Of a stretch of 64,000 nucleotides of DNA, positions 1 to 64,000 are shown piece after piece (position 1 is the stretch's first letter; the number at the start of each line of letters is the position of its first letter). The DNA comes from Phyllobacterium endophyticum (GTDB lineage Bacteria > Pseudomonadota > Alphaproteobacteria > Rhizobiales > Rhizobiaceae). The translations under genes and the position numbers were made by a program. Under the pieces are notes generated by a model. It worked only from the letters and a program-made list of their open reading frames with translations, did not search any database and was not told where the DNA came from. Where the stretch lies: positions 1,178,001-1,242,000 of the forward strand of contig NZ_PGGN01000001.1 in NCBI RefSeq assembly GCF_003010935.1. The letters are read 5' to 3'.

Positions 1-579
1 GACGAGCTTCATCGGCTGGATGTGGCCGGTGCCCTTGTCATAGGTGCCGCCGAGATAGCGGGTCGAGCCAAGTCGCTCTGCCGTCTCATTCGCATCCATG
101 TAGTGGATGTGCGGATAACCGTAACGCGTTGCCATGAGTTCGGCATGTTCGCGATAGAGCTTGAGATAGCGCTTCTTGTGCACCACGGACATCTGCCCCG
201 GCACATATTCGATATCGATCTTGTGGGTCTCGGCGAATTGCAGGAGATGCGCTTTCGCCTCCTCGGCAAGGTCGAACAGCGCCTTGGCGCGGCTAAAACC
301 ATATTGCGCCTCGAGTTCTTCAGCCCAGGCGCGTTGGCCGGTGCCGAGTTGGCCGCCATTGCGCCCCGATGCACCGTCGCCAAACCGGAACGCCTCCAGC
401 AGCACGACGTCGGCGCCGGTCGCAGCAAGATGCACGGCGGCGGAAAGACCTGTGAACCCGCCGCCAATGATAACGACATCGGCGCTTCTCGATCCGTCCA
501 GCGCCGGATATTCGGTGCGGTCGGAAACCGCGGTTTCATACCAGGAAATGCCGGGGGAAATGGGCGATTGGTAGGGCAT
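1..579 (-). CDS. puuB: FAD-dependent oxidoreductase, gamma-glutamylputrescine oxidase-like (partial, 3' end cut by window edge)
   Basis: The first 193 codons are present and the frame is still open at base 1. The protein starts MPYQSPISPGISWYE and has a Rossmann dinucleotide-binding motif, VVIIGGGFTG, near residues 34-43, followed by GASGRNGGQ, the usual N-terminal layout of DAO-family flavoproteins such as PuuB/OrdL. By family, PuuB oxidises gamma-glutamylputrescine to gamma-glutamyl-aminobutyraldehyde, releasing ammonia and H2O2. The gene lies directly downstream of a PuuA-like synthetase on the same strand, which supports this role over other DAO enzymes such as sarcosine or glycine oxidases. 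A palindromic repeat separates the two genes. The catalytic C-terminal half is not visible, so substrate is inferred from context. Confidence 0.82.
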   Translation of the reverse strand, partial: MPYQSPISPGISWYETAVSDRTEYPALDGSRSADVVIIGGGFTGLSAAVHLAATGADVVLLEAFRFGDGASGRNGGQLGTGQRAWAEELEAQYGFSRAKALFDLAEEAKAHLLQFAETHKIDIEYVPGQMSVVHKKRYLKLYREHAELMATRYGYPHIHYMDANETAERLGSTRYLGGTYDKGTGHIQPMKLV

Positions 580-617
580 ATTTTGCGATCCGATTAGGAA
601 ATACTGGCGCTGCGTTT

Positions 618-748
618 ATCTCCCGCCTTGCGGGAGAGAAAGGATTTTCCTGGATTTAGCCTGTTTGCTAAATCCTTGGAAAATCCAGTGAGGGGGTAGT
701 CCGATGATTGCAAATCCCCTCGTTATCTCCTCCGCAAGGGAAGATAAG
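618..748. repeat. Compound palindromic intergenic repeat (copy A plus an inverted half copy)
   Basis: Bases 618-697 hold two consecutive hairpins: ATCTCCC/GGGAGA, then a long stem made of GGATTTTCCTGGATTTAGC and GCTAAATCCTTGGAAAATCC, followed by GAGGGGGT. Bases 715-748 repeat the outer parts in the opposite orientation (ATCCCCTCG, then a TTATCTCC...GGGAAGATAA hairpin) without the central stem. Copies of the same family lie at 13097, 13545 and 21506. It sits between puuA and the puuB-like gene, so if these are co-transcribed it will be part of the message and could act as a stability or processing site. Confidence 0.85.
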
Positions 749-753
749 CGGCA

Positions 754-2187
754 TCACACATTCAGCAGCAGGAACTCGCGTTCCCACGGGCTGATGACTT
801 CCATGAAGGTCTCGAACTCGGCGCGTTTTATTGCGGCGTAGGTGATGGCGAAGGATTCGCCCAGCATGGCCACCAGTTCCTTGTCCTGCTCGAACAGGAT
901 CGTTGCCTCGATCAACCCGCGCGGCAATTCGATCAGATTGTCGTTGACCGTCGTCGATGCGGGCTCATCCGGCTCAAGCCTGTTGTTCATGCCGATCAGG
1001 CCGCAGGCCAGCGATGCCGCCAGTGCCAGATAGGGGTTGGCATCGGAAGAGGGGATGCGGTTTTCGACACGCCGCGCCGCAGGGTCGGACCTCGGTACGC
1101 GAAATGCTGTCGTCCGGTTGTCGTAGCCCCATTTGACGTTCACCGGCGCGGAGGCGGCAGGTGTGAGGCGCCGGTAGGAATTCACATAAGGCGCGAACAT
1201 CACCAGCGAGGCGGGGACGTGCTTTTGCATGCCACCTATAAAGTGGCGGAATGCCGGACTTTCGGTGCCATCAGGGTTGGAAAAGACATTGCGCCCGGTC
1301 TTCTTGTCGATGATCGACTGATGAATGTGCATCGCCGAGCCGGGCTGGCCCTGGATCGGTTTTGCCATGAAGGTCGCATACATGTCGTGCTTGAGCGCCG
1401 CTTCGCGGATGGTGCGCTTGAACAGGAACACCTGGTCGGCAAGTTCGATCGGATCGCCGTGCCGCAGGTTGATTTCCAGCTGCGCGGCGCCTTCCTCATG
1501 GATCAGCGTGTCGATCTCGAGCCCCTGGCTTTCGGAGAAGTGGTAGATATCGTCTATCAGCTCGTCGAATTCATTGACTCCAGCGATGGAGTAACCCTGG
1601 CCGCCGCCAATGGCTCGCCCCGAGCGCCCGACCGGTGGCGTCAGCGGATAATCCGGATCCGGGTTTTTCCTGACAAGGTAAAACTCGATTTCCGGTGCGA
1701 CCACCGCTTTCAGGCCCTTTTTGGCATAGGCGGCCATGACGCGCTTCAATACGTTGCGCGGCGTAAATTCCACCGCCTCACCGTCCTTGTTGACGAGATC
1801 GCAGATGACCTGCGCCGTCGGGTCGCTTTCCCACGGAACTTCCGAGAGCGTCGAAAGATCGGGCATAAGCTTCAGATCGCCATCATCCTCCGGATAGGAA
1901 AAGCCATGCCCGTCCTCCGGATAGGAGCCGGAGATCGTCGCCATGAACACCGCGGACGGCAGCGCGAGCGACGTATTGGAAGTAAACTTCTTCGATGGCA
2001 TCATCTTGCCGCGCGCCACACCGGCCTGATCAGGGGTGATACATTCGATATCCTCGATATCCCGCCAGGCGAGCCATTCGGATGCCTCGCGCCAGTTTTT
2101 CACGCCGCGGGTCGCCTTGACATAGGCAGGCGTTCGCCGCCGCGGCGTGCTTCGTGCAGGTTTTTTCTCAGGAGTTTCTGAAGGCAT
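754..2187 (-). CDS. puuA: Gamma-glutamylputrescine synthetase (glutamine synthetase family)
   Basis: A 477-residue protein of the glutamine synthetase fold. Visible family features are the Glu-containing APEIEFYLV strand, HEEGAAQLEINL, GSAMHIHQS, and the ATP/glutamate-binding NSYRRLTPAASAPVNVKWG region followed by RTTAFRVPRS and ENRIPSSDANPYLA. The spacing and the lack of an adenylylation-loop tyrosine motif fit the PuuA/GlnT-like class rather than housekeeping GlnA. PuuA ligates glutamate to putrescine using ATP, the first step of the gamma-glutamylated putrescine pathway. The basic N-terminus (KKPARSTPRRRTPAYVKA) is an extension that may be disordered. The puuB-like gene follows downstream and a polyamine ABC importer lies 7 kb away, so putrescine is the likely substrate; another amine is possible. 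Confidence 0.85.
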   Translation of the reverse strand: MPSETPEKKPARSTPRRRTPAYVKATRGVKNWREASEWLAWRDIEDIECITPDQAGVARGKMMPSKKFTSNTSLALPSAVFMATISGSYPEDGHGFSYPEDDGDLKLMPDLSTLSEVPWESDPTAQVICDLVNKDGEAVEFTPRNVLKRVMAAYAKKGLKAVVAPEIEFYLVRKNPDPDYPLTPPVGRSGRAIGGGQGYSIAGVNEFDELIDDIYHFSESQGLEIDTLIHEEGAAQLEINLRHGDPIELADQVFLFKRTIREAALKHDMYATFMAKPIQGQPGSAMHIHQSIIDKKTGRNVFSNPDGTESPAFRHFIGGMQKHVPASLVMFAPYVNSYRRLTPAASAPVNVKWGYDNRTTAFRVPRSDPAARRVENRIPSSDANPYLALAASLACGLIGMNNRLEPDEPASTTVNDNLIELPRGLIEATILFEQDKELVAMLGESFAITYAAIKRAEFETFMEVISPWEREFLLLNV

Positions 2188-2532
2188 GGGGTACGGACCT
2201 GCTAATAGGATGAAAATGGTGCCTGAAACGGCAAGAAGGTGAGAGGAGGGGTGTTACCTCCGGACGAGAGGTTCGATACTGTAACTTGGCAAGGCCGTGT
2301 CGGAGCCCGCAGGAGGTATTTGCGCTCGCCTACTCTGTTGCACAGGCTTGGCAATCGATAAACATCGCCGCCTCTGCACCCCGTAAACGAACGATTGACC
2401 TCATACCCATTTGACCAGATTAACAGGTCAGCACCCCCATCACCAGATTTGATTGGTGGCGGGATGATAGAGCAAACAACTGTGACATGGGAAGCGCGAC
2501 AAAGAAAATTGTCGGCCACTCGTCTTGCGGCG
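2188..2532. other. 345-base gap upstream of puuA; possible structured leader
   Basis: No convincing gene is seen. The gap carries the puuA 5' region on the minus strand. At 2245-2261 GGAGG and CCTCC can pair around a 7-base loop, forming a small hairpin about 60 bases before the puuA start that would contain a Shine-Dalgarno-like GGAGG. I do not recognise a known riboswitch class. Confidence 0.4.
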
Positions 2533-3252
2533 CTAGCGGCGCAGATTGATCCCGAGAAGTCGCTTGAATTCTGCTTCGGCTACGCCATAAAAGCCGTTGG
2601 CCTCCGCAATCAGGCCCGGGCGGTCGATTATGGTTATCAGCCCGCGTTTTGAGCGGATCAACCGCTTGTCCTCGAGTACATGCAGCGTTTCAGTCACCCA
2701 GGGCCGTCTCACGCCCAGCATGATCGAGAGAAATTCGTGGGTAAGGACAATGTCGGGCCCATGGGCTCGGTCATGTACCATCAGCAGCCAGCGGGCCATC
2801 CGGGAGGAGACATCCGCCTGGCCATTGGCGAGCGCCGTCGAGGCCGTCTGGACGATCATCGCCTGCACGAAAAGCAGCAGATGGTCGCGGAGCGAGGTGC
2901 TGGCCTTTATCGCCTCGCGAAACCGGTCCGCGCTGATACTGTGGCCATAACCGGCCATCTGAACGTAAACATCATGCGGTGACTGGCTCGCTCCGAGAAT
3001 GACCGCAATGCCGGTTGCACCCTCATTTCCGCATATTCCCACTTCGATGTCGCGGCCATCCGGTATCTTGGCAACGATGGATGCCAATCCCGTTTCAAGG
3101 AAGAAAACGTCAGTGGCGGGTGTGTGTGCTTTTTCGAGTACCTGCCGCAGCGGCAATTGCAACGGTTCGAGATAGGGCGCCAACAAAGCAAAATCATCCG
3201 CACGCATGTGCCTGAGAAGCTTGTTCTCAAACGCGGATTGTTGTGCTGGCAT
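2533..3252 (-). CDS. Crp/Fnr family transcriptional regulator
   Basis: A 239-residue protein with an N-terminal cyclic-nucleotide-binding-type beta roll (DVFFLETGLASIVAKIPDGR, VGICGNEGATGI) and a C-terminal winged helix (SSRMARWLLMVHDR, LGVRRPWVTETLHVLEDKRLI). Start ATG at 3252 is chosen because GGGAATAGG precedes it and the upstream in-frame extension looks non-coding. The cysteine pattern of an Fe-S-binding FNR is absent (one Cys, in GICGNEG), so it is not an oxygen sensor of that type. The family is abundant in rhizobia and usually of unknown ligand. It reads toward puuA but is 345 bases from it, so co-transcription is not assumed. Confidence 0.85.
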   Translation of the reverse strand: MPAQQSAFENKLLRHMRADDFALLAPYLEPLQLPLRQVLEKAHTPATDVFFLETGLASIVAKIPDGRDIEVGICGNEGATGIAVILGASQSPHDVYVQMAGYGHSISADRFREAIKASTSLRDHLLLFVQAMIVQTASTALANGQADVSSRMARWLLMVHDRAHGPDIVLTHEFLSIMLGVRRPWVTETLHVLEDKRLIRSKRGLITIIDRPGLIAEANGFYGVAEAEFKRLLGINLRR

Positions 3253-3747
3253 CCTATTCCCTTTCCGCCGGGAACAAAGTGAATCCAGCGCACCATATCG
3301 GCATAAATATCGAAATAAAAAAAAGGCACAATGCATTGTCCGCTGATGGACAATCACGCTTCCTCAGCTTTGATATATTGCTGAAGAAAAGGCCTGAATT
3401 TTATTAGTGTGTATTATACTGCAAACTACAAGCTTAGAAAAATTTACTTTCACAAACTTGATTAACCCTGCATCGATCAACGTATATAGTTTGACCGATT
3501 ATCCTTGATTTCGTCGGTCCGCCCGTTGAGTAGGCTCAGGCCCTCTTGCGCAATGTGTACCGACGTGCCCTGTACAACTCGGACGTGAACGGCAGGGTTT
3601 GCGGTGCAGATACATACTTTCAGTAACGTTTCCTTACGGAACTTATATGTCTCTTGACGGACACAATTAACTAATTATATTGATGCAGTACAATTTAAAT
3701 ATTCATCACGTGCTTTTGTTTAGCTCTTTCTGAAGGGGTAGACTTGA
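3253..3747. other. 495-base AT-rich intergenic region
   Basis: The region is clearly more AT-rich than the surroundings. It holds the promoter side of the Crp/Fnr gene (minus strand) and the upstream side of two small plus-strand ORFs. No gene, tRNA or clear terminator is seen. Bases 3511-3600 are GC-richer and contain short inverted segments that could be a small RNA, but nothing recognisable. Confidence 0.4.
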
Positions 3748-3954
3748 ATGGAGAACGTTTACTATTTTTCCGGGTACAATATCTTGCCCTATTGCCAGAA
3801 GCGATATGTTGAGCAAGTGGACGCCGATGCCGACGGCTACCCGAGGGACTATCTGGTATCGGCCCTGACCAAGGGTAAATTTGCTAGAAAACATGCTCTT
3901 CGTAAAGCCAAAAGGCGCGAGCGCATGCATTTGAGATTCTTGAGGTGCTACTAG
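3748..3954 (+). CDS. Small hypothetical protein (68 aa)
   Basis: An open frame of 68 codons with a purine-rich GAAGGGG about 12 bases ahead of its ATG. The product has an aromatic N-terminus (MENVYYFSGYNILPYC) and a strongly basic C-terminal half (KGKFARKHALRKAKRRERM), which could bind nucleic acid, but no family is recognised. It sits 45 bases before another small ORF on the same strand. A longer minus-strand frame covers the same bases but has no ribosome binding site or recognisable protein. It may be a real short gene or chance; confidence is low. Confidence 0.35.
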   Translation: MENVYYFSGYNILPYCQKRYVEQVDADADGYPRDYLVSALTKGKFARKHALRKAKRRERMHLRFLRCY

Positions 3955-3999
3955 ACTGTCAGGCTGACGGCAACGCATGTATGACATGGGGAGGAGAAC

Positions 4000-4245
4000 A
4001 TGAGTATCCAGAAACCGATGCGTCCCACTGATTATCCAAACCGGGGCTTCGACTGCCAGTTGGCCCTGGACGCAGAATTCCGCCGCTCGATCGACATGCT
4101 TGCGGACGAGGCGGCAGAAGCAGGGTGGTCGACCGACGAAACCACCAGGGCGATCATCGGGCTCGCGCTTGCCTATGCCGCTGATCAGCGGATGGATCGT
4201 TCGATGGTATCGGCCATCAACATAAGGCGCTTGTTTTTGAACTGA
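4000..4245 (+). CDS. Small hypothetical protein (81 aa)
   Basis: A strong GGGGAGGAG Shine-Dalgarno lies just before the ATG at 4000. The product is acidic to neutral and predicted mainly helical: LDAEFRRSIDMLADEAAEAGWSTDETTRAIIGLALAYAADQRM. It resembles the short helical proteins of unknown function common in rhizobia, but I cannot name a domain. It is followed by a hairpin at 4320-4348 that could end its transcript. It may be co-transcribed with the 68-residue ORF upstream. Confidence 0.6.
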   Translation: MSIQKPMRPTDYPNRGFDCQLALDAEFRRSIDMLADEAAEAGWSTDETTRAIIGLALAYAADQRMDRSMVSAINIRRLFLN

Positions 4246-4319
4246 ACCGGTGATTGGAAGGCTGTGGTGCGAACGTCCTTCGGTTCGCCGCGTGGGGCCA
4301 AAGCCGCTCAATCATCGTT

Positions 4320-4348
4320 GCGTGGTCCGGCTAGGCGCCGGACCACGC
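4320..4348 (+). terminator. Strong GC hairpin downstream of the 81-aa ORF
   Basis: GCGTGGTCCGGC and GCCGGACCACGC form a perfect 12-bp stem around a 5-base loop. No U-run follows on the plus strand, so it may be a Rho-assisted or mRNA 3'-stabilising structure rather than a classical intrinsic terminator. Confidence 0.5.
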
Positions 4349-4366
4349 ACCCTTGGGTTGACAAAA

Positions 4367-4390
4367 CCGCCCGCGATTGTTCGCGGGCGG
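4367..4390 (-). terminator. Intrinsic terminator of the aceA transcript
   Basis: CCGCCCGCGA and TCGCGGGCGG form a 10-bp stem around a 4-base loop. Read on the minus strand the hairpin is followed by TTTTGT, so it terminates the leftward aceA/small-gene transcript, 46 bases after the 77-aa ORF. Confidence 0.75.
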
Positions 4391-4436
4391 TTCGCCTCGT
4401 CCTTCTGGCTCCAGACCGAGCCAAATGACGGCAAGG

Positions 4437-4670
4437 CTACTGTCTTGTCACCACGACAGGGATCAGAAGGTCGCCCCAGTTGCCGTCGCCGCCATGATGA
4501 CGGGCGGAGCGGACAAGCTCCACGGAGACACCGGCGTCAACCGCTTTCATCACCGATTGGTTGAGCCGGTGCAGGTCATTGGCGACCATGCGAATGACAG
4601 CCTGCTGGTCTGTGTTCATGGCCGATGACTGCTCTTCGGCCCGTTCCTTTACGCGTGTCTGCGGTGCCAT
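4437..4670 (-). CDS. Small conserved-type protein downstream of aceA (77 aa)
   Basis: A 77-residue ORF that starts 29 bases after aceA on the same strand and ends just before a terminator, so it is very probably in the aceA transcript. An AAGGAGGAT-type ribosome binding site precedes its ATG. The product (NDLHRLNQSVMKAVDAGVSVELVRSARHHGGDGNWGDLLIPVV) is amphipathic and soluble, with no recognised domain. Its fixed place behind isocitrate lyase suggests a role linked to acetate or fatty-acid growth, for example modulating AceA, but that is inference. Confidence 0.75.
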   Translation of the reverse strand: MAPQTRVKERAEEQSSAMNTDQQAVIRMVANDLHRLNQSVMKAVDAGVSVELVRSARHHGGDGNWGDLLIPVVVTRQ

Positions 4671-4699
4671 GATTTATCCTCCTTGGGATTTCCGTTGTT

Positions 4700-5989
4700 C
4701 TATTCTGCGGCCGGGCGGAATTGCGCCGTCTCGGTCGATTCCTTCATCGCCGTCGTCGATGACGTGCCGCCGGTGATGGCCAGCGAAACCGCATCGAAAT
4801 AGCCGGTGCCGACTTCGCGCTGGTGCTTGGTCGCGGTGTAGCCATTGACCTCCGCCGCAAATTCCGCCTCCTGCAACTCCGAATAGGCTGACATCTGCCG
4901 ATCCTTGTACCCGCGTGCGAGTTCGAACATGCCGAAATTCAGCTGATGGAAGCCGGCAAGCGTGATGAACTGGAACTTGTAGCCCATGGCCCCGAGCTCG
5001 CGCTGGAACCTGGCGATCGTCGCCTCGTCCAGGTGCTTCTTCCAATTGAAGGAAGGCGAGCAATTATAGGCGAGAAGCTTGTTCGGATGTTCCTTCCGCA
5101 CGCCTTCGGCAAAACGCCTTGCCTGTTCCAGATCAGGTTTTGAGGTTTCGCACCAGATCATGTCGCAGTAAGGGGCATAGGCGACGGCACGTGCGATACA
5201 AGGTTCAAGACCGTTCTTGACCTGGTAGAAACCTTCGGTCGTGCGTCCGGCATCGTAATCGACGAATGGCTGGTCGCGTTCGTCGATATCCGACGTCAGG
5301 AGCTTGGCAGCCTCCGCGTCCGTTCTGGCGATGACCAGGGTCGGCGTACCCATCACGTCGGCAGCGAGCCGCGCAGCATTCAGGTTGCGGATATGCGCCG
5401 CGGTCGGGATCAGCACCTTGCCGCCCAGATGTCCGCACTTCTTTTCCGAAGCGAGCTGATCTTCATAATGGACGCCGGCAGCGCCTGCCTCGATGAAGGC
5501 TTTCATGATTTCGAACGCATTGAGCGGTCCGCCAAAGCCGGCTTCCGCATCGGCGACGATAGGCGCGAACCAGGTGTCGACGGAAAGGCCTTTTCCCTCG
5601 GCCGTCTCGATCTGGTCAGCGCGCTGCAGCGTCTTGTTTATCCGTTTGGCCAGTTCCGGCGCCGCATTTGCGGGGTAGAGCGACTGATCAGGATACATGG
5701 CTGAAGCCGTGTTTGCATCGGCAGCAACCTGCCATCCGGAAAGATAGATCGCCTTGAGGCCTGCACGAACCATCTGCATAGCCTGGTTGCCCGAAAGAGC
5801 TCCCAGTGCATTGACGAAACCATCTTCGTGGATGAGCTTCCAGAGCCGGTTGGCGCCGTTTTCAGCGAGAGTATACTTGATCTGAACCGAGCCGCGCAGT
5901 CGCTGGACATCGTCAGGTGAATAGGGGCGTGCGATTCCGTCATAGCGGCCCTCCGGTGCGTTTGGTACCAGGTTGTAAAAATCAGTCAT
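4700..5989 (-). CDS. aceA: Isocitrate lyase
   Basis: A 429-residue protein with the family signature [14 protein letters not shown] (catalytic Cys in the KKCGH loop) and flanking metal and substrate residues ([27 protein letters not shown]). It splits isocitrate into glyoxylate and succinate, the first glyoxylate-shunt step. Start ATG 5989 is preferred over the in-frame ATG at 6001 because GGAGAT lies 8 bases before it and the length matches rhizobial AceA. The gene is divergent from a ScfR/RamB-like regulator and ends in a transcript with the 77-aa ORF. No malate synthase gene is visible here. Confidence 0.97.
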
Positions 5990-6140
5990 TATAATCTCCA
6001 CGAAGCGTTTTAACTCGCCGCAGCCTGTTCAATAGGCACAGTTTCAAGACTGCGTTGATGTGACTAGATTTACATTGCAGCGCGATATCATCCAGAAAAA
6101 TCGCGTGTTTGGGCCAATTTATCGAGTTATTCTGTTGTGT

Positions 6141-6171
6141 GTTTGACAAATCGCGTTTGTAAATTTGTAAA
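6141..6171. promoter_or_regulatory. Iterated TTTGNNAA-type motifs in the aceA / ScfR-like intergenic region
   Basis: GTTTGACAAA (6141-6150), GTTTGTAAA (6155-6163) and ATTTGTAAA (6163-6171) are three closely spaced near-copies. They resemble the AATTTGCAAA-type operator known for RamB, the actinobacterial ScfR regulator of aceA. Their position between aceA and a divergent ScfR-like gene fits a shared operator; binding is inferred. Confidence 0.5.
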
Positions 6172-6247
6172 TGTTGTAATATTCTGGCATGGAAGCGAAA
6201 TGTGTAAAATCTTGTCATCATCACGATGTACGCAACAGTGAGGCTCA

Positions 6248-7690
6248 ATGGCTGAGGGCAAGATATTCGCCGGTCCGCGCATCAGGCGCATCCGCAATGA
6301 GCGGGGCCTGACCCAGACATTCATGGCCGAGGCTCTGGGTATTTCGCCGTCCTATCTCAATCTCATCGAGCGCAACCAGCGCCCGCTGACGGTTCAATTG
6401 CTGCTGAAACTCTCCTCAACCTACAAGATCGAGCTCGATACGCTGCAGATGGAGACCGGTTCCTCCATGGTTGCGCTGAAGGAGGTTTTTTCCGATCCGC
6501 TGCTTAATGGCGAATTGCCGGGAGACCAGGAGCTCATCGAAATCAGCGATGCGGCGCCGAATGCTGCCGCTGGAATTGTCAAGCTCTACCGCGCCTACAA
6601 GGAACAGCAGGGTAGGCTCTCTGATCTGTCGGAACTTCTCGCCAGGGATGGGCGTGCCCCGGCCCTGTCGGCCACGCGTCTGCCCCTGAACGAAGTGCGC
6701 GAGTTGCTCGAGCGCCGGCCCAATCATTTCCCCCGCATCGAGGGTGAGGTTGACAGTTTCACCAGCCTGATCAAGCCCGGTGACGATCTGCTCGGCGCGC
6801 TAAAAGCCTGGTTGAAGAGCGAACACGGCATTTCGGTGCGGGTGCTTCCGGTGGCGACAATGCCGAACTGGCGTCGCCGCTACGACCGTCACTCGCAGCG
6901 CCTGTTCATTTCCGAGCGGCTTTCGCCCTTCGATCAATTGCGCGAAGTAGCGATGGAAGCGGCGCTCATGCGCATGCAGGTGATCATCGCAGCGGAAATC
7001 AATGACCTCAAGCTGTCGTCCGACGAGGCGAGGCGTATCGCGCGATTCGAACTCGGGCGCTATGCGGCGCATGCGCTGATGATGCCGTACCAGTCGTTTC
7101 AGGCCGCCGCCATTCGTGCCCGCTACGATGTCGATGTGTTGCGCTCGCGCTTCAATGTCTCGTTTGAACAGGCGGCAAACCGCCTCACGACCCTTGCCGG
7201 CAGACAAGACATTCCCTTCTTCATGCTGGAGGTCGATCACGCGGGTAATCGCTTCCGCAGGGCAGGGGCGCAAGGTTTCCCGCAGTCGCGCTTTGGCGGC
7301 GATTGCCCAAGGCTCCCCGTTCACGCGGCATTCGCCCAGCCCGGGCAAATCCTTGTAGAGGCGCTGGAAATGCCGGATGGCGCCGAGTTTCTAACGATCG
7401 CCCGTACGCTTGAAGGCCCGCAGGGCGCTTTCAACGAGCGCCCACGCCGCACCGCCATTCTTCTTGGCACAGATATCGAATTCGCCGACCAGACCGTCTA
7501 TGGCGGCGCGCTCGGCAACAGGAGCATCAGCGCGCCGCCGCTCGGCAAGTTCGTTGGCTCGACGCCTGTGGGCCCCGCGTGCCGCCTGTGCGAACGTGCT
7601 GCCTGCCTTTCCCGCGCCGAACCGCCGGTGACACGGCCGCTGGGGCTCGATGAGATGGTCACAGGGCTGAGCGCGTTCGATTTCCAATAA
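6248..7690 (+). CDS. ScfR/RamB-like XRE-family transcriptional regulator of acyl-CoA/glyoxylate metabolism
   Basis: A 480-residue protein with an N-terminal XRE helix-turn-helix (residues about 8-65: RIRRIRNERGLTQTFMAEAL, SPSYLNLIERNQRPL), a central ImmA/IrrE-like segment without an HExxH motif, and a C-terminal DUF2083-type sensory region ending in a C-x2-C-x4-C motif (CRLCERAACLSRAEPP, about residues 445-460). This architecture is that of the short-chain fatty acyl regulators (ScfRs), which include RamB of Corynebacterium and Mycobacterium, controllers of isocitrate lyase. Divergence from aceA with iterated motifs between them supports aceA as target. Whether it activates or represses cannot be told from sequence. 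Confidence 0.88.
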   Translation: MAEGKIFAGPRIRRIRNERGLTQTFMAEALGISPSYLNLIERNQRPLTVQLLLKLSSTYKIELDTLQMETGSSMVALKEVFSDPLLNGELPGDQELIEISDAAPNAAAGIVKLYRAYKEQQGRLSDLSELLARDGRAPALSATRLPLNEVRELLERRPNHFPRIEGEVDSFTSLIKPGDDLLGALKAWLKSEHGISVRVLPVATMPNWRRRYDRHSQRLFISERLSPFDQLREVAMEAALMRMQVIIAAEINDLKLSSDEARRIARFELGRYAAHALMMPYQSFQAAAIRARYDVDVLRSRFNVSFEQAANRLTTLAGRQDIPFFMLEVDHAGNRFRRAGAQGFPQSRFGGDCPRLPVHAAFAQPGQILVEALEMPDGAEFLTIARTLEGPQGAFNERPRRTAILLGTDIEFADQTVYGGALGNRSISAPPLGKFVGSTPVGPACRLCERAACLSRAEPPVTRPLGLDEMVTGLSAFDFQ

Positions 7691-7834
7691 GATCTTTTTG
7701 TCATGGCGCAGGCACATGTTCGCCCTGATGCAGCTCAACTGACGTTCGCGATAGCGGCATCGTGGCGCTAAACCGACAATCAACGGTCGTTTTCCAGACT
7801 CAACCACCGCTGCAAGCTTGGCATTCTTGCGTCC

Positions 7835-8776
7835 ATGAGTCTCTCTGCCGTCCCGCTACCGCCCGTCGCCGGGCCTGACCCCGCCAAGACCTCGTCGGAG
7901 GCGGCGCTGGGCTGCCTGCTTGTGGCCGGGGCGGCGATCGCCTGGAGCACCGGTGGTGCACTCACGCGCTTTGTCGAAGCCGATGACAATTGGACGATCG
8001 TCTTCTGGCGCTCCGTCTTCGCAGCGCTGTTTCTCATCGGTTTCATGCTGGTACGCGATGGCCCGCGCGGGACATGGCGGTTGTTCCAGAATATGGGACT
8101 GGCGGGCGTGGGCGTTGCCATCTGCTTTGCCACCGCCTCGTCATGCTTCATCATCGCGCTGTCCTATACCACGGTCGCCAATGTGCTCCTGCTTCAGGCT
8201 GGCGTTCCGCTTTTCGCAGCCTTGATTTCATGGGTGTTGTTTCGCGAGCGCATCGGTGCCGCGACCTGGATCGCCATTGCCGTGGTCATTGCCGGTGTTG
8301 CGATCATGGTGTCGGATTCGCTCGACGGGGCCGTTTCGCCCATCGGCGACATGCTGGCGCTGCTGATCGCCATTTCCTTCGCCATCGCCACCGTCATCAC
8401 CCGCCGCAAGGCCCACCTGCGCATGACGCCGGCTGTTTTCCTCGGCGTCGCCATGGCAGCTTGCTTCGCTTCCATGATGGCGGATCGCTTTGCCGTCGAT
8501 GCTCGCGATTTTGGGCTGCTATTCGCCCTCGGCGCGGTCAATCTCGGGCTTGGCCTCGCGTTTTTCGTCAGCGGAGCACGGCTCATTCCTTCCGCACTTG
8601 CGGCACTCATCAGCACGCTCGAACCCGTGCTCGGGCCGGTCTGGGTATGGCTCCTGCATGACGAGGTCCCGGCGCCACGAACGGTCATCGGCGGGGCCAT
8701 CATTCTTGCGGCCCTTCTCGTGCATTTTGGCTGGGAGTACAGCCGCCAGCGCCGGGCCGCCGCACGCTGGTCGTAA
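7835..8776 (+). CDS. DMT superfamily (EamA) transporter
   Basis: A 313-residue membrane protein with about ten hydrophobic segments in two EamA repeats (first starting GCLLVAGAAIAWSTGGALTR, second GDMLALLIAISFAIATVITR). EamA proteins are inner-membrane exporters of amino acids, purine-type metabolites or other small molecules; the substrate cannot be read here. The C-terminus is basic (YSRQRRAAARWS), consistent with a cytoplasmic end. It is on the same strand as the polyamine importer that follows after 169 bases but has no evident functional tie to it. Confidence 0.85.
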   Translation: MSLSAVPLPPVAGPDPAKTSSEAALGCLLVAGAAIAWSTGGALTRFVEADDNWTIVFWRSVFAALFLIGFMLVRDGPRGTWRLFQNMGLAGVGVAICFATASSCFIIALSYTTVANVLLLQAGVPLFAALISWVLFRERIGAATWIAIAVVIAGVAIMVSDSLDGAVSPIGDMLALLIAISFAIATVITRRKAHLRMTPAVFLGVAMAACFASMMADRFAVDARDFGLLFALGAVNLGLGLAFFVSGARLIPSALAALISTLEPVLGPVWVWLLHDEVPAPRTVIGGAIILAALLVHFGWEYSRQRRAAARWS

Positions 8777-8945
8777 CTGCTCCGCAAAACAACTGCGCTG
8801 CACCACCAAATCTCGCACTTGCGCAATTTTCGGCCGGGTGTTGCCTCAAGCCAGTTGACGAACACGCTGCAATCTAAAAAGGTAGGAACAATAGGGAACC
8901 CGCGGCGTTGCCAAACTTGGCAGTGCTGGCATCATGGAGATATAA

Positions 8946-10037
8946 ATGGGAATTAAGACTGCACTGTTGACGGCTACGTTGGCGCTCGGGCTCGCAAGTT
9001 CCGCCTGGGCTCAGGACCGAGTGGTCAACGTCTATAACTGGTCGGACTATATCGATCCGGTACTCCTTGAAGAATTCACCAAGGAAACGGGGATCAAGGT
9101 CGTATATGATACCTTCGATTCCAATGAAATCCTCGAGACGAAGCTGCTTGCCGGCGGCACGGGTTATGACGTTGTGGTCCCGACAGCGAATTTCCTGCAG
9201 CGCCAGATTGCAGCGGGCGTTTTCCAGAAGCTGGACAAATCCAAGCTGCCCAACCTTTCCAATACATGGGACGTCATCAATCAGCGCATCGCGACCTACG
9301 ATCCGGGCAACGAGTATTCCGTCGATTACATGTGGGGGACCACCGGCCTTGGCTACAACGTCGACAAGATGAAGCAGATCCTGGGCTCCGATGAGAAGCC
9401 CACATGGGACGTGTTGTTCAAACCGGAGATGGCAGCGAAGTTCAAGGATTGCGGTATCCATATCCTCGATTCGGCTTCCGACGTCATGCCATCCGCGCTC
9501 GCCTATCTCGGTCTCAATCCGGACAGCAAGGACCCCGATGAACTCGCCAAGGCCGGTGCGCTCCTTGAATCGATCCGCCCTTACGTGCGCAAGTTCCATT
9601 CGTCCGAATATATCAATGGCCTGGCCAACGGCGATATCTGTCTCGCCCTCGGCTATTCCGGTGATATCCTCCAGGCCAAAAGCCGTGCAGAAGAAGCCAA
9701 GGCAGGGGTAAATGTGGACTACGCCATTCCTGCCCAGGGTGCACAAATGTGGTTTGACGTCATGGCGATACCTGCCGATGCGCCGCACATTGCCGAAGCG
9801 CATGAGTTCATCAACTACATGTTGAAGCCGGAAGTTGCCGCCAAGGCGACGGACTTCGTCTCCTACGCGAACGGCAACAAGGCCTCGCAGGCGATGATCG
9901 ACAAGTCGGTTCTCGAAAATCCCGCGGTCTATCCGACACCCGAGGTGCTGGCAAAGCTCTTTACTGTCACACCCTACGACACGAAAACGCAACGCGTGGT
10001 GACGCGCTTGTGGACCAAAGTGGTCACCGGGCAGTAA
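8946..10037 (+). CDS. potF: Periplasmic polyamine-binding protein of an ABC importer
   Basis: A 363-residue protein with a clear signal peptide (MGIKTALLTATLALGLASSAWA) and the start of mature PotD/PotF proteins, RVVNVYNWSDYIDP, whose Trp-Ser-Asp contacts polyamine amines. Further family features are VVPTANFLQRQI, YMWGTTGLGYNVDK and LALGYSGDI. GGAG precedes the ATG. It is the first gene of a potFGHI unit, separated from the ATPase gene by a strong terminator hairpin that should make this protein more abundant than the membrane parts. Putrescine is favoured because of the nearby puuA and puuB-like genes; spermidine is possible. Confidence 0.92.
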   Translation: MGIKTALLTATLALGLASSAWAQDRVVNVYNWSDYIDPVLLEEFTKETGIKVVYDTFDSNEILETKLLAGGTGYDVVVPTANFLQRQIAAGVFQKLDKSKLPNLSNTWDVINQRIATYDPGNEYSVDYMWGTTGLGYNVDKMKQILGSDEKPTWDVLFKPEMAAKFKDCGIHILDSASDVMPSALAYLGLNPDSKDPDELAKAGALLESIRPYVRKFHSSEYINGLANGDICLALGYSGDILQAKSRAEEAKAGVNVDYAIPAQGAQMWFDVMAIPADAPHIAEAHEFINYMLKPEVAAKATDFVSYANGNKASQAMIDKSVLENPAVYPTPEVLAKLFTVTPYDTKTQRVVTRLWTKVVTGQ

Positions 10038-10043
10038 CCCGCA

Positions 10044-10076
10044 AAAAGACCCCGGCATCCGATGCCGGGGTCTTTT
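10044..10076 (+). terminator. Terminator/attenuator hairpin between potF and potG
   Basis: AAAAGACCCCGGCATC is followed by its near-perfect complement GATGCCGGGGTCTTTT, a U-tailed and A-headed hairpin that can act in both directions. Placed 6 bases after potF and 30 before potG, it probably reduces read-through into the permease genes. Confidence 0.85.
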
Positions 10077-10106
10077 GAAATCAGGATATAAAGACCGGGG
10101 CAAATC

Positions 10107-11255
10107 ATGAAATCACTGGGAAGTTTCCGCCGGACATTCGCACCCTGGAATGACGCGCAAGCCAAGCCCTTCATTGCCATCGAGAACGTCACCAAGAAGT
10201 TCGGTGATTTCGCCGCGGTCAATGACCTGTCCCTCAATATCTACAATCGCGAATTCTTTGCATTGCTCGGCGCATCCGGCTGCGGCAAGTCGACTCTCCT
10301 GCGCATGCTGGCCGGCTTCGAGGAGCCGACCTCTGGCCGTATTCTTATCGATGGCCAGGATATGCGCGGCATCCCGCCCTACAAGCGTCCGGTCAACATG
10401 ATGTTCCAGTCCTATGCGCTTTTTCCGCACATGACCGTCGAAGGCAATATCGCCTTCGGTCTCAAGCAGGAGGGCATGGCCAAGGCGGATATCGAGGCGC
10501 GCGTCGCGGAAATGCTGAAGCTCGTAAAGCTCGAGCAGTTCGCCAAGCGCAAGCCGCACCAGCTCTCCGGCGGGCAGCGCCAGCGCGTTGCGCTTGCGCG
10601 TTGCGTGGCCAAGCGTCCAAAGGTTTTGCTGCTCGACGAGCCGCTTGGTGCGCTCGACAAGAAGCTGCGCGAGGAAACCCAGTTCGAGTTGATGGACCTG
10701 CAGATGAAGCTCGGCCTGACATTCGTGGTGGTCACCCACGATCAGGAAGAGGCCATGACGATGGCCGATCGCATCGCGGTCATGGACAAGGGCAAGGTCA
10801 TGCAGGTAGCGACGCCCGCGGAAGTCTATGAAGCGCCGAATTCCAAGTTCGTCGCCGACTTCATCGGCAATGTGAACATGTTCGAAGGCACGGCAGCTTC
10901 GGTTGCCGGTGGCAAGATCGATATTGCCGTCGCACCGGAAAGCCTGACCATCCGCACCGATTCCGCTTCGAAGAGCTTCACCGCCGGGCAGCCCGTCGGG
11001 TTTGCCATCCGGCCGGAAAAAATCCGCGTCAGCCGCAAGCCGCCGGCTGATCCCTCAGTCAACTCTGCGCAAGGGGAACTGTACGACATCGCATATTTCG
11101 GTGACATGACAGTCTTCCATGTCAAACTCGAGAGCGGCCGGATCATCAAGGCCGCCAGTCTCAACGCAGTGCGAACCGTCGAAGACCCGCTGGGGTACGA
11201 TGATACGGTGTGGGTCAATTTCGATACCGACGCCGGTATCGTGCTGACCGCGTGA
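10107..11255 (+). CDS. potG: Polyamine ABC transporter ATP-binding subunit
   Basis: A 382-residue ATPase with Walker A GASGCGKST, Q-loop FQSYALFPHMTV, signature LSGGQRQRVALARC, Walker B VLLLDEPLGALD and switch His in VVTHDQEEAMT. The C-terminal third (from about residue 285, VGFAIRPEKIRVSRK, onwards) is the TOBE-type domain usual in PotA/PotG. It energises import by the two permeases that follow. The N-terminal 20 residues (SLGSFRRTFAPWNDAQAKPF) are an extension typical of PotG relative to PotA. The next gene starts 14 bases after its stop, so the three genes form one operon. Confidence 0.93.
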   Translation: MKSLGSFRRTFAPWNDAQAKPFIAIENVTKKFGDFAAVNDLSLNIYNREFFALLGASGCGKSTLLRMLAGFEEPTSGRILIDGQDMRGIPPYKRPVNMMFQSYALFPHMTVEGNIAFGLKQEGMAKADIEARVAEMLKLVKLEQFAKRKPHQLSGGQRQRVALARCVAKRPKVLLLDEPLGALDKKLREETQFELMDLQMKLGLTFVVVTHDQEEAMTMADRIAVMDKGKVMQVATPAEVYEAPNSKFVADFIGNVNMFEGTAASVAGGKIDIAVAPESLTIRTDSASKSFTAGQPVGFAIRPEKIRVSRKPPADPSVNSAQGELYDIAYFGDMTVFHVKLESGRIIKAASLNAVRTVEDPLGYDDTVWVNFDTDAGIVLTA

Positions 11256-11268
11256 GGAGGGGGATGTC

Positions 11269-12180
11269 ATGCACAAGTTGATATCCTCCGTCGCAAGCCG
11301 GCTGGTCATAGCCGTTCCCTATCTTTGGCTTCTGATATTCTTCCTCATTCCCTTCGTCATCGTCTTCAAGATTTCCTTGTCCGAAGTCGCGATGGCAATC
11401 CCGCCCTATACGCCGGCGTTCAATCTCCTTTCGGGCTGGGAAGGTCTCAGGCAAAGTTTCGCCCAGTTCTCATGGGACAATTATATCTGGCTCGTTGAGG
11501 ACCCTCTCTATTACAAGGCCTACCTTTCCAGCCTGTTTATCGCCGCTGTTTCAACCATTCTGACGCTCATCGTCGGCTATCCCATCGCCTATGGCATGGC
11601 GCGCGCTCCCGCGACGATCCGGCCGACGCTCTTGATGCTGGTGATCCTCCCTTTCTGGACGAGTTTCCTGATCCGCGTCTATGCCTGGATCGGCATTCTC
11701 AAGCCTGAAGGGCTGCTGAACCAGTTCCTGCTCTGGGCCAATGTGATCGACACGCCGCTCAATATTCTCAATACCAATACGGCGGTCTTTATAGGCATCG
11801 TCTATTCCTACCTGCCGTTTCTGGTGCTTCCGATATATTCGGCGCTGGAGAAGATGGACTATTCGCTGGTTGAAGCAGCCGAGGACCTGGGCTGCCCGCC
11901 CATATCCGCATTCTGGAAGATAACCTTTCCGCTTTCGCTGCCGGGCGTCATAGCCGGGTGTTTCCTGGTTTTCATTCCGGCGGTTGGCGAATTCGTTATC
12001 CCCGATCTGCTCGGCGGCTCGCAGACATTGATGATTGGCAAGACCCTGTGGAACGAGTTTTTCTCCAACCGCGACTGGCCCGTTTCGTCGGCTGTTGCGG
12101 TCGTGCTCCTGCTGTTGCTGGTCGTGCCGATCGTGCTGTTCCAGCGTGCCGAGGCGCGGGTGCAGGAAAGCGAGAAATAA
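11269..12180 (+). CDS. potH: Polyamine ABC transporter permease (PotH type)
   Basis: A 303-residue inner-membrane protein with about six hydrophobic helices and the EAA loop coupling motif, EAAEDLGCPPISAFWKITFP, that docks on the ATPase. The N-terminal region (LVIAVPYLWLLIFFLIPFVIVFKIS) and the long first periplasmic loop are typical of PotH/PotB. GAGGAGGGG precedes the start. The potI start codon begins one base after this stop codon, so translation is probably coupled. Confidence 0.92.
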   Translation: MHKLISSVASRLVIAVPYLWLLIFFLIPFVIVFKISLSEVAMAIPPYTPAFNLLSGWEGLRQSFAQFSWDNYIWLVEDPLYYKAYLSSLFIAAVSTILTLIVGYPIAYGMARAPATIRPTLLMLVILPFWTSFLIRVYAWIGILKPEGLLNQFLLWANVIDTPLNILNTNTAVFIGIVYSYLPFLVLPIYSALEKMDYSLVEAAEDLGCPPISAFWKITFPLSLPGVIAGCFLVFIPAVGEFVIPDLLGGSQTLMIGKTLWNEFFSNRDWPVSSAVAVVLLLLLVVPIVLFQRAEARVQESEK

Positions 12181-12181
12181 G

Positions 12182-13000
12182 ATGAACACCACTTGGTCCC
12201 GCTTCAACATCGCCTCGCTTGTTCTCGGTTTCGCCTTCCTCTATTTGCCGATCGTTCTCCTGGTGATCTATTCGTTCAACGAGTCCCGGCTTGTTACCGT
12301 ATGGGCCGGTTTCTCGACGAAATGGTACGTCTCGCTGTTCCACAACCAAAGCTTCATCGACGCGGCCTGGGTAACGATCCGGGTTGCCCTTGTCTCGGCC
12401 AGCGTCGCGACTGTTCTCGGCACGCTTGGCGCTCTGGCCATCAGTCGCTATACGCGCTTTCGCGGGCGGCTGCTGTTCTCTGCAATGATCTATGCCCCGC
12501 TGGTCATGCCGGAGGTCATCACGGGTCTGTCCATGCTGCTTCTGTTCGTGGCAATAGGTTTCGACCGCGGCCTCTGGACGATGATCCTCGCGCATATCAC
12601 CTTCTCCATGTGTTTTGTCGCCGTCGTCGTGCAGTCGCGACTGGTCTCATTCGACCGCTCGCTCGAGGAAGCGGCGATGGACCTGGGTGCAACGCCGGTT
12701 ACGACCTTCTTCAGGGTAACATTGCCCGTGATCCTGCCGGCCGTCGTCTCGGGCTGGATGCTCGCCTTCACTCTGTCGCTCGATGATCTGGTGATTTCAA
12801 GTTTTACCTCTGGTCCCGGCGCGACGACGCTGCCGATGCGTATCTATTCGCAGGTGCGCCTTGGAGTGACTCCGGAGATCAACGCCGCCTGCACCATCCT
12901 TATCGCCATCGTTACGATCGGCGTAATCATCGCCTCCATAGCCAACAAGCGCCGCGAGGTTCAAAGGGCCCGCGACGAACAAACCGCCGCACGGAACTGA
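12182..13000 (+). CDS. potI: Polyamine ABC transporter permease (PotI type)
   Basis: A 272-residue permease with six predicted membrane segments and the EAA motif EEAAMDLGATPVTTFFRVTLP. The start ATG at 12182 (MNTTWSRFNIASLVLG) is one base after the potH stop; a longer in-frame extension exists only because potH is open in that frame. Together with PotH it forms the heterodimeric channel for the substrate delivered by the PotF-like protein. The C-terminus is basic and polar (ANKRREVQRARDEQ). No gene follows in the operon: a palindromic repeat begins 97 bases downstream. Confidence 0.92.
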   Translation: MNTTWSRFNIASLVLGFAFLYLPIVLLVIYSFNESRLVTVWAGFSTKWYVSLFHNQSFIDAAWVTIRVALVSASVATVLGTLGALAISRYTRFRGRLLFSAMIYAPLVMPEVITGLSMLLLFVAIGFDRGLWTMILAHITFSMCFVAVVVQSRLVSFDRSLEEAAMDLGATPVTTFFRVTLPVILPAVVSGWMLAFTLSLDDLVISSFTSGPGATTLPMRIYSQVRLGVTPEINAACTILIAIVTIGVIIASIANKRREVQRARDEQTAARN

Positions 13001-13096
13001 CAACTCACGACAACTGCACGGCCTCTTATTCTTGGTCGAATGCAACTCTGCGTTCGTTGTGTCGCAGTCAATTCGCTTCAAGATATGGCACTGGTT

Positions 13097-13178
13097 ATCT
13101 CCCCCCATTGTGGGGGAGAAAGGATTTTCTTGAATTTAGCATCTCGCTAAATTCTTAGAAAATCCAAGAGAGGGGATC
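13097..13178 (+). repeat. Palindromic intergenic repeat, copy B (left flank of DUF559 gene)
   Basis: Layout: ATCTCCCCCC...GGGGGAGA hairpin, then AAAGGATTTTCTTGAATTTAGC / GCTAAATTCTTAGAAAATCC long stem, then AAGAGAGGGGATC. The same ends and module order occur in copies A, C and D. Its orientation is opposite to copy C, so B and C form an inverted pair around the DUF559 gene. Confidence 0.9.
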
Positions 13179-13208
13179 AAAGCAATCAGGCAGGATATCC
13201 CACCAAAG

Positions 13209-13592
13209 GTGCGGACCTATGCCCGGGGAATGCGTAGAGACGCGACCCTGGCAGAAAATCTCTTGTGGCAAGCAATCCGAAACAACCGGCTTGGTGGTTT
13301 AAAATTCAAGCGGCAGGCGCCGCTTCTCAGCTATATCACGGATTTTGCCTGCTTTGGTTCAAAGCTGATCGTAGAACTGGATGGCAGCCAACACTCGGGA
13401 TCAAGTTCAGATTTGGAGCGGGATAGACGTTTGGAAGCGGCAGGTTTCAAGACGCTACGTTTCTGGAACAATGAGATTTTGGCAATCTGGACGGGGTATG
13501 TTCGCAGATATTGTATGAAGCGAGCAAACGATAAGGTGGGTCCAATCCCCTCTCTTGCGATTTCTAGCACTTGGCAAGGGCCAAGATGCTGA
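13209..13592 (+). CDS. DUF559 (Vsr/REase-like fold) endonuclease-family protein
   Basis: A 127-residue protein with the DUF559 pattern: MRRDATLAENLLWQAIRNNRL, GLKFKRQAPLLSYITDFACF, LIVELDGSQHS, ERDRRLEAAGFKTLRFWNNEI. The Asp in TDFAC, the Glu in VELDGSQH and the following Gln match the catalytic positions of the very-short-patch-repair-like nuclease fold. The start used is a GTG at 13209, because the conserved region begins right after it and no better ATG lies upstream. The last 16 codons lie inside repeat copy C, so the C-terminus (VGPIPSLAISSTWQGPRC) is repeat-encoded. Function in cells is unknown for the family; DNA cleavage is inferred from the fold. Confidence 0.85.
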   Translation: MRTYARGMRRDATLAENLLWQAIRNNRLGGLKFKRQAPLLSYITDFACFGSKLIVELDGSQHSGSSSDLERDRRLEAAGFKTLRFWNNEILAIWTGYVRRYCMKRANDKVGPIPSLAISSTWQGPRC

Positions 13593-13622
13593 AATCGCTT
13601 TCTCCCCCACAAGGGGGGAGAT
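13545..13622 (-). repeat. Palindromic intergenic repeat, copy C (right flank, inverted)
   Basis: Reverse complement of the family layout: ATCCCCTCTCTTG at the left, CTTTCTCCCCCACAAGGGGGGAGAT at the right. The central stem differs from copies A, B and D (GCGATTTC...GAAATCGC with an inner CTTGGC/GCCAAG), while the ends are conserved. It overlaps the 3' end of the DUF559 gene by 48 bases. Confidence 0.88.
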
Positions 13623-13689
13623 GGTGGAAGCGCTCTTCCTGCAATCCAGAAGAATACGTTTTCCAAGACTTACACCAGCCGACTTTCGT

Positions 13690-15573
13690 CTACTGGGAAA
13701 TGATAGGCGAGATAAACGGATTATCCCACGAACCGCCTATGAAAAAGCGCGTATGATTTGCCGTCATCTGCGGCCTTGCCGCTTCCGCCGTGCCACCCGC
13801 AGTCTCTGTTGCGGCTGCGGCCCCTTGTGCGGCAAAGTCGCCCGTCAGTGCGAGGCTCTTGCCGATCAGCGTCACGATGCCGGCAAAGCTGAGGGTGCCT
13901 GACTTGGTTACGATCTGCGCCGTATCGAGGGCAGCGACACCGTCCATGATATTGGCCTTGACCTCGAACCGGTCGAATGCCAGCCACGCGTCGGTCTTTT
14001 CGTTGAGGCTGAAAAAACGGTCCGTCTTGGCCTTGCTCAGAAGACTGTTGAAATCCAGGCTGCGGATCTGCCCGCTGCCGAAGCGCATCGACAATGTTCC
14101 CTTGGCGTTGGCGAGCGCCGATGACCAACGCGATATCGGCCCTTTCAGGACGAGCGACATCGTGCCCTTGCCGAGTTGGAATCGCGAGCCGAACCCCATG
14201 AGCGCCGCGATGGAAGCACTGTTCACGTCAGTGCCGTTGAGACGCAACTCGCCCGTTGTCGCGCCATCGCCCTCGTCGGCGAGTTGGAAGCTGGCAGCAA
14301 CGGATCCATCGAAGGCTGTGGCCTCGCCTATGTCGAACATGGCGCGCCCGTTGCGGATTTGGGCCGTTGCCGCGACTTTCGACAGGTTTATCGTTCCAAT
14401 GGTTGCAACCTGTGTCGAAACCCGCAGGTCGAGATTGAGCTGCTTCAGGAAACCACTGTCGATCACTGCGTCCGATTCTGTCGAACCATCGGGCAGGGGC
14501 ATGAAGCCGGCAAACACCGAATGAATGTCAAGCGTGTCGAAGGCGAGCGTGCCAGTGACGCTGGGCGTTCCCTGGTCGAGCACGATTTCGATCACCCCCT
14601 TGGCCGGATTGTCGTTCAACGTCGCGGTCAGGCCGTCCAGCTTCATGCGCGTCGCCGAGCCGGAAACGGAGGCATCCAGAGCGAAGCTGCCGATCGGCGC
14701 CCCGGGTATCGTCGCCATGCGTGACCATTCAAGCGTTCGCCGGAGTGATGGCGATGTCAGCGAAAGCGTCCCTTCGAAGAACTGGTCCTTCGAAATATTG
14801 GCGGAGCCGTTGAACGAAAGCGTCAGGGGTGTCGAGCTGATATTGACCTGCAAGGGGCTGGTGCCGCCGGCAAGCAGCAGCAGCGCCCGTGTTGCGGAAC
14901 TGTCGATTTCCGTTTCCTCGCCGTGCCAGATCGCCTTGCCCTGGAAGCTGGCGACCCCCGAGGTCTGCGGCCAGTCGAAGACACCGCTGATACTGGAGAT
15001 TTGTTCCTCGGCGCCGTTGATTGGCCGTTTGAAAGTCACCATCGCGTCTTCGAGCCGCACGCGCCCGAACGGCTGGGACGAGACGGTGCTCATGTCCGGC
15101 TTGGCGGGATTGGCTTCCACCGCAGCGCGGGCTTCCCGCACGACATCGCCGATCCGGCCATCGCTCCTTGAAAGCGCCTCGCCAATCTCAGAAAGGCTTT
15201 TGATCGGCTCATCGATGACAAATCGCGGCCGCACGATCTTGGTTTCGGTGAATTCGGTTTTACCCAGCAGCGCGGAAAGGAGCGAAAGGTCAACTTCTAT
15301 TCTCTCCGCCTGCATGAACGGGGCGCCTTCGCTTTGCCAGGGGTTGCGAATGGTGATGTCGCCCAGCGAAGCGGTGAAGGCGGGAAAGAAAGTTATCTGC
15401 GGTGTCTGGCGCGACTCGACGCTATACCCCGTCCAGTTGCTGATTTCCTGGATAAGCCTGGCGCGGATAAGGTCGGTGCTGACAAGAAAAGGCAACGCCG
15501 CCACCACGCCCGCAGCGGCAAGTGCGAGCAGCAGGGCCGTTGCGAGGAGGTTCCTTGGCCTCAGAAACGACAT
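13690..15573 (-). CDS. AsmA family protein
   Basis: A 627-residue protein with one N-terminal membrane anchor (LLATALLLALAAAGVVAALPFLVSTD) and the DLIRARLIQEISNWTGY start typical of AsmA proteins, followed by a long beta-rich periplasmic region ending with the conserved C-terminal AsmA block (GTMSLVLKGPISRW, ADLDTAQIVTKSGTLSFAG-like segment). AsmA proteins are inner-membrane-anchored periplasmic proteins linked to phospholipid transport to the outer membrane. The C-terminus, IGGSWDNPFISP, is the usual AsmA closing motif. It is co-directional with, and 264 bases downstream of, the large sensor kinase; they may or may not share a transcript. Confidence 0.88.
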   Translation of the reverse strand: MSFLRPRNLLATALLLALAAAGVVAALPFLVSTDLIRARLIQEISNWTGYSVESRQTPQITFFPAFTASLGDITIRNPWQSEGAPFMQAERIEVDLSLLSALLGKTEFTETKIVRPRFVIDEPIKSLSEIGEALSRSDGRIGDVVREARAAVEANPAKPDMSTVSSQPFGRVRLEDAMVTFKRPINGAEEQISSISGVFDWPQTSGVASFQGKAIWHGEETEIDSSATRALLLLAGGTSPLQVNISSTPLTLSFNGSANISKDQFFEGTLSLTSPSLRRTLEWSRMATIPGAPIGSFALDASVSGSATRMKLDGLTATLNDNPAKGVIEIVLDQGTPSVTGTLAFDTLDIHSVFAGFMPLPDGSTESDAVIDSGFLKQLNLDLRVSTQVATIGTINLSKVAATAQIRNGRAMFDIGEATAFDGSVAASFQLADEGDGATTGELRLNGTDVNSASIAALMGFGSRFQLGKGTMSLVLKGPISRWSSALANAKGTLSMRFGSGQIRSLDFNSLLSKAKTDRFFSLNEKTDAWLAFDRFEVKANIMDGVAALDTAQIVTKSGTLSFAGIVTLIGKSLALTGDFAAQGAAAATETAGGTAEAARPQMTANHTRFFIGGSWDNPFISPIISQ

Positions 15574-15837
15574 GAGGTTTCCAATAGTCTTGTGCCTTCT
15601 TCACCAGAAAATCATGCTTCCGCCCGAGACCACATGGTTTAGCAAGAGCGCCATGCAATGCAAGGACGATAACGCCATATATCAGACTTTAACGCGGACC
15701 GCCCGCAGGTACTGTATGGGTTCAAGATACTCCACCACGGCGCTGGCAGGGGTTTTCGTTGGTGGTGCGGGATCAGTCGTTGGTCATCAGGCCAGGGGCT
15801 TGCGCCATCCGGCGTCGCCATATCGAACCTTGCGACT

Positions 15838-18800
15838 CTACTCCGCCAGCACCCTTGTGGAGGGAAACGTGATCTCGACCATCGTGCCGCGGCCCGGGTT
15901 GGAATCGATGGTGAAATTGGCACGGTTTGCCTCGGCCATCGCCTTGGTCAGGGGCAGTCCCAGCCCGGTGCCGTCACTGCGCGGATGGTTCGGCGTGGTA
16001 ATCTGTTTGTACGGCCGCAGCGCCTGTTCCACCTCGGCCCGCGTCATGCCAATGCCGGTGTCGCGCACGCGCAGCAGCACATCGCCGCTCTGTTCATAGC
16101 TGGTGGAGACGATCACCTGTCCTCCGGGCCCGGTAAAGCGGATGGCGTTTGACAGGAGATTGAGCGCGATCTGCGTGATCGACCGGTGGTCGGCGACGAT
16201 GTCAGGCAGGCGCGAGGTGAGGCTCGATCGTATGATGACGCGCTCGCGATTGGCCTGTGGCTGCATGATCGCGACGGCTTCCGTCAGGGCGTCATTGAGC
16301 GAAACCGCTTCGAATTCCATCTCGACCGCGCCGGCCTCGATCTTCGAGATATCGAGAAGATCGTTGACCAGTGAGAGGACATGGTTTCCGGACCTGCTGA
16401 TATCGTTGAGATATTCGCGGTAGCGCTCGCTGCCGATAGGCCCGAATTTCTCGTCCGCCATCAGTTCGGAAAAGCCGATTATGGCATTGAGCGGCGTGCG
16501 AATCTCATGGCTGATACGGGCCAGGAATTCGCTCTTCTGGGCAGATGTACGCTCGGCCTCACGCTTGGCATTCAAGAGTTCTTCTTCCGCCCGTTTCCAA
16601 TGGGTTATATCGCGCAGGACGACGCAATAGCCCTGTGAGGCGTCGAGCTTGCCGATGGTCATGAACAGGGGAATGAAGCGGCCCTGGCTCTCGCGGCCGA
16701 TCACCTCGCGCCCGTCATTGAGCAGGCTGGCGACACCATGTTCCGAAAGCCCGTTCAGATAGTCCATTGCGGCGCGCTGGCTCTCCACCGCAAACAGCAT
16801 CGAAAAGGGCTTGCCCGTCACCTCATCCGGCTCGTAGCCGAAGAGCGCCGCGGCCGAGTGATTGACAGAGCGGATCGCGCCGCCGGAATCGAGCAGAATG
16901 ACCCCGTCCGTCGCCGTGTCCAATATGGCGGTGAGCTCGTCGATACGCGTTTGCAGGAGTTGCCGTTCGCTCATTTCGAAGTGATTGGCTGGCTGCACCT
17001 GCGGCGAAAGTGCAAGCAGCAGCGCGCGCTCGCCGGTCTCGCTAACGTTCTCGTCCCAGCGGACCGCCTGCAGATGCGCCTGCACGCGCGCGACGGACCC
17101 ATCGCTGCGGCGCAGGTTCATGCCCGCTTCGTCCTCGTCGCCGCTGCCCTCGGCATCATCCGCAAAAAGAATGCTCAAGCCGCCGGCATCGTTGATGGCT
17201 TGCGCCGACCCGTACGATGTCAACTGCAACAGCGCTGCGTTCGCGTAGAGTAATTCTCCATGCCGGTGGATGAGAACCGGCAGTGGCAGTGCGGCGAGGA
17301 TGGACGTGTCGACACCCTGCCGCACCTGCTCGCGGATATCCTCGGCAAAATCCTCCGTCGACGCGGGGGCATCGGCTTCCGTATCATCCATGCGGGCGAA
17401 CCCCGGGCCGACGACCTCCGCATCTGGAACCAGTGCTTCCGACCTGGCAGCGGGCGCGGGCTCGACCGGCGTGGCAACCGCCTGTGCGGGCTGGGCAATC
17501 GCCTCTGCGGGCCCGGGGGGAACCGCTTCTTCGCGCCTTGGATTATCGGCCAGCACTTCGCGGCGCAGCCTCTCGGCGATCTCGCGAAAGGCGTTGCGCT
17601 CAGCATCGTTCAATCTTCCGTCGTCGCGCAGCCCACGCTGCGGCTTCAAGGGAATGATGTTGTCCGGCGTGTCGGGAGTGATATGCAGCGCCGGCTTCTC
17701 GCCGTTGAACGCATCGTCCGGCGCGGCTGCCTGTTTGCCCACCACCGCCACAACATCCAGCGGTTTGCCGCTCGCCTTCGCGTCGGCAACGACATCGCCC
17801 ATGCGCGCGACGCCAAAGCCGCGGAAGCCCAGGAACGCCCGGTCGCGTGAATAGATCGGCAGCGCGGCAAGTTCGATCGGCACGCGCAGGCTGGTTCCTT
17901 CGATCGGCCACATTACCGTCCGGCCAGACCATGTATCGCGTCGCTGGAGCAGCTCGGCAATCTCCTCATTCTCGTCGAAGCCGTGGCGTGCAGCCACCTC
18001 GCGGAAGGGCCTGCCGATGATCGATGCGGATTGCGGTCCGACAGCCGCGGCGAATTCGGGCGAAATCTCGCTGAAATTTGCGTGCGCGTCCACCTTCCAG
18101 ACGAAGCGAACCGGCGTTTCCGACGGCGTGTAGCGGAACGCGTCCGATGGTGCTCTATCGGACAAATCTGCATCCAACGCGGGACGCGCGATAGCTTCCG
18201 TATGTTCCGGCGCCGCCTGCACGATGTCTTTCGCTGCGTCCTCGATTACTGCATCCGCAACAGGCGCCGCCGGCACGGCAGGTTCTTGCGGTGCAGCTCT
18301 GCTTGGCGTCGCGTGTTCCCGTGGTTCCGGTTCGATTGCAAGCAGCAGATGCAGCGCCGGGCTGTCGGTCAACCGCGCCATGCCCGCGGCGATAGTGCCA
18401 GTCGCAGTCTGTGCCGGACGCTTGACGAGGCGGTTTCGCTCAAGCCGAACCTCCCGCACCAGATCGCCAAGAACTTTGTCGCCCAAGCCGAGCCGGCCGA
18501 AGTGCTGCGAGGCGGCGACGATCGTTCCGCTCGCATCGACAATGGCCGCGTGCGTTGTCTGATCTCCAAGACCCTTGATCGCCAGCGCGGCAATCTCTTC
18601 CTCGCTGCTTGTCGCCCAGGCACCATTGGCGAGTGAAAGAAGGATTGCCTGCTCGCCCCGCGGCAAGGTCACGTCGCTTGCCTGAAAAGTCAGCATGGGG
18701 CTTGAAAGCCCGAAGGCGACGCGCAATGAAACAGTCCGCCCGTGGCCGATGGCGGGAAAACCGTCCAGGGCCATCAATTGCCGCTGCGCCTGAATGCCGA

Positions 18801-18987
18801 GAGCGGCGCCGCCGCTCAGGATTTCGTCGATGGAGCCATAGCCAAGTGCCGCCGCACCCTGGCCGTTGGCCCAGATGACGTTCTGAAGGTCCGGTGAAAT
18901 GACGACCAGCGCATCGCCATTGGCGAAATGCTCGCGTATCTCGTCCAGGACGGCAATTTCAATGAATGGGTAGGTCTCAGGCGCCAT
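15838..18987 (-). CDS. pdhS: PdhS-type multi-PAS sensor histidine kinase
   Basis: A 1049-residue kinase with no membrane segment. Several PAS-like regions are seen (about residues 15-80, 290-400, 590-680, and a clear one at 695-810: ILDTATDGVILLDSGGAIRSV to VVLRDITHWKRAEEEL). A DHp domain with SHEIRTPLNAIIGFSELM (phospho-His about 827) and an HATPase domain (NLLSNAIRFT, RVRDTGIGM, DGTGLGLPL) follow. The GFSELMADEKFGPIG-type stretch is that of PleC/DivJ/PdhS kinases acting on DivK. Size, soluble N-terminus and taxon match PdhS, the essential polarity kinase described in Brucella. A long Ala/Pro-rich linker (residues about 225-280 and 480-560) separates the sensory modules. Confidence 0.85.
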   Translation of the reverse strand: MAPETYPFIEIAVLDEIREHFANGDALVVISPDLQNVIWANGQGAAALGYGSIDEILSGGAALGIQAQRQLMALDGFPAIGHGRTVSLRVAFGLSSPMLTFQASDVTLPRGEQAILLSLANGAWATSSEEEIAALAIKGLGDQTTHAAIVDASGTIVAASQHFGRLGLGDKVLGDLVREVRLERNRLVKRPAQTATGTIAAGMARLTDSPALHLLLAIEPEPREHATPSRAAPQEPAVPAAPVADAVIEDAAKDIVQAAPEHTEAIARPALDADLSDRAPSDAFRYTPSETPVRFVWKVDAHANFSEISPEFAAAVGPQSASIIGRPFREVAARHGFDENEEIAELLQRRDTWSGRTVMWPIEGTSLRVPIELAALPIYSRDRAFLGFRGFGVARMGDVVADAKASGKPLDVVAVVGKQAAAPDDAFNGEKPALHITPDTPDNIIPLKPQRGLRDDGRLNDAERNAFREIAERLRREVLADNPRREEAVPPGPAEAIAQPAQAVATPVEPAPAARSEALVPDAEVVGPGFARMDDTEADAPASTEDFAEDIREQVRQGVDTSILAALPLPVLIHRHGELLYANAALLQLTSYGSAQAINDAGGLSILFADDAEGSGDEDEAGMNLRRSDGSVARVQAHLQAVRWDENVSETGERALLLALSPQVQPANHFEMSERQLLQTRIDELTAILDTATDGVILLDSGGAIRSVNHSAAALFGYEPDEVTGKPFSMLFAVESQRAAMDYLNGLSEHGVASLLNDGREVIGRESQGRFIPLFMTIGKLDASQGYCVVLRDITHWKRAEEELLNAKREAERTSAQKSEFLARISHEIRTPLNAIIGFSELMADEKFGPIGSERYREYLNDISRSGNHVLSLVNDLLDISKIEAGAVEMEFEAVSLNDALTEAVAIMQPQANRERVIIRSSLTSRLPDIVADHRSITQIALNLLSNAIRFTGPGGQVIVSTSYEQSGDVLLRVRDTGIGMTRAEVEQALRPYKQITTPNHPRSDGTGLGLPLTKAMAEANRANFTIDSNPGRGTMVEITFPSTRVLAE

Positions 18988-19290
18988 CTACTGACCAGCA
19001 TGCTCCGATCTGAACAGTCGCATCCTCGCGATGTTCTTAAGACTTTGTTAATAATGATCGCGTCGTCGCACGTCTACTCGCAGCCGCCTATCTTACATGT
19101 CTTTCTCTTGGTTTAGTTAACTTCAGAGGGGAAAGTACAACCTTCCACATATAAATTCGGTCGTGCGGAGAGGTATGGAATGGTGCGCTGCAAAATAAAT
19201 GTTGCAATGCACAATAATCGGTATTATATTGGGTCCATCAAATCAGTTGCAGGGGCGAAGCGACCGTCTGCACCAAGGAAGGATCCTATC
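18988..19290. other. 303-base divergent intergenic region between pdhS and phasin gene
   Basis: No gene is seen. It must contain the pdhS promoter (minus) and the phasin promoter (plus). The right half is AT-rich. An ATG at 19180 is in frame with the phasin gene but lacks a ribosome binding site, and the added residues are not phasin-like. Confidence 0.5.
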
Positions 19291-19746
19291 ATGAGCAAGA
19301 CCACGAAACAGACTGCCGATGCTTTCTCGATCCCTTCATTCGATGCAAGCGCCGTAACCGACCAGGTTCGCGAATTCACTGAAAAGGGTGTTGCCCAGTC
19401 CAAGGAAGCCTATGCCAAGATCAAGGATCAGGCTGAAGCTGCCCAGAAGACACTTGAAACCACTTTCGAAACTGTCCAGTCCAATGGCGCAGCTCTTTCG
19501 CTGAAGGCTTTGGCTGCTCTGCGCACCAACACGGAAGCCAGCTTCGCACATCTCGAAGCGCTGATCGGCGTCAAGTCGTTCGGCGAAGTGATCGAGCTTC
19601 AGAGTGCGTTCGTCCGCAAGCAGGCCGAGGCTCTCACAGGTCAGGCCAAGGAATTGCAGGCCGTTGCTTCGAAGGCCGTTGAAGAAATCTCCGCGCCGGT
19701 CAAGTCGGCTGTCGAGAAGGCCATCAAGGACGTCAAGGTCGCCTGA
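19291..19746 (+). CDS. Phasin family protein
   Basis: A 151-residue, highly helical protein: IPSFDASAVTDQVREFTEKG, QSKEAYAKIKDQAEAAQKTL, IGVKSFGEVIELQSAFVRKQ. This is the phasin_2-type amphipathic pattern with the FGEVIELQSAFVRKQAE core. Phasins coat polyhydroxyalkanoate granules and stabilise them; some act as stress-related proteins. Start ATG 19291 is chosen because AAGGAAGGA precedes it. Lys/Ala-rich codon use fits high expression. An intrinsic terminator follows at 19847. No PHA synthesis gene is visible in the window, so the granule role rests on family. Confidence 0.9.
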   Translation: MSKTTKQTADAFSIPSFDASAVTDQVREFTEKGVAQSKEAYAKIKDQAEAAQKTLETTFETVQSNGAALSLKALAALRTNTEASFAHLEALIGVKSFGEVIELQSAFVRKQAEALTGQAKELQAVASKAVEEISAPVKSAVEKAIKDVKVA

Positions 19747-19846
19747 TTGGCGATTTGACGGAAGAAATACCCCAACGGCACTCCTCCTCCCGGCCGTAGG
19801 GGAAGCAAGACTTCATGGCTCCTCCCGCCTGGTCTTGCGCTGATGG

Positions 19847-19880
19847 AAAAAGGCCGGATCCTCCCCCGGCCTTTTTCTTT
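19847..19880. terminator. Intrinsic terminator after the phasin gene
   Basis: AAAAAGGCCGG and CCGGCCTTTTT form an 11-bp stem around an 8-base loop, followed by CTTTTTTC on the plus strand. The A-run at the left means it could also work leftward. Confidence 0.88.
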
Positions 19881-19967
19881 TTTCAGTTTGTGCCTGTCTT
19901 TGTTGCATCGAACCCTTGCAAAAAGCCTGAATCCTTCGTATGTGACGCCTGTCAAAAATGGTGTTAT

Positions 19968-20044
19968 GCGGTCGTAGCTCAGTTGGTTAGAGCGCAGGAT
20001 TGTGGCTCCTGAGGTCGGTGGTTCGAATCCACCCGTCCGTACCA
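19968..20044 (+). tRNA. tRNA-His (anticodon GTG), CCA encoded
   Basis: A full cloverleaf of 77 bases: D arm GCTC/GAGC, anticodon stem CAGGA/TCCTG with loop TTGTGGC, T arm GGTGG/CCACC with TTCGAAT, then discriminator A73 and CCA. Base -1 is T, not G, and position 73 is A rather than C, so the usual G-1:C73 identity pair of tRNA-His is absent, as is known for alphaproteobacteria. By my fold, position 5 against 68 is a T-T mismatch in the acceptor stem and 1-72 is G-T. A T-run follows directly and may terminate transcription. Confidence 0.95.
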
Positions 20045-20067
20045 TTTTTCTAACCTATCCCGCCCGT

Positions 20068-21231
20068 TCAGCTCCCATGTCCCGTTCGTTTCGCGATGAA
20101 GCGGGCGATGGCCGGTCCTGTCAAAAGCACGATGATGAACCGCGACGTTTGCATCGCCATGACGAACGCTACGTCGACATCGCTGGAAGCTGCGATGATC
20201 GCGACGGAGTCGGCGCCGCCGGGACTGGTCGCAAGATAGGCCGTAAGCGGGTCGATATCGGCAGCCCATACCAGAACGGCCGCGATTGCCCCGCAGATCG
20301 CGATCAAGGTCAGAATGGAGGCGGCAACGCGGGGCAACGCCCGTGCCGCATGAGCAAGGATCGGCCTCGTGAAGCGTGAGCCGATGTTCCAGCCAACCAG
20401 TGCGTAGCTCGTAGCCAGAAGCCAGGGCGGCAAGACGATCGTCATCATGCCCGTGTTTTGCAGGATAACGCCTATGATCATCGGGACCAGAAGCGGTCCC
20501 GCCGGTATGCGCAACCGCACGGCAACCAGACTGCCCAGCGTGATCAGCGCCAGCGTTTCAATCAGATCGACCGCCGCAATTGCAGGAAACCAGTCGGTTT
20601 CCTGCGCCGGCCCCGCTGGAGCTGTGACCCATATGCCCGACACGGCGGATGCGACGACTGCCACGAATACCACGCGCAAATACTGCATGAACGCGACCAG
20701 GCGGATGTCGGCCCCAAAAGCCTCGGCCATCAGCGTCATGGCCGATGCAGCACCGGGTGATGAGCCCCAAAGTGCCGTTGTGCCCGGCAGCACCTGCCAG
20801 CGCGTCAGCAGCCACCCCAGCGTGTTGCTCGCCAGCAGGACTGCGCCTATGACCGCCAGGAAAAGTGGCCAGTCGCGCAGCATCTCGGTGAGTGTGGAAG
20901 GCTGTATGGTTCGCGCGATGAGGCAACCGATGACCCCCTGTGCCAATATGAAAGGACGGATTGGCGCGCGGATCGAACCGCCCGCAGCGGCAACAGCAAT
21001 GGCCGCTGCCATGGGTCCCAGCAAAAGCGCTGCCGGCAGGCGTGCCGCCAGAAGAAGCAGGAAGAACAGGATCGACAATCCGAGCAGGATTGCCCATTGC
21101 AGTCCCATTCCGCGGCGGCTCAATCCGCCGCTGAGGATACGGCCCATCCAATCAGGAACATTCATCGGGAACCGTTGGAGAGCCGGGCGAGGCGCTGCGT
21201 ATTGAGACGACGTTGCCGAAGCGGCATACAT
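20068..21231 (-). CDS. AbrB-type (PF05145) integral membrane protein
   Basis: A protein of up to 387 residues with about ten hydrophobic segments in two related halves (ALLLGPMAAAIAVAAAGG, then AGPLLVPMIIGVILQNTG, and LATSPGGADSVAIIAASSDV near the end). The SPGAASAMTLMAEAFGADIRLVAFMQYLR and TSPGGADSVAIIAASSDVD segments are the repeated signature of this family, often annotated as AbrB or ammonia monooxygenase-like. Function is not established; it is not the DNA-binding AbrB of Bacillus. An internal ATG at 21165 (MNVPDWMGRILSGGL) may be the true start, since the first 22 residues look poor. It ends 24 bases from tRNA-His, convergently. Confidence 0.82.
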   Translation of the reverse strand: MYAASATSSQYAAPRPALQRFPMNVPDWMGRILSGGLSRRGMGLQWAILLGLSILFFLLLLAARLPAALLLGPMAAAIAVAAAGGSIRAPIRPFILAQGVIGCLIARTIQPSTLTEMLRDWPLFLAVIGAVLLASNTLGWLLTRWQVLPGTTALWGSSPGAASAMTLMAEAFGADIRLVAFMQYLRVVFVAVVASAVSGIWVTAPAGPAQETDWFPAIAAVDLIETLALITLGSLVAVRLRIPAGPLLVPMIIGVILQNTGMMTIVLPPWLLATSYALVGWNIGSRFTRPILAHAARALPRVAASILTLIAICGAIAAVLVWAADIDPLTAYLATSPGGADSVAIIAASSDVDVAFVMAMQTSRFIIVLLTGPAIARFIAKRTGHGS

Positions 21232-21341
21232 GTGTGGAAGCCATTTGGAAAAGCATCACGAACTATCATTGCCCCAATGTCCCACCAGCCTCAAACAAAG
21301 TTGGCCGCAGAATAATCTTCTGTCGCGCGCCGTCCACCCAG

Positions 21342-21369
21342 TTTAGCGTATTTGATCCTTGGAAAATCC
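21342..21369 (+). repeat. Probable decayed fragment of the palindromic repeat
   Basis: TTTAGCGTATTTGATCCTTGGAAAATCC matches the distal arm of copy A (TTTAGC...AAATCCTTGGAAAATCC) with a few changes and a short deletion. The flanking hairpin and end modules are not recognisable, so this is taken as a remnant. Confidence 0.45.
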
Positions 21370-21505
21370 GCAGGCAGGCAAAGGTCCATGCTCTCTGACG
21401 GGCTTATGCGCCCAAGGGGATTGCGGACTCTCACCTGCCTCCGCAAGCGCTAGTCTAGCACAAGGCGGTGAAGCCAAGTTACAAGGGGATTTGCCTCACT
21501 GAACT

Positions 21506-21581
21506 ATCCCCTCTCTTGGATTTCCAAGGATTAGCGAGCGGCTAAATCCAGGAAAATCCTATCTCCCCCACAAAGGGAGAT
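21506..21581 (-). repeat. Palindromic intergenic repeat, copy D
   Basis: Reads in the same (inverted) orientation as copy C: ATCCCCTCTCTTG, then GGATTTCCAAGGATTAGC / GCTAAATCCAGGAAAATCC stem, then ATCTCCCCCACAAAGGGAGAT. The central stem matches copies A and B, while the end modules match B and C. Confidence 0.9.
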
Positions 21582-21631
21582 GGCCCATTATTGCGTTTGC
21601 GGCGCTCGCTGTTTCATGCCAATGAAACGCC

Positions 21632-22309
21632 ATGCGTATATTGCTCGTTGAAGACACGCTCGATGTCGGAGAGGCCATCGCCAGGCGTTTCGAAGCGACA
21701 GGCCATGCCGTCGATTGGGAGACCAACGGGCGCAACGCCTCCGAGATCATCGATTTTACCGAGTATGCGTTGGTCATCCTCGATGTCATGCTGCCGGGCA
21801 TGGACGGTTTCGAAATCCTCAAACGCATCCGCAAGTCCGGCAATATCGTGCCGGTCCTCGTCCTGACGGCGCGTTCGGAGATCGACGACCGCGTTGGAGC
21901 GCTTGACCTCGGCGCCGACGATTATCTCGTAAAGCCTTTCGACTTCCGCGAGCTGGAGGCGAGGGCGCGTGTCTTGATGCGCCGGCACACGGGCGGCGAG
22001 GCAACCAATCTGATCAAATGCGGTGATATTGCCGTCGATCGCGCATCGAGATCCGTGCATGTCGGCAAGCGCGAGGTGCAATTGAAACGCCGCGAATTGA
22101 CCCTGCTCGAGGTACTCGTTGCCCGGCCGGGCCGTGTGTTCAGCAAGGACGAACTGCTGGATCAGATTTTCGGTTTCGACGAGGCGGCCAATGCCAATGC
22201 GATCGAACTCTATATCGGTCGTCTGCGCAAGAAGCTGGAGGGCGCGCGGGCCAACATCGTCACGGTGCGCGGCCTCGGCTATCAGTTGGTGCCCGGCGAT
22301 GCACCCTGA
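21632..22309 (+). CDS. OmpR-family response regulator (TctD-like)
   Basis: A 225-residue regulator: receiver domain with acidic pocket (LLVEDTLD), phospho-acceptor Asp51 in LVILDVMLPGMDG, Thr in LTARSE, Lys in DYLVKPFDFRE, and a C-terminal OmpR-type winged helix (LKRRELTLLEVLVARPGRVF, NAIELYIGRLRKKL, VRGLGYQLV). It is the first gene of a three-gene operon; its last 11 bases overlap the start of the kinase gene. The ATG lies 50 bases after repeat copy D. Likely target genes are not evident; its own operon is a natural candidate. Confidence 0.9.
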   Translation: MRILLVEDTLDVGEAIARRFEATGHAVDWETNGRNASEIIDFTEYALVILDVMLPGMDGFEILKRIRKSGNIVPVLVLTARSEIDDRVGALDLGADDYLVKPFDFRELEARARVLMRRHTGGEATNLIKCGDIAVDRASRSVHVGKREVQLKRRELTLLEVLVARPGRVFSKDELLDQIFGFDEAANANAIELYIGRLRKKLEGARANIVTVRGLGYQLVPGDAP

Positions 22310-23699
22310 GGTGGCCCGCAAGCAGCCATCACTGTTCGCGCGCCTTGCCCGGCGCATTTCGTTCGTGCTTGGCATCGGCGCTGCGCTGCTCGTCACTGCC
22401 GCCTGGTATTATGCCGAGACCGCGGCGAACAAGGCCTACGACCGCCTGCTTGTCGGCGCAGCGCTGCAGATGGCGGAAAGTCTCTCGGTCGAGGATGGAA
22501 TATTGACGGCGCGGCTGCCGACCTCCGCCTTCGAGTTGCTCGGTCTTGCCGATCGCGACCGCATTTTCTACCGCGTCATCGATACACATGGCCAGACCCT
22601 CACCGGCTATGACGATCTCAAAACACCGACGCCATTGGAGCGCGCGCAAGACGTCCTGAACGTCGAAGAGGGCTTTTACAAGGAAGAACCCGTGCGCATC
22701 GCCCATGCGACACGTGTTCTTGCCGATCCTGCCGTATCGGGCCGGGCCTACGTCATCGTAGCGCAGACGAACGAAGCGCGTCTCGCGCTGACGAGGGAGC
22801 TTACCCTTCGCGCGACGATCCTCGTCTTCGTCATGAGCCTTCTGGCCTTTGCCGGCGCCATGCTGGCCATCCGCTATGCGCTGCAGCCGGTGGAGCGGCT
22901 CGGAACGGAGGTTCGCAGCCGCGATCCGCACGATCTTACGCCTGTCAGTGTCGATGTGCCGCGTGAACTCGACCCTTTTGTCGGCTCCATCAACCATTTC
23001 ATGGGAAGGTTGAACGAACGCGTGGACCTGTTGCAGCGCTTCATTGCCGATGCCGCACATCAAATCCGTACACCATTGACCGCGCTGACAGCGCAGATCG
23101 ATCTTCTTGGCGCGGGCAGGCTCGACAAGGCCGGGCGCCAGCATTTCGACCGCGTCAAGGAGAGGACCAGCGAACTGTCGCGGCTGACCAATCAGTTGCT
23201 CAGCCATGCGATGGTCATCCACCGCGCCGACTCAGTCCAATTGGAGCCCGTCAGCCTTGTCGATGTGGCAAGGCGTGCCTATCGCGCCGCAATTCCGATC
23301 ACGGTCGATCCAGATATCGTCATATCCTTCGAAGCGCCCGACGAGAGGCCCATCATCCTCGGTGATGCGGTCAGTCTGCGCGAAGCTATCGTCAACGTGA
23401 TCGACAACGCGTTACGGCACGGCACAGACCAGCGGCTAGAGGTGCGGGTACGCGCCAGCGCCATGCAAGGCTTCGTCGAGGTTGAGGATGATGGCCCCGG
23501 TATTCCGCCGGAGAGCTGGGCAAGGGCCACGCAACGTTTTGCCACGTCAAAATCCCATGAGGGCAGTTCGGGGCTCGGCTTCGCCATCGCTCAGGAAGTC
23601 GCCAAGGCCCATGGCGGGACATTGAGCTTTAATGCTCGTGGCCGCAAAGGCTTTACGGTCGTCCTGACCGTGCCGTTATACAAAGGTGAGGTGAAATGA
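22299..23699 (+). CDS. Membrane sensor histidine kinase (TctE/2CSK_N-like)
   Basis: A 466-residue kinase with two membrane segments (about residues 19-38 and 170-192) enclosing a ~130-residue periplasmic domain like that of TctE-family kinases (YAETAANKAYDRLLVGAALQ, IFYRVIDTHGQTLTGYDDL). Then come a HAMP-like linker, DHp with ADAAHQIRTPLTALTAQ (His about 254), and an HATPase domain (NVIDNALRHG, EVEDDGPGIP, SSGLGFAIAQEVA). The real start ATG 22299 overlaps the response-regulator stop. The next gene's ATG overlaps this stop (ATGA), so a solute-binding protein is translationally coupled to it, suggesting it senses a ligand delivered by that protein. Confidence 0.9.
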   Translation: MHPEVARKQPSLFARLARRISFVLGIGAALLVTAAWYYAETAANKAYDRLLVGAALQMAESLSVEDGILTARLPTSAFELLGLADRDRIFYRVIDTHGQTLTGYDDLKTPTPLERAQDVLNVEEGFYKEEPVRIAHATRVLADPAVSGRAYVIVAQTNEARLALTRELTLRATILVFVMSLLAFAGAMLAIRYALQPVERLGTEVRSRDPHDLTPVSVDVPRELDPFVGSINHFMGRLNERVDLLQRFIADAAHQIRTPLTALTAQIDLLGAGRLDKAGRQHFDRVKERTSELSRLTNQLLSHAMVIHRADSVQLEPVSLVDVARRAYRAAIPITVDPDIVISFEAPDERPIILGDAVSLREAIVNVIDNALRHGTDQRLEVRVRASAMQGFVEVEDDGPGIPPESWARATQRFATSKSHEGSSGLGFAIAQEVAKAHGGTLSFNARGRKGFTVVLTVPLYKGEVK

Positions 23700-24793
23700 T
23701 CCGGCTTTTTCTCGTGCTGATCCTGGCCGGGTTGACCACCGTGCAGGCGTTCGCCGCCGAAGACAACAAAACCGAGTTCTCCGCACCGCAAAGCGAGACC
23801 GGCAAACTCACGATCTATTCGACGACGGATTTGCCTGCGATGAAACCGTTGATCGAGGATTTCCAGCAAACCACGCCGAATGTGTCGATCGTCTATATCG
23901 AATATCTGACCAACGAGCTGAATGCCCTTGCCGCGGAAGCCTGCCGCAAGCACCAGCCGCTCGGCGATCTCCTGTTGTCGTCATCCGTCGACCAACTGCT
24001 CAAGCTTGCCAATGATGGCTGCGCAACCGAGCATAACTCGCCGGAGACGCTTCGCGTTGCCGAATGGGCCAATTGGCGCGATGAGGTCTTTGGTTTCACT
24101 TACGAACCAGCGGTTTTCGTTTATAATTCGAACAAGGTTCCGCCCGCCGAAGTCCCCCGGACCCATGTCGAACTTGCGGATCTCCTGCGTGAGCGGCTCG
24201 ACTATTATCGCGGCCGTGTCGGCACCTACGATATCCGTCTGTCCGGCATCGGCTATCTGCTCGCCTTCAATGATGCGCGCCAGACGACGACCGTGTTTGG
24301 CCGTCTCCTGGAAAGCATGGCGCGCGCCTCCGCTGTCGCCCGTTGCTGCACAGGCGAAATCCTCGAGGAAGTCGCCAGGGGTAATCTCTACATTGGCTAC
24401 AACATGCTTGGCTCCTACGCCTACGACGCTGCGCAGCGCCACCCTGATTTACGAATCGTCGTGCCGCGCGACTATACGCTTGTCCTGAGCCGCGGCGCGC
24501 TTATTCCAAAGGGCGCAGCGCGAGCCGATCTTGGAGCCGCGTTTCTCGATTATCTCCTGTCTGAGCGGGGTCAGTCCGTGGCGCGGACCAATGCGTTTTA
24601 TTTCACCGAAAGTGGCGAACTGCCGCCCGGGGTCGATGGGCCGCAGAACTTGAAAGAGTCCGGCGTCGCCCAGCCGATCCGCATCGGTCCTGCATTGCTC
24701 GCCGTTCAGGACAGAGCACAACGCCAGCGGTTCATCGAAGACTGGGCACAATCTATGATTGAGTTGAACAGCCCGGCCTGGATGCGCGAGTAG
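23696..24793 (+). CDS. Orphan periplasmic solute-binding protein coupled to a two-component system
   Basis: A 365-residue protein with signal peptide MIRLFLVLILAGLTTVQAFA and a type II periplasmic-binding fold of the iron/anion class (LTIYSTTDLPAMKPLIEDFQ, SSSVDQLLKLANDG, FGFTYEPAVFVYNSNKVPP, NMLGSYAYDAA, GAAFLDYLLSERGQ). No permease or ATPase gene is adjacent: the next gene is xseA on the other strand. Four-base ATGA overlap with the kinase gene ties its synthesis to that sensor. The simplest reading is a ligand-presenting third component of a sensory system; transport together with a distant permease is the alternative. The ligand is unknown. Confidence 0.85.
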   Translation: MIRLFLVLILAGLTTVQAFAAEDNKTEFSAPQSETGKLTIYSTTDLPAMKPLIEDFQQTTPNVSIVYIEYLTNELNALAAEACRKHQPLGDLLLSSSVDQLLKLANDGCATEHNSPETLRVAEWANWRDEVFGFTYEPAVFVYNSNKVPPAEVPRTHVELADLLRERLDYYRGRVGTYDIRLSGIGYLLAFNDARQTTTVFGRLLESMARASAVARCCTGEILEEVARGNLYIGYNMLGSYAYDAAQRHPDLRIVVPRDYTLVLSRGALIPKGAARADLGAAFLDYLLSERGQSVARTNAFYFTESGELPPGVDGPQNLKESGVAQPIRIGPALLAVQDRAQRQRFIEDWAQSMIELNSPAWMRE

Positions 24794-24953
24794 CGAAGGT
24801 CACAATTCACCCGTCTCTGGCGGGATTCGCAACTTGATCGGATGAGACAATGCCGTTCTCGCGCGAGAAATATCGGGTTTGAAACGAAAACGCTCGATTT
24901 TGGCGCTGCTTTTTCAACTTCGGCGGGAAAAATAGTTGTGACGACGCGAGTAA

Positions 24954-26537
24954 CTAGAAAAGCGAGCCTTGTGATCCTGCGGGAACGGGGGATTTCTTTG
25001 CCGGGGAGGGGCGCTCCGCTTTCGGCTGTTCTGGACGGTTTTCACCACCTTGCGCGACCGCCTGGACGTTCCCATCGCGAAACTTGATCGTCAGTTCATC
25101 TCCGGCTGTGACCGTGGCCGCACGCTTTACGGGCGTGCCTGACGGGTCAAGGACAACAGCGAATCCCCGTTCCAGAACCCCTTGATATGACAGCGTTTTC
25201 AACAAACGTTCGAGCTCCGCGCTACGCCGTTTGGTGCGGTCGAGCAGCAGATTGACAGCCTGGACCTGGCGCCGCTCCAATTGCTGCAGATGTAGCCGGT
25301 CCCTTTGTGCAAGCCGGGCGGCAGGTTCGACCGAAAGGCGCGCGGCCGTCCGATCGAAAAGTCCCCGCCTCTTGTGCAGAAAGGCCGCGAGGCAGCGTGG
25401 CAGTTGACTTTCCAAGCGCTTGATTTCAAGGCGCTTTTCGCGAAGTGTCTGCTCAAGAAGACGCGGCGACAATCGCCTTGCGCAGCCGTCGAATTCGCCG
25501 CGTTTCTTCTGCGTGTTCGCCTGCAGGGCGCGTCCCAGACGGCCTGCCGTTTCATCGAAGCGGCGGCGTGGAAGCGCCAGCAACTGGTCCGCCGAAGGCA
25601 GGGCGCGGGCAAGCGCCCGCTGGATCTCGCGGCGCCGGTCGAGATAGCGGGACATGCCGGAGGAAAGCCTTGCGCCGAGCGTCGCGACCTGCGCCCGGAG
25701 ATCCGCCTTGACTGGTACTGCCATCTCCGCCGCACCTGTCGGCGTCGGTGCGCGAACGTCTGCGGCAAGATCGATCAGCGTCCAGTCGGTCTCGTGACCG
25801 ACAGCAGAAATGATGGGGATATGTGACGCGGCGACCGCCCGCACGACCGCTTCATCATTGAAGCCCCATAGGTCTTCCAAGCTTCCGCCGCCGCGCGCCA
25901 CGATGAGCACATCGGGGCGGGGAAGGGCGCTGCCTTGCTCTAACCTGTTGAAACCATTGATCGCGTTGGCAACTTCGGCGCCTGCGGTTTCGCCCTGCAC
26001 CCGCACCGGCCAGACAAGAACATGCAGTGGAAACCGGTCGGCGATACGGTGGATGATGTCGCGGATTACGGCGCCCGTAGGCGAAGTCACCACGCCGATT
26101 ATGCGCGGCATATAAGGCAGTCGCCGTTTGGCGGAAGCGTCGAAAAGCCCCTCCGCACCGAGCTTGCGCTTGCGTTCCTCGAGCAGCGCCATCAGTGCGC
26201 CGGCGCCTGCCGGTTCCATCTGTTCGATGACGATCTGGTACTTGGAAGAGCCGGGATATGTGGTGAGCTTGCCGGTGGCGATGACTTCCATACCTTCTTC
26301 GGGCTGGAAGCGCAGCCGGCTCATGGCGCTCCGCCAGATTACCGCCTCGATGCGTGCCTTGTCGTCCTTCAGCGAAAAATAGGCATGGCCTGACGAATGC
26401 GGCCCGCGATATCCGGAGATTTCGCCGCGAACCCTGATGTGACCGAAAGTGTCCTCGACCGTGCGCTTTAATGCGCCGGATATTTCGGAGACGGTAAATT
26501 CGGCAACATTCGATGTAGATTCGGGCTTTTCGCTCAT
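24954..26537 (-). CDS. xseA: Exodeoxyribonuclease VII large subunit
   Basis: A 527-residue protein with the N-terminal OB domain ([21 protein letters not shown]), the catalytic core ([62 protein letters not shown]) and a long coiled-coil region (about residues 280-440, many Arg/Leu) before the C-terminal segment [15 protein letters not shown]. With XseB it degrades single-stranded DNA in both directions. The last ~40 residues are a Lys/Pro/Glu-rich tail ([18 protein letters not shown]). No xseB is nearby, as usual in this group. Confidence 0.95.
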
Positions 26538-26655
26538 GCGCTATTCCTAACCGTGCCCTGTCCAAGGTACAAGTCTCGGCAATCCCCGATTGAAACATTG
26601 CCAGTCCCCCAAATTTCAACTATCCGCAATGGTGGGAAAAGGGGGAAATGCAAAA

Positions 26656-27243
26656 ATGCCAGTGGATGCTGCCGCTAGAACCAAGTCATTGAAAATGCAT
26701 CATTACTTGTTGATCGCAGGTTTGATGATCGCGGCGGCTGCCGTGATACTCCTGCTGATGGGCCGCAATCCGATCTGCACCTGCGGTAATGTGAAATTGT
26801 GGGTTGGCGAGACAAACTCGCCCGACAATTCACAGCATATTGCCGATTGGTACACGCTCTCGCATATAATCCACGGCTTCCTGTTCTACGGCATTTTCTG
26901 GATCATCGCCGGTAAAATACCGATTGGCCAGCGACTGCTAATGGCAGTTGCTGTCGAGGCGGCATGGGAGATCTTCGAGAATACCGACATGGTTATCAAT
27001 CGTTACCGCGAGGCTACGATTGCGCTTGGATATGTCGGCGATAGTGTCCTGAACTCCGTCAGCGATATGCTGTTCATGGTGCTTGGCTTTTTCTTCGCCG
27101 CCAGAGCCCCTCTCTGGCTGACAATCGTGCTGGCGATCTTCTTCGAACTGCTGGCGGCGTGGGTTATCCGAGATAATCTGAGCCTCAATATCCTTATGCT
27201 GCTTTATCCGGTCAGTGCGGTTAAGATCTGGCAGGGCATGTAG
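26656..27243 (+). CDS. UPF0314 (DUF2585) membrane protein
   Basis: A 195-residue membrane protein with about four hydrophobic helices (HHYLLIAGLMIAAAAVILLL, FLFYGIFWIIAG, MLFMVLGFFFAARAPLW, IVLAIFFELLAAWVI). The conserved block NPICTCGNVKLWVGETNSPD and HIADWYTLSHIIHGF identify the DUF2585 family, confined largely to alphaproteobacteria. Start ATG 26656 is used because GGGGGA precedes it and the length then matches the family. Its function is unknown; conserved Cys/His residues in the first loop may bind metal. It abuts the LysR gene convergently, with 1 base between stop codons. Confidence 0.88.
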   Translation: MPVDAAARTKSLKMHHYLLIAGLMIAAAAVILLLMGRNPICTCGNVKLWVGETNSPDNSQHIADWYTLSHIIHGFLFYGIFWIIAGKIPIGQRLLMAVAVEAAWEIFENTDMVINRYREATIALGYVGDSVLNSVSDMLFMVLGFFFAARAPLWLTIVLAIFFELLAAWVIRDNLSLNILMLLYPVSAVKIWQGM

Positions 27244-27244
27244 T

Positions 27245-28201
27245 TTACCAGCCAGGAACGAGCTCGGCCGCGCGAACCTGGCGCAGGCGCTGATTTGCCA
27301 TGATCGGCGCCGAGGCTTGGCTGACGCTGACGGGAGAAGGCATGGACAGATTGTCGAGGCTTTCGACAATGTGCTGCGCCAATGCGTCTACAATCGCCGA
27401 CGGCTTCGTGTGACCGCGCATGATGCCAATGCCGAACTCCGGCAAGCGCCCAAAACCATCGGCTTCCGTTAGAACACGCATCCCCGGGCGTAAGGCACAT
27501 TCGGGCAGGATGGATACGGCGAGACCAGCCAAGACCGCTGCTGCCAGGACGGTCGCCGACCAACTGGTAAAGAGAATGCGATAGTCATGATGCATCGAGT
27601 CCAGAACGTCGACGGCGGCGGCGCGCCAGATACAGGTAGGCCGCCCGACAGCGAGCGGAAGTACTTGTTCTTCATGAACATTATGATGCGCCGAGGTGAC
27701 CCATAGCAACTGTTCGCTCCGGACGACTTCTGAACGGCGCTGCTCATCGCATTGCGTTACAAGCGCTATGTCGAGCTGACCCTTTCGGATCATTTCGTCG
27801 AGGTTTACCGTGGGTTCGCAGACGACCGAGAGTTCGACGCGGGGATTGGAACGGGAAAACCGCGCCATGATCTCCGGCAGGAAACGGTCCGCGTAATCGT
27901 CCGGTGTGCCGATACGAATATGGCCTTGCAACTGCGTATCATCAAAGGCGGCGATCGTTTCATTGTTGAGTTGCAGCATTCGCCTAGCATAGGCGAGCAG
28001 GCGCTCCCCATCCTCAGTAAGGCGATTGGTGCGCCCATCGCGCTCGAAAAGGGACTTGGAAACGCGTTCTTCCAAGCGGCGCATCTGCATGGAAACGGCG
28101 GATTGGGTCTTGTTCACCTTGTCGGCAGCTCTCGTAAAACTACCCAGATCGGCAATGGCGGTGAAGGTCTGCAATTGGTCGAGATCAAGCGGTGCGTTCA
28201 T
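27245..28201 (-). CDS. lsrB: LysR-family regulator, VtlR/LsrB type
   Basis: A 318-residue LysR protein: winged HTH in residues 6-65 (LDLDQLQTFTAIADLGSFTR, KTQSAVSMQMRRLEERVSKS) and an effector-binding domain. Overall sequence, especially LDLDQLQTFTAIADLGSFTRAADKVNKTQSAVS read as a block, matches the VtlR (Brucella) / LsrB (Sinorhizobium, Agrobacterium) group, which controls virulence or symbiosis traits, the AbcR sRNAs and small DUF1127 proteins. Cysteines lie at 128, 151, 190 and 235; redox-active Cys are reported for LsrB. It is divergent from a DUF1127 gene, a strong hint of direct regulation. Confidence 0.85.
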   Translation of the reverse strand: MNAPLDLDQLQTFTAIADLGSFTRAADKVNKTQSAVSMQMRRLEERVSKSLFERDGRTNRLTEDGERLLAYARRMLQLNNETIAAFDDTQLQGHIRIGTPDDYADRFLPEIMARFSRSNPRVELSVVCEPTVNLDEMIRKGQLDIALVTQCDEQRRSEVVRSEQLLWVTSAHHNVHEEQVLPLAVGRPTCIWRAAAVDVLDSMHHDYRILFTSWSATVLAAAVLAGLAVSILPECALRPGMRVLTEADGFGRLPEFGIGIMRGHTKPSAIVDALAQHIVESLDNLSMPSPVSVSQASAPIMANQRLRQVRAAELVPGW

Positions 28202-28404
28202 GGCAAAGTTCCCGATATGGTTGATCCATCATTATTATTGAACGTTTACATTAAAAACATTCGTTTGAATAATCAATTATTATGCATCAATCTACAGATG
28301 TTCAGGAAGCGTCAGTGCCACACCAGTGGCATGTGGCGTGGTGCGCGGAAATGGTTTTCGCGCGGTTTAACTTTCTTGATCGCCATTCAAAAGGAGTAAC
28401 GGCG
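28202..28404. promoter_or_regulatory. AT-rich divergent control region between vtlR/lsrB and DUF1127 gene
   Basis: Very AT-rich from 28225 to 28290, with an imperfect palindrome AATAAT-CA-ATTATT at 28268-28281 and a related ATTATTATT at 28231-28239. LysR proteins bind such T-N11-A palindromes in divergent promoters. The site assignment is inferred. Confidence 0.4.
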
Positions 28405-28692
28405 ATGACGACGACAACGAGAATGACTGAAGCAACAGGTTTCGCCCGCACGATCGCAGCGTTTGCGTCGCAGGCCGCCAACTTTGTCAACCGCATGATC
28501 GTCGCCCGCCGCAATCGCAAAACGATCATGAGCCTCGGCGAGTGGAACGACGAGATGCTGCACGATATCGGCATCACCCGTGCCGATCTGCATTCGGCAA
28601 TTGGCACCTCGCTTCTCGATGATCCAAGTGAACGATTGGGCGCCCTGGCCGATGTACGGTCACGTATTCGTGCTGCCCGCTCGATCATCTAG
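28405..28692 (+). CDS. DUF1127 (YjiS-like) small protein
   Basis: A 95-residue protein with the C-terminal DUF1127 motif LGEWNDEMLHDIGITRADLHSAI (shown here in two parts: LGEWNDEMLHDIG and ITRADL) preceded by a basic stretch (RMIVARRNRKTIMS). Start ATG 28405 follows AAGGAG; an upstream in-frame ATG lacks one. DUF1127 proteins are short Arg-rich proteins implicated in post-transcriptional regulation and RNA turnover, and in Brucella several are activated by VtlR. The neighbouring divergent vtlR/lsrB gene fits that link. The long N-terminal part before the motif (about 40 residues) is longer than in the smallest family members. Confidence 0.9.
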   Translation: MTTTTRMTEATGFARTIAAFASQAANFVNRMIVARRNRKTIMSLGEWNDEMLHDIGITRADLHSAIGTSLLDDPSERLGALADVRSRIRAARSII

Positions 28693-28762
28693 GCTGACGA
28701 TTGACTGTTTAGCAGGCGCCCATTCACGCCGGAATCCCCTCCCGGCGCCTCGCCTGCCTCCT

Positions 28763-28801
28763 GCCCGGCCCACATTGCTTATGCAGGTGGCCGGGCTTTT
28801 T
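28763..28801 (+). terminator. Intrinsic terminator after the DUF1127 gene
   Basis: GCCCGGCC and GGCCGGGC form the core stem, extended inward by CAC/GTG with one bulge, and are followed by TTTTTC. Confidence 0.8.
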
Positions 28802-28813
28802 CTTGGGTCGGTT

Positions 28814-29947
28814 TCAGCGGTAGCGATCCATGCCGCGTTTATATTGCTCGAAAATAGACTCTACACCCTTCTGGTATTGATCATTCGCCTGTTTTCCGGT
28901 GTCAAACATCTGCCCGAGTATGTCTTTGAGCGGATTGTCGGATGGGCCGGGCGCAGGCGTTCCTTGCTGGGCCTTCGGCCGTTGCGGCTGAGGTGATTGC
29001 GGCGCTGGAGAAGGTTGCTGCGCGCCACCACCGAATATCTCCCCAAAAATCTGCCCGAGCGGATTGTCACCAAATGGGTTCTGACCTTGGGCCGTCTCAC
29101 GCGGTGCATCGTCCTGCGGCAGGTCTTGCGGCGAGCGGCCACCGGGGGCGGCACCCTTCATCATCTCTTCGAACATCTTCCCGAGGGGATTATCACCGAA
29201 CGGATTTTGCGTTTGGGCAGTATCTTGCGGAGCGGCCTTGCCGCGCGGAGCCGGGGCCTGCTGCGCCGCGCCGCCAGCATTCTTCATCATCTCTTCGAAT
29301 ATCTTGCCGAGGGGATTGTTTCCCAACGGATTACCCTGGCCTTGCTGCTGCGTTTGCCCGCCTGCAGCGCCTCCGCCCAGCATGCTCTCCAATATCTGGC
29401 CCCATGGATTGGCGCCTGCGCCGGGTGCGCCTTGCTGCGTAGCGGTTGGCTGGCTGCCGCCCTGGCGCATCATCTGCTCGATGAAATCTCCGATAACATT
29501 GCCGCCGCCAAGTCCCGAAGCTGCGAACTGGCCGGTCGATTTCTTGTAAAGACCACCCATCATCATGGAGGCGATGACGGGTAACATCTGTTTCAACGTA
29601 TCCGCACCAACCCCCGAAACAGCGGCCGCATGATCGGCAACGGCCCGGGACAAATCTTTCGATCCGAACAGCTGGTCAAGAACATTCTTTCCGTTGGCAA
29701 TCCCCGACGGATCGAAGGCTGCTTGCGGATTATCGAAATAATTGACCTGACGGCCCGCCGAAAGGGCTTGAACGAAGCCACCAAAACCCATCGGATCGGC
29801 AGCATTCCTCTGCAGGCCTTGCGAAAATGCCGGCATGAGTGCCTCCAGGGCGGCCACCGTCTGCTGCTGGGACAGATTGAACTGGCTGGAAAGTGCGTCG
29901 ACGGCCTGTCCGCCTTGTGCCTTCACGAACATGTCTACGAGATTCAT
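28814..29947 (-). CDS. DUF937 protein with a repeated NPLGxIFEEMM motif tail
   Basis: A 377-residue protein. The N-terminal ~160 residues are the DUF937 domain (VDALSSQFNLSQQQTVAALE, ADTLKQMLPVIASMMMGGL), built from helical repeats like YidB-type proteins. The rest is a Gln/Pro/Gly-rich linker carrying five copies of a short amphipathic helix: residues 180-189 NPWGQILESM, 211-221 NPLGKIFEEMM, 253-263 NPLGKMFEEMM, 295-305 NPLGQIFGEIF, 338-348 NPLKDILGQMF, spaced about 31-43 residues. The copies look like short linear binding motifs. Function is unknown. It is convergent with the DUF1127 gene. Confidence 0.82.
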   Translation of the reverse strand: MNLVDMFVKAQGGQAVDALSSQFNLSQQQTVAALEALMPAFSQGLQRNAADPMGFGGFVQALSAGRQVNYFDNPQAAFDPSGIANGKNVLDQLFGSKDLSRAVADHAAAVSGVGADTLKQMLPVIASMMMGGLYKKSTGQFAASGLGGGNVIGDFIEQMMRQGGSQPTATQQGAPGAGANPWGQILESMLGGGAAGGQTQQQGQGNPLGNNPLGKIFEEMMKNAGGAAQQAPAPRGKAAPQDTAQTQNPFGDNPLGKMFEEMMKGAAPGGRSPQDLPQDDAPRETAQGQNPFGDNPLGQIFGEIFGGGAQQPSPAPQSPQPQRPKAQQGTPAPGPSDNPLKDILGQMFDTGKQANDQYQKGVESIFEQYKRGMDRYR

Positions 29948-30017
29948 GGCGCCGATCCTCCTCCGGGCTGATACCCTCGAAGCTTAGCGCCGTAAATATA
30001 AGGACTTCAATGCTTTT

Positions 30018-30962
30018 CTACCGTTGAAAATATTTCGCCAAATTGCTGCGAATTCGCTCCAATGGATCAACCGAGGGATCACCAGCTTCGAATTTACGAT
30101 CAGTGATCTTCTCGTAGGCCTGAATATAGACCTGTGTTGTCGCGTCGATCACGTCTTCCGGAATCGCTGGAATGTCGTCCTTGTACGGATCGCAGCGTTC
30201 GACAACCCAATTGCGTACGAAATCCTTGTCGAAACTGACGGGCCGTTTGCCAGGCTCGTAGCTGTCAGCAAACCAGTAGCGGCTTGAATCCGGCGTATGT
30301 ATCTCGTCGGCCAGCACGATATTGCCTTCAGCGTCGGTACCGAATTCATACTTCGTATCGGCAAGAATGAGGCCACGGCTGGCGGCGATCTCCTGACCGC
30401 GCGCAAAGAGTTTCAGTGCGTAGGTGGTGATAGTTTTCCACTGCTCCTCGCTGAGAAGCTTCTGGTTGAGGATTTCGTCAGCGGTCAGGGGTTCGTCGTG
30501 CCCGCCATCGAAAGCTTTCGAGGTAGGGGTGATGATGGGAACAGGCAGCTTTTCGTTGTCCTGCATGCCGTCGGGCAGGGTGAAGCCGTACATCTCACGC
30601 CTGCCCGTCTTGTAGAGCGTCAGGATCGATGTTCCGGTTGTTCCGGCAAGATAGCCGCGTACGACAATCTCCACGGGCAGGATTGTCAACTTTCGGCAAA
30701 CCAGTACATTGGGATCGGGATATTCGATCACGTGGTTTGGACAGATATCCTTGGTCTGTTCGAATTGAAAACGCGCCGTCTGCGTCAGCACATGGCCCTT
30801 CAGCGGTATGGACGCAAGAATGCGATCGAATGCACTGATGCGATCGGTGGCTATGATGACCCGCCTGCCATCCGCAAGATCGTAATTCTCCCGAACCTTG
30901 CCTTTATAATAGTTTGGCAATTCGGGGATAAAAGCTTCGGACAGGGCTTTGTGTTTCGGCAT
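30018..30962 (-). CDS. purC: Phosphoribosylaminoimidazole-succinocarboxamide synthase
   Basis: A 314-residue SAICAR synthetase with [54 protein letters not shown] and the metal/nucleotide motif [11 protein letters not shown]. It joins aspartate to CAIR in purine synthesis using ATP. Start ATG 30962 ([20 protein letters not shown]) is chosen because it matches the long PurC form of rhizobia; the longer frame to 31004 adds unlikely residues. It stands alone here, away from other pur genes; many relatives carry a second purC beside purSQL, so this may be one of two. Confidence 0.95.
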
Positions 30963-31039
30963 GGTTCGGAAATCCGCATGGAATGAGGTGCCCCCGCATA
31001 ACACATATGGCGGGCAACGGGAGTCACAATTCTCAGGCT

Positions 31040-31783
31040 CTAACGTCCGCCGGTAACATCGAGGATCGACCCCGTCACGTAGGATGAAGCATCACTCAAA
31101 AGCCACACGATGGATTCGCCCACTTCATCGGCGGTGCCAGCGCGTCCAAGGGGCGCTGTAACGCCAAGACGCTGTGCACGATCCGGTTGTCCGCCGCTTG
31201 CATGGATATCGGTTTCGATCAAACCGGGTCGAAGCGCGTTGACGCGAATACCTTCAGGTCCGACTTCCTTGGAGAGCCCGATGGCCAGCGTATCGATGGC
31301 ACCTTTCGATCCAGCATAGTCGACATATTCGCCTGGCCCGCCAAGCCTCGCCGCCGCAGAGGACAAAAGGACGATCGACCCGCCATTGCCGCCCCGCGAG
31401 CGGGCAAGATAGCGGACGGCCTCGCGTGCGCAGAGATAGGCGCCAAGGACGTTCACTTCGAAAATCCGGCGCATGCGATCCGCGTCCATATCCATCAGCC
31501 GCGAACCAGGAGCAACAATGCCCGCATTCACGACAACTCCGTCGAGGCGGCCCAGTTCAGCAGCTTGTTTGAATACGGAAAGGACATCCGCCTCGACAGC
31601 CACATCGCCCTGGATGGCTTTCGCCTTGCCCCCCGCCGAGATGATCGTATTCACGACCTGATCGGCGGCAGCTTTGTTGCCCACATAGTTGACGCCTACC
31701 GACCACCCGCGTTGACCGGCCAGTATTGCTGCAGAGCGGCCGATTCCTCTGCTGGCGCCAGTAATAAGGATTGTTTTGCTCAA
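31040..31783 (-). CDS. Short-chain dehydrogenase/reductase (SDR)
   Basis: A 247-residue classical SDR: coenzyme motif [13 protein letters not shown] motif VVNAGIV, catalytic Ser in IVLLSSAAA and Tyr-x3-Lys in [12 protein letters not shown]-terminal [14 protein letters not shown]. Close to FabG/YgfF-type NAD(P)-dependent oxidoreductases; substrate unknown. I use the TTG start at 31783, preceded by GGTGGAG, which gives the usual N-terminus ([14 protein letters not shown]). A second TTG at 31807 would extend it by 8 codons and overlap the stop of a gshA-like coding tail. It reads in the same direction as gshA upstream. Confidence 0.88.
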
Positions 31784-31803
31784 GGACTTGATCTCCACCC
31801 AAT

Positions 31804-31845
31804 TCAATCGAGGTACTCTGCGAAAGCCGGTTCAACCGATCCGCC
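31804..31845 (-). pseudogene. Relict second gshA C-terminal tail
   Basis: Between gshA and the SDR gene the minus strand encodes GGSVEPAFAEYLD-stop, aligned codon by codon with the real gshA end GSSVEPAFLEYAY-stop. Most nucleotide differences fall at third codon positions. The copy is in a different frame from gshA and is followed at once by the SDR start. It is best read as the leftover 3' end of another gshA allele after recombination or duplication. Confidence 0.55.
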
Positions 31846-31894
31846 CACATCTATCGCGCGCTCTCCCCGACACGACTGGGGGCTGACACGGCCC

Positions 31895-33268
31895 TTAATA
31901 GGCGTATTCAAGAAACGCCGGCTCGACGGAACTGCCCCATGCCGTATTATACTGCGACAGCATTTGTTCGGCCGATGTGGTTCCACGTGCCACCACCTCC
32001 TCCAGCGAGGAGAGATAGTGCGTCTCATCGAAGCCTTCGCTGTTGAGTTTTGCCCGGTTTTTCAGCCCCAAACGCGAGATCGCCAGCGCGTCAAGTGCAA
32101 TTTCATGCACCGACCTGTTGCGCAATGTCGCGCTCAGGCCTTTCGCCGGTACTTCGTCCCGCAGGGCCTGTACTTCCGGGTAGGTCCAGTCAGCGGTCAT
32201 GGCTTCTGCCGCATCCAATGCCTCGCCGTCGTAGAGCAGTCCGACCCAGAATGCCGGAAGCGCGCAAATGCGCCGCCATGGCCCGCCGTCGGCGCCCCGC
32301 ATTTCGAGAAAACGCTTGAGCCGCACCTCCGGGAAAAGCGTCGACAGATGATTTGTCCAGTCGCCCATATTTGGCGTGCTCTCCGGGATGGAATCCTTCA
32401 AGGCGCCATTCATGAACTGCCGGAACGTCACGTGGGTACAATCGTGATAGCGGCCATGACGCATGACGAAATACATCGGCACATCGAGCGCCCATTCCAC
32501 ATAATCGGCAAAACCGAAATTCTCGTTGAAAATAAAGGGCAAGACGCCTGACCGGTTATTATCGGTGTCCCGCCATATGTTCGAACGCCACGAGAGGAGA
32601 CCGTTCGGGCGGCCCTCGGTGAAAGGCGACATGGCGAAAAGCGCCGTGGCAATCGACTGCAGTTTCACCGAGACCTGCATCTTGCGGCGCATGTCGGTCT
32701 CGGACGAAAAATCCAGATTCACCTGGATCGTACACGTCCGGTACATCATGTTAAGCCCATCTTTGCCAACCTTGGGCATATAGTTGGACATGATATTGTA
32801 GCGTGACTTCGGCATGCGCGGCGTTTCGGCGAGCGTCCACTTTGGACTGCCACCGACGCCCAGGAAACGGATGCCGAGCGGTTCGGCGATCTCGCGCACC
32901 TGCGCCAGATGCGCATTGGACTCACGGCACGTCTGATGAATAGTGAGGAGCGGTGCACCGGAGAGTTCAAACTGCCCGCCCGGTTCAAGCGAGATAGCGC
33001 CCTGACCGGTGGGTTCGACAAGACCTATGATGTTCCCCTCGTCGATGATGGCTTCCCACCCGAGTTTCGACTTCATTCCCTCCAGAATCGCACGAATTCC
33101 CCGGGGCCCGTCATAGGGAACCGGGCTGTGGTCTTCCGTATAGAAGGGAAACTTTTCATGCTCGGTGCCGATGCGCCATTCTGATTTCGGTCTCGAACCT
33201 TGCGCAAGATAGGCTGCCAGCTCTTCGGTACCGGAGATCGGTGTTTCGTCTGTCGTATCGCGCGCCAT
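31895..33268 (-). CDS. gshA: Glutamate-cysteine ligase (plant/alphaproteobacterial type)
   Basis: A 457-residue GCS2-type ligase that makes gamma-glutamylcysteine, the first step of glutathione synthesis. Family features: WRIGTEHEKFPFY, GQFELSGAPL, MPKSRYNIMSNYMPKVG, TCTIQVNLDFSSETDM, WRSNIWRDTDNNRSG, YDGEALDAAEAMTADW. Start ATG 33268 gives the usual length; the longer frame to 33358 adds a basic non-conserved stretch. The enzyme group lies in mitochondria-related bacteria and plants rather than the gamma-proteobacterial GshA family. The rsmE gene lies upstream on the same strand, a gene order common in rhizobia. A relict copy of its last codons lies just downstream. Confidence 0.95.
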   Translation of the reverse strand: MARDTTDETPISGTEELAAYLAQGSRPKSEWRIGTEHEKFPFYTEDHSPVPYDGPRGIRAILEGMKSKLGWEAIIDEGNIIGLVEPTGQGAISLEPGGQFELSGAPLLTIHQTCRESNAHLAQVREIAEPLGIRFLGVGGSPKWTLAETPRMPKSRYNIMSNYMPKVGKDGLNMMYRTCTIQVNLDFSSETDMRRKMQVSVKLQSIATALFAMSPFTEGRPNGLLSWRSNIWRDTDNNRSGVLPFIFNENFGFADYVEWALDVPMYFVMRHGRYHDCTHVTFRQFMNGALKDSIPESTPNMGDWTNHLSTLFPEVRLKRFLEMRGADGGPWRRICALPAFWVGLLYDGEALDAAEAMTADWTYPEVQALRDEVPAKGLSATLRNRSVHEIALDALAISRLGLKNRAKLNSEGFDETHYLSSLEEVVARGTTSAEQMLSQYNTAWGSSVEPAFLEYAY

Positions 33269-33420
33269 GGATGGTGCTTTCCGAGTGATAGGATCGTCGC
33301 GCGTGATTGACCGTTTTCGCGGATGAGCGCAAGCAAATTTCGCTGATGATTGTATCAAGAGTAATTCACAATCGCCAGAAGGCCCTGTTGGGGTGTTCTA
33401 TTCCTGTGAGCGTCGAGCGC

Positions 33421-34155
33421 TCACCAGTCGCCGATGGTTGCCTGGATCAAGGCCAGTGCTGCGACAGCCGCCGTGTCGGCTCGCAAAATACGATGACCGA
33501 GGGGAATAGCGGTGACAAACGGGGATTTTCGCAACCTCTCGCGTTCCAGATCGGAAAATCCGCCTTCCGGACCGATGAGAACGCCCAGAGGCCCGCGCGG
33601 AAGCGATTGCAACAGTGGTAGCGGATTGTGTGTCTCGTGACCCTCATCGCAAAATATGAGGCGACGCGTTCGGTCCCAGTTTTCAAGCAGTCTTTCGAGC
33701 TTTATGGGCTCGCATATACGCGGGATCGCCAGCACCCCGCATTGCTCCGCAGCCTCGATTGCGTTTGCCTCGATTCGCTCGATGCCAACGCGTGTGACCT
33801 GCGTGTGTTGTGTTATGACAGGCTGCAAAACTCCCGCACCCATTTCGACCGCTTTTTGAACAAGGTAGTCGAGCCGGCCCTGCTTCAAGGGCGCGAAACA
33901 ATAAAGCAGATCAGGGCTCGCCGGTTGCTCGCGTGTCTGCTCCAGCGGCTGGACTGTAAGCTTCCTTTTTCCTTCCAATCGCAGCGAGGCGCGCCATTCG
34001 CCCTGTCGCCCGTTGAAGACGAGGATTTCATCGCCATCCTTCATTCGCAGCACATTGCAGAGATAGTTGACCGCGTCCGGGCCTGCTGCCACGGAGGTTC
34101 CGGCAACGAGATCCCCTTCAATGTAGAGCCTCTGCATCTTGTAGTTCGCGCGCAT
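33421..34155 (-). CDS. rsmE: 16S rRNA (uracil1498-N3)-methyltransferase
   Basis: A 244-residue RsmE: N-terminal PUA-like domain ([32 protein letters not shown]) and SPOUT methyltransferase C-terminus with the knot motif [15 protein letters not shown] and [13 protein letters not shown]. It methylates N3 of U1498 in the decoding region of 16S r[17 protein letters not shown] gives two possible starts six codons apart. It precedes gshA on the same strand, separated by 152 bases. Confidence 0.94.
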
Positions 34156-34175
34156 TTGGTATCCTGATCAGCTTG

Positions 34176-34613
34176 TCACGACAGCGGCGGCAAACGGCGT
34201 CTGACAGGCGAAGACTTGACGATGGAGGTGTTTGTCTCGGCTCTTTCCGCAAGCCGGTCAAGTATCATATCGAGTTGTTCCATCGTTCGAAATTGAAGCT
34301 TGCCGATAAAGCAATCGTCTCCTGTGACCTTGTCGCACTCGGTGATTTCGGGCGTTTCCTGAATCAGCTTTTCGACAATGTGCAGCATGCCGGGCAAGGG
34401 CCTTACCCGTACGACTGCCGTGAGATTGTAACCGAGCGCTACGGGATCGACATCGACGGTAAAAGACCGGATCACCTTTCTTTCTTCAAGGCGGCGCAAC
34501 CGCTCCGCCGTGCTGGGCGAAGACAATCCAACCTGATTGGCAAGGTCTTTCAGCGAGATACGCGCGTCTTCCACCAGAATTCCAATGATAGTCCTGTCCA
34601 GATCGTCAAGCAT
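34176..34613 (-). CDS. Lrp/AsnC family transcriptional regulator
   Basis: A 145-residue regulator: N-terminal HTH (LDRTIIGILVEDARISLKDL, VGLSSPSTAERLRRLEERKV) and C-terminal RAM ligand-binding domain (LTAVVRVRPLPGMLHIVEKL, VTGDDCFIGKLQF). Such regulators usually sense an amino acid. It is divergent from a DMT-family exporter at 34746, with about 130 bases between, the classical arrangement of an Lrp-type regulator controlling an amino-acid exporter (as with BkdR, LysG-like or EamA pairs). The exporter is therefore the likely target. Confidence 0.9.
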   Translation of the reverse strand: MLDDLDRTIIGILVEDARISLKDLANQVGLSSPSTAERLRRLEERKVIRSFTVDVDPVALGYNLTAVVRVRPLPGMLHIVEKLIQETPEITECDKVTGDDCFIGKLQFRTMEQLDMILDRLAERAETNTSIVKSSPVRRRLPPLS

Positions 34614-34745
34614 GGTGTTTCCTAAGGCACGGAGGAGAGTTTGCCTTCATTAAATAGGGTTTTGCTCATTTCATCCTTATCGAACTTATATCTAAACCCG
34701 GCTCTCTCCCATAGTCTAGCGCAATCAAATCAAGGGACGGGAACC

Positions 34746-35645
34746 ATGGACAGGGACATTTTCAGAGGCGGGGCCGAAATGACTGCCGCGATGGTCATAT
34801 CAGGGACCATCGGCTGGTTCGTCCTGATGTCAGGTCAGCCAGTATTGTCAGTCGTATTTTGGCGCTGTGCCATCGGCGCCGTAACATTGCTCGCGGTCTG
34901 CATGTTGCTCGGTCTGCTCAGGCGTGACGCGGTTTCGCCGAAGCTGTTCGGGTTGGCAGCGATCGGCGGTGTCGCGATCGTCCTGAACTGGGTGCTGTTA
35001 TTCGCCGCCTATCCACGTGCATCCATTGCCATCGCGACGACAGTCTACAACGTTCAGCCATTCATGCTGGTTGCCCTGGGCGCTTTGATCTTCAAGGAAA
35101 AGCTGACGGGGACCAAGCTATTCTGGTTGGGTTTTGCCTTCGCGGGAATGCTGCTGATCGTGCAGGCCAAGCCTGGTGGTGTCTATAGCGGTTCGGATTA
35201 TATGGCGGGGATTGCCCTGTCGCTCGGCGCGGCCTTCCTCTATGCGGTCGCCTCGATCGTTGCGAAACGCCTGAAGGGAACCTCGCCGCATCTCATCGCG
35301 CTCATTCAGGTTTGCGTCGGCATTGTCATGCTTGCGCCCTTTGCAGATTTCACTCGCTTGCCGCAAGGAATGGGACAATGGGGCAGTATCGTAACGATAG
35401 GCGTGGTTCATACCGGCCTCATGTACATTCTGCTCTATAGCGCCATACAGAGGCTGCCGACGCACATCACCGGATCTCTGTCATTTATCTATCCGGTAGC
35501 CGCGATACTGGTGGACTACATCGCCTTCGGACATGCATTGCAACCAAGTCAGCTCGTCGGTTCGGCTGCCATTCTTATTGCTGCAGCCGGCACGAGCCTT
35601 GGCTGGTCGCTTCGCAGGCCGATTCCTGCAAACATCAGCGCTTGA
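34746..35645 (+). CDS. DMT superfamily (EamA) transporter
   Basis: A 299-residue membrane protein with about ten hydrophobic helices in two EamA halves (MVISGTIGWFVLMSGQPVLS, ALSLGAAFLYAVASIVAKRL). Start ATG 34746 follows AAGGGACGGG; the frame extending to 34641 has no ribosome site. The SIAIATTVYNVQPFMLVALGALIFKEKL segment, read in parts, is typical of RhaT/EamA drug-metabolite exporters. It is divergent from the Lrp-type regulator, suggesting inducible export of an amino acid or related metabolite. Its 3' end overlaps the next gene's 3' end by 11 bases (convergent). Confidence 0.88.
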   Translation: MDRDIFRGGAEMTAAMVISGTIGWFVLMSGQPVLSVVFWRCAIGAVTLLAVCMLLGLLRRDAVSPKLFGLAAIGGVAIVLNWVLLFAAYPRASIAIATTVYNVQPFMLVALGALIFKEKLTGTKLFWLGFAFAGMLLIVQAKPGGVYSGSDYMAGIALSLGAAFLYAVASIVAKRLKGTSPHLIALIQVCVGIVMLAPFADFTRLPQGMGQWGSIVTIGVVHTGLMYILLYSAIQRLPTHITGSLSFIYPVAAILVDYIAFGHALQPSQLVGSAAILIAAAGTSLGWSLRRPIPANISA

Positions 35646-36255
35646 AGGTCAAGCTAATGAACGGGAGATATCCCGCACGCAGCGACCGTACGGTTGAAGG
35701 CGGCGTGAGAAGCTTGACATCGCGGGTCGGTGGATCGGAACGCGAATACCCTTCCCACGACCAGAGATAGGTAATGCCGTCCTTTATGACGTAGGTGTCC
35801 TCACCACAGGCGATCATCGTTCCGTTTGGAAGATTTCCCGCTTGACCCTCGATGGAATGCCGTCGCTTGCCGCCCTTTGCGTCAAGCCGCTCCCTGTGCA
35901 GGACCGCGTCCATCGCCGGCGCAGTCTGGATCGATGTTTCATTCCCGTTAGCCCAGGCGGCCTGGAATTCCTTCGCCCGTCGCCGCTGGCAGTAAAAGCA
36001 TGGCCTGTGTCCCGCAGCGAGCGCTGTCGCTTCATCCAGAAAGAACAACTCGGTCCAGCTTCGGCGAGCCATGACCTCGCGCCGAACACCTTTGAATTCG
36101 CACACACAGATGATCCATGCCCGCGTCGCCCAGCGCCTTTTCAGCAAGGTACGCGTCGCAGGATCGTGGATGATGCCACGATTTCCCATCAGCGCTCCAC
36201 GATGGGGCACAGCGACAATATCGCCAAAAGGTGTCACGCGGTTTTGCAGGGTCAT
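35635..36255 (-). CDS. Uncharacterised protein with an HRPCFYCQRRR motif (206 aa)
   Basis: A soluble 206-residue protein of unknown function. Notable is an amphipathic stretch FFLDEATALAAGHRPCFYCQ with a C-x2-C pair surrounded by His and Arg, recalling zinc or Ada-like metal sites, followed by RRRAKEFQAAW. Other marked segments are VPHRGALMGNRGIIHD near the N-terminus, AVLHRERLDAKGGKRRH in the middle, and YVIKDGITYLWSWEGY. The many Arg/His residues suggest nucleic-acid or phosphate contact. I believe homologues exist in other alphaproteobacteria but cannot name a family. It overlaps the DMT gene by 11 bases tail to tail. Confidence 0.7.
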   Translation of the reverse strand: MTLQNRVTPFGDIVAVPHRGALMGNRGIIHDPATRTLLKRRWATRAWIICVCEFKGVRREVMARRSWTELFFLDEATALAAGHRPCFYCQRRRAKEFQAAWANGNETSIQTAPAMDAVLHRERLDAKGGKRRHSIEGQAGNLPNGTMIACGEDTYVIKDGITYLWSWEGYSRSDPPTRDVKLLTPPSTVRSLRAGYLPFISLTFKR

Positions 36256-36327
36256 TTGGCAGCTTCCGACTCTCTAGGTCGCATGCTATCGGAGAACTCC
36301 GATTGTTGCGATCATCAGGCAGGCTGT

Positions 36328-37026
36328 ATGCGGGTTCTCGTCGTTCAGAATTATCAGGATACGGGTCTCGGCCAGGTCGGCCGCGCATTGGAAGAAGCAG
36401 CCGCTACAATAGACCTGCGTCAGCCCTACCTTGGCGAAATCCTGCCGGAGGGCGATTCGGGTCATCATGCGCTGGTCGTACTTGGCGGCGATCAAAATGC
36501 CCTTGCCGACGATACCCACCCCTATCTTCCTACATTGGCACGACTTATCAAGCGCTTCGGCGATTCCGGCAAGGCTGTGCTCGGGGTTTGTCTCGGCAGT
36601 CAGCTTGTCGCCCGCGGCTACGGCGCCGAAAATATTCTGGGTCGTCCGGTCGAATTCGGCTGGCACGAAGTGACCGGCACTGATGAGGCTTCCTCCGATC
36701 CAGTCTTTTCCGCTGTACCCCGGCAGTTTCCGATTTTTCACTGGCACAGCGATACTTTCACGCTTCCTGAAGGCGCGGTGCACCTCGCCAGGAGCGCCAA
36801 AACTCCTTACCAGGCATTCCGTCTCGCCCGGGCGGTCTATGGCATCCAGTTTCACTTTGAGGCCGACACCGGTCTCGTCGACCACTGGACACGTGTTTTT
36901 CACGATCAGATCGTGGATATGCAAGCGGATTGGCTCACAGATTACCACACGCATGCAGAGCGCCATGGAGCTGCTGCCGATGCCGCCGGTCTGGCGCTTG
37001 CGCGCGCTTGGGTAGCCCTCATCTAA
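36328..37026 (+). CDS. Class I glutamine amidotransferase-like protein
   Basis: A 232-residue protein of the GATase1 fold: nucleophile Cys in AVLGVCLGSQLVARGYG, and His-x-Glu in YGIQFHFEAD complete the triad. No synthase domain is attached. Small stand-alone members (GMP synthase glutaminase-like, YfeJ-type) deamidate gamma-glutamyl compounds or transfer ammonia to unknown partners. ATG 36328 starts the conserved MRVLVVQNYQDTGLGQVG; a much longer upstream frame is an artefact of opposite-strand coding. It stands between two minus-strand genes, so it is monocistronic or paired only with the short ORF downstream. Confidence 0.88.
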   Translation: MRVLVVQNYQDTGLGQVGRALEEAAATIDLRQPYLGEILPEGDSGHHALVVLGGDQNALADDTHPYLPTLARLIKRFGDSGKAVLGVCLGSQLVARGYGAENILGRPVEFGWHEVTGTDEASSDPVFSAVPRQFPIFHWHSDTFTLPEGAVHLARSAKTPYQAFRLARAVYGIQFHFEADTGLVDHWTRVFHDQIVDMQADWLTDYHTHAERHGAAADAAGLALARAWVALI

Positions 37027-37204
37027 GCATTCGATCACGTCCCAGTTGCAACTCTGCAACAGCCAAATTCCGAATGAAGTGGCATGTCGCGATTCATGCG
37101 GAGCGTGTCTTTGATTCACTAGTTGGTAATCCTTGTGTCCTTTATTGGCCACGCTGGTTAACTGGCATGAAGCCAGGCCAATAGAAACCGATGGAAACGC
37201 TCAA

Positions 37205-37345
37205 ATGACCACCAAGAGTGCCGCACTTTTAACTGCCGTGATGCTCTCGGCGATCCTGTTTGTGGGCGCAGGTCTGTTCTCGGTCGACGCAGGCGGCCAT
37301 AGGGTATCCAGCGACGGCTACGGCGTCAGCACATCGTTCCGCTGA
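37205..37345 (+). CDS. Possible small membrane or exported peptide (46 aa)
   Basis: A 46-codon ORF with one hydrophobic helix, SAALLTAVMLSAILFVGAGL, followed by FSVDAGGHRVSSDGYGVSTS. It could be a single-pass membrane peptide or a short exported protein. The ribosome binding site (GGAAACGCTCAA) is weak. No family is recognised, and it is only tentatively called. Confidence 0.3.
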   Translation: MTTKSAALLTAVMLSAILFVGAGLFSVDAGGHRVSSDGYGVSTSFR

Positions 37346-37355
37346 TCCTCCTGGT

Positions 37356-38090
37356 TTACATCACTTCTAGGAACCACTTTTCGCCGGCGTCGATCGCAAT
37401 CGCGCTGAGACGACCGCTGAATACAGCTCCTGTGTCGAGGTTGATGCGGTTTGGCCTGACCTCTATACCCGTGACCGGCGTGTGGCCGTGGATGACAACC
37501 TTCGAATAAAGCCGGGAGTCGGCAAGGAATTGCTGCCTGATCCACACGAGATCTTCCGGATCCTGGTAATCAAGATCAACGCCCGGCCGTATGCCCGCAT
37601 GGCAGAAGAAAAAGTCTCCGAACGCCATTGAACGCTTCAGCCCGCGCAGAAATTCTACGTGGCCAGAGGGAACCGCGCGTAGCAGCGCGTCCCGCCCCCC
37701 TGCTATAGATCGAAGATCGCCGAAATCGATGGAAATGCCATAGGAGAGCGCCGTCTGTCGACCGCCATTGTGAGCGAAGATTCCGTCGGGCGCGCCGGTC
37801 GCAAGGAACTCCAGAAAGCCGATGTCGTGGTTCCCGGCAAGCGCGAGCATCCGGTGCGTCTTCCTTTGTGCGCTGACAAGGAGATCAAGCACGCCTTTCG
37901 AATCCGGGCCGCGATCCACATAGTCGCCGAGATGGACGATTGCCCAGTCGAATGGTGGCGATTTCTCATTCTCCGCCTGGATGCGCCTGTGCATCTCCTG
38001 CAACAGATCAAGCCGGCCATGCACATCGCCAATAGCGAAAATTCGAAGACGCTCTGGTCCGCGTGCATGTTTGAACTCTACGGTCCTCAT
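37356..38090 (-). CDS. PPP-family metallophosphatase (serine/threonine phosphatase-like)
   Basis: A 244-residue metallophosphoesterase with all PPP signatures: GDVHGRLDLL, LGDYVDRGPDS, LAGNHDIGF, and later HAGIRPG and VIHGHTPV. The His and Asp residues coordinate a dinuclear metal centre. Relatives include bacterial PrpA/PrpB and ApaH-like enzymes; the substrate may be a phosphoprotein or a dinucleotide, not decidable here. The gene is monocistronic, divergent from glcD with 97 bases between. Confidence 0.9.
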   Translation of the reverse strand: MRTVEFKHARGPERLRIFAIGDVHGRLDLLQEMHRRIQAENEKSPPFDWAIVHLGDYVDRGPDSKGVLDLLVSAQRKTHRMLALAGNHDIGFLEFLATGAPDGIFAHNGGRQTALSYGISIDFGDLRSIAGGRDALLRAVPSGHVEFLRGLKRSMAFGDFFFCHAGIRPGVDLDYQDPEDLVWIRQQFLADSRLYSKVVIHGHTPVTGIEVRPNRINLDTGAVFSGRLSAIAIDAGEKWFLEVM

Positions 38091-38187
38091 TGCCTAATTG
38101 TCTTTCAATTGCGATGCCAATTGTGCGATATGTCCTTTGATAATGTCATACCACCAGAGGTTGGACTAGCAGCGTACGGGAAGGTTC

Positions 38188-39684
38188 ATGTCCGGACTAC
38201 TGATGCCTAAGGCCGACGACGCAACCATGGCACGCCGCGAGGCCATCATTGCGGCTTTGAAGACGATCGTCCCCGGCGAGGGTGTCGTTGACGCCACCAA
38301 TGCAATGCGGGTGTTTGAATCCGATGCTCTGACCGCCTATCGACAATTGCCCCTCGTGGTGGTTCTGCCGCAAACTGTTGCGCAGGTTTCGCAAGTCCTC
38401 AAATATTGTCATGAAAACAATGTGAAGGTTGTGCCGCGCGGCTCCGGCACTTCCCTGTCCGGGGGTGCGTTGCCGCTCGAAGACGCGGTACTGCTGGTCA
38501 TGTCGCGCTTCAATCAGATACTGGAGATCGACTATCCCAATCGTGTCGCGGTCGTGCAGCCCGGTGTAACCAATCTCGGCATCACCAAGGCGGTCGAGCA
38601 TGAGGGGTTCTATTATGCGCCTGATCCTTCCTCTCAGATCGCCTGTTCGATTGGCGGCAATGTCGCGGAAAATTCCGGAGGCGTTCACTGTTTGAAATAC
38701 GGTCTTACGGCCAACAATGTGCTTGGTCTCGAGATGGTGTTGATCAGCGGTGAAGTGATCCGGCTCGGCGGCAAGCATCTCGACACCGAAGGCTATGATC
38801 TTCTTGGCCTGATGACGGGTTCAGAGGGATTGCTTGGCGTCGTCACCGAGGTGACCGTGCGCATACTGCAGAAGCCAACCACCGCCCGTGCACTGATGGT
38901 CGGGTTTCCTACAAGTGAGCAGGCCGGCAAGTGCGTCGCAGATATCATTGCAGCCGGTATCATTCCTGGTGGCATGGAAATGATGGATCGCCCCGCGATA
39001 CACGCGGCCGAGGATTTCGTGCATGCAGGCTATCCGCTGGAAGTGGAGGCGCTGCTGATTATCGAGCTCGACGGCCCATCGGTCGAGGTCGATCACTTGA
39101 TCAACATGGTGGAGACTATCGCGCGCGAGAACGGAGCGTCGACGTGCGTGGTCTCGCAGAACGAAGAAGAGCGCATGGTGTTTTGGGCAGGTCGCAAGGC
39201 TGCTTTCCCTGCCGTCGGACGCATTTCACCGGACTATCTCTGTATGGACGGCACGATCCCGCGCAAGGAACTGCCGAAGGTATTGGCAGGCATGCGGCGC
39301 CTGTCGGAAACATACGGTCTGCGGGTGGCGAATGTATTCCATGCTGGCGATGGGAATCTGCATCCGCTCATTCTCTATGATGCGAATGTGCCGGAAGAAT
39401 TAGCAAAGGCCGAGGCATTCGGCGCCGACATTCTGCGACTTTGCGTTGAGGTTGGCGGCGTTTTGACAGGCGAGCACGGAGTCGGCGTGGAAAAGCGGGA
39501 TCTCATGCCGGTGATGTTCAATGACGTCGATCTCAATCAGCAGATACGCGTCAAGTGCGCCTTCGATGAGAAACACCTGCTCAACCCTGGCAAAGTTTTT
39601 CCGCAATTGCATCGCTGTGCCGAGCTTGGCCGCATGCATGTCCATCGCGGGAAATTGCCATTCCCTGACATTCCGAGATTCTAG
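38188..39684 (+). CDS. glcD: Glycolate oxidase subunit GlcD (FAD-binding)
   Basis: A 498-residue FAD_binding_4 / FAD-oxidase_C protein: VVPRGSGTSLSGGALP, PGVTNLGITK, DPSSQIACSIGGNVAENSGG, LMTGSEGLLGVVTEV and a C-terminal HAGDGNLHPLILYD with EHGVGVEKRDLM. With GlcE and GlcF it oxidises glycolate (or D-lactate) to the 2-oxo acid, here glyoxylate, passing electrons to the respiratory chain. ATG 38188 has a GGAAGG-type site nearby. glcE begins 3 bases after its stop. The upstream region (38091-38187) must hold the promoter; no regulator gene of GlcC type is adjacent. Confidence 0.94.
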   Translation: MSGLLMPKADDATMARREAIIAALKTIVPGEGVVDATNAMRVFESDALTAYRQLPLVVVLPQTVAQVSQVLKYCHENNVKVVPRGSGTSLSGGALPLEDAVLLVMSRFNQILEIDYPNRVAVVQPGVTNLGITKAVEHEGFYYAPDPSSQIACSIGGNVAENSGGVHCLKYGLTANNVLGLEMVLISGEVIRLGGKHLDTEGYDLLGLMTGSEGLLGVVTEVTVRILQKPTTARALMVGFPTSEQAGKCVADIIAAGIIPGGMEMMDRPAIHAAEDFVHAGYPLEVEALLIIELDGPSVEVDHLINMVETIARENGASTCVVSQNEEERMVFWAGRKAAFPAVGRISPDYLCMDGTIPRKELPKVLAGMRRLSETYGLRVANVFHAGDGNLHPLILYDANVPEELAKAEAFGADILRLCVEVGGVLTGEHGVGVEKRDLMPVMFNDVDLNQQIRVKCAFDEKHLLNPGKVFPQLHRCAELGRMHVHRGKLPFPDIPRF

Positions 39685-39687
39685 ACT

Positions 39688-40899
39688 TTGACGATATTTT
39701 CTCCACAAACCGAGGGCGAGATTGTCGATGCTGTCCAATGGGCGCTCTCCGAAAATGCGCCGGTTGAAGTGATAGGCCATGGTTCCAAGCGCCTTCTGGG
39801 CCGGCCATTGCAGACGGAGCATACGATTGCGCTGTCAAGCTATTCCGGTGTGACGCTCTACGAGCCGGATGAACTTGTTCTGAGCGCAAAAGCGGGCACG
39901 CCCATCGCTGAACTTGAGAGCTTGCTCGCGGCCAACGGTCAGGCGTTCCAGTTCGAGCCGATGGACTACGGTCCGCTTCTGGCGCAGCCTTCGGGCAAGG
40001 GAAGTCTCGGCGGCTTGCTTGCAACCAATCTGTGCGGACCGCGCCGGCTGAAATATGGCTCGGCACGCGATCATGTGTTGGGGGTGCGTGTCGTCTCGGG
40101 GCGAGGAGAATTATTCAAATCCGGCGGCCGGGTCGTCAAGAACGTGACGGGCTACGATTTGTCCAAGGGCATGGCCAGTTCCTGGGGCACGCTCGGTATT
40201 GCCACTGAAATCACGGTCAAGGTCCTGCCGGCGCCGGAAACCGAAACCACGCTCGTGGTGCGCGGACTCACCGATGATGAAGCGGCGCGTGCCATGGCAA
40301 TGGCAATGGGCTCAAGTGGCGAAGTCGCCTCCGCCGCTCATCTTCCTGCAAATGTCGCCCCACGCGTCATCGAAGGTCAACTCACGGGGGAAGCCGCAAC
40401 TTTGCTCCGCCTTGAGGGGTTTGCTCCGTCAGTCAATGATCGTGCTATCATGCTGAAAGGCCTTTTGGCGTCGGCCGGAACCATTCATGAGATTTCCCGC
40501 AAAACGTCGCGCAGGCTCTGGCGGGAAGTCAGGGATGTCATTCCCTTTGCCGACGGCACCGAGCGGCCGGTTTGGCGCGTTTCGATGGTACCGATGGAAG
40601 CTTATAAGCTCGTCGCATCCTTGCGCATGGGTGCTGCGGTCGATGCGTTCTATGACTGGCAAGGTGGACTCGTGTGGCTGCGCATGGAGGGCGAACCCGA
40701 AGCCGAAGCTGTGCGTGCACTGATCCGCAAATACGGCGGAGGTCATGCCACTCTCGTCCGGGCGTCGGTGAGCGTGCGTGCCGCATTGCCAGTCTTCGAA
40801 CCGCAGCCTGCGCCGCTGGCAGCGCTGTCGAAGCGGCTCAAGCAGCAATTCGATCCGAGCGGGATACTGAACCCCGGCCGCATGGTCGCAGGAGTATAG
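39688..40899 (+). CDS. glcE: Glycolate oxidase subunit GlcE (FAD-binding)
   Basis: A 403-residue second FAD_binding_4 subunit: VEVIGHGSKRLLG, SAKAGTPIAELESLLAANGQ, GKGSLGGLLATNLCGPRRLK, RDHVLGVRVVSGRGE, KNVTGYDLSKGMASSWGTLG. Start codon is TTG at 39688, three bases after the glcD stop, with no strong ribosome site. Coupling to glcD translation and a weak start would tune its amount. Without GlcE the complex is inactive in Escherichia coli. Confidence 0.93.
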   Translation: MTIFSPQTEGEIVDAVQWALSENAPVEVIGHGSKRLLGRPLQTEHTIALSSYSGVTLYEPDELVLSAKAGTPIAELESLLAANGQAFQFEPMDYGPLLAQPSGKGSLGGLLATNLCGPRRLKYGSARDHVLGVRVVSGRGELFKSGGRVVKNVTGYDLSKGMASSWGTLGIATEITVKVLPAPETETTLVVRGLTDDEAARAMAMAMGSSGEVASAAHLPANVAPRVIEGQLTGEAATLLRLEGFAPSVNDRAIMLKGLLASAGTIHEISRKTSRRLWREVRDVIPFADGTERPVWRVSMVPMEAYKLVASLRMGAAVDAFYDWQGGLVWLRMEGEPEAEAVRALIRKYGGGHATLVRASVSVRAALPVFEPQPAPLAALSKRLKQQFDPSGILNPGRMVAGV

Positions 40900-40901
40900 A
40901 G

Positions 40902-42233
40902 GTGCAGACGAACTTTACCCCCGAACAATTGCTCGAACCAGGCGTCGCGGAATCCGAAAAGATACTGCGCAAATGCGTGCATTGTGGTTTTTGCACTGCT
41001 ACGTGTCCAACCTACGTGACGCTCGGCAATGAACTCGATAGCCCGCGTGGCCGCATTTACCTGATCAAGGATATGCTGGAAAACGGACGTGCTGCGGATG
41101 AACAGGTCGTCAAGCACATTGACCGGTGCCTGTCTTGCCTTGCCTGCATGACCACGTGCCCATCGGGCGTCAACTACATGCACCTTGTCGACAATGCCCG
41201 CGCTCATATTGAGAAAACCTACAAGCGCCCGGTGATCAATCGGCTGACGCGGGCTTTGCTGGCATTCGTCCTGCCAAATCCCGGGCGCTTTCGTTTTGCC
41301 CTCGCTGCCGCGAGGCTTGGCCGCCCTCTGGCGCCGCTGTTCAAATCCTTGCCAGCACTGAAGCCAATAGGCGCTATGCTTGAACTCGCACCTAAAATCA
41401 CAGCGCCGAAGTCGCGCTTTGCCAAGCCAGGTTCACACGCGCCAGCGGCGGCAAAGAGGGGCAGGGTAGCCATCCTCACTGGCTGCGCCCAGCCTGTTCT
41501 GAAACCCGGCATCAACGAATCGACGATCCGGCTGCTGACGCGGCTTGGCATCGAAGTCGTAGTGCCGAACGGCGAGGGGTGTTGCGGCTCGCTTGTGCAC
41601 CACATGGGCCGTGAAGAAGAGGCACTTCAAGATGCCCGCCGGAATGTTGACGCCTGGACCCGCGAGCTTGATGCGGGCGGGCTTGATGCAATCGTGATCA
41701 CCGCTTCCGGCTGTGGCACCACGATCAAGGATTATGGCTATATGCTCCGGATGGATCCGGCTTACAAGGACAAGGCTGCACGTGTCTCGGCCATCGCCAA
41801 GGACATCACCGAATACCTGACCACACTGGAGCTTCCCAAGCCCAAAGAGCCTGCCGGCCTTGCCGTTGCCTATCATTCAGCCTGTTCTATGCAGCACGGG
41901 CAGAAGCTCACCCGCCAGCCCAAGGACTTGCTGAAATCGGCGGGGTTCATCGTCAAGGAACCTGCCGAAGGACACCTTTGCTGCGGTTCCGCTGGAACCT
42001 ATAACATCATGCAGCCGGATATTGCCCTGACCCTGCGTGACCGCAAGGTAAGGAACATTGAAGCGACGGGTGCCAGCCTGATCGCAACGGGCAATATCGG
42101 CTGCATCACCCAGATCGCAAGCGGTTCCAACTTGCCGATTGTTCACACGGTGGAACTGCTTGACTGGGCCTATGGCGGCCCAAGGCCCGAAAATGTGCTG
42201 GCGCCAAGATCATGCCGGGAGGCAGCTGAATAG
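40902..42233 (+). CDS. glcF: Glycolate oxidase iron-sulfur subunit GlcF
   Basis: A 443-residue protein with two ferredoxin-type motifs, CVHCGFCTATCP (residues about 26-37) and CLSCLACMTTCPSG, each C-x2-C-x2-C-x3-CP, and two CCG domains (NGEGCCGSLVHHMG, HLCCGSAGTYN). It carries electrons from the flavin subunits. The true start is GTG 40902 (QTNFTPEQLLEPGV follows), two bases after the glcE stop; a longer in-frame reading runs through glcE and is an artefact. Ends the glcDEF operon, followed by two tandem hairpins. Confidence 0.93.
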   Translation: MQTNFTPEQLLEPGVAESEKILRKCVHCGFCTATCPTYVTLGNELDSPRGRIYLIKDMLENGRAADEQVVKHIDRCLSCLACMTTCPSGVNYMHLVDNARAHIEKTYKRPVINRLTRALLAFVLPNPGRFRFALAAARLGRPLAPLFKSLPALKPIGAMLELAPKITAPKSRFAKPGSHAPAAAKRGRVAILTGCAQPVLKPGINESTIRLLTRLGIEVVVPNGEGCCGSLVHHMGREEEALQDARRNVDAWTRELDAGGLDAIVITASGCGTTIKDYGYMLRMDPAYKDKAARVSAIAKDITEYLTTLELPKPKEPAGLAVAYHSACSMQHGQKLTRQPKDLLKSAGFIVKEPAEGHLCCGSAGTYNIMQPDIALTLRDRKVRNIEATGASLIATGNIGCITQIASGSNLPIVHTVELLDWAYGGPRPENVLAPRSCREAAE

Positions 42234-42240
42234 GTAAAGA

Positions 42241-42295
42241 GGGCAGGGATTCGACCGAACCCCTGCCCAGTTCCCGGCACCGCCCCCGGTGCCGG
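42241..42295 (+). terminator. Two tandem GC hairpins after glcF
   Basis: GGGCAGGG/CCCTGCCC (42241-42268) and CCGGCACCG/CGGTGCCGG (42274-42295) form two adjacent strong stems 7 bases after the glcF stop. Neither has a U-run, so they probably stop or protect the transcript in a Rho-linked way and separate it from the convergent transpeptidase gene. Confidence 0.6.
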
Positions 42296-42318
42296 CCCCC
42301 AAAACCTGACCAAGTTGC

Positions 42319-43107
42319 CTATCTGACAATGACCTTGGTGCCGACGTTCACCCGCTCGTAGAGATCGGTGACATCTTCGTTGCGCATGCGAATACAGCCG
42401 CTCGATACAGATTGACCTATCGTCCATGGCGCGTTGGTGCCGTGGATGCGATAAAGCGTGGAGCCAAGATACAGTGCTCGCGCTCCAAGCGGATTGGCAA
42501 CGCCGCCCTCCATGTGCGCCGGTATGATGCGTCCCTTTCTTCGCTCGCGCTCGATCATCTGCGCGGGCGGATACCAGTCAGGCCATTCTGCCTTGCGAGT
42601 AATGGTGTTGGTGCCGGACCAGCCAAAGCCCTCCTTGCCAACCCCGACTCCATAGCGTTGTGCAGTCCCGCCGGGCTCGACCAGATATAGAAACCGTTGC
42701 GCCGTATCGATTACAATCGTGCCCGGCTGCTCCGGCCCCTCATATGAGACCGTTTGGGGCAGGAATCTTGGGTCCATCCCCCGCTTTTTTGGTTGAGGAT
42801 CACCGGTCGGCTCCTCGGGCCGTTGAAATGAAACTTCACGAAGTGAAGGATTTGCATCGACGGAGCGGCGCACTGCGCGGCGATCTCGCGGCTTGATTGC
42901 CCGTGCCGACGGCTCGCTGAAGACAACATAGCCCCGCTGGTTGACCGGCGTTCCGACAGGCCTCTGGCGCAATTGCATCACCCAGGGCGCCGTGAGGTCT
43001 GGGCTCATGACGACGGGCGGTCTTGTTGCATATCGCTCGCTTGCTATCGCATCCGCAACAGCGACCAGCGCCAGGCAGGATGTCAGAAGCAGTAAGGCAG
43101 TTCTCAT
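42319..43107 (-). CDS. L,D-transpeptidase (YkuD/ErfK family), exported
   Basis: A 262-residue protein with signal peptide MRTALLLLTSCLALVAVADA. The YkuD catalytic domain covers about residues 135-260: TIVIDTAQRFLYLVEPG, HMEGGVANPLGARALYLG, and the active-site block HGTNAPWTIGQSVSSGCIRM with His, Ser and Cys, ending DVTDLYERVNVGTKVIVR. These enzymes form 3-3 cross-links in peptidoglycan or attach outer-membrane proteins to it. Rhizobiales rely heavily on L,D-transpeptidases for polar growth. An in-frame ATG at 43128 is possible but adds residues ahead of the signal. Monocistronic. Confidence 0.93.
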   Translation of the reverse strand: MRTALLLLTSCLALVAVADAIASERYATRPPVVMSPDLTAPWVMQLRQRPVGTPVNQRGYVVFSEPSARAIKPRDRRAVRRSVDANPSLREVSFQRPEEPTGDPQPKKRGMDPRFLPQTVSYEGPEQPGTIVIDTAQRFLYLVEPGGTAQRYGVGVGKEGFGWSGTNTITRKAEWPDWYPPAQMIERERRKGRIIPAHMEGGVANPLGARALYLGSTLYRIHGTNAPWTIGQSVSSGCIRMRNEDVTDLYERVNVGTKVIVR

Positions 43108-43293
43108 CTGGATGTTCTCGAAAAACACTGCTGACAGGATTTGTCAGTTTTCGGATTGAGTTTGCCTGCGCTGGGGTAGAGAAAAGTGAATCGCGGGCAA
43201 TAAAATGCGATTGATCGCCGAAACTATTTGTTTTGGTTACCGGCCGGTTTTCAAAACTGGTTAACGACGAATGAAGCGCAAAGGGAGGGCGAA

Positions 43294-43950
43294 ATGCAAG
43301 ATGATGTTCCAGTGAAGACAGGCCTGCTCACTGGTGAGGATGGCGTTACCCGCTGCTTCTGGCCGGGCACTCTTCCGGAATATGTTCACTATCATGATCA
43401 TGAATGGGGCAGGCCGGTTACCGATGACACGCGTTTGTTCGAGAAGATCTGCCTCGAAGGATTTCAATCGGGCCTTTCGTGGCTGACCATTTTGCGCAAG
43501 CGCCAGAATTTTCGTGATGCTTTCGACAATTTTGATTATCGCCGCATCGCCCGTTATGACGAGAACGATGTCGACCGGCTGCTTGCCAATGCGGGCATCA
43601 TCCGCCATCGCGGCAAGATCAACTCGGCGATCAACAATGCCAAACGGGCGATCGAACTAGTAGGGGAAACGGGCTCGCTTGCCGCCTATTTCTGGTCCTT
43701 CGAGCCATCGGCGGAGGAACGGCCCAAGGTAATCGACTACAAGACGCTTGTTGCAAACCCCATCTCACCGACATCGACCCGCCTGTCCAAGGATTTGAAG
43801 AAGCGTGGCTGGAGTTTCGTCGGTCCAACGACGATGTACGCACATATGCAGGCGATGGGCCTCGTCAACGACCACATCGAAGGTTGCAAGTGCCGTACCG
43901 AAATCGAAAAGCTCCGTAAAGACTTCAAACGTCCCGCGCTGCCATCATAG
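43294..43950 (+). CDS. tag: DNA-3-methyladenine glycosylase I
   Basis: A 218-residue Tag enzyme: CFWPGTLPEYVHYHDHEWGR, LFEKICLEGFQSGLSWLTIL, then SPTSTRLSKDLKKRGWSFVG and HMQAMGLVNDHIEGC. The Cys and His residues at the start (RCFW, HDHEWG) and end (DHIEGC) form the zinc snap known in this family. It removes 3-methyladenine from DNA. Start ATG 43294 follows GGGAGGGCGA; a frame extending to 43228 lacks a site. A short stretch of ~100 bases separates it from hisS, with no evident operon link. Confidence 0.93.
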   Translation: MQDDVPVKTGLLTGEDGVTRCFWPGTLPEYVHYHDHEWGRPVTDDTRLFEKICLEGFQSGLSWLTILRKRQNFRDAFDNFDYRRIARYDENDVDRLLANAGIIRHRGKINSAINNAKRAIELVGETGSLAAYFWSFEPSAEERPKVIDYKTLVANPISPTSTRLSKDLKKRGWSFVGPTTMYAHMQAMGLVNDHIEGCKCRTEIEKLRKDFKRPALPS

Positions 43951-44051
43951 TCGGTCCTTGCGCGGCGTCATCAATCCTTGCCCTTGATGCACTGATCGGC
44001 TAGAGCAAACCCGCTTCAGCAATCAAGACATTTCAGGTTCGGATCAGCATC

Positions 44052-45566
44052 ATGGCAACCAAGGCAGATAGAGTTAAGGCACGATTGCCACGAGGATTCG
44101 TGGATCGTGTGCCCGATGATCTGCGCGCTGCTGAAAAGATGATGGCAGACATCCGCAAAGTCTATGAACTCTATGGTTTCGAGCCGGTTGAAACACCGCT
44201 GATCGAATATACCGATGCGCTTGGCAAGTTCCTCCCCGATCAGGATCGTCCCAACGAAGGCGTGTTTTCGTTTCAGGACGACGACGAACAATGGCTGTCG
44301 CTGCGTTATGATCTGACAGCCCCCCTGGCTCGTTACGTGGCAGAGAATTACGAGAGTATCCCGAAACCCTATCGCAGCTACCGCGCCGGGTGGGTTTTCC
44401 GCAACGAAAAACCAGGTCCCGGCCGGTTCCGCCAGTTCATGCAGTTCGACGCCGATACGGTCGGCGCGCCGTCCGTTTCGGCGGATGCGGAAATGTGCAT
44501 GATGATGGCTGACGTCATGGAGGCGCTGGGCATCCAGCGCGGCGATTACGTCATACGCGTCAATAATCGCAAGGTGCTGGACGGCGTGCTCGAGGCAATC
44601 GGACTTGGCGGCGACGAAAGCGCCGGAAAGCGCCTCGTTGTACTGCGCGCGATCGACAAACTGGACAAGTTCGGCGCCGCGGGCGTTTCCGAACTACTCG
44701 GAAAAGGTCGCCTGGACGAAAGCGGAGATTACACCAAGGGCGCCGGTCTTGATGAGACCTCCATCTCGAAGGTTCTAGCCTTCATATCAGCCGGCGCTGC
44801 AACTGGCGGCGAAACGATCGCCAGTCTCGAACGCGTGGTTACCGGCAACGTCAAGGGTGCGGAAGGTGTTGCCGAACTTTCAACCATAGAGGCTCTCTGC
44901 TCTGCCGCGGGGTATGAAGGCCGCGTCAAGATTGATCCATCCGTTGTGCGCGGTCTGGAATATTATACCGGCCCCGTCTTTGAAGCAGAGCTGTTATTCG
45001 ACGTTACCAACGAAAAGGGCGAGAAGGTTGTTTTCGGCTCCGTCGGCGGCGGCGGTCGCTATGACGGGCTTGTATCCCGCTTTCGCAGCGAGCCGGTCCC
45101 AGCAACCGGTTTCTCGATTGGCGTTTCGCGGCTGATGACAGCGCTGAAGAACCTCGGCAAGCTTGATACGTCCGACAATATCGGCCCAGTTGTCGTGCTG
45201 GTGATGGACAGGGATACAGCCAGTCTTGGCCGCTATCAGAAAATGGTATCGGACCTGCGGCAGGCCGGAATCCGAGCCGAAATGTATCTTGGTGGGTCCG
45301 GCATGAAGCCGCAGATGAAATACGCCGATCGTCGCGGCGCGCCTTGCGTCATCATCCAGGGTTCGCAAGAGCGAGATTTGGGTGAAGTACAGATCAAGGA
45401 TCTGGTCGAGGGCGCGCGCCTCGCCGCTGACATCGAGGATAATGTGACCTGGCGCGAGAGCCGCCCGGCGCAGATCACCGCCAAGGAGACCGATCTCGTC
45501 GTCGAGGTCCGAAAGATACTCGATGCGCAGGCGGAAGATCGTGTCAACGCCATGAAGGCTCTTTAA
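44052..45566 (+). CDS. hisS: Histidyl-tRNA synthetase (alphaproteobacterial type)
   Basis: A 504-residue class II synthetase: motif 1 region ([20 protein letters not shown]), motif 2-like [16 protein letters not shown] and [20 protein letters not shown], histidine-binding [15 protein letters not shown], motif 3 [13 protein letters not shown], and a C-terminal anticodon domain. The motif 2 neighbourhood ([17 protein letters not shown]) differs from the QRGRYRQFHQ-type sequence of most bacterial HisRS and is typical of the alphaproteobacterial form that charges tRNA-His lacking G-1. Such a tRNA-His is encoded at 19968. First gene of hisS-hisZ-hisG. Confidence 0.95.
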
Positions 45567-45571
45567 CGGCG

Positions 45572-46702
45572 ATGATCGCTTCGCGCGCCCCAGCTTTTTC
45601 CGGTGAACTTGCCGCATTGATCTCAAGCCGCAATGCGGAACTTGTCGATATTCCTGTCATCCAGCCTGCTGACCAGTTTCTGGATATGGCAGGCGAGGAC
45701 CTGCGGCGCCGTATATTTCTCACCGAGAACGAGAACGGCCAAAGCCTCTGCCTGCGACCGGAGTTTACGATTCCCGTCTGCCGCAACCACATCGAACGCA
45801 ATGCCGCGACCCCCAAACGCTACGCCTATCTGGGCGAAGTCTTCCGGCAGCGCCGCGAGGGAGGAAACGAATTCTTCCAGGCCGGCATCGAAGACCTCGG
45901 CGACGCCAATCGTGCCCGTGCCGATGCGCGGTCGCTAGCCGATGCCATAGCTGCAGTCCGTCTCGTCGTCCCCAAGGCTCAGCTTGAAACTTTACTGGGT
46001 GACCAGGCCATTTTCGAGGCTGTGCTGGCAGCGCTTGGTCTGCCGCGGGGTTGGCAGAAAAAACTGGCGCGTGCCTTTGGCAATCCAGGTCAGTTGAGGA
46101 GCTTGCTGGCCGGCCTTTCGTCTGATCGTCAGAACGACGCCCTGCCTGATCGCCTGGCCCTCCTTGTGGAGCAAGGCGACGAAGCCGGACTGGCAACAGA
46201 GCTCGAACAGGACATGCGGATCGCCGGTCTCTCGCCGGCGGCAGGCCGCGCGCCCGCAGAGATCGCCCGACGGCTGATCGAAAAAACAACGCTGGCTTCA
46301 ATACGCCTGCCTGCAGCGGCCTTTTCCGCTCTTCAGAACTTTCTTGCTATCCGGGTGCCGCTTCAATCTGCCGCCGGTTATTTGCTGACCTTCGCCCGTG
46401 CCAACGAGTTCGACCTCGGTCCGGCGCTTGAGCAGTTCGAAGCACGTGCCGCGTCAATAGTCGAGGCGGGCCTTGGAAAAGAGACGATCATCTATGACGC
46501 TGCTTTTGGCCGCCCGCTCGACTACTATACGGGTCTCGTCTATGAGACCCGCGCGGTAAAAAATGCTGATCTCGGCGCGGTCGTCGGTGGCGGGCGATAC
46601 GATCGTCTTCTAACTATGCTGGGCGCCGTTGGATCGATTCCAGGCGTCGGTTTCTCGATCTGGCTCGATCGTCTTGAGAAGATCGCGGGAGATGCGCAAT
46701 GA
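45572..46702 (+). CDS. hisZ: ATP phosphoribosyltransferase regulatory subunit
   Basis: A 376-residue HisRS-like paralogue without the anticodon domain: [70 protein letters not shown]. It binds short-form HisG and makes it active and histidine-sensitive; it does not charge tRNA. It starts 5 bases after hisS and its last 4 bases overlap the hisG start (ATGA), consistent with a fixed HisZ:HisG stoichiometry. Confidence 0.94.
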
Positions 46703-47397
46703 CGATTACATTGGCGCTTCCATCCAAAGGCCGGCTCAAGGATCAGGCGCTTGGTGTGCTTGAAAGCGCCGGGCTTAGTGTGATCCTGCCCAATGACCAA
46801 CGGAACTACCGGGCGCAGGTGAAGGGTCAAAGCAATCTCGATATCCTGTTTCTCTCCGCTTCTGAAATCGCACGTGAGCTCGGCTATGGCAGTGTTGACC
46901 TTGGCATAACAGGTGAAGATCTGATCCGCGAGACATTGTCGTCTGCCGACGAACGCGTTCGGATCGAAGCCCGGCTGGGCTTTGGCCAGGCGGATGTCGT
47001 GGTCGCAGTGCCTGGCGTCTGGTACGACGTCTCCACCATGGCAGATCTTGATGATGTCGCCGCTGACTTTCGCCAGCGCCACGGCCGCCGCCTGCGCATC
47101 GCTACCAAGTATTGGCGCCTGACACAGCAATTCTTCTCGCAGATGCATGGCATTCAGGTTTATCGCATCGTCGAAAGCCTTGGGGCGACCGAGGGAGCTC
47201 CGGCATCGGGATCCGCGGATATCATTGTGGATATTACAACGACAGGCTCAACGCTTCGCGCAAATCATCTCAAGATTCTTGAAGACGGGATCATATTGAA
47301 ATCGGAAGCTTGCCTCGTTTCCTCCCGTGGCACAGCCGAGAAAAATTCGGTCGAAGAATTGTCGCGGCGTATCGAGAGTTCTTTATTGAAAATCTAA
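46699..47397 (+). CDS. hisG: ATP phosphoribosyltransferase, short form
   Basis: A 232-residue catalytic subunit: [57 protein letters not shown], and the PRPP loop [18 protein letters not shown]. It lacks the C-terminal regulatory domain of long HisG, so it needs HisZ, encoded just upstream with a four-base overlap. It performs the first committed step of histidine synthesis, joining ATP and PRPP. Confidence 0.95.
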
Positions 47398-47511
47398 CTT
47401 TCATCAACTCTCCGTGATTCCGGTCCGGTTGTGTAACCTTTGCGGCCATCCTTACGTATCTCCCTGCAGAGACCGGTTATAATCGGTATCACTGGCACAG
47501 GGAGTTCAGCC

Positions 47512-48006
47512 ATGATGACACGTCGAACGCTTTTTGGCGGTGCTATCGCAGGCCTTGGTGCGTTTGCAGCTGCGCGCCTCGCGAGAGCGCGCAATGCCAA
47601 CGCTGCAGGCAAGTTCGAAGTCGAGCATACGGATGCCGAATGGAGAAAGCGTCTGACGCCGGAGCAGTATGAGGTCTTGCGTCAGGACGGTACGGAGCGA
47701 GCATTTTCCAGCCCGCTCGACCAGGAGAAACGCAAGGGCGTTTTCGCCTGCGCCGGCTGCGATCTGCCACTCTTCAATTCCGAAACGAAATTCGATAGCG
47801 GCACCGGATGGCCGAGCTTTTGGATGCCGATGAAGGGCGCGGTCGACGAGCACTCCGATAGTTCATTCGGCATGTCTCGAACAGCGGTTTCCTGCCATCG
47901 GTGCGGCGGCCATCTCGGACATGTGTTTGACGACGGTCCCAAGCCGACTGGTCTGCGTTACTGCATGAATGGTGTCGCCTTGAAATTCAAACCCGCAGCC
48001 GCCTGA
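47512..48006 (+). CDS. msrB: Exported peptide-methionine (R)-S-oxide reductase
   Basis: A 164-residue MsrB with a Tat-like leader (MMTRRTLFGGAIAGLGAFAA). Zinc ligands are two C-x2-C pairs, CAGC and CHRC; the catalytic Cys is in RYCMNGVALKF. FDSGTGWPSFW is the family signature. It reduces methionine-R-sulfoxide in proteins. The presence of the leader indicates the periplasm, shared with the signal-bearing MsrA that starts 18 bases downstream. A small purine-rich site (CAGGGAG) precedes the ATG at 47512. Confidence 0.92.
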   Translation: MMTRRTLFGGAIAGLGAFAAARLARARNANAAGKFEVEHTDAEWRKRLTPEQYEVLRQDGTERAFSSPLDQEKRKGVFACAGCDLPLFNSETKFDSGTGWPSFWMPMKGAVDEHSDSSFGMSRTAVSCHRCGGHLGHVFDDGPKPTGLRYCMNGVALKFKPAAA

Positions 48007-48023
48007 GCCGGAGGATAGATCCC

Positions 48024-48713
48024 ATGAAACTTCATCAACTACTTTTCGCGACGGCGATCCTGCTGGCGCCAGGTCACGCTCTTGCCGGTGAGAGCGTCAC
48101 AATGGTTCCACCGCCTGCGCTCGATCAAACGACGTCGGCCAAGAGCCAGACGATTGTTCTCGCCGGCGGCTGCTTCTGGGGCGTGCAGGGCGTCTATCAG
48201 CACATGAAGGGCGTCACCAGTGCCGTCTCCGGCTATTCAGGCGGCAAGAAAGAGACTGCCAGTTACGAGGCCGTCAGTGGCGGCGATACCGGGCACGCTG
48301 AAGCGGTGGAGGTGACCTTCGATCCTGATGCCGTCAGCCTTGGCAAGATCCTGCAGGTTTACTTCTCGGTGGTGCACAATCCGACAGAATTGAACCGTCA
48401 GGGACCGGATTCCGGGACGCAATATCGCTCTGCCATCTTCACGACAAGCGCCGACCAGGAGAAGATCGCAAAGGCCTACATCGCTCAACTCGACAAGGCG
48501 AAAGTATATTCGGACCCGATCGTCACGAAGGTCTCGTCGCTGGAAAAGTTCTATCCGGCTGAAGCCTACCATCAGGATTATGCCACGATTAATCCGACGC
48601 AGCCCTATATCGCCTACTATGATTTGCCGAAGATTGAAAACCTGAGCAAGCTGTTCCCCCAAGTTTACCGGGACAAGCCTGTTCTGGTAAGCGACGCCAA
48701 GGCGTCGAACTAA
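48024..48713 (+). CDS. msrA: Exported peptide-methionine (S)-S-oxide reductase
   Basis: A 229-residue MsrA with signal peptide MKLHQLLFATAILLAPGHALA. The catalytic Cys lies in VLAGGCFWGVQGVYQHMKGV, followed by SGYSGG, GDTGHAEAVEVTFDP and YHQDYATINPTQPYI. It repairs methionine-S-sulfoxide. With MsrB upstream it makes a periplasmic repair pair for both diastereomers, the two-protein counterpart of fused MsrAB. A terminator hairpin follows at 48730. Confidence 0.93.
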   Translation: MKLHQLLFATAILLAPGHALAGESVTMVPPPALDQTTSAKSQTIVLAGGCFWGVQGVYQHMKGVTSAVSGYSGGKKETASYEAVSGGDTGHAEAVEVTFDPDAVSLGKILQVYFSVVHNPTELNRQGPDSGTQYRSAIFTTSADQEKIAKAYIAQLDKAKVYSDPIVTKVSSLEKFYPAEAYHQDYATINPTQPYIAYYDLPKIENLSKLFPQVYRDKPVLVSDAKASN

Positions 48714-48729
48714 AACGCACCGGCAAGAA

Positions 48730-48754
48730 TAAAGGCCGCATGACGCGGCCTTTA
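48730..48754. terminator. Terminator between msrA and the DoxX gene
   Basis: TAAAGGCCGC and GCGGCCTTTA form a 10-bp stem with a 5-base loop. The A/T ends suit termination in both directions between convergent genes. Confidence 0.75.
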
Positions 48755-48773
48755 TGTCATCGGTGTAGGGTGA

Positions 48774-49160
48774 TCAGCCGCGCTTGGCGTCAACCGAAAG
48801 TGCACCGGCGCCATACTGGGCGAGAACGAAGAAACCACCGGCTATAGCAAGATTCTTGTAGAAATTGATCTGGTTCGCCATGTCCCATGGCACCAAATGA
48901 CCGACAAATGCAGCGGCAATGGTAAATAGGCCAAGTAGGATTGCAGCATAGCGGGTCTGAAAGCCGACAAGAACTGCCAGACCGCCAAGAAGTTCGACGA
49001 GCCCAACGATGACAGCTGTGACTGTTGGCAGTGGCAGGCCTTTGGAGGCGAAATATCCCGCAGTGCCCGCGATAGCGGTGAGCTTGCCGAAACCGGCCGG
49101 AATAAACAAAATCGAAAGCAGTATTCGGCTGATTAGCGTGACTAGAGCATTGTTTGACAT
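48774..49160 (-). CDS. DoxX family membrane protein
   Basis: A 128-residue protein with four hydrophobic helices (LVTLISRILLSILFIPAGFGKL, VTAVIVGLVELLGGLAVLVGF, YAAILLGLFTIAAAFVGHLV, LAIAGGFFVLAQYGAGALSV). This is the DoxX/YphA-type pattern. The family's function is poorly defined; some members act with oxidoreductases in redox homeostasis. Start ATG 49160 follows GGAGAAAATC. The gene is the only one between convergent msrA and the upstream fumC on the same strand. Confidence 0.88.
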   Translation of the reverse strand: MSNNALVTLISRILLSILFIPAGFGKLTAIAGTAGYFASKGLPLPTVTAVIVGLVELLGGLAVLVGFQTRYAAILLGLFTIAAAFVGHLVPWDMANQINFYKNLAIAGGFFVLAQYGAGALSVDAKRG

Positions 49161-49266
49161 GCGAGATTTTCTCCGGGTTGGCGTTGACCTCCCATAGCTA
49201 AATTCGATTGTCAAACAAAGCCACTATTTTCTCTACAGATTGTTCACTGTCCTGTGTTTTCCCAAC

Positions 49267-50658
49267 TCACTCGGGTGCAATCATCCGTTCTGCACGCACG
49301 AGCCGGTCATAATCCTCAGCTGATACGTGTCCACTGGCAAGCGCTTCCTCGCGCAATGTCGTGCCGTTCTTGTGCGCAGTCTTGGCGATCTTGGCTGCAT
49401 TGTCATAGCCGATTGCGGGAGCCAATGCGGTAACCAGCATCAGTGAGCGTTCCAGCAAGTCCTTGATGCGGACCTCATCGGCCTCAATTCCTTCGACGCA
49501 ATTGTCAGCGAAGGACACCATTGAGTCTGCGAGCAGGCGGATGGACTGAAGCACATTCAGTGCTATGACCGGCTTGAACACGTTTAGCTCGAAGTGGCCC
49601 TGGCTCGCAGCGACCGTTACTGTTGTGTGGTTGCCGAACACCTGTGCGGCGACCATGGTCAAGGCTTCGGCCTGTGTCGGGTTGACCTTGCCGGGCATGA
49701 TCGACGAGCCAGGCTCGTTTTCCGGCAGTTTCAGTTCGCCGAGGCCCGAACGCGGACCAGAGCCGAGAAAGCGGATGTCGTTCGCAATCTTGAAAAGGTC
49801 CGCCGCAAGCGCATTGAGGCTGCCGTGGAAGTTCGCCAATGCACCATGGCTTGCCAATGCTTCGAACTTGTTCGGAGCCGTTTTGAAGGGTAGCCCAGTA
49901 ATGTCGGAAACGGCTTCGGCAAAGCCCGTATCGAAACCGACCGGCGCGTTGAGCCCGGTGCCGACGGCTGTACCACCCTGCGCTAGCAGAAAGACGTCGG
50001 CAAGGCTCTGTTCGATGCGCTTGCGGGCGAATTCGAGCGCAGCCCGGTAACCGGAGAACTCCTGTCCGAGTGTGACCGGCGTCGCATCCTGCGTATGGGT
50101 GCGACCGATCTTGATTATATCGGCAAACGCCTTCTCCTTTTTGGCAAGAGCCTCTGTCAGGTGATCAAGCGCAGGGTAGAGACGTTCAGTGGCCTCAACG
50201 GCGGTGGCAATGTGTATCGCTGTCGGGAACGTGTCGTTCGATGACTGGCTCATGTTGACGTGATCATTGGGATGCACCGGCTTTTTCGAACCCTTGGTGC
50301 CGCCGAGCATCTCGATCGCCCGGTTGGATATGACTTCATTCGCATTCATGTTCGACTGGGTGCCGGAACCCGTCTGCCAGACAACGAGCGGGAAATGATC
50401 GTCGAGCTTGCCTTCGATGACTTCCTCGGCCGCAACTGTGATTGCCCGGCCGATTACTTCGTCGAGCTTGCCAAGTGCCATGTTGGTCTCGGCGGCGGCA
50501 CGCTTGGCGATACCGAGGGCGCGTACGAGTGGAATTGGCATTCTCTCGCCACCGATCTTGAAATTATGCAACGAACGTTCTGTTTGAGCGCCCCAATATC
50601 GGTCTGAGGCAACTTCAATCGGGCCAAAAGTGTCTGTTTCGGTGCGCGTAGGGCTCAT
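49267..50658 (-). CDS. fumC: Fumarate hydratase class II
   Basis: A 463-residue Fum[55 protein letters not shown], and the family signature [16 protein letters not shown]. It converts fumarate to malate without an iron-sulfur cluster, so it stays active under oxidative stress. No class I fumarase is seen in the window. It is divergent from the SRPBCC gene, with 138 bases between. Confidence 0.96.
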
Positions 50659-50796
50659 CGTTCACTGTTCCTGTGGGATTCGCGCAAGCACTACTGCGAA
50701 GCTCCACGTGAGGCAAGGTTCGAAGGGTGAATGTTGGTCTGGAATCGATGCCGTGCTAAGTTAAAATCGATTAGAGCACTTCGGGAGGACCAACCG

Positions 50797-51207
50797 ATGG
50801 CGACACATGAAGCGCGGACCCTTCAGGTTTCGATTCAGAGAAACTGGAACGACGTCTATGACTATGTAAGCACACCGGAAAACCTACCCGAATGGGCGTC
50901 CGGCCTATCGTCTGGCTTGCAAAAGTCAGGGGACGAGTGGGTAGGGGATGGCCCCGCCGGCAAGCTTAGGCTTCGCTTTGCCCCCCCGAACAATGTCGGC
51001 GTGCTTGATCACTGGGTAACGACTGAAACAGGCGAGGAAGTCTATATTCCGTTGCGGGTGGTCGCCAACGGCGAAAGCTCCGAGGTGATCTTCACTCTGT
51101 TCCGCCTGCCCGGAATGGATGACGAGAAATTTACGGCCGATGCAGCCTGGGTGATGCGGGATTTGCAAAGGCTCAAGGATCTGCTTGAGGCGCAACTGAT
51201 AGCATGA
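50797..51207 (+). CDS. SRPBCC (START-like) domain protein
   Basis: A 136-residue protein: RNWNDVYDYVSTPENLPEWA near the N-terminus and a beta-rich core (GKLRLRFAPPNNVGVLDHWV), ending with an amphipathic helix (MRDLQRLKDLLEAQL). This is the polyketide-cyclase/SRPBCC fold that binds hydrophobic ligands. Start ATG 50797 follows GGGAGGACC. A VOC-family gene begins 9 bases after its stop, so they are co-transcribed; a shared role on a small ligand is possible but not shown. Confidence 0.85.
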   Translation: MATHEARTLQVSIQRNWNDVYDYVSTPENLPEWASGLSSGLQKSGDEWVGDGPAGKLRLRFAPPNNVGVLDHWVTTETGEEVYIPLRVVANGESSEVIFTLFRLPGMDDEKFTADAAWVMRDLQRLKDLLEAQLIA

Positions 51208-51216
51208 GGTGAAACA

Positions 51217-51570
51217 ATGGGCACTTCCGGCAAGGACAAGCAAATCGATTATGTCGAATTCAACGTGAAGGATATTGCACGTGCACGCGGTTTTTACGGC
51301 GATGCGTTTGGCTGGACTTTCACGGATTATGGCGCTGACTATTGCGAATTCTCCGATGGTAATCTCAAAGGTGGTTTCGCAAGGTCGGCAGGGGGCAAGC
51401 CAGGTGGTCCGCTGGTGATCCTGTTTGCCGATGATCTTGGCGACACGCTGAAGCGCGTCGAAAGCGCCGGGGGTAAAATCGTCAAACCGATATTCGATTT
51501 CCCCGGGGGGCGCCGGTTCCATTTCACAGATCCGGAGGGTTATGAACTTGCGGTCTGGTCGGACAAGTGA
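51217..51570 (+). CDS. VOC family (glyoxalase/dioxygenase-like) protein
   Basis: A 117-residue vicinal-oxygen-chelate protein: QIDYVEFNVKDIARARGFYG, FTDYGADYCEFSDGNLKGG, ILFADDLGDTLKRVESAGG, HFTDPEGYELAVW. The final PEGYELAVW is the typical second metal-side strand with a Glu ligand. Catalytic role is uncertain since many members are binding or resistance proteins. AGGTGA precedes the ATG. It forms a two-gene unit with the SRPBCC gene upstream. Confidence 0.86.
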   Translation: MGTSGKDKQIDYVEFNVKDIARARGFYGDAFGWTFTDYGADYCEFSDGNLKGGFARSAGGKPGGPLVILFADDLGDTLKRVESAGGKIVKPIFDFPGGRRFHFTDPEGYELAVWSDK

Positions 51571-51594
51571 GCGGCCGCCAGCGCAGCCGCTCAC
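51567..51594. terminator. Hairpin at the VOC gene 3' end
   Basis: GTGAGCGGC and GCCGCTCAC form a 9-bp stem that includes the VOC stop codon and lies 7 bases from the end of the convergent FMN reductase gene. No U-run is seen, so assignment as a terminator is tentative. Confidence 0.4.
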
Positions 51595-51601
51595 AGCCTG
51601 A

Positions 51602-52162
51602 TCAGGCGGCTCGTGCCGCCTTGAGGGCGTTTGCCCACCACACAAGCTGATCGAGCTGGTTGGTTGCCGCTTCGTTGAGGTGAGCATAGTCATCAAGCTT
51701 TTTCTCGCCCTTGATCACGCTCAGATATTCCTGGAAGGCGATGTGAACGCCGGTCTTGACCGAAGCGGCGCTCATTTCCACGAAGATGAGACGAAGCTGT
51801 TCGACCGCGCGGGCACCGCCAACGCCACCATAACCGACGAATCCAACCGGCTTGTGGACGAATTCTCCAAGGTCGATCGCATTCTTCAGAACAGCCGTCG
51901 GTCCGTGGTTGTATTCAGCGACGGTAAAAATGTAGCCGTCAAACTCTCGTAATTTCTTTTTCCAGCGCTCTGCCGTTTCGGTTTGAGCAGTCGTCGTGCG
52001 CTCTTCGCCGAAGAAGTGCATTGGGTAGTTGAGCAGATCGAGGATCTCAACCTCGATATCGTCGCGCTTGTCCGCTAGTCCAGCAATCCATTTGGCAGGA
52101 GTTTCGGCGAAACGGCCGATGCGCGTGCTGCCAACGATGATGCCGATCTTTGCTTTAGCCAT
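51602..52162 (-). CDS. NAD(P)H-dependent FMN reductase (quinone/azo reductase-like)
   Basis: A 186-residue flavodoxin-like reductase: IGIIVGSTRIGRFAETPAKW binds FMN phosphate, FTVAEYNHGPTAVLKNAIDL and GYGGVGGARAVEQLR complete the fold. Enzymes of this class reduce quinones, azo compounds or chromate with NAD(P)H. The gene is divergent from an HxlR-type regulator (52249), with 86 bases between; this pairing is known for thiol- or quinone-sensing regulators such as YodB and QorR. Confidence 0.9.
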   Translation of the reverse strand: MAKAKIGIIVGSTRIGRFAETPAKWIAGLADKRDDIEVEILDLLNYPMHFFGEERTTTAQTETAERWKKKLREFDGYIFTVAEYNHGPTAVLKNAIDLGEFVHKPVGFVGYGGVGGARAVEQLRLIFVEMSAASVKTGVHIAFQEYLSVIKGEKKLDDYAHLNEAATNQLDQLVWWANALKAARAA

Positions 52163-52248
52163 GTCGAGAAATCCTTGTCTTGGGATGGTAACTAATTGTG
52201 ACCGGCGCTATATAAGTGACTGCCTGAAAGCCGCAAGGAGGCACTTTT

Positions 52249-52653
52249 TTGAAACCGAGCCACTTTGAAGTAACTCCCGCCTGCACGGCGGTTCATCACA
52301 TCCTGACGCGGGTGGGCGACAAGTGGACGGTGCTGGTCGTCAATTATCTTGGCAATCGTTCGATGCGTTTCAATGAGTTGAAGCGGGCCATCAACGGGAT
52401 TTCTCAGAAGATGCTGACGAGTACGCTACGGGGCCTCGAGCGTGACGGTTTCGTCACAAGGACGGTTTATCCGACCATTCCGCCACGTGTGGATTACGAA
52501 TTGACCGATCTTGGCCGTGATCTGCTGGTGCCGCTTCGGGGACTGGGCGACTGGGCAATCAAGAACGAGCAACGCGTCAGCGAGGCAAGAGCCCGTTTCG
52601 ACGCAGCTCATGATGCCGGCGTACGGCCCGGATTTGCTGACGCGGCAGAGTAA
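52249..52653 (+). CDS. HxlR family transcriptional regulator
   Basis: A 134-residue winged-helix protein: CTAVHHILTRVGDKWTVLVV, FNELKRAINGISQKMLTSTL, RDGFVTRTVYPTIPPRVDYE, LTDLGRDLLVPL. Cys12 sits at the position used as the redox-sensing cysteine in YodB/HypR/QorR relatives. The start is TTG at 52249, well placed after GCAAGGAGG. Divergence from an FMN-dependent reductase suggests that it represses that gene until quinones or disulfide stress modify Cys12; this is inference from family. Confidence 0.88.
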   Translation: MKPSHFEVTPACTAVHHILTRVGDKWTVLVVNYLGNRSMRFNELKRAINGISQKMLTSTLRGLERDGFVTRTVYPTIPPRVDYELTDLGRDLLVPLRGLGDWAIKNEQRVSEARARFDAAHDAGVRPGFADAAE

Positions 52654-52691
52654 GACATCCATCATCTGTGCCTCTGGCACGGTAGCGACAT

Positions 52692-52717
52692 AAAAAAGGC
52701 GGGTCGAAACCCGCCTT
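52692..52717 (-). terminator. Intrinsic terminator of groESL
   Basis: AAGGCGGGT and ACCCGCCTT pair around a 4-base loop. On the minus strand the hairpin is followed by a T-run (TTTTTT), 27 bases after the groEL stop. Confidence 0.88.
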
Positions 52718-52743
52718 CTTCATATGTTTCAGAGGTGAACTTC

Positions 52744-54447
<1,704 letters not shown>

Positions 54448-54744
54448 TTAGCCGAGGATACCCAGAATGTCGGATTCCTTCATGATCAGCAGGTCTTCGC
54501 CGCCGATCTTGACTTCCGTACCGGACCACTTGCCGAACAGGATAAGATCGCCTGCCTTGACGTCCAATGGTACGAGCTTGCCTGCTTCGTCACGAGCGCC
54601 GGTGCCTACGGAGACGATTTCGCCTTCCTGTGGCTTTTCCTTGGCAGTATCCGGAATGATGATGCCGCCTGCGGTCTTCGCTTCGGATTCGACGCGGCGT
54701 ACTACGACGCGGTCATGAAGCGGGCGGAACTTGGTCTTGGCCAT
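54448..54744 (-). CDS. groES: Co-chaperonin GroES (10 kDa)
   Basis: A 98-residue Gro[42 protein letters not shown] (mobile loop and roof), [20 protein letters not shown]. It caps the GroEL cavity. The start ATG 54744 gives the standard length; the frame extends upstream through the CIRCE region but that part is leader. First gene of groESL. Confidence 0.97.
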
Positions 54745-54806
54745 GGTTAGAACCCTTGATGGTTGGTGACAAAACGATGTCGCGGACGGCAGCGCCATCC
54801 GCGTTA

Positions 54807-54833
54807 TTAGCACTCGACATGGGTGAGTGCTAA
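54807..54833. promoter_or_regulatory. CIRCE element (HrcA operator)
   Basis: TTAGCACTC, nine bases, GAGTGCTAA: a perfect match to the CIRCE inverted repeat, 63 bases upstream of groES. HrcA binds it and represses groESL at normal temperature. hrcA itself is not in the window. Confidence 0.97.
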
Positions 54834-54983
54834 CTGCGCTCGGAGATAGTGGGAAGGGGAAAAAGAGTCAAGGGAAAGCCATGCGAAATATTCATGACAA
54901 CAGTTTTCAAGGCAGCTGATTTTTTGGGCCAAGCGATACAGGATTCACGTGGCAGGGACAAAAGGCAGCCTCCAATAGGACGC

Positions 54984-55295
54984 TCATTCATCGCTGTCTT
55001 CGCATACGTGGTGCGCCATGTCGACGAGCATGTCGCTGACATGCCTGTCGGCAAGCTCGTAGAATATCTGCTTGGCCTGCCGGTTGCCGCGTACCAGCCG
55101 TGCGCCGCGCAATAGCCGCAAGTGGTGGCTGACCAGCGATTGCGACAGGTCGAGGCTCGCCGCTATGTCGCCGACAGATCTTGGCTCGTCGAGGCAGAAG
55201 AACAGGATGCGCAGGCGCGTCGGATCGCCGAGCAGCCGGAATGTTTCGGCGAGGATTATCGTATCTAGCTGCGATGGGATCGCCAGTTTGTTCAA
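54984..55295 (-). CDS. ArsR/SmtB-family metal sensor (alpha-5 zinc site)
   Basis: A 103-residue repressor: LLGDPTRLRILFFCLDEPRS, DLSQSLVSHHLRLLRGARLV, QIFYELADRHVSDMLVDMAH. Residues Asp83, His85, His96 and Glu99 fall at the spacing of the alpha-5 zinc site of SmtB; the ELCVCD-type alpha-3 cysteines are missing, so zinc or cobalt is expected, not arsenic, cadmium or lead. The start is TTG at 55295, overlapping the stop of the CDF exporter gene (ATTGA), so it is translated in the same operon. It most likely represses that operon through the palindrome at 56318. Confidence 0.9.
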   Translation of the reverse strand: MNKLAIPSQLDTIILAETFRLLGDPTRLRILFFCLDEPRSVGDIAASLDLSQSLVSHHLRLLRGARLVRGNRQAKQIFYELADRHVSDMLVDMAHHVCEDSDE

Positions 55296-56296
55296 TGTTT
55301 ATGTCCCTCATGATCATGGTCATGCGCTGCATGGTCATGATCCGCATGGTCATGTTCTTCGTGCCCATGATCGCCGCCTATCTCGGCGCCCAGGCAACAA
55401 TCGTCGGTGGTCGTATCCGGCCAATCAATTGCGACTGTGGAATGCTCGATGTCGAATTTTGTCCTGAGCTCGACTTCGACATGTTTGACCAGCAGCCTTG
55501 GGTCCGCGTTCGCGGCGGGCAAGACGTGTAATGTACAAAGCGCCTTGCCGGACGTGATCATCCAGACATGCACATGGCGGACATTGGCGAGGCCAGGAAC
55601 GGTCTGTTTCAGATGCTGTTCAATCTCTTCCGGGCTGGCATTCGCCGGTGCACCCTCTAACAGGATATGCATCGAGTTGCGTAAGAGTGCCCAAGCGCTG
55701 CGCAGGATCAGCAGGCAGACAAATACCGAAAGGATGGGATCAATCGGCGTCCAGTCAGTATAATAAATGACGACCGCGGCGATGATCGTTCCAACGGAAC
55801 CGAGGAGATCGCCCAACACGTGCAAAATGGCTCCTTTGATATTCACATGTTCGCTGTCACCGCGCGTCAGTATCCAGAATACAGCAATGTTGATGGCCAA
55901 GCCTATGGTAGCCACGATAAGCATGGGTCCCGCCAGAACCTCGCCCGGGTTGCGGAACCGCTCGATGGCCTCATAGGTGATCCAGATGAGAATGGCGAAG
56001 AGCGCGATGGCATTCATCAGCCCGGCAATGACTTCAAAGCGCAAATAACCGAATGTGCGCCGTTCATCGGCGGCGCGCTTGCCGAAATGAAATGCTGCGT
56101 AGGAAAGCGCCAACGCCGCTGCATCGGTCACCATGTGCCCTGCATCGGCAATGAGCGCCAGCGATCCGGACAACAGACCGCCGATGACTTCGACGATCAT
56201 GAAAGCAAACGTAATGAAAAACGCGATCAGCACCTTGCGCTGATTATCTGCTGTGATTTTCGGTGCGTGATCGTGACCTTCGTGTGAATGCGACAT
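55292..56296 (-). CDS. Cation diffusion facilitator (zinc-type exporter)
   Basis: A 334-residue CDF protein with six membrane segments (KVLIAFFITFAFMIVEVIGG, SLALIADAGHMVTDAAALAL with the His-Asp zinc site, then LIVATIGLAINIAVFWIL, IIAAVVIYYTDWTPIDPILS). Both termini are His-rich: SHSHEGHDHAPK at the start, and HGHEEHDHADHDHAAHDH near the end. It exports Zn2+ (possibly Co2+ or Ni2+) by proton antiport. The start ATG 56296 is used; the longer frame to 56500 covers the promoter. The ArsR-type sensor gene overlaps its stop. Confidence 0.92.
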   Translation of the reverse strand: MSHSHEGHDHAPKITADNQRKVLIAFFITFAFMIVEVIGGLLSGSLALIADAGHMVTDAAALALSYAAFHFGKRAADERRTFGYLRFEVIAGLMNAIALFAILIWITYEAIERFRNPGEVLAGPMLIVATIGLAINIAVFWILTRGDSEHVNIKGAILHVLGDLLGSVGTIIAAVVIYYTDWTPIDPILSVFVCLLILRSAWALLRNSMHILLEGAPANASPEEIEQHLKQTVPGLANVRHVHVWMITSGKALCTLHVLPAANADPRLLVKHVEVELRTKFDIEHSTVAIDWPDTTTDDCCLGAEIGGDHGHEEHDHADHDHAAHDHDHEGHKH

Positions 56297-56317
56297 GGCT
56301 TGCCCTGCGTTGATAAC

Positions 56318-56337
56318 ATATAAATACATGTTCATAT
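56318..56337. promoter_or_regulatory. ArsR/SmtB-type operator upstream of the CDF exporter
   Basis: ATATAAATA-CA-TGTTCATAT is an imperfect 9-2-9 inverted repeat 22 bases before the exporter ATG. The right arm matches the TGTTCATAT half of SmtB/ZiaR-type operators exactly; the left arm differs at two positions. Confidence 0.6.
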
Positions 56338-56446
56338 GTATGCAGTCAATGATGCTGCGGCCAAACAATCGCCGACGATCATGGGTGACACATTTCATGC
56401 AATCGGGTAAGCGATGACGGGCTTTGGGTTCTCGGAAAGGATCGGC

Positions 56447-57304
56447 ATGACCGACATGATACACTTGCAGCGCCTCGATGAACTTACCAATCGCTATCAT
56501 GTGTTGCTATGCGATGTATGGGGCGTTCTGCATAACGGCGTCGACTCGTTCGCGTCTGCGTCCGGCGCCCTGGTTGCGGCCCGGCAAGCTGGTCTGACGG
56601 TCGTGCTCATTACCAATGCTCCGCGCCGCTTTGACAGCGTCGCGCAACAGATCCACTCGCTGGGCGTCCCTGAATCGTCCTATGACCGTATCGTCACGTC
56701 TGGTGACGTGACGCGTGAACTGATCCGCGCTGCGCCGCGCCGTGTCTTTCACCTTGGTCCCGAGCGTGATGAGACGCTTTACGAGGGGCTGGACGTCGAG
56801 CTCGTCGAAGAACGCGAAGCTGACGTTGTCGTCTGCACCGGGCTCTTTGATGATGAGACGGAGACACCTGAAGATTATGCGGAGATGCTGACCCGTTTTC
56901 GCTCACGCGACTTGCCTTTCATCTGCGCCAATCCCGATATTGTCGTCGAGCGCGGTCACCGGCTCATCTGGTGCGCAGGAGCGCTCGCCCGCGATTACGG
57001 TCAGCTTGGCGGACGGACTCTGATCGCTGGTAAGCCGCATCGGCCGATCTACGAGGCCGCCGTCGCTGCGGCTGAGGAGTCGCGCGGCGAAAGGGTCGAT
57101 CGGGCCCGCGTCATTGCCATCGGCGACGGCATGTTGACCGATATCAAGGGCGCGGACCTTTTCGGGATCGATGCTCTTTATATCTCAGGTGGGATTCATG
57201 CGGGTGATTATGTCATGGGAGGTGTCCACGATCTGGAAAAGCTGCAGGCATTCCTGAAAAAGCACGGCAGCAATCCCGTAGCCACGATGCCCATGTTGGC
57301 CTGA
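56447..57304 (+). CDS. TIGR01459-type HAD-superfamily hydrolase
   Basis: A 285-residue HAD phosphatase of the NagD-like type: VLLCDVWGVLHNGVDSFASA (nucleophile Asp and general acid; the second Asp is replaced by Trp-Gly as in this subgroup), VVLITNAPRRFDSVA, AGKPHRPIYEAA, VIAIGDGMLTDIKGADLFG. This subgroup is usually encoded just upstream of ribF in rhizobia, as here (12 bases apart). A role in flavin metabolism, such as dephosphorylating a riboflavin precursor, is suggested by context but not shown. ATG 56447 follows GGAAAGGATC. Confidence 0.88.
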   Translation: MTDMIHLQRLDELTNRYHVLLCDVWGVLHNGVDSFASASGALVAARQAGLTVVLITNAPRRFDSVAQQIHSLGVPESSYDRIVTSGDVTRELIRAAPRRVFHLGPERDETLYEGLDVELVEEREADVVVCTGLFDDETETPEDYAEMLTRFRSRDLPFICANPDIVVERGHRLIWCAGALARDYGQLGGRTLIAGKPHRPIYEAAVAAAEESRGERVDRARVIAIGDGMLTDIKGADLFGIDALYISGGIHAGDYVMGGVHDLEKLQAFLKKHGSNPVATMPMLA

Positions 57305-57316
57305 GGTCAGAAGTTC

Positions 57317-58297
57317 ATGTCGATCCTGCGTCTGAGCGATCCAAACCATGTGCCCGAGCATCTAAAGGGTGCCGTGGTCGCGATCGGCAATTTCGATGGA
57401 GTGCATCGCGGCCATCAGGCGGTGCTCGAGCGCGCTCTCGAAGCCGCTCGTGAAGCGGGAAAACCATCTCTCGTCCTGACTTTCGAACCACATCCGCGCA
57501 ACGTGTTCGTGCCGGACCAGCCAGTCGACAGACTGACACCGGCGGCCGAGAAGGCATTGATTCTCGAGGCACTCGGCTTCGATGCTGTGGTGGAATGCAC
57601 GTTTACCCGCGAGTTTTCACAATTGACGGCGGATAATTTTGTCGATCAGATTCTCGTTGCTGCGCTGGGTGCGAGCCGCATCGTCACCGGCTTCGATTTT
57701 CACTTCGGCAAGAATCGCCAGGGTGGTCCGGCCTTCCTGATGGACGCCGGTGAGAGGCGCGGTTTTCATGTCACCCTGGTTGATGCCTTCCGCGACGAAG
57801 GCGGCCAGGCCGTTTCGTCCAGCCGGATTCGCGAGCTCTTCGGCGACGGAAAAGTAGTAGAGGCCGCAGGCCTTCTCGGTTATCGACACCGGATCAGGGC
57901 CGAAGTCATCGCCGGCAAGCAGTTGGGCCGCACCATCGGCTTTCCAACGGCCAATATGGTTCTGCCACCCGAGACCCATTTGAAACACGGCATTTACGCC
58001 GTGCGCTTTCGCAGGGCTGACGGCACACTCTACGATGGTGTGGCAAGTTTCGGCCGCCGTCCTACAGTTGACATCGATGGCGAGCCGCTGCTCGAAACAT
58101 ATGTTTTCGATTTCGCAGCAAGTCTTTACGGCGAGGTCTGCGCCGTGTCGTTCTTCGGCTATCTTCGCGGCGAAGAAAAGTTTGAGGGCCTCGAGCCGAT
58201 GTTGCAGCAGATCAGGCGTGACGAAGAGGAAGCGCGTGCCTTGTTGAAGGGTGTCAAGCCGCTCTCGCCTCTCGACCAAAGGATCAATTTCGACTGA
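57317..58297 (+). CDS. ribF: Bifunctional riboflavin kinase / FAD synthetase
   Basis: A 326-residue protein: N-terminal FAD synthetase domain (VVAIGNFDGVHRGHQAVLER, LVLTFEPHPRNVF, SSRIRELFGDGKVVEA) and C-terminal flavokinase domain (RTIGFPTANMVLPPETHLKH, YDGVASFGRRPTVD, LLETYVFDFAASLYG, AVSFFGYLRGEEKF). It turns riboflavin into FMN and then FAD. It follows the HAD gene after 12 bases, indicating one transcript. Confidence 0.95.
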   Translation: MSILRLSDPNHVPEHLKGAVVAIGNFDGVHRGHQAVLERALEAAREAGKPSLVLTFEPHPRNVFVPDQPVDRLTPAAEKALILEALGFDAVVECTFTREFSQLTADNFVDQILVAALGASRIVTGFDFHFGKNRQGGPAFLMDAGERRGFHVTLVDAFRDEGGQAVSSSRIRELFGDGKVVEAAGLLGYRHRIRAEVIAGKQLGRTIGFPTANMVLPPETHLKHGIYAVRFRRADGTLYDGVASFGRRPTVDIDGEPLLETYVFDFAASLYGEVCAVSFFGYLRGEEKFEGLEPMLQQIRRDEEEARALLKGVKPLSPLDQRINFD

Positions 58298-58403
58298 TTT
58301 CGTAAATCGTTTACCATAGAAATCAATCCAATTTTATCTATCATTTCGTAGTCTGGTCTCAGGCTTGCCGCCTCCCACGGCAGGATCTTTCGGAGTTTTT
58401 TTC

Positions 58404-59246
58404 ATGTCCATTCGTTTTATCGCGGTGCTTTCGGCAGCGCTCGCCTTTGCAACTTCCACACCCATTCTCGCTGATGAGTATTATCCTGAAAACCAGACAG
58501 CCAGCACACCGCGCGGCGAACATTGGTGGTCGGGCGATTGGTACCTGACGCTTGGCGCAAAGGGTTTCGTTGCTCCGCGCTACGAGGGTGCGAAAGATTA
58601 TATGCTCCGCGCAGCCCCCGTCATTTCTCTTGGCCGAGCCGGACGTTCGGTGCGCTTTTCCTCGCTCAACGACAATGCCTCGTTCGGCTTCATCGATACG
58701 GGCGTTTTCCGCGCCGGTCTCACAGGCAAGTTGATCACCGGCCGCGACAGTGGTGATTCTGATGATCTAAAAGGTCTCCACGATGTCGATTGGGGCGTGG
58801 AGGTCGGCGGCTTCGCCGAATTCTATCCGACAGACAATATCCGCGGGCGTGTCGAGGTGCGGCGGGGTATCGGCGCGCATGATGGCGTGGTAGCGGATTT
58901 TGCGATTGATGCATTCAAGGACATAACACCCACAGTGCGTGTTTCTGCCGGTCCGCGTGCGACGGTGGCTTCCAAGGACTATTTCGAGGAGTTCTATGGC
59001 GTTTCCGCCAGCGAGTCCGTTGCGTCGGGTCTTGCCCGCTATTCGCCCGGCGGCGGGCTCAAATCGCTCGGCGTTGGTGGCCAGATCACTTGGCAGACAA
59101 CGGACAAGATTACCACGAGCGCCTATGCCGAATATAACAGGTTGATGGGTCCGGCGGCGGATTCAAGCCTTGTAAGGGAGCGCGGTTCGGCCAATCAGGC
59201 AACGCTGGGTGTACAGGCAACCTACCGCTTCGACTTCGCTCTATAG
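58404..59246 (+). CDS. MipA/OmpV family outer-membrane protein
   Basis: A 280-residue protein with signal peptide MSIRFIAVLSAALAFATSTP (cut near ILADEYYP). The mature part opens with a beta-rich pattern: WYLTLGAKGFVAPRYEGAKD, APVISLGRAGRSVRFSSLND, and ends in an aromatic-rich strand, LGVQATYRFDFAL, the typical C-terminal signal of outer-membrane beta-barrels. MipA members scaffold peptidoglycan enzymes in some species; OmpV-like ones are porins. The exact role is unknown. The preferred ATG 58404 follows GGAG and leads straight into the signal peptide. Confidence 0.9.
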   Translation: MSIRFIAVLSAALAFATSTPILADEYYPENQTASTPRGEHWWSGDWYLTLGAKGFVAPRYEGAKDYMLRAAPVISLGRAGRSVRFSSLNDNASFGFIDTGVFRAGLTGKLITGRDSGDSDDLKGLHDVDWGVEVGGFAEFYPTDNIRGRVEVRRGIGAHDGVVADFAIDAFKDITPTVRVSAGPRATVASKDYFEEFYGVSASESVASGLARYSPGGGLKSLGVGGQITWQTTDKITTSAYAEYNRLMGPAADSSLVRERGSANQATLGVQATYRFDFAL

Positions 59247-59518
59247 TCGACAGGTAACCGCGCACGCGAAGTTTATTGCGCCTGCCCCTTTATTCTGACA
59301 GCAGTGATTGCTAAAAGCGCGGCATGAAAAACGTTTGCTGGGTTGGCGCACAGCCCATACCTGTTCGAATACTACGAATTAGTGGCCCGGCCCTGGCGCA
59401 TTCGTGAAGCTTCGGCTTCGCGGTGCGGAAGGGTCCGGGGCGGCGCCTTTGCGCTTAGATGATTTCTCCCAATTTTGCCCGCCGCGATAACGCGCGGGCC
59501 CTATCACAAGCTGGAAAT

Positions 59519-62437
59519 ATGACCGACACGTCCACGAAACTCGACTATTCGAAAACTCTCTACTTGCCGCAGACGGACTTTCCCATGCGCGCTGGCCTGC
59601 CCGCCAAAGAGCCTGAATTCGTTGCCCGCTGGCAGGACATGAACCTTTACAAGAGGCTGCGCGAGGATGCCAGGGAGCGTCCGCTTTACGTTCTGCATGA
59701 CGGCCCACCCTATGCCAATGGCAATATCCATATCGGCCACGCACTGAACAAGATCCTCAAGGACGTCATCACCCGCTCGTTTCAGATGCGCGGCTACAAT
59801 TCCAACTATGTACCGGGTTGGGATTGCCATGGCTTGCCGATCGAGTGGAAGATCGAGGAACAATACCGCGCCAAGGGCAAGGATAAGGACGAGGTGCCGA
59901 TCAACGAATTCCGCAAGGAATGCCGTGAGTTCGCTGCCAATTGGATAAAGATCCAGTCCGCGGAGTTCAAGCGCCTCGGCATTGAAGGCGATTTCGAAAA
60001 CCCTTATACGACGATGGCCTTCCATGCGGAAAGCCGCATCGCCGGCGAACTATTGAAATTCGCCATGTCTGGTCAGCTTTATCGCGGCTCCAAGCCTGTC
60101 ATGTGGTCAGTGGTCGAGCGTACGGCGCTGGCCGAAGCCGAGGTCGAATATGCCGATGTCGAAAGCGACACGATCTGGGTGAAGTTTCCGTTTGCCCAGG
60201 GACCAGACGATTTAGCGTCGGCTCACGTCGTCATCTGGACGACAACCCCTTGGACCATACCCGGCAATCGTGCGGTCAGCTATTCCCCACGCGTCGGTTA
60301 CGGCCTGTATGAAGTTCAGACGGCGGAGAATGATTTCGGTCCACGTCCGGGTGAAAAGCTGATCTTTGCCGATGCGCTTGCCGAAGAATCCGCAACGAAA
60401 GCCAAGCTGACTTTCAAGCGTTTGCGGACCGTTTCGGCTGAGGAACTCGCCGGAATGACCTTGGCGCATCCTTTCGAAGGCCTCGCAGGCGGTTACGAGT
60501 TCCCCGTTCCTCTGCTGGCGGGGGATCACGTTACCGATGACGCAGGTACTGGATTCGTCCACACGGCACCGGGTCATGGCCGCGAAGATTTCGATGCATG
60601 GACCGATGCTGCTCGCGACCTTGAAGCTCGCGGCATTTCTTCGGCAATCCCGTTCACTGTCGATGATGCAGGCTACTACACCAAGGATGCGCCGGGGTTT
60701 GGTCCCGATCGCGAAGGTGGGCCAGCTCGCGTCATGGACGATAATGGCAAGAAGGGCGATGCCAACAAGGCGGTCATCGACGAACTCATCGCGCGTAACA
60801 TGCTCTTTGCGCGAGGCCGCCTCAAGCACTCGTACCCACATTCCTGGCGCTCGAAGAAGCCGGTCATCTTCCGCAACACGCCGCAATGGTTCGTCCACAT
60901 GGACAAGGACCTCGGCGATCAGACCACGCTGCGTTCCCGTGCCCTTGCCGCAATCGACGAGACACGCTTTGTTCCCGCGGGTGGTCAGAACCGCCTGCGC
61001 GCCATGATCGAGGACCGGCCGGATTGGGTGCTCTCACGCCAGCGTGCCTGGGGCGTGCCGATCTGTGTGTTCGCTGACGACAATGGTAACGTTCTCAAGG
61101 ACGATGCGGTCAACGCGCGCATTCTGGCGGCCTTCGAGCAGGAAGGTGCCGACGCATGGTTTGCCGAAGGTGCGAGGGAACGCTTTCTTGGCGACAAGGC
61201 CAATGAACCGTGGACGCAGGTTCGCGATATTCTCGACGTCTGGTTTGACTCTGGTTCGACCCACGTCTTCACGCTGGAAGACCGGCCGGATCTCAAATGG
61301 CCTGCCGATGTCTATCTGGAGGGCTCGGACCAGCATCGCGGCTGGTTCCATTCGTCCCTATTGGAAAGCTGCGGAACCCGTGGCTGTGCGCCTTACGACA
61401 CCCTCGTGACCCATGGTTTCACCATGGACGAGGAAGGGCGGAAAATGTCGAAATCTCTCGGCAATACGGTCACGCCGCAGGACGTCATCAAGGATTCCGG
61501 TGCGGATATTCTCCGCCTCTGGGTCATGACCACCGATTACTGGGAAGACCAGCGTCTCGGCAAGAACATCATCCAGACCAATATCGATGCATATCGCAAA
61601 TTGCGCAACACGATACGCTGGATGCTTGGCACGCTCGCTCATGATCAAGGTGACGAAATTGCCTATGCCGACATGCCGGAGCTCGAAAAGCTGATGCTGC
61701 ACCGGCTTGTCGAACTGGATGAGGTCGTACGCTCCGGCTATGACTCGTTCGAGTTCAAGCGTATCACTCGCGCGCTTATCGATTTCATGAATGTCGAGCT
61801 TTCGGCGTTCTACTTCGATATCCGCAAGGACGCACTTTATTGCGATGCTCCGTCGAGCCTCAAGCGCAAAGCTGCGTTGCAGGTTGTGCGCCATCTTTTT
61901 GATCGTATCGTCACATGGCTTGCGCCGATGCTGCCGTTCACCATGGAGGAGGCGTGGCTGGATCTCCACAAGGAAGCCGTGTCGGTGCACCTTGAACAAT
62001 TCCGTGAAACGCCTGGTGCATGGAAGAACGACCTGCTTGCCGAGAAGTGGCGCAAGGTGAAAGATGTTCGTCGTGTCGTCACTGGCGCGCTTGAACTGGA
62101 GCGAGCAAAGAAAACCATCGGTTCGTCGCTGGAGGCGGCACCATTGGTCTATATAACGGATCCAGAATTGCTTGCTGCCGTCAGCGGTCTTGACATGGCC
62201 GAGATCTGCATCACCAGCGATATCACGATCAAAGGCGACAAGGGTCCGTTGGATGCATTCGTTGCCGATGATGTGAAGGGCGTTGCTGTTGTATCGCAGC
62301 GTGCAACGGGCATGAAATGCGCGCGGTCATGGCGTTACACGCATGATGTCGGCCTGGACCCGGTCTATCCGGATGTTTCCGCGCGCGATGCCGCCGCACT
62401 GCACGAATTGGAAAAACTTGGGAGACTGGCTATTTAG
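59519..62437 (+). CDS. ileS: Isoleucyl-tRNA synthetase
   Basis: A 972-residue class I synthetase with [20 protein letters not shown] (HIGH at 71-74), the CP1 editing domain ([36 protein letters not shown]) and KMSKSLGNT near residue 642. In the C-terminal region only one cysteine ([12 protein letters not shown]) remains of the four that form the zinc site in E. coli Ile[14 protein letters not shown] replaces the other pair. This degenerate ribbon is seen in related alphaproteobacteria. ATG 59519 gives the standard length and N-terminus ([20 protein letters not shown]). Confidence 0.96.
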
Positions 62438-62623
62438 CGAAGAATGGGGATTTGCTGGACAAGTGATCCCCATATTTTTGGTAAACCTGTCCACAGACTT
62501 GCTTAATGTAATTGGCCTCATGTAAAAGGCTTGCCATTGAGTTGCCTGATTTTAGAGGCAGGGCATAGATCAAGCATAATTGATCGGCAGTCAGAACTGC
62601 CCGGACATGGGTCGGAAGTGAGT

Positions 62624-63292
62624 ATGGATTTGAACGGACGCATTACGGTTTTCGGTGTACTGGTTGCGTCGCTGGCGCTTGGCGGTTGCGTGTCGTCGCC
62701 CACCTATGGCACGGACAAGACTGCCGGCAGTCAACTCCTCGACGACGTGTCGAACCTCGCATCGTTCGGTCCCAAGAAGAAGAACCAGATTGCTTATAAT
62801 CCGAGGCCGGAACTTGTTCGCCCGGCTGAGGGCAAGATAGCGCAATTGCCGGCGCCGCAGAATGATGTCGTCACAAGCGGTAGCGCCAATTGGCCGGAAT
62901 CGCCTGAGGCACGCCGCAAGCGTATCCGGGATACAGCAACAGCCAATCAGAACAACCCAAACTTCGTGCCCGAAGTTGAGAACGATATGCCCGTCGCTCA
63001 GAAGCCCGCAGCCAAGTCTGAATACGGGTTCTTCAATGATAATACGCCCGCCAATCAGGGCTCGAAGAGCACTGCAGGCGCTGATTTTCGCGCGCGCAAA
63101 CTGGCTTCGACAGCGGGATCACCGACCACCCGGCGTTATTTGAGCGAGCCTCCGCTGGAATATCGCGCGCCCGCCGCGACCGCCGCAGCCAATGAACTGG
63201 GCGAGGATGAGGCGAAGAAGGAGCGCGAACGCAAGGCCGCCGCCCGCAAGGACAAAGGCTTCAGCCTGAAAAACCTCATCCCCTGGAACTAA
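62624..63292 (+). CDS. Putative lipoprotein with disordered C-terminus
   Basis: A 222-residue protein with a lipoprotein signal: MDLNGRITVFGVLVASLALG, then G-C with the lipobox Leu-Gly-Gly-Cys at 19-22. The rest is low-complexity (Ala/Pro/Lys/Asn-rich) with a basic end, KKERERKAAARKDKGFSLKN, and the motif YLSEPPLEYRAP near residue 175. No catalytic domain is seen. Sitting behind ileS is a common place for such lipoproteins in rhizobia. ATG 62624 is chosen for the signal; the frame runs back to 62531 without one. Confidence 0.8.
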   Translation: MDLNGRITVFGVLVASLALGGCVSSPTYGTDKTAGSQLLDDVSNLASFGPKKKNQIAYNPRPELVRPAEGKIAQLPAPQNDVVTSGSANWPESPEARRKRIRDTATANQNNPNFVPEVENDMPVAQKPAAKSEYGFFNDNTPANQGSKSTAGADFRARKLASTAGSPTTRRYLSEPPLEYRAPAATAAANELGEDEAKKERERKAAARKDKGFSLKNLIPWN

Positions 63293-63446
63293 AAGCCTGC
63301 TCGCCAGATTGGGATGGCATGCGTGACGCCGCTGGTGCCCGCGATACAACTAATTACATCTAAAACGTTCGTTGTAGATTATACTACTAAAGTGCTATGC
63401 TTTTCGACCAGAGGTCGGGATCGCCCGCGAATGTTTGGGTGTTCAC

Positions 63447-64000
63447 ATGGCGGAGGCCAAGTCACAGCGTAGCAGCATTCGCTCCCTCGGTCGGAGCCTC
63501 AGTCTTGGCGTCTGTTTTTTTGCCCAGCCAGTTCTCGCGCAGCAAATCATCACGAGCGGTCAAGTGGAAAGCGGAATTCGGTCTGATCCAGGGCCGCAAT
63601 CCAGCCCCTGGAACGTCGGATTTGCACTTTACGTCGGTGGCAATGCCACAGGCGCAGTAATCATAAGCGATGGCGGTGACGCCTATCTCTCACATGTCGA
63701 ATTCATTCCTCCTTACCTGGAGACGAAAATCGGCCGTTATTTGGGCGGCATCGGCAGCATAACGGTCAGGGGTGAAGGTTCATCCTTTGAGTATGGCAAT
63801 TACCTCCTGATCGGCGATGCGGGAACAGGCTCTCTTGTCATCGAGAGAGGTGCTCGGGTTTTCGACTCGGGTCCGGATCGTACCGGCGCCGCCCCAGCAA
63901 CAGCTTTAGGCGTAGAGGCGGGTGCCTCGGGCGAGGTTAGAGTAGATGGCGCTGGTTCACTCTGGGAGGCTGGAGACCGGATGTCTGTTGGCCTCCGAGG
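63447..64000 (+). CDS. Autotransporter-type surface protein (5' part; runs off the window)
   Basis: The frame opens at ATG 63447 and stays open to the last base (184 codons). It has a basic-hydrophobic signal peptide (SIRSLGRSLSLGVCFFAQPV, cut near LAQQ) and a beta-rich, glycine-rich passenger: GNYLLIGDAGTGSLVIERGA, then GASGEVRVDGAGSLWEAGDR. The second piece fits the repeat seen in T5SS/PEP-CTERM-associated passengers (G-x-V-x-V-D-G-x-G-S-x-W). Such proteins usually end in a beta-barrel that exports the passenger; that part is beyond the window. Adhesion is a likely but unproven function. Confidence 0.8.
   Translation, partial: MAEAKSQRSSIRSLGRSLSLGVCFFAQPVLAQQIITSGQVESGIRSDPGPQSSPWNVGFALYVGGNATGAVIISDGGDAYLSHVEFIPPYLETKIGRYLGGIGSITVRGEGSSFEYGNYLLIGDAGTGSLVIERGARVFDSGPDRTGAAPATALGVEAGASGEVRVDGAGSLWEAGDRMSVGLR

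Follow-up and report, generated by a model that had tools for sequence, protein, structure and literature searches.

A DUF559 nuclease gene is paired with inverted palindromic repeats in many bacterial phyla, suggesting a role in their spread

In the 64,000-nucleotide stretch of DNA analysed here (the window; Phyllobacterium endophyticum, contig NZ_PGGN01000001.1, positions 1,178,001 to 1,242,000), a small nuclease gene of unknown role (DUF559) lies between two inverted copies of a hairpin repeat, and we found that the same pairing recurs in many bacterial phyla, with a likely case beside the DUF559 gene ycjD of E. coli. We conclude that DUF559 nucleases are tied to these repeats and probably drive their spread, as RAYT transposases do for REPs but with an unrelated enzyme, although cutting and movement have not been demonstrated and the role in dispersal is inferred from genome comparisons.

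A DUF559 gene fills the centre of a repeated two-hairpin element

Profile searches confirmed the observation of the first-pass annotation, which had described inverted copies of a two-hairpin repeat (copies B and C) around a single DUF559 gene, and agreed with its boundaries to within two bases. The features are as follows, in window coordinates (contig coordinates minus 1178000):

13096..13176 (+), half 1 of the element (copy B): outer hairpin ATCTCCCCC/GGGGGAGA, inner hairpin GGATTTTC.../...GAAAATCC, inward tail GAGAGGGG
13209..13592 (+), DUF559 ORF (GTG start, 127 codons; Vsr/EDxHD-fold nuclease by prediction), domain 13209-13484, reading frame shifted near 13478 so that the C-terminus is altered and overlaps half 2
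13545..13621 (-), half 2 of the element, inverted (copy C): outer hairpin ATCTCCCCC/GGGGGAGA, inner hairpin GCGATTTC.../...GAAATCGC, inward tail GAGAGGGG
616..695 (+), lone half 1 (copy A; C4:1178616-1178695), no partner found by profile, no gene
21507..21580 (-), lone half 1 (C4:1199507-1199580), no partner found by profile, no gene

Each half folds as two hairpins, with z -6.4 for half 1 and -8.1 for half 2 against 200 shuffles each, and no shuffle was as stable. In contrast to the first-pass annotation, which treated B and C as copies of the same repeat, we found that they are two sub-types, with inner stems GGATTTTC and GCGATTTC respectively, that occur in fixed pairing in the places examined. 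No Rfam family matched the repeats at gathering scores; the window gave only a tRNA (19968-20041) and, beside it, the alphaproteobacterial sRNA ar14 (19765-19881; 60 bits, just above its cut-off of 58.8).

A search of the 5.5-Mb genome (G000) with copy B gave 29 places, that is, 28 other matches with half 2 among them, and profile searches of the 3-kb stretches around these places revealed a strict grammar. Fifteen elements consist of half 1, a spacer of 15-24 bp and inverted half 2 (one with a partial half 2), whereas only the element described here has 368 bp with the DUF559 gene in place of the spacer. At six places only one half was seen, and one place is a hairpin fragment. The 526-bp unit is thus the gene-bearing form (the cassette) of a common gene-less element of about 182 bp (the composite). 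Within the genus the element was matched in 18 of 19 genomes, four of them only weakly (best E 9e-7 or worse), with up to 80 matches, a count that was reached in two genomes and may be an upper limit of the search. Of three plasmid records that match the unit, two are Phyllobacterium, each with a gene-less copy of about 176 bp.

The ORF matches Pfam PF04480 (DUF559) at 120 bits against a cut-off of 20.6, with only a sub-threshold REase_MTES_1575 match besides, and is the only match to the family in this genome. An AlphaFold model of the window protein, built from an alignment of 30 sequences (mean pLDDT 82), was most similar in a Foldseek search to 3hrl (E 7.7e-6) and then to the catalytic domain of the homing endonuclease I-Bth0305I (3r3p, E 5.4e-4), with Toxoplasma mitoribosomal chains and, more weakly, E. 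coli Vsr (1vsr, E 0.033) following. By sequence profile 3hrl is a clear relative (E 2e-37) and I-Bth0305I a distant one (E 0.008), and residues D50, E61, D63 and H67 are invariant in 30 sequences. However, relative to its orthologue in G018 and copies in G012 and G011, three other genomes of the genus, the window gene has a one-base gap near 13478. The catalytic core is in frame, but the last part of the domain is lost (the Pfam match ends at 95 of 109) and the frame runs into copy C. The window's own copy may be inactive or dying, and the argument rests on its relatives. We found no PADLOC family and no PHROG for the window protein; a relative gave one weak DpdF hit and weak PHROG hits. By eye, the two flanking genes look like an ABC permease and an AsmA-like protein.

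DUF559 genes are associated with inverted repeats across the order and in other phyla

To determine whether this arrangement could be due to chance, we first examined 20 genus genomes, of which 16 have DUF559, with 26 genes in all. Seven are bracketed by inverted halves of this family at much the same distance, five as half 1/half 2 and two with both arms best matched by the half-2 profile. These seven cassettes lie at five loci: those of G000 and G018 are orthologous; G013 and one of the G011 copies share a gap but with the cassette in opposite orientation relative to the neighbours, reflecting either cassette inversion or two independent insertions; and G012, the other G011 copy and G009 share no more than the cassette plus at most about 100 bp with the rest over 8-kb stretches. 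The cassettes of G012, G000 and G018 share up to about 100 bp of flank around a GC-rich hairpin (CCCGGACGAGCTGG...CCGTCCGGGTT), although G012 lies at another locus. These short shared edges show that some of the gaps carry related intergenic sequence, so the insertions may prefer certain sites. The other DUF559 subfamilies in the genus mostly carry a different palindrome of about 110-170 bp directly before or after the gene; one of them sits behind its own palindrome in a conserved place before a possibly GFA-like gene starting MSLDNKPVYTGGCQCGAVRFR or similar.

We next took the 100 best DUF559 hits by E-value outside the own genome from 150 genomes of the order, 69 of which have a match, together with 20 of the 26 genus genes, and looked for inverted repeats of 40 bits or more within 150 bp. 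An inverted repeat or palindrome was found at 77 of 100 order loci and 19 of 20 genus loci, against 29 of 370 ORFs in the same stretches (9 of 168 of those up to 200 codons), and 57 of 100 genes were sandwiched between two arms against 1 of 370. At 60 bits the counts were 52 of 100 against 17 of 370. Fisher p values (7e-43 and 1e-44) ignore relatedness and should be read loosely. Some loci are orthologues from sister genomes, two of the 100 loci resolved to the same gene (no association), leaving 99 distinct genes, overlapping windows can share control ORFs, and the controls are greedy longest ORFs of 90 codons or more rather than annotated genes. Of the 120 loci, 24 showed no association, and many DUF559 genes lie beside a complete palindrome rather than inside it.

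A scan of named genomes gave 80 loci, the best hits only, of which 71 have 300 bp or more on both sides. Of these, 49 were associated against 23 of 189 control ORFs, and 39 against 0 were sandwiched. One of the 71 is also a locus of the order set. By record title, 41 of the 71 are outside Alphaproteobacteria and 26 of these are associated, among them Desulfobacterota, Chloroflexota, Gastranaerophilales, Nitrospirota, Rhodanobacter, Pseudoxanthomonas, Pseudomonas and Legionella, while 15 of the 41 are not. In addition, of seven loci read out of 40 matching records of a plasmid collection, without control ORFs, six have inverted repeats at or near the gene. A Deinococcus gene has 94.6% identical arms; a Pseudanabaena gene has complete palindromes on both sides (CCCCCTAAATCCCCCAATTCTGGGGG...), which may explain other abundant cyanobacterial repeats; Azospirillum has palindromes up- and downstream; Picosynechococcus, Neisseria and an E. 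coli record have inverted copies close by, mostly downstream; and Synechocystis B12 has none. These results support the functional coupling of nuclease and repeat that the first-pass annotation had inferred, although that the nuclease recognises or moves the repeat remains an inference.

Many of the repeats resemble the E. coli BoxC/intrastrand triplex motif

In the order and cross-phylum sandwiches examined, most arms consist of a hairpin like CCCTCTCCC-loop-GGGAGAGGG, sometimes a second hairpin, and a G-rich tail like GGGTGAGGGG. By a crude pattern, the tail faces the gene in 30 of 43 order sandwiches (3 outward, 5 both, 5 unclear) and in 26 of 38 cross-phylum ones (6, 3 and 3, respectively), a count that also took in two loci near contig ends. 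Many cross-phylum halves are, by eye and nearly letter for letter, the E. coli repeat named BoxC, later PIT and later the intrastrand triplex motif (TM_ECO; PMC4666352). In MG1655 the DUF559 gene ycjD is at 1351407-1351760, and copy 9 of the 23 listed copies of this motif, at 1351204-1351239, is about 170 bp away in the same gap. By eye, another BoxC-like hairpin overlaps the 3' end of ycjD itself. However, ycjD is not sandwiched, as its other side has a different hairpin.

Nuclease and repeat co-vary

Across 89 loci (those with a detected arm, minus five), for pairs in different genomes, repeat similarity rises with protein similarity (Mantel r 0.32, 0 of 2000 permutations; 0.21, 0 of 1000, when genus-genus pairs are left out). 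Paralogues in one genome usually carry unlike repeats, with exceptions (genomes G090, G161, G136 and G139), and joint inheritance of a gene and its neighbouring repeat could explain part of this co-variation.

We also counted the hairpin pattern CCCTYYCC-N2-10-GGRRAGGG in the 150 order genomes, where the reversed pattern gives 0-5. The 52 genomes with a solid DUF559 hit (84 bits or more) have a median of 21.5 and a mean of 49.6 hairpins, whereas the 81 without have a median of 0 and a mean of 2.6. Within the 15 families that have both kinds, 12 go in the same direction (stratified permutation p 0.0002). A further 17 genomes with weak or partial matches, which were set apart, have a median of 1; among them G096 and G100 have DUF559 matches with a stop inside and G084, G149 and G157 only weak or split matches, yet they hold 27, 5, 91, 80 and 13 hairpins, respectively. 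The correlation is not without exceptions, as 11 of the 81 genomes without DUF559 still have five or more hairpins (up to 47, in G087) and 6 of the 52 have fewer than three. Inside the genus alone the evidence is weak: 6 of the 14 genomes with strong composite matches carry the cassette-type nuclease and 0 of 5 others, and the genus genome G004 has 80 composite matches but no cassette-type DUF559.

The element varies in position and decays to solo hairpins

The gap beside the permease gene that holds the cassette was sought in 19 genus genomes that have this gene. A full cassette match is present in only 2 (G000 and G018), both of which have the repeats, so the gene was not found here in relatives without repeats. 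G012 has a gene-less composite in the same gap, G016 another palindrome, and G017 inserted genes, two small ORFs that may be a HicA/HicB toxin-antitoxin pair; the others show no cassette match, and several gaps differ too much to align. The unit thus comes and goes, but no clean junction could be read. Likewise, when twelve G004 elements were searched in six relatives and nine candidate sites were read, none was clean and no target duplication was found: three keep a solo hairpin, three, all at one element, have a GC-rich terminator-like hairpin where G004 has the 182-bp element, as if the element replaced or landed in it, and three are too diverged to read.

The same decay was seen in E. coli. 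At hrpB-mrcB, MG1655 has a full BoxC pair, two strains have only one hairpin with both outer ends, retaining different loops, and two have none. Two E. coli alleles without the pair show no duplication by eye. The retained loops imply two separate deletions by recombination or slippage between the two hairpins. At alx-sstT another strain has a solo hairpin, and deletions in inverted pairs that leave a hairpin have been described (PMC4666352). We also considered ycjD as an insertion polymorphism, but genomes that match only up to query base 364 turned out, in the two read, to have an RND efflux operon with a TetR regulator following fabI, with similarity to MG1655 ending about 40 bp before its BoxC copy next to ycjD, so this is no empty site.

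Discussion

The explanation we favour, with reasonable but not full confidence, is that the 526-bp unit is a minimal selfish element, in which a single-domain DUF559 nuclease gene lies between two inverted halves to which the nuclease is cognate, each with a GC-rich outer hairpin and a G-rich tail that here faces the gene. We propose that the nuclease nicks or cuts at the hairpin/tail when the repeat is single-stranded or extruded, for example at a replication fork, and that repair or strand transfer copies the unit elsewhere. Shorter units that keep both ends but lack the gene, such as the 182-bp composites here and BoxC pairs in E. coli, would spread in trans, and recombination between the near-identical outer hairpins would later delete the centre and leave a solo hairpin. 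Support for activity on DNA comes from the Caulobacter DUF559 protein VsrA, which is needed for an SOS response in a methylase mutant, although its authors propose mismatch repair (PMC12907096). More tentatively, and in our view somewhat less likely than not, DUF559 units may be a pan-bacterial class of autonomous elements of about 0.4-0.6 kb, whose only protein is a single-domain EDxHD/Vsr-fold nuclease acting as transposase, and the source of BoxC/intrastrand-triplex repeats from E. coli to cyanobacteria.

Other explanations appear less likely. The repeats could be primary and DUF559 a homing-type parasite that cuts gene-less copies and is copied into the cut without spreading the repeats themselves. 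The predicted fold is close to that of I-Bth0305I, the gene sits exactly where gene-less copies have their spacer, and G012 has a composite in the gap where G000 and G018 have the cassette. However, this does not explain why repeat number rises with DUF559 presence within families, nor the genes that lie beside a complete palindrome, and one DUF559 gene per genome beside 15 gene-less targets is poor homing. It is similarly unlikely that DUF559 is a housekeeping nuclease that resolves cruciforms or repairs mismatches in these unstable repeats, lying beside them for regulation or substrate supply while another enzyme spreads them. The weak fold similarity to Vsr and the VSP repair proposed for the Caulobacter protein (PMC12907096) are in its favour, but the gene is patchy, varies in position and is flanked by repeats as a transposase is, and control ORFs are almost never found between such repeats. 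Finally, a shared preference of DUF559 genes and GC-rich hairpins for permissive intergenic or terminator sites, with no functional link, is very unlikely; the terminator-like hairpins found in three relatives at one G004 element are consistent with it, but the rarity of repeats at neighbouring ORFs in the same loci, the close sandwiching and the matching of repeat type to nuclease type all speak against it.

BoxC/PIT repeats have been known in E. coli since the 1990s and are counted in more than 260 genomes, but in the parts consulted PMC4666352 gives no enzyme or origin for them, and its main text does not contain the words 'endonuclease', 'Vsr' or 'DUF'. The Pfam entry of the widespread DUF559 family, in turn, still reads 'unknown function'. 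Linking the two, which we did not find in print in searches of an open-licence library, gives a candidate cause for one and a candidate function for the other. The window's repeat itself may have been listed before among published Rhizobiales repeats such as RIME or Bru-RS, which are probably likewise short palindromic intergenic repeats.

Compared with BoxC, which also forms inverted pairs and undergoes partial deletions that leave a hairpin, the window copies do not fit the triplex definition of a pyrimidine stem, a purine stem and a third purine strand with loops of 1-6 nt, since a second hairpin of about 45 nt lies between stem and tail. The gene-less composites, short non-coding elements with terminal inverted repeats in several copies, are fairly described as MITE-like, but no target duplication was found. 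With EDxHD homing endonucleases (I-Bth0305I) and Vsr the nuclease shares its predicted fold, but no intron, intein or coding target was seen, and the window gene lies between repeats in intergenic DNA.

The comparison with REP/REPIN-RAYT (TnpA_REP) systems made in the first-pass annotation holds as an analogy but not as membership. The signs by which RAYTs were tied to REPs (PMC2817692), namely flanking inverted repeats, co-variation of enzyme and repeat, and correlation of copy number with enzyme presence, are all found here, and repeat copies without the gene occur genome-wide. However, the enzyme is a DUF559 protein of predicted EDxHD/Vsr-like fold with no Y1 HUH transposase domain (PF01797), there is no GTAG or CGTC tag (PMC3733652) at the foot of the hairpin, where copies B and C read ATCTCCCCC at the outer foot and GAGAGGGG at the inner end, and the repeats are CTCCC/GGGAG hairpins with a G-rich tail. 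They are found in many phyla, whereas the 2010 study found RAYTs meeting its criteria only in gammaproteobacteria (PMC2817692). If the nuclease does move the repeats, it would be a second, independently evolved solution to what RAYTs do for REPs.
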